From: Candidatus Nitrosopumilus sp.
Lineage (GTDB): Archaea; Thermoproteota; Nitrososphaeria; Nitrososphaerales; Nitrosopumilaceae
NCBI GenBank assembly: GCA_022758935.1
Contig: JAEMQG010000119.1
Coordinates: 1 to 10,228 of the forward strand
Length of the DNA: 10,228 bases
Direction of reading: 5' to 3'
Shown piece after piece: positions 1 through 10,228 of this stretch. The notes below the pieces were generated by a model. That model had not been told where the DNA came from, did no database searches, and saw only the letters and a list, made by a program, of their open reading frames with translations. A program made the translations under genes and the position numbers. Every line of letters begins with the position of its first letter. Position 1 is the stretch's first letter.

Positions 1-490
<490 letters not shown>

Positions 491-542
491 TAGACAAAAT
501 TAGTTTGGACTAAATACGAGTATAATAAAAAACCTGTGCTCG

Positions 543-555
543 AAATATATTTTTA
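543..555 (+). promoter_or_regulatory. Probable TATA box for aIF6
   Basis: AAATATATTTTTA is the strongest A/T box before the ATG at 597. It is centred near 549, which would place transcription start near 575 and leave a leader of about 20 nt. A weaker TTAAAAAT box at about 578 is too close to the start codon. The 137-bp gap to the divergent ferredoxin gene thus carries both promoters. Confidence 0.4.
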
Positions 556-596
556 ATTTCCTTACGTTCATATCGATTAAAAATCAATTCTAATAA

Positions 597-1262
597 ATGG
601 ACATTATCAAATATGACGTTTATCGAGGACCAAACATTGGAATTTACATTAATGTAAATGACAATTTTGTTCTAGTTCCTATGGGTTTTGCTCAAACCAA
701 AGCTGAAAAACTTGGAGAATATCTAAAGGCTCAAGTTTTGTATTCATCGGTTGCAAATACTCGTCTTTTAGGAGCATTGATGGTAATGAATAACAATGGA
801 ATTTTGCTTCCCAAGACGGCATATATTGATGAATATGAATTTCTAAAAAAACAGACCAAGATGGAAGTGGGAGTATTGGATTCAAAATACACTGCACTTG
901 GAAATGTAATTTGTGCAAATGATAAAGGAGCTATTGTATCACCATGGTTATCAAAAGAAGATTGTGATACAATTGAGCAGGTTCTAGGAGTTGAGGTCTT
1001 ACAGGAAAGAATCGCCGGATTTAACCAAACGGGAGCAGTAATGGTTGCAAATAATTCAGGTGCTGCAATACATCCAGAAGCTGACGAGGAAGACATGAAA
1101 GTTTTTGCAAATCTTATGGGCGTAAAAATAGAGCAGACTACGATTAACAACGGCGTTCCATATGTAATGTCTGGAATCCTGGTGAACAACAACACAGTGG
1201 TGGTAGGTTCTATGACTAGCGGTCCTGAAATTATGATGTTAACTAGAGCCTTTCTAAATTAA
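597..1262 (+). CDS. eif6: Translation initiation factor 6 (aIF6)
   Basis: 221 residues, the normal length of archaeal aIF6. It is the anti-association factor that binds the large ribosomal subunit near uL14 and blocks premature joining of subunits; in other archaea an SBDS/GTPase step removes it. The protein shows the repeated blocks of the pentein fold with pseudo-fivefold symmetry, each with a hydrophobic strand followed by NNNG or NDKG turns: near 15-30 (NIGIYINVNDNFVLVP), 60-75 (ALMVMNNNGILLP), 103-117 (NVICANDKGAIVSP), 147-160 (AVMVANNSGAAIHP) and 193-206 (GILVNNNTVVVGS). The end SGPEIMMLTRAF is typical of the family. The ATG start gives a complete first block. The last 20 bp, including the stop, overlap the 3' end of convergent hisS. 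Confidence 0.97.
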   Translation: MDIIKYDVYRGPNIGIYINVNDNFVLVPMGFAQTKAEKLGEYLKAQVLYSSVANTRLLGALMVMNNNGILLPKTAYIDEYEFLKKQTKMEVGVLDSKYTALGNVICANDKGAIVSPWLSKEDCDTIEQVLGVEVLQERIAGFNQTGAVMVANNSGAAIHPEADEEDMKVFANLMGVKIEQTTINNGVPYVMSGILVNNNTVVVGSMTSGPEIMMLTRAFLN

Positions 1263-2523
1263 GAATTGACTTTGGATCATCTGTAAGCTTTTCAATTTCT
1301 ACTTGTGATTCAATGCCATTTTGCATGTTTTTAAGTACCACTTTACCCTGCTCTAGTTCTTCGGGGGCTACTATAATACAGTATTTTGATTCAGATGCAT
1401 TTTCGATCTGTTTGTGCAGTTTCCTCCCAGCCAAATCAATATCAGTGGGTATACCATTTAGTCTCAACAAGGAGGCGATACTCATTGCAACTTTTTGCAT
1501 ATCTTGATTAACATACAATACAGAAATTTTGTTTTCCTTAATTTGTGAAATTACTCCCTGATCTTGCATTGTCAGAATAATTCTTTCTACTCCTCCTGCA
1601 ACACCTGTTGCTCCGATGTCCTCTCTTCCAAATGCTTTGGTTAGTGAATCGTATCGTCCTCCACCTGCAAGAGCTCCAAGTGTTGAATGCATGTCAAATA
1701 CTTCAAAGACCATTCCTGAATAGTAATCCAACCCCCTCACAATACCAAAATTAATTCTCACATTAGAGACACCTCTGTTTTCAAGCGAATCTACTAGATG
1801 TTTTAGTTCATCCCATGATTGCAATTGTAATATGTCTAGTTTTTTTTCTATTTCTTGGATGGTTCCTTTTATCTGGGAAAACTCTAGAATCTTTTCTAGT
1901 TTTTCTATGTCGTATCTGTCTTTGAATTCATCTAGAATTTCTTGCTTTGATTTTTTTTGTATTTTATCTATTACTCGTAGCATATCTACAACCAACTTTT
2001 TATCTGTAGAATCAAATATTTTATTGATAAAAGACTCTACTAGATTTCTGTGATTGATATCTATTGTAATATTTTTGAGTAGTAAAGAATCAAATAATCT
2101 GGATGTAAATTCAATAACTTCCGCCTCTGATTCCAATCCAGGCTTTCCGTAAATCTCTATATCCCACTGGTGAAAGTATCTATACCTACCTTTTTGTGGC
2201 TCGTCATATCGAAACACTCCTCCAAATGCAGAGATTTTTGCAGGAAGTCGCATTGATTTTTGTGATGCAGCATACCGTGTCAATCCCACAGTAAAGTCAA
2301 AGCGAAGTGCAACTTCTCTGTCTCCCTTATCTTTGAAATAATAGATCTCGTCTCTAATTGCAGACCCTGACTTGGTCTCTAGTACAGACAATAGTTCAAT
2401 TGGCGATGGATCCATAAATAAAAATCCGTATAGATTTGATAATCTTTTGAAATGATTTCGGATATGTTCAATGTTTGAATTTTCCTTATCTTCAAAGTCT
2501 TTCATTCCACGAGGCAGTTCCAA
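1243..2523 (-). CDS. hisS: Histidyl-tRNA synthetase (class II), TTG start
   Basis: 426 residues. It charges tRNA-His with histidine using ATP. Class II features appear in order: motif 1 region around residues 40-53 (DPSPIELLSVLETKSG), motif 2 at 105-121 (RYDEPQKGRYRYFHQWD), an inserted helical domain at about 160-250, the HisRS-specific loop VRGLDYYSGMVFE at 262-274, the GGGRYD turn at 287-292 and motif 3 GVAGGVERI at 307-315. Residues about 332-415 form the HGTP anticodon-binding domain. The start is taken as TTG at 2523-2521 because it gives the conserved LPRGMKDF opening. An in-frame TAA lies 10 codons upstream with no ATG or GTG between them. The ATG at 2505, codon 7, would cut into LPRG. 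The gene overlaps aif6 tail to tail by 20 bp. Its 5' side faces the repeat copy at 2582-2657. Confidence 0.97.
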   Translation of the reverse strand: MELPRGMKDFEDKENSNIEHIRNHFKRLSNLYGFLFMDPSPIELLSVLETKSGSAIRDEIYYFKDKGDREVALRFDFTVGLTRYAASQKSMRLPAKISAFGGVFRYDEPQKGRYRYFHQWDIEIYGKPGLESEAEVIEFTSRLFDSLLLKNITIDINHRNLVESFINKIFDSTDKKLVVDMLRVIDKIQKKSKQEILDEFKDRYDIEKLEKILEFSQIKGTIQEIEKKLDILQLQSWDELKHLVDSLENRGVSNVRINFGIVRGLDYYSGMVFEVFDMHSTLGALAGGGRYDSLTKAFGREDIGATGVAGGVERIILTMQDQGVISQIKENKISVLYVNQDMQKVAMSIASLLRLNGIPTDIDLAGRKLHKQIENASESKYCIIVAPEELEQGKVVLKNMQNGIESQVEIEKLTDDPKSILNLERL

Positions 2524-2548
2524 ATTGTTTTTCCAATATGATCTGCTG

Positions 2549-2560
2549 ATTTAGATATTT
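2549..2560 (-). promoter_or_regulatory. Probable TATA box of hisS
   Basis: On the minus strand AAATATCTAAAT is centred about 31 nt before the TTG start at 2523. This fits a nearly leaderless transcript from the TTG better than from the later ATG at 2505. It is a weak, A/T-rich call. Confidence 0.35.
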
Positions 2561-2581
2561 CTGTGACAACTGCAGAACTGT

Positions 2582-2615
2582 CTATATTTCCCCGCCCATT
2601 ATGCTGGGAATATAG
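2582..2615. repeat. Hairpin in the left repeat copy (10-bp stem, 13-nt loop)
   Basis: CTATATT (2582-2588) pairs with AATATAG (2609-2615), and CCC (2590-2592) with GGG (2606-2608), leaving T2589 bulged. The loop is CGCCCATTATGCT. That loop sequence recurs exactly at 6414-6426, where these stem arms are not present on both sides. Confidence 0.75.
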
Positions 2616-2657
2616 TTGGGGCACGAGATTTTGCACTATTTACTTCTAAAACTACGT
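2591..2657 (+). repeat. Left copy of an arm-plus-core repeat bounding the redox block
   Basis: The core CCCGCCCATTATGCT (2591-2605) is followed by an arm at 2610-2657 that begins ATATAGTTGGGGCACGAG. The arm matches the reverse complement of 6361-6408 at 42 of 48 positions by hand alignment, with 29 of 31 in the part nearest the core. The core, by contrast, is in direct orientation in both copies. No open reading frame spans it. It may be the end of a non-autonomous mobile element, an inversion scar, or a duplicated promoter element of hisS. The repeat itself is certain; its nature is not. Confidence 0.85.
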
Positions 2658-2700
2658 GACTCAAGATTCTCATTAATTTGGGGGAATGGTAATTATTTTC

Positions 2701-2734
2701 TTACTTGGTATGGTTATTTTACCCTACTAAGTAA
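2701..2734. promoter_or_regulatory. Inverted-repeat operator candidate upstream of pirin
   Basis: TTACTTGGTA (2701-2710) and TACTAAGTAA (2725-2734) are inverted repeats with one mismatch and a 14-nt spacer. Each half holds a copy of TACTNRGTA. A perfect 10-bp palindrome AGTAATTACT (2734-2743) overlaps the right half. All of this lies just upstream of the pirin TATA box at 2749. A third TACTNRGTA (TACTAGGTA) lies at the start of hxlR, so binding by that regulator is the simplest guess. Inference only. Confidence 0.5.
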
Positions 2735-2748
2735 GTAATTACTACCAT

Positions 2749-2757
2749 CTTTAAATA
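2749..2757 (+). promoter_or_regulatory. TATA box of the pirin gene
   Basis: CTTTAAATA is centred about 25 nt before the GTG at 2779. This supports a leaderless transcript and the use of GTG as start, since no ATG lies nearby upstream in frame. Confidence 0.55.
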
Positions 2758-2778
2758 ATACACTGTGTATACTATATC

Positions 2779-3696
2779 GTGAAACAAAACACAACAAACA
2801 ACCAAAATCTAGTAAGAGATGAAACAGAGACTCGTTCCGTATCACAAGTCATCAATGCCAAAACAACATTAGAAGGCGAAGGATTTGTGGTGCATAGAGC
2901 ATTTCCAAATGGTTCACTTAGAGAGTTTTATACATTTCTTTTGTTAGATGAGATGGGGCCAATTGAAATATCTGCTGGAGAAGCAAAAGGAGCACCAGAT
3001 CATCCTCACAGAGGATTTGAGACTGTCACATACATGATTAAAGGCGTCTTTGAGCACAAAGACTCTCAAGGACATTCAGGAAAAATAAAAACTGGAGACG
3101 TTCAATGGATGACTGCTGGTTCTGGTGTAATTCATTCAGAGATGCCAGAAAAAGAATTTTCGCAAAAAGGTGGTACACTGCATGGATTTCAGTTATGGAT
3201 CAACTTGCCAAAAAAAGACAAAATGATGAAACCACGTTATCAGGATATTCCAGCAAACAAAATCCCAATAGCACAAAATGACGGTGTCAAAGTAAAGATA
3301 ATTGCAGGGGAATCAATGAGAGAAAAAGCAGTAATTGAAACAAGAACTCCTATAATGTATCTTCACTTTACCTTACAGCCTGACTCCAAAGTAACACAAA
3401 TCATTCCACAAAACTATAATGCATTTGCATATGTTGTAAATGGGGAAGGTTTGTTTGGAGACAAACAGATTCATGCCCACAAAGAACAAGTTATTCTCTT
3501 TGGGCAAGATGGAAATGAAATAACTATCAGAGCATCAAATGATTCATCTACACCATTGGATGTACTTTTGATTGCAGGTATTCCACTTGGTGAACCTGTT
3601 GCTCGTTATGGACCATTTGTCATGAATACGGAAGATGAGATCAAACAAGCAATACTAGATTACAACACTGGGAAAATGGGCAAAATTGACTTTTGA
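2779..3696 (+). CDS. Pirin family protein (bicupin, possible quercetinase)
   Basis: 305 residues, slightly longer than the usual 280-300. Pirins are iron-containing bicupins; some bacterial members oxidise the flavonol quercetin and others act as redox-sensitive partners of regulators or enzymes. The N-terminal cupin carries the four ligand residues in family spacing: His75 and His77 in DHPHRGFETVTY, then His119 and Glu121 in SGVIHSEMP. The C-terminal half (about 185-285) is the second, metal-free cupin typical of pirins, ending in GEPVARYGPFVMNT. The first 18 residues are polar and not conserved. The start is GTG at 2779, placed by the TATA box 25 nt upstream. It is the first gene of the redox block and is followed 81 bp later by hxlR. 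Specific substrate unknown. Confidence 0.93.
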   Translation: MKQNTTNNQNLVRDETETRSVSQVINAKTTLEGEGFVVHRAFPNGSLREFYTFLLLDEMGPIEISAGEAKGAPDHPHRGFETVTYMIKGVFEHKDSQGHSGKIKTGDVQWMTAGSGVIHSEMPEKEFSQKGGTLHGFQLWINLPKKDKMMKPRYQDIPANKIPIAQNDGVKVKIIAGESMREKAVIETRTPIMYLHFTLQPDSKVTQIIPQNYNAFAYVVNGEGLFGDKQIHAHKEQVILFGQDGNEITIRASNDSSTPLDVLLIAGIPLGEPVARYGPFVMNTEDEIKQAILDYNTGKMGKIDF

Positions 3697-3743
3697 GATG
3701 ATTAATTTCATTTCTAAAAGCCGATTTTCATTCCCGTAATCAC

Positions 3744-3754
3744 TTTTTTATAAT
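3744..3754 (+). promoter_or_regulatory. TATA box of the hxlR-type regulator
   Basis: TTTTTTATAAT is centred about 28 nt before the ATG at 3778. This favours that ATG, as a leaderless start, over the TTG at 3766, which would lie only about 16 nt from the box. Confidence 0.55.
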
Positions 3755-3769
3755 CAGATAATATTTTGC

Positions 3770-3778
3770 TACTAGGTA
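3770..3778. promoter_or_regulatory. Third TACTNRGTA site, at the hxlR start codon
   Basis: TACTAGGTA ends on the A of the hxlR ATG, where transcription is expected to begin. Together with TACTTGGTA (2702-2710) and TACTAAGTA (2725-2733), these are the only matches to TACTNRGTA I found in the window. The position would suit autorepression. Confidence 0.42.
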
Positions 3779-4137
3779 TGGAAACAGAATTTGAAAAAGA
3801 GAAAAGGACTCGCATTCAAGTAGGGTGTAATGCTGATGAAATATGGAGTGTTCTTGGAAAGACTTGGGCCCTATTAATTTTGAAAAAACTTACAGAAAAT
3901 GAATACACACGATTCAACGAAATTAAAAAAGCAATTCCACAGATAAGTAATACCGTATTATCTGAGCGACTGCGTGATCTTGAAGTATACGGTCTAATTA
4001 CAAAAAAAATCTATGCCCAAGTGCCAATACGAGTAGAATACAGCATAACAAAACAAACAAGTGAACTTGGGAAAATTCTAAAACAGTTAGATATCTGGGT
4101 CATAAAATGGCGAAAAGAAAAACCCAAAAAGAAATAA
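3778..4137 (+). CDS. HxlR/DUF24-family transcriptional regulator, single conserved Cys
   Basis: 119 residues from the ATG at 3778. It is a MarR-like winged-helix DNA-binding protein, expected to act as a dimer. The family signature is clear: Cys17 (VGCNADEIWSVLGKTWALLILKKL region, about 15-38), recognition helix around 55-72 (ISNTVLSERLRDLEVYGLI) and a wing at about 75-90 with VPIRVEYSIT. In Bacillus relatives such as YodB and HypR, the matching N-terminal Cys senses quinones, diamide or hypochlorite. Here it is the only cysteine in the protein, so oxidation would have to be intermolecular or by S-alkylation. An upstream in-frame TTG at 3766 would add four residues but lies too close to the TATA box. 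It sits between pirin and the Rieske fusion, so it probably regulates the block (inference). Confidence 0.93.
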   Translation: METEFEKEKRTRIQVGCNADEIWSVLGKTWALLILKKLTENEYTRFNEIKKAIPQISNTVLSERLRDLEVYGLITKKIYAQVPIRVEYSITKQTSELGKILKQLDIWVIKWRKEKPKKK

Positions 4138-4153
4138 AAATACAACACAAATC

Positions 4154-4168
4154 CTTTTAATTTTATAT
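4154..4168 (+). promoter_or_regulatory. TATA box of the Rieske-flavoprotein gene
   Basis: An A/T box (CTTTTAATTTTATAT) lies 18-30 nt before the TTG at 4184, in the 46-bp gap after hxlR. It supports a separate, leaderless transcript with a TTG start. Confidence 0.45.
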
Positions 4169-4183
4169 CTTCAACAAATAACA

Positions 4184-5284
4184 TTGGAAAAAAATTGGGT
4201 TGATCTTGGTTCTGTAGATTCATTGAAGTCTAAACCATTACAGGAAATCAAAGTGGGGCAAATTACTATTGCATTATCTTATCAGGATGGTAAGTTTGGT
4301 GCAGTCTCTGGTGTTTGTAATCATGTTGGAGGCCCATTAGGTAATGGGAAACTAGACGGTGACTATATTGTATGTCCATGGCATAATTGGAAATTTCATA
4401 GAACAACTGGATTTGGTGAACCAGGATTTGAAGAAGACAGAGTTCCTCAATTTGAGCTAAAAATTGAAAACGAACATCTCTTCATTAATACAAATTCCAT
4501 TACTCAGAGAAACAAACTGCCTCATCCATCACATGCATTAGCACGAGAAGTGAGACGAGAAGATGGACCAATACGAGTAGTAGGGATTTCAACTACAATA
4601 ATGGATTCAAAAAATCCTCGTTACTCTACTTCAGATAAATTACTTGAAGTTGCAATTAATCATGCAAAAAACGAGCTTGGAGCACAAACAATGTTTATTC
4701 GTCTAAATGATTTAAAATTCAGAGCATGTGAAGGCTATTATTCAAAAAGTGCAAAGGCCTGCACTTGGCCTTGCTCCATTACACAAATGGATGAGACAGA
4801 CCAGCTAGTACAAGTCTATGAAGCACTAGTTCATTGGGCAGATGTCATAATTGTTGCAACTCCAATACGTTGGGGTGCTGCAAGTTCATTGTACCATAAA
4901 ATGATTGAGCGATTCAACTGCATTCAGAATCAAATTACTCTAAATAACAAATCCCTAATTCAAAACAAGGTTGCAAGTTTTATCATCACTGGAGGCCAGG
5001 ATAATGTTCAGGATGTCGCAGGTCATATGCTTGGATTTTTTGCAGAAGTTGGATTTGTATTTCCACCATTTCCGTTTATTGCACATACAAGAGGATGGGA
5101 TGCAGAGGATATGGAAAACAACATTGCATATGTAGAAAAAAGTGAAGGACTCAAGGAAGGAGCAAAAGATCTTGTCAGAAGAAGCATAGAGATGGCAAAA
5201 ATAGTTCAGCACAAGCATATTTCTGAGCAAAAAATAGTAAAGGCTGGACGAAAGGCACAACCACTAAAAATTAGTGATACATGA
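4184..5284 (+). CDS. Rieske ferredoxin fused to FMN-reductase-type flavoprotein
   Basis: 366 residues in two domains. Residues 1-105 are a small soluble Rieske domain: Cys45-x-His47 and Cys64-x2-His67 (CNHVGGPLGNGKLDG then VCPWHNWKF) bind a 2Fe-2S cluster. Residues about 128-342 are a flavodoxin-fold NADPH-dependent FMN reductase: VVGISTTIM at the phosphate loop, a cysteine group Cys182, Cys193, Cys197 (ACEGYYSKSAKACTWPCS), VIIVATPIRWGAASS at 221-235 and the helix carrying MIERFN. The cysteine spacing differs from the CxxCxxC of iron-sulfur flavoproteins, so a second cluster is uncertain. The fusion suggests electrons pass between flavin and 2Fe-2S within one protein, perhaps NAD(P)H to FMN to Rieske to a quinone or oxygenase. 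The start is TTG at 4184, placed by the TATA box; residues 3-12 already belong to the Rieske fold. Function inferred. Confidence 0.9.
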   Translation: MEKNWVDLGSVDSLKSKPLQEIKVGQITIALSYQDGKFGAVSGVCNHVGGPLGNGKLDGDYIVCPWHNWKFHRTTGFGEPGFEEDRVPQFELKIENEHLFINTNSITQRNKLPHPSHALAREVRREDGPIRVVGISTTIMDSKNPRYSTSDKLLEVAINHAKNELGAQTMFIRLNDLKFRACEGYYSKSAKACTWPCSITQMDETDQLVQVYEALVHWADVIIVATPIRWGAASSLYHKMIERFNCIQNQITLNNKSLIQNKVASFIITGGQDNVQDVAGHMLGFFAEVGFVFPPFPFIAHTRGWDAEDMENNIAYVEKSEGLKEGAKDLVRRSIEMAKIVQHKHISEQKIVKAGRKAQPLKISDT

Positions 5285-5309
5285 ATATTTTATCGATAAA
5301 TATTTTTTT
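5284..5309 (+). terminator. Hairpin plus T7 tract after the Rieske fusion gene
   Basis: AATATT-TTATCGATAA-AATATT can fold around TTATCGATAA with one bulged T, and is followed by seven T (5303-5309). It begins on the last base of the stop codon. The T tract alone could end archaeal transcription. The same stretch overlaps the promoter of the next gene. Confidence 0.4.
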
Positions 5310-5315
5310 AAAATT
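5303..5315 (+). promoter_or_regulatory. TATA box of the 5336 gene
   Basis: TTTTTTTAAAATT is centred near 5310, about 26 nt before the ATG at 5336. It matches the leaderless pattern of the neighbouring genes and favours that ATG over the internal ATG at 5408. Confidence 0.42.
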
Positions 5316-5335
5316 TAGAACTAGAGAATGTTTTT

Positions 5336-5797
5336 ATGTCAATATGTGTATTGTATGTTCTGTCAGAAAATACCAGTAACGACTCTGAGATTTCAATATG
5401 TGACATTATGAAAAACAGAACATCAGAGATAGTTAAAAAAATTGAATGCCAGCTTCCACTAACTGTACAGCAATATTCTGATCTTTATACGGCATATCTC
5501 CACTCAATTGATGATGTGTTTGGTACGTGTTATATCTCACAAAAAGAGTTTTTTGACAAGTTAGGTATTTCTCAGGGGGCTCTAAGAAATTTTGACAAGT
5601 ATCTAGAGTCAATAAGCAAGTCATACCAAAACTGGATTGATCTGAGTTCAAAATATGGACAAGACTATGTACAGACACGATTATCCATGATAAAGTCATC
5701 TGATCAATTTATTCACATGGCAATGGATTCGTATGCAAAAATGTTGGTAAAATTCAATGAGATGTGTAATTCAAACACAAGAAAACTTGTTAAATAA
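5336..5797 (+). CDS. Unrecognised helical protein, possibly phasin-like
   Basis: 153 residues, not recognised with confidence. There is no signal peptide or membrane segment. Residues 25-150 look almost wholly alpha-helical and amphipathic, with long runs such as NFDKYLESISKSYQNWIDL and DSYAKMLVKFNEM, and one short glycine-containing break (KLGISQGAL) near 80-88. The layout of paired helices resembles phasins or PhaE-like granule proteins, which some thaumarchaea encode with PHA synthase, but no defining motif is visible. Five cysteines (4, 22, 38, 62, 145) are not arranged as a cluster. Residues 1-24 look less structured, so ATG at 5408 is an alternative start, but the TATA spacing supports 5336. 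It sits inside the redox block, 51 bp after the Rieske fusion and 21 bp before the cupin, whose TATA box overlaps its stop codon. Confidence 0.75.
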   Translation: MSICVLYVLSENTSNDSEISICDIMKNRTSEIVKKIECQLPLTVQQYSDLYTAYLHSIDDVFGTCYISQKEFFDKLGISQGALRNFDKYLESISKSYQNWIDLSSKYGQDYVQTRLSMIKSSDQFIHMAMDSYAKMLVKFNEMCNSNTRKLVK

Positions 5798-5799
5798 TC
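5790..5799 (+). promoter_or_regulatory. TATA box of the cupin gene, overlapping the previous stop codon
   Basis: TTAAATAATC is centred about 25 nt before the ATG at 5819 and contains the TAA stop of the preceding gene. It again fits a leaderless start, so the cupin can be transcribed independently. Confidence 0.5.
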
Positions 5800-5818
5800 T
5801 CATGCGATAAAAATTAAC

Positions 5819-6289
5819 ATGATTGAAAGAACAGTCAAAATTGTCGAACCGGATAAAGGAAGACACATAGCAATTGCTAATGATATAAACACAATTCTTG
5901 CATCAAAAGAAGATACTGAAGGAACCTATAGCATTTTAGAAATCAAAGTATTCCCAAATGGAGGTCCATTACCACATATTCAAACACGTGAACACGAAGG
6001 GTTTTACATTATTGAAGGGCAGATAGTTTTTAATGTAAATGGAAAAAGAATAGAGGCAAACCCAGGAACATTTGTAAATGTTCCACCAGGGATCTTACAT
6101 AGTTTTAAAAATGAACAAGACAAAGTTGCAAAAATAATAGTTGTTTTATCACCACCTGGATTGGAACAACTTTTCGTTGAGGCAGGAATAGAAATTTCTG
6201 ATAATCATGTCAAACCACCGCCTTTTGATGAAAAACAGAAGCAAAAATTGATGAATATATTTCCTAAATACGGAGTTAAATTACAATGA
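5819..6289 (+). CDS. Cupin-domain protein with HxQ in place of HxH
   Basis: 156 residues, a single cupin of the quercetinase-like group. The core at about 38-108 shows motif 1 as GGPLPHIQTREHEGFYIIEG and motif 2 as NVPPGILHSFKN. Expected metal ligands are His53, the second His of HxH, Glu60 and His94. The second His is replaced by Gln55 (CAT ATT CAA), while His59 sits next to the conserved Glu. Metal binding may therefore be altered, or His59 may take part. Residues 110-156 form a helical tail (PPGLEQLFVEAGIEI and following) seen in related stand-alone cupins. The stop TGA overlaps the ATG of an FMN reductase remnant (ATGA, 6286-6289), showing the two were once translationally coupled. A dioxygenase or isomerase role on quinone-like or aromatic compounds is possible but not shown. 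Confidence 0.9.
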   Translation: MIERTVKIVEPDKGRHIAIANDINTILASKEDTEGTYSILEIKVFPNGGPLPHIQTREHEGFYIIEGQIVFNVNGKRIEANPGTFVNVPPGILHSFKNEQDKVAKIIVVLSPPGLEQLFVEAGIEISDNHVKPPPFDEKQKQKLMNIFPKYGVKLQ

Positions 6290-6351
6290 CAAAACCAAAA
6301 ATTCTTGCATTTGCAGGAAGTACTAGAACGGATTCATTTTATAAAAAATAG
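6286..6351 (+). pseudogene. Remnant of an NADPH-dependent FMN (quinone) reductase, N-terminus only
   Basis: The ATG overlaps the cupin stop (ATGA). The 21 codons read MTKPKILAFAGSTRTDSF and then YKK before TAG. This is the first strand and phosphate-binding loop of the NADPH-dependent FMN reductase family, whose members usually start like KILAFAGSLRKDSFNKKL and run about 180 residues. After the TAG no flavodoxin-like sequence follows in any frame I checked, and the repeat arm begins at 6361. I infer that the rest of the gene was lost in the event that created this junction. Too short to fold as a flavoprotein. It differs from the flavoprotein half of the Rieske fusion upstream, so it is not a simple copy of it. 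Confidence 0.8.
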
Positions 6352-6360
6352 ATATCCTAT

Positions 6361-6426
6361 ACCTAATTTTAGATGGAAATAGTGCAAAATCTCATGCCCT
6401 AACTATATACACCCGCCCATTATGCT
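6361..6426 (-). repeat. Right copy of the arm-plus-core repeat
   Basis: The arm at 6361-6408 contains AATAGTGCAAAATCTCATG and is the inverse of 2657-2610 (42/48). It is followed by CCCGCCCATTATGCT at 6412-6426, identical and in the same strand orientation as 2591-2605. The arm starts 10 bp after the FMN reductase remnant ends and lies 68 bp or more upstream of the udg start. No transposase gene lies between the copies, so if mobile it would have to be moved in trans. Confidence 0.85.
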
Positions 6427-6434
6427 CCCGTTAC

Positions 6435-6469
6435 AATTTGAACCAATTAGAATGATTTAGGTTCAAATT
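6435..6469. repeat. Perfect 10-bp inverted repeat upstream of udg
   Basis: AATTTGAACC (6435-6444) and GGTTCAAATT (6460-6469) pair perfectly around a 15-nt loop. It lies directly after the right repeat copy and 25 nt before the udg start, a place for an operator or a hairpin. The GGTTCAAATT half resembles a tRNA T-loop, but no other tRNA arm can be found. Confidence 0.55.
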
Positions 6470-6493
6470 CAAATTATCATACGTCTTAAAAGA

Positions 6494-7216
6494 TTGAAAG
6501 AGGGGGTGAGGAAAGATATCATCACCAAAGATAATTACCTAAATTCAATACAGCATATTCAATTGAAATTAATCTCGCTTGATAAAAAAATAGAAAATTG
6601 CACCAAATGTCCCAGACTCTCATTGTACATAAGAGACATAGCCAAAAATAAGGTAAGACGATTCCAAGATCAACAGTATTGGGGAAAGCCTCTTTCAGGC
6701 TTTGGGGATATCAATGCAAAATTGTTCATTGTTGGACTAGCACCTGCAGCTCATGGTGGAAACAGAACAGGTAGAATGTTTACAGGTGATTCCTCAGGGG
6801 ATTGGCTTGCAAAAGTATTGCACAAAAATGGATTTTCCTCAAAACCAACAAGTGAAGCAAAAAATGATGGACTAGTACTAAATAATGCATACATTACTGC
6901 TGCAGTTAGATGTGCGCCACCACAAAACAAACCAACTAGAGAAGAAATGCAAAATTGTTTTAATTATCTACAACAAGAATATAAAATTCTAAAAAATGTT
7001 ATAGTTATTTTATGTCTTGGAAAAATTGCTTATGATACGACATGTAAATTAGTACATGTAAAGCCAGAAAAGTTTGGACATAATAAATTATTTAAGTATG
7101 ACAGAATTAAAATTCTAACTTCATATCACCCATCAAAGCAAAATACACAGACAGGTAGACTAACATGGAAACAATGGTCTGCAGTTTTTCAAAAAGCAAA
7201 AAAGATGACAAGATAA
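6494..7216 (+). CDS. Family 5 uracil-DNA glycosylase (UdgB)
   Basis: 240 residues. It should remove uracil, and probably hypoxanthine or other deaminated bases, from DNA as the first step of base excision repair. The family 5 signature is clear: motif 1 GLAPAAHGGNRTGRMFTGD at 81-99, which has Ala where most UDGs carry an Asp, Asn or Glu water activator, and the C-terminal motif SYHPSKQNTQTGR at 210-222. Four cysteines, Cys36, Cys39 (CTKCPRL), Cys140 and Cys155, have the spacing of the 4Fe-4S cluster. The start is uncertain: TTG at 6494 is given; GTG at 6506, next to a G-rich GAGGGGGTG, or TTG at 6563 would remove only poorly conserved residues. The gene follows the right repeat copy and reads away from the redox block, so it is probably not part of it. 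Confidence 0.93.
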   Translation: MKEGVRKDIITKDNYLNSIQHIQLKLISLDKKIENCTKCPRLSLYIRDIAKNKVRRFQDQQYWGKPLSGFGDINAKLFIVGLAPAAHGGNRTGRMFTGDSSGDWLAKVLHKNGFSSKPTSEAKNDGLVLNNAYITAAVRCAPPQNKPTREEMQNCFNYLQQEYKILKNVIVILCLGKIAYDTTCKLVHVKPEKFGHNKLFKYDRIKILTSYHPSKQNTQTGRLTWKQWSAVFQKAKKMTR

Positions 7217-7223
7217 AATGGAG

Positions 7224-7335
7224 TTTTTTAGAACAAAGAATTTTTAAAATTTGGTTTGATACTGTAATACCTTTGTCAATTATTTTCATAAATATTCTAG
7301 ACTGTATGATGACTTGAAATTACTGATAATTCAAG
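7224..7335. terminator. Possible terminator signals between convergent udg and the pentapeptide gene
   Basis: A T6 run (7224-7229) follows the udg stop. CTTGAAATT (7313-7321) and AATTCAAG (7328-7335) can form an 8-bp stem with one bulge close to the end of the minus-strand gene. The 134-bp gap holds no credible gene. Signals are weak. Confidence 0.3.
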
Positions 7336-7350
7336 GTATGTAAAGCTAGT

Positions 7351-7848
7351 CTACCACAATTTACCTTGTTTTTTTAATATAGATTTGGTATTGCCAGAAA
7401 TAGTATCTAATGTGTGCAAATCATAATTTGCATCTGTAAAATCAACTCCTGTAAGAATTGCACCTTCAAAGTTTGTATGCCTAAGATTTACACCGCTTAA
7501 ATTGGCCTCACTCAAGTCAGCACTTCTCAAATCGGTATAAAACAAGTCAGAACCTCGAAGGTCTGCACCTCGAAGGTCTGCACCATACAAGTCAGCATCC
7601 CATAGTTTTGCATCAAATAGATTGGTTGTTCTCATATCAGCGCCTCTTAATTTGACATAAAACAGGATTGCACCACTCAAGTTAGCTCCGCTTAGATCAG
7701 TACAACTTAGATCAGCATTGTGAATGTCTCTGTTTTTAAGATCAACCCCGCTCATATTGGAATTTGATAGATTTCTTCCAATCAAATCCTCATAATCAAA
7801 ATTAACGCTTGAGAGATTTCTTTTTCTAAAAACGTCAGATGAATTCAT
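7351..7848 (-). CDS. Pentapeptide-repeat protein
   Basis: 165 residues. Residues 11-140 are 26 uninterrupted pentapeptides of the A(D/N)LXX type, kept in a single register (NLSSV NFDYE and so on to DFTDA), which should fold into a right-handed quadrilateral beta-helix of about 6.5 turns. There is no signal peptide. A short unique tail (141-165) follows. Some members mimic DNA and protect gyrase, but most have no known role, and nothing here points to a partner. Two adjacent 15-bp units ACCTCGAAGGTCTGC (7552-7581, plus strand) are identical, a sign of recent repeat-unit duplication. It is the only minus-strand gene in the right half and has a free-standing promoter. Confidence 0.93.
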   Translation of the reverse strand: MNSSDVFRKRNLSSVNFDYEDLIGRNLSNSNMSGVDLKNRDIHNADLSCTDLSGANLSGAILFYVKLRGADMRTTNLFDAKLWDADLYGADLRGADLRGSDLFYTDLRSADLSEANLSGVNLRHTNFEGAILTGVDFTDANYDLHTLDTISGNTKSILKKQGKLW

Positions 7849-7873
7849 GGTATATTACAAATAACACAAAAAA

Positions 7874-7883
7874 GCATATTTGA
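7874..7883 (-). promoter_or_regulatory. Possible TATA box of the pentapeptide-repeat gene
   Basis: On the minus strand TTCAAATATG... is centred about 30 nt before the ATG at 7848. Weak but in the right place for a leaderless or nearly leaderless start. Confidence 0.3.
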
Positions 7884-8298
7884 ATTAAGATATAAAGAAA
7901 AATTGGTAAACAAGATAGAAATCAATCAGGATAGAGATCCCTAACAAATCTCATAATTAGAAAAATTTTAGATGTAATTTTTTAAAAATACAGGAGATGA
8001 AGAATTTATATTACAAGGTTAGATTCATTGATCCAACATAAGGAGGATGTCATCTCAATTAATCGCAAATTCCTTGACATGTTATCTTCCTTATGATAAA
8101 TGTTCTAAAACATAATTTAGAAAATATCCGTCACATAATCATCTCCCCAGAGAAATGGTAAAACTAATTTTTAACACTAATTAATTCAATCAATAGCATT
8201 GTAAATCAGCCAAGAAAAATACTAGATATTTTAAAAATAAGATTTGTTAAAATTGAATATAATATTATGAATAGTTGGAGTGTCAAATAAAAAGATCA

Positions 8299-8313
8299 AT
8301 ATAAATAATATTT
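8299..8313 (+). promoter_or_regulatory. TATA box of the VOC gene
   Basis: ATATAAATAATATT lies about 25 nt before the ATG at 8329, the strongest TATA-like box in the window and consistent with a leaderless mRNA. Confidence 0.55.
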
Positions 8314-8328
8314 CTCATAAAACTTGGT

Positions 8329-8697
8329 ATGCCAAGAATAACCCATTTTGATATTCCAGCAGATGATCCTCTTAGGGCACAAAAATTCTACAAGGAGGTA
8401 TTTAATTGGAAGTTCGAAAAGTGGAATGGCCCAATGGAATATTGGATGGCATATACAGGTGATGAAAAACAACCTGGGATTAACGGCGGTCTTGCAAAGC
8501 GATTGCCAGGTCAATCAGGTATGACAAATACAATTGAGGTTCCATCAATTGATGAGTATTCAAAACTTATTCAATCAAAGGGAGGCCATATACTAGTCCC
8601 TAAAATGTCTATTCCAGGAGTAGGTTATTTCGCACAGTGTATAGATACCGAAGGGAACACATTTGGGATTATTCAGATGGAACAAAACGCAAAATAG
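8329..8697 (+). CDS. VOC-superfamily (glyoxalase/bleomycin-resistance-like) protein
   Basis: 122 residues, one full VOC unit of two beta-alpha-beta-beta-beta modules. It belongs to the group of enzymes related to lactoylglutathione lyase, as shown by THFDIPADDPLRAQKFYKEVFNWKFEKW at the start (written in part: FDIPADDP, FYKEVFNW), GGL at 53-55, GGHILVPKMSIPGVGYF at 85-101 and DTEGNTFGIIQ at 106-116. His6 is the usual first metal ligand, while the last ligand position appears to be Gln116 rather than Glu. Substrate unknown; thaumarchaea lack glutathione, so lactoylglutathione is unlikely. It stands alone between a 480-bp gap and archease. Confidence 0.88.
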   Translation: MPRITHFDIPADDPLRAQKFYKEVFNWKFEKWNGPMEYWMAYTGDEKQPGINGGLAKRLPGQSGMTNTIEVPSIDEYSKLIQSKGGHILVPKMSIPGVGYFAQCIDTEGNTFGIIQMEQNAK

Positions 8698-8757
8698 TTT
8701 TTGTGTTGTTAAAAATAAAATAGAATGCAAAAACAAGATTTATTATGAATAATTTCT

Positions 8758-8781
8758 TTGTTTAAAGATTTTTTTAAACAA
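8758..8781. terminator. Perfect hairpin between the VOC and archease genes
   Basis: TTGTTTAAA (8758-8766) and TTTAAACAA (8773-8781) form a 9-bp perfect stem with a 6-nt loop, inside a T-rich stretch 61 bp after the VOC stop. It may end the VOC transcript or serve as an operator for archease, whose TATA box lies 30 bp downstream. Confidence 0.4.
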
Positions 8782-8810
8782 TGATTGGTTAGTACCTGAA
8801 AAACCATCTA

Positions 8811-8820
8811 AATTAATAAT
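8811..8820 (+). promoter_or_regulatory. TATA box of archease
   Basis: AATTAATAAT is centred about 27 nt before the TTG at 8843, supporting the TTG as start of a leaderless mRNA. Confidence 0.45.
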
Positions 8821-8842
8821 TAGCAAGATTTCAAAAATATAA

Positions 8843-9259
8843 TTGAGTTACAAGTTTTTAGATCATGCAACGGATGCAATTATTGAAGTCATTGCTAAAG
8901 ATCTCAAAGAGGCATTTTTAGTCACAGCAGATGCTGTGATCAATCTCACACTAGATAAGGACAGAGTGGAAGAGAAAGAACAAAGAGAGTTTACTGCACA
9001 AGGAAAAGATCTCAGATATCTTTTGTTTAGTTGGCTTGAAGAGGTGACCTTTATTTTAATCACAGAGGGTTTTGCAATAAGAAGAATAGATATTGAAATT
9101 CAAGAAAATAATGGCTACAAGATATACGCTAAAGCATATGGAGAGTCACTAGAGTTTCTAAAACATAACTTCAAAGTCGAGATAAAGGCCCCTACGTTTT
9201 ACGATATGGAGATCAGACAAAATGGTCAAGTTTACATGCGCTTTTTACTTGATCTATGA
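8843..9259 (+). CDS. Archease (RtcB tRNA-ligase activator)
   Basis: 138 residues, the usual archaeal archease length. Archease speeds guanylylation and turnover of the RNA ligase RtcB, which joins tRNA exon halves after intron removal. The N-terminal signature YKFLDHATDA matches the family's FLDHTAD, and KVEIKAPTFYDMEI at 171-style positions 110-123 matches the conserved VKAVTYH segment. Asp11, Asp38 and Asp137 at the C-terminus (FLLDL) are in the places expected for the metal-binding acidic residues. The start is TTG at 8843: the conserved motif begins at residue 3, leaving no room for a later start, and a TATA box lies 27 nt upstream. No rtcB or tRNA-splicing gene is in the window. Confidence 0.93.
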   Translation: MSYKFLDHATDAIIEVIAKDLKEAFLVTADAVINLTLDKDRVEEKEQREFTAQGKDLRYLLFSWLEEVTFILITEGFAIRRIDIEIQENNGYKIYAKAYGESLEFLKHNFKVEIKAPTFYDMEIRQNGQVYMRFLLDL

Positions 9260-9303
9260 GTTGTGTGAATTATTCTTGGCAAATCAATAGAAGAAATTAT
9301 ACG

Positions 9304-9315
9304 TGTTTTTTAAAA
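9304..9315 (+). promoter_or_regulatory. Possible TATA box of the secreted-protein gene
   Basis: GTTTTTTAAAAG is centred about 29 nt before the ATG at 9339. A purine-rich AGAGGATT (9319-9326) lies 12 nt before the start and could serve as a weak ribosome-binding site if a leader exists. Confidence 0.35.
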
Positions 9316-9338
9316 GTAAAGAGGATTAAGATCATAAC

Positions 9339-10228
9339 ATGCGAACTAAGCTAGGAGTATTTTTGGTATTTTCGCTAGTTTTCGTTATGATCGTTCCAGC
9401 CAACGCAGCTGTGTCTTCTATATCACTTGAGAAGGATTCCTACACAATAGAGGAACTAATGATATTTATTGGAAAAGAACAAACTGGGAAAAAATCAGTT
9501 TTTGTGGTTATTGATAATCCTACAGGAGTCTATGTAGGGATGCTTTCAGATCCTTCATCAGATGTGGATGGATCATTTTCAACAATTCCAAGAGAAGTAA
9601 CAAAATTTTTTAAATCCAAAGGAATCTACAATGCAACTGCATTTACGGATGATCAAAAAAAGAATGAGGGGTTAGCCATCAAATTACAATTTGATGGAAA
9701 CAAAATTTTTGTTGTTCCAGATTTTGTACTATCACTTAATTCAATTCCAGACAAGACAATAGAGGAAAAAAAGACCTTGACGTTTATCCCTACATTGACT
9801 CAATCATTAACAGGGGTAACATACAGTCTTGAAAAAAATCCACCAGTTGGCGCATCTATTGATGAACAGACAGGAAAATTCACATGGACTCCCATCGAAT
9901 CTCAGGGTCCAGGTCAATATGTTTTTGACATAGTAGTAAAAAAAGGAGGATTGGACGATAGACAAAGTGTAAAAATAATAGTAACTGATGCAATTACAAC
10001 ACCAATATGTACATCTACTCAGCATTTGAGTAATGGAGTCTGCGTTGCAGATACATCAATCCCTATTCCTGAACCTAAACCAATACCAGAACCAAAAGAA
10101 ACAGGAATAGCATCTTTTGTTGATCCTAAAAAAGATCCACAGTCTTATGTTGACAGATACAACAATGAGCCAACCTACAAGAAATGGTTTGATGAAAACT
10201 TTCCAGAATATTCTTCAATTTATGAAGC
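9339..10228 (+). CDS. Secreted Ig-like domain protein, 3' end cut by window edge
   Basis: 296 full codons, open at the right edge. Residues 1-24 are a Sec signal peptide: MRTK, hydrophobic stretch VFLVFSLVFVMIV, then PANA-A. Residues about 28-130 form a beta-rich domain (SLEKDSYTIEELMIFIG opening, as in archaeal surface proteins with macroglobulin-like strands). Residues about 132-216 look like a putative Ig/cadherin-like (He_PIG) domain with YSLEKNPPVGASIDEQTGKF and TWTP. A Cys224-Cys235 pair (CTSTQHLSNGVC) may form a disulfide, followed by a Pro/Glu linker (PIPEPKPIPEPK, 243-253). The tail YNNEPTYKKWFDENFPEY (274-291) resembles, from memory, tails of thaumarchaeal exported proteins that precede a C-terminal anchor. 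Whether an anchor follows cannot be seen. Function unknown; probably cell-surface attached. Confidence 0.88.
   Translation, partial: MRTKLGVFLVFSLVFVMIVPANAAVSSISLEKDSYTIEELMIFIGKEQTGKKSVFVVIDNPTGVYVGMLSDPSSDVDGSFSTIPREVTKFFKSKGIYNATAFTDDQKKNEGLAIKLQFDGNKIFVVPDFVLSLNSIPDKTIEEKKTLTFIPTLTQSLTGVTYSLEKNPPVGASIDEQTGKFTWTPIESQGPGQYVFDIVVKKGGLDDRQSVKIIVTDAITTPICTSTQHLSNGVCVADTSIPIPEPKPIPEPKETGIASFVDPKKDPQSYVDRYNNEPTYKKWFDENFPEYSSIYE

Follow-up and report, generated by a model that had tools for sequence, protein, structure and literature searches.

A probable natural mini-casposon with redox cargo at the hisS-udg locus of Candidatus Nitrosopumilus

Boundaries of the element

Between hisS and udg, the genome of Candidatus Nitrosopumilus sp. 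(GCA_022758935.1) carries a block of redox genes bracketed by inverted-repeat arms, and the locus raises the question of what these repeats delimit. The window, i.e. the whole stretch of DNA that was analysed, comprises 10,228 nt. Very probably, positions 2606-6411 are a natural non-autonomous casposon ('mini-casposon'), in which a host-type redox cargo lies between casposon terminal inverted repeats (TIRs) without detectable Cas1 or family B DNA polymerase (PolB). This element (E1; 3,806 bp, minus strand) is framed by a TIR pair and a perfect 15-bp target-site duplication (TSD), and its leader-proximal end is the udg side.

The arms named in the original prediction (2610-2657 and 6361-6408) are real: with 48 nt and 88% complementarity they rank first in length among the inverted repeats listed for the window, ahead of one of 40 nt at 70%. 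They lie in intergenic, AT-rich DNA and point inward, with their tips outward. The leader-distal TIR extends over 2606..2657 (plus strand; tip GGGAATATAG) and the leader-proximal TIR over 6344..6411 (minus strand; tip TGTATATAG). The plus strand has exactly two copies of the adjoining 15-mer CCCGCCCATTATGCT, the distal TSD copy at 2591..2605 and the leader-proximal one at 6412..6426, and the other strand has none. In 20,000 dinucleotide shuffles of both 60-nt flanks, no register-locked exact match of 15 was obtained (best shuffle 10). The 15-mer had been described correctly as an identical, direct core, but also as turned over relative to the arm. It is a direct repeat outside both arms, so nothing has flipped, and taking the core as a TSD resolves the puzzle. 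The identity of the two copies (15/15) suggests a young insertion.

Target site and single-TSD site

On the udg side, the leader motif GGTTCAAATT is found on the minus strand at 6435..6444; 8 bp separate the end of its TCAAATT from the TSD. This site resembles the target of the A. boonei casposase, for which excerpts of PMC6614799 give TCAAATC 8 bp upstream of the TSD (14-15 bp); the rule TCAAAT(C/T) at this distance, which holds for E1, was set for that family 2 enzyme. The A. boonei target differs in being a tRNA-Pro gene with CC at the leader-TSD border, whereas the TSD of the window starts with AG and the tRNA-Ser TSDs start with CG. Across the elements compared, a TCAA[AG]T leader at the correct spacing was found at 14 of 29 testable TIR ends (shuffles: mean 0.1, maximum 2); these ends are not independent, since tRNA genes account for seven of the 14 leaders, and a single tRNA-Ser gene, or its copy in related genomes, for five or six of these seven. 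The TCAAAT leader targets are 3' ends of tRNA-Ser, -Leu and -Glu or non-tRNA sites, unlike most described family 1 casposons, which according to the same excerpts (PMC6614799) are located in protein-coding genes. No tRNA and no Rfam family was detected in the window. A tRNA-Glu origin of its leader is only suggestive, as equal scores were reached in 52 of 2,000 shuffles, and was dropped.

G010, which by hisS is the nearest relative within the genus, does not contain the block and has one TSD here. The flanks of the window, hisS on one side and udg on the other, are collinear with this genome and, when joined, align through one TSD into its sequence. Relatives without the block that keep both copies had been named as the observation that would speak for a regulatory element; G010 shows the opposite. 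The sequence fetched for the 13 other hisS loci contains no copy of the tip motif GGGGATATAGTTAGG when 3 or fewer mismatches are allowed; the inner motif AGATTTTGCACTATTTC turns up there only at the 4-mismatch limit, which is the chance level.

The hisS upstream sequence of relatives is conserved up to about 2579. Directly adjacent, at 2580..2590 on the minus strand and abutting the hisS promoter, lies about GGAAATATAGAC. The B-type TIR tip of a casposon in G137 reads GGGAATATAGACAG, and G010 has GTATAGACA at the same place as the window. Judging from this comparison, the tip of an older B-type casposon seems to be still present there.

Casposons and Cas1-less elements with the same arms

The same arms bracket a Cas1 gene in two relatives, at 16679-33366 in G049 (A1) and at 76670-92484 in G118 (A2), each with a TSD of 14/15. 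The window's own genome contains a Cas1-bearing contig (C93) that terminates in the arm; the TSD and second TIR of its element are out of sight because only one end is assembled. A Cas1-family casposase is encoded in all three: the C93 protein matches PDB 6opm with an E-value of 8.6e-76 (next Cas1 3e-28), and the Cas1 proteins of A1 and A2 are 81% and 79% identical to it. As PolB candidate, A1 encodes an 863-aa protein, of which C93 has a contig-cut part and A2 a shortened version. It has no match in Pfam, PHROGs or PDB; a weak NCBIfam match to DNA polymerase II (E 3e-4, far below the cut-off) and a YCDTDS motif hint, weakly, at a PolB. No transposase or other recombinase was found by Pfam in 19 of the 20 ORFs of A1 (18 others plus the PolB candidate; the remaining ORF is Cas1) or in 18 of the 22 ORFs of A2 (the remainder being Cas1 and three unscanned ORFs). 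Host and gene content would place C93, A1 and A2 in casposon family 1. TIR types do not map one-to-one onto casposase clades, since the Cas1 of G014 is 82% identical to that of C93, yet its element has a C-type TIR.

Two further Cas1-less elements have a TSD of 15/15. E2 (1.0 kb) is located in the window's own genome, and E3 (7.5 kb) in Nitrosarchaeum sp. BD3, a genome with 0 Cas1 matches. Within its arms, E3 holds a DDE transposase gene (371 aa), and 195 nt of its interior are common to A2. The distal TIRs of E2 (13.3 bits, E 0.025) and A2 (14.7 bits, E 0.009) are weak. The leader-proximal TIR of E1 matches the leader-proximal ends of E3 (94% over 67 nt), A1 (79%) and A2 (77%; both over 75 nt), i.e. 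E1 shares its TIRs with Cas1-bearing casposons.

The distal TIR of E1 is closer to the leader-proximal ends of other elements than to their distal ends: its inner part matches the former in E3 (43 nt, 91%) and E2 (45 nt, 89%), with a weaker match to the distal end of E3 (48 nt, 83%).

Among 11 stretches bracketed by TIRs, there are two without a matching TSD, namely G010:C53 and a B-type 2.1-kb unit in G137. Neither was accepted as a proven Cas1-less element, the first (11.7 kb between TIRs) owing to the TSD mismatch and a Cas1 fragment inside, the second (one TrkH-type gene) owing to its poor distal TSD. A 15.5-kb candidate in G049 (E4; TSD 15/15) was likewise set aside, as it contains 3,243 bases N. 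Unpaired TIR ends also occur among the stretches fetched, e.g. in G002 and C133; a TSD search 1.2 to 12 kb inward in the stretches examined yielded no convincing partners.

Cargo of E1

The gene list of the original prediction was supported by Pfam, and all cargo genes are encoded on the plus strand. A pirin gene (2779..3696; PF02678/PF05726) is followed by a gene for an HxlR-type regulator (3778..4137; PF01638) and a fusion of Rieske [2Fe-2S] and FMN reductase-like domains (4184..5284; PF00355, PF03358), which is present in three of 18 genus genomes, the own genome counted. Downstream are a gene for a 153-aa protein without Pfam match (5336..5797), whose homologue adjoins the Rieske gene in G012, and a cupin gene (5819..6289; PF07883). 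The last gene (6286..6351) is the 5' fragment of an FMN reductase-like gene, a label taken from the earlier reading and not from the family scan. That it is broken was borne out: residues 4-21 are 89% identical to a stretch of G012:C12, the DNA match stops at 6348, and the reading frame, cut at the TIR, stops beside the arm.

Neither a Cas1-family casposase nor PolB, which together mark an autonomous casposon, was found in E1. Contig C113 has no PF01867 match, the best Cas1 hit by tblastn in E1 has an E-value of 1.2, and the best PolB match one of 0.38.

Alternative explanations

E1 might be the decayed relic of a once autonomous casposon that lost Cas1 and PolB by deletion and gained host genes later, so that the present block never transposed as such. 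Deletion derivatives do exist, as seen from the interior that E3 shares with A2 and from the Cas1 fragment retained between the TIRs of G010:C53. In E1, however, nothing of the casposon core genes can be seen, and the two TSD copies have stayed identical, which makes this history unlikely, though it keeps some weight. A different proposal is that the arms terminate an IS or MITE of the DDE-transposase type and are shared with casposons by accident. The transposase gene of E3, in a genome without a Cas1 match, is in its favour, but is most simply explained by an IS inside E3. A1 and A2 carry Cas1, no DDE or tyrosine recombinase was found in its place among their scanned ORFs, and TSD length and leader spacing fit casposases; a DDE origin is therefore very improbable.

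No more credit is due to two independent solo TIRs that by chance surround a host gene block. Unpaired ends such as those above occur, and solo TIRs of M. mazei are reported in excerpts of PMC6977970, but independent insertions would not produce identical 15-bp direct repeats outside inward-facing TIRs, and the shared TSD and the single-TSD site of G010 speak against them. An assembly chimera from the repeat, conceivable in a 205-contig draft in which C93 ends inside the repeat, is similarly remote: the flanks are collinear in G010, the two arms are not identical (about 6 differences in 48 nt), and a misjoin would not create a matching TSD. The location of both arms in intergenic, AT-rich DNA would suit the two readings put forward in the original prediction, a site-specific inversion and a duplicated promoter (or other regulatory) element. 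Both are scarcely tenable, because Cas1 genes are bracketed by such TIRs, which also sit at tRNA 3' ends at fixed spacing, and because nothing is inverted when the core is the TSD. An integron attC reading was dropped given the outer conserved arms and the TSDs. The suggestion of a non-autonomous mobile element, by comparison, agrees with the casposon TIRs, the 15-bp TSD, the leader motif and the single-TSD site of G010.

Proposed mechanism and relation to known casposons

If E1 is a mini-casposon, a casposase would have joined both TIR ends to staggered positions of the 14-15-bp target, 8 bp downstream of the TCAAATT leader, and the target would afterwards have been duplicated by gap repair, just as when CRISPR spacers are integrated. 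This insertion would have been leader-proximal, in front of the older B-type casposon; this order of insertions at the hisS-udg site is our inference. The casposase presumably acted in trans, for instance that of C93. A casposon end that joined an FMN reductase-like gene in its middle may account for the capture of the cargo. E1 itself may be a relic that does not move.

The family 1 casposons described from Nitrosopumilus, NitAR1-C1 among them (excerpts of PMC4046053 and PMC6563490), have in common with E1 the TIRs, the TSD, tandem stacking and Cas1-encoding relatives that share these ends. Unlike them, E1 lacks Cas1 and PolB, and its cargo consists of redox genes. The same arrangement (TSD-TIR-cargo-TIR-TSD without Cas1) is described in excerpts of PMC10359463 for a laboratory mini-casposon of Methanosarcina mazei (TIR tip GGGATATAG), which integrates at the TSD of the resident casposon, giving a tandem, with Cas1 supplied from the chromosome; it is man-made and E1 natural. 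The M. mazei solo TIRs (Krupovic et al. 2016, as cited in excerpts of PMC6977970) are Cas1-less casposon ends in chromosomes, each a single TIR of 19 or 31 bp without cargo, unlike E1. Solo TIRs and laboratory mini-casposons are already known, and no report of the natural cargo-bearing Cas1-less kind was found in the casposon literature searched, which was covered in part.

Casposons are the proposed ancestor or source of CRISPR adaptation. A leader rule derived from a family 2 enzyme is obeyed by the thaumarchaeal elements too, which suggests an old origin of this rule. More tentatively, and with doubt prevailing, Nitrosopumilaceae may keep arrays of genes at casposase target sites, in which Cas1-less cargo elements and autonomous casposons are stacked at the leader-proximal TSD. 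Such a leader-TSD-cargo-TSD-cargo order would match CRISPR arrays in architecture and in the sequence of acquisition; its 'spacers' would be gene-sized, and casposases acting in trans would maintain them. If natural cargo casposons are real, a Cas1 integrase would move arbitrary DNA between TIRs in trans and insert it leader-proximally, which is a step needed by the CRISPR-origin model, and cargo casposons would be a route of gene transfer in ammonia-oxidising archaea.

Terminal repeats, target-site duplication and cargo of E1

The arms at 2610-2657 and 6361-6408 of the window show 88% complementarity over 48 nt, and an identical 15-mer lies outside both of them in direct orientation (2591-2605 and 6412-6426). 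A register-locked match of 15 was obtained in none of 20,000 dinucleotide shuffles, the best of which reached 10. A pair of inverted repeats facing inward, flanked on both outer sides by identical copies of a direct repeat, is the signature of transposition, namely terminal inverted repeats (TIRs) and a target-site duplication (TSD). The arms are therefore read as TIRs and the 15-mer as the TSD; what the original prediction described as a core flipped relative to its arm is a direct repeat external to both arms.

The enclosed element, E1, encodes a pirin, HxlR, a Rieske-FMN fusion, a 153-aa protein, a cupin and an FMN reductase-like gene truncated at the TIR. No significant match to Cas1 or PolB was found within E1, and a tblastn comparison with 12 other element stretches gave no match to any of its proteins. 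The Rieske fusion is present in three of 18 genus genomes (own genome counted). In genome G012 it adjoins the 153-aa protein and the start of the FMN reductase, and part of the E1 cargo exists away from the E1 site.

Further copies of the arm are found in the window's own genome (G000; 205 contigs, 85% complete) on contigs C50, C133 and C93. An 89-bp query was matched at E ≤ 0.01 in 9 of 18 genus genomes, again including G000. The exact pattern matched 20 stretches from 10 genomes in a genome-contig collection (84,980 species), labeled Nitrosarchaeum (four), Nitrosopumilus (four), "Thaumarchaeota archaeon" (one) and "archaeon" (one), and had no match in viral contigs.

Cas1-bearing casposons with related ends

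Contig C93 codes for a 404-aa Cas1 (PF01867, E 3e-56) and a partial PolB-like protein, and its final ~30 bases match the arm. The solved structure closest to this Cas1 is 6opm (E 8.6e-76; runner-up 3e-28), a code that appears twice in a paper on the M. mazei casposase (PMC6977970). The same arms (A-type TIRs) enclose a Cas1 in the casposons A1 (G049, 16679-33366) and A2 (G118, 76670-92484), with 81% and 79% identity to the C93 protein, respectively. Both TSDs have 1 mismatch in 15, and a 75-nt match connects the leader-proximal end of E1 with ends of both casposons. A2 has a weak distal TIR (14.7 bits) and a shortened PolB. Pfam revealed no transposase or other recombinase in the scanned ORFs, which were 19 of the 20 in A1, the remaining one being Cas1, and 18 of the 22 in A2, Cas1 being among the remaining four.

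B-type TIRs enclose a Cas1 gene in G137 (TSD 14/14), and C-type TIRs do so in G217 (14/14) and G014 (13/14). A TSD with at most one mismatch is found in nine of the 11 TIR-bracketed stretches seen; exceptions are G010:C53 and a small B unit of G137. No A-type TIR was found at other Cas1 loci examined in the genus, within the stretches covered around them.

Target site and leader

The A. boonei casposase requires the motif TCAAATC at a distance of 8 bp before the TSD, and a TSD that begins with CC (PMC6614799). Read from udg, the window shows TCAAATT, 8 nt, AGCATAATGGGCGGG and the TIR tip, which agrees with the leader rule; the CC is absent. Of the 29 A-type ends that could be tested, 14 have TCAA[AG]T at the corresponding position (shuffled mean 0.1, maximum 2); a 30th end is cut off by a contig end. 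The ends are mutually related and are not independent observations. Among the 15 ends lacking the motif at that place, 13 are distal or adjoin another TIR across the TSD. The end in G008 carries the motif 4-6 bp nearer, and the end G010:C53:1368 falls into none of these categories.

The 3' end of a tRNA-Ser or tRNA-Leu gene serves as leader in seven of the 14 cases; at the other seven, the window's included, ARAGORN found no tRNA. The B-type casposon of G137 is located at tRNA-Glu. Protein genes are described in PMC6614799 as the target of most family 1 casposons, the family to which the elements here would belong. A second tRNA-Ser copy (anticodon ACT) adjoins casposon ends in G000 and Nitrosarchaeum sp. 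BD3 (L017 931-1017; L160 13052-13138), close to a GCT copy in both genomes, and may have arisen when an integrated element duplicated the tRNA.

The hisS-udg locus in relatives

The hisS regions of 14 genomes, G010 and 13 others, were compared for presence or absence of the block, as the original prediction had proposed. G010, the nearest genus relative by hisS (94%), has udg at the same position and lacks the E1 block. It aligns with window positions 1155-2566 and 6406-9538, with a different 1.65-kb cargo in between. When the window flanks are joined via one TSD copy, they align to G010 through leader and TSD into GTATAGACA, which is similar to a B-type TIR tip. A B-type casposon may have inserted first at this target, followed by leader-proximal insertion of E1; the remainder of the B element would then have been lost in G000 by a deletion reaching the hisS promoter. 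The G010 cargo (L060 3135-4790) lies behind the B-type-like tip at the same target, with no far TIR seen in G010, and comprises three ORFs that by eye resemble an FMN-binding, a PhnB-like and a DUF1428-like protein.

In the 13 other hisS stretches, tblastn found no pirin, Rieske gene or udg; the TIR tip motif did not occur even with 3 mismatches allowed, while matches to the inner motif came solely at the 4-mismatch limit. The archease gene comes after hisS within the stretch in 11 of these 13, at widely differing spacing, and udg was found solely in G000 and G010 among the 18 genus genomes. The hisS-archease interval (window 2580-7970) looks like a hot spot of gene insertion. Upstream of the archease gene lies a near-perfect 59-bp hairpin (8037-8095) that recurs at 57-59 bp in 11 of 14 hisS-region stretches of genus-mates. 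Rfam gave no match in the window at gathering thresholds; the hairpin could be a conserved RNA or a binding site.

Cas1-less elements and possible mobilization

Judged from sequence features, namely TIRs, TSD, leader spacing, an element-free site and no detectable Cas1 or PolB, E1 is of casposon type. Two other Cas1-less elements have a perfect TSD (15/15): E2 on C50 of G000 (1.0 kb, nothing but short ORFs, distal TIR 13.3 bits) and E3 in BD3 (7.5 kb), which carries histidine kinase domains, a response regulator, an acetyltransferase and a DDE transposase gene. The BD3 genome (97% complete) yielded no Cas1 match. E4 in G049 (TSD 15/15) is less certain, with 3,243 bases being N. Also less certain is the TIR-bracketed 2.1-kb B unit of G137, whose one gene is of TrkH type and whose distal TSD is poor; it lies in tandem directly behind the autonomous B-type casposon at tRNA-Glu (L138/L139, G137:C4 105454-119503).

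Casposons, their tandem insertion in Thaumarchaeota (PMC6563490) and solo TIRs are already known; no report of a natural Cas1-less casposon carrying host-type cargo was found in the literature searched. In M. mazei, a laboratory mini-casposon integrated at the TSD of a casposon already resident there, the Cas1 coming from the chromosome (PMC10359463). The TIR of the mini-casposon starts with GGGATATAG, close to the GGGAATATAG tip of the TIR described here. By analogy, the ends of E1 would be recognized by a casposase encoded on another element.
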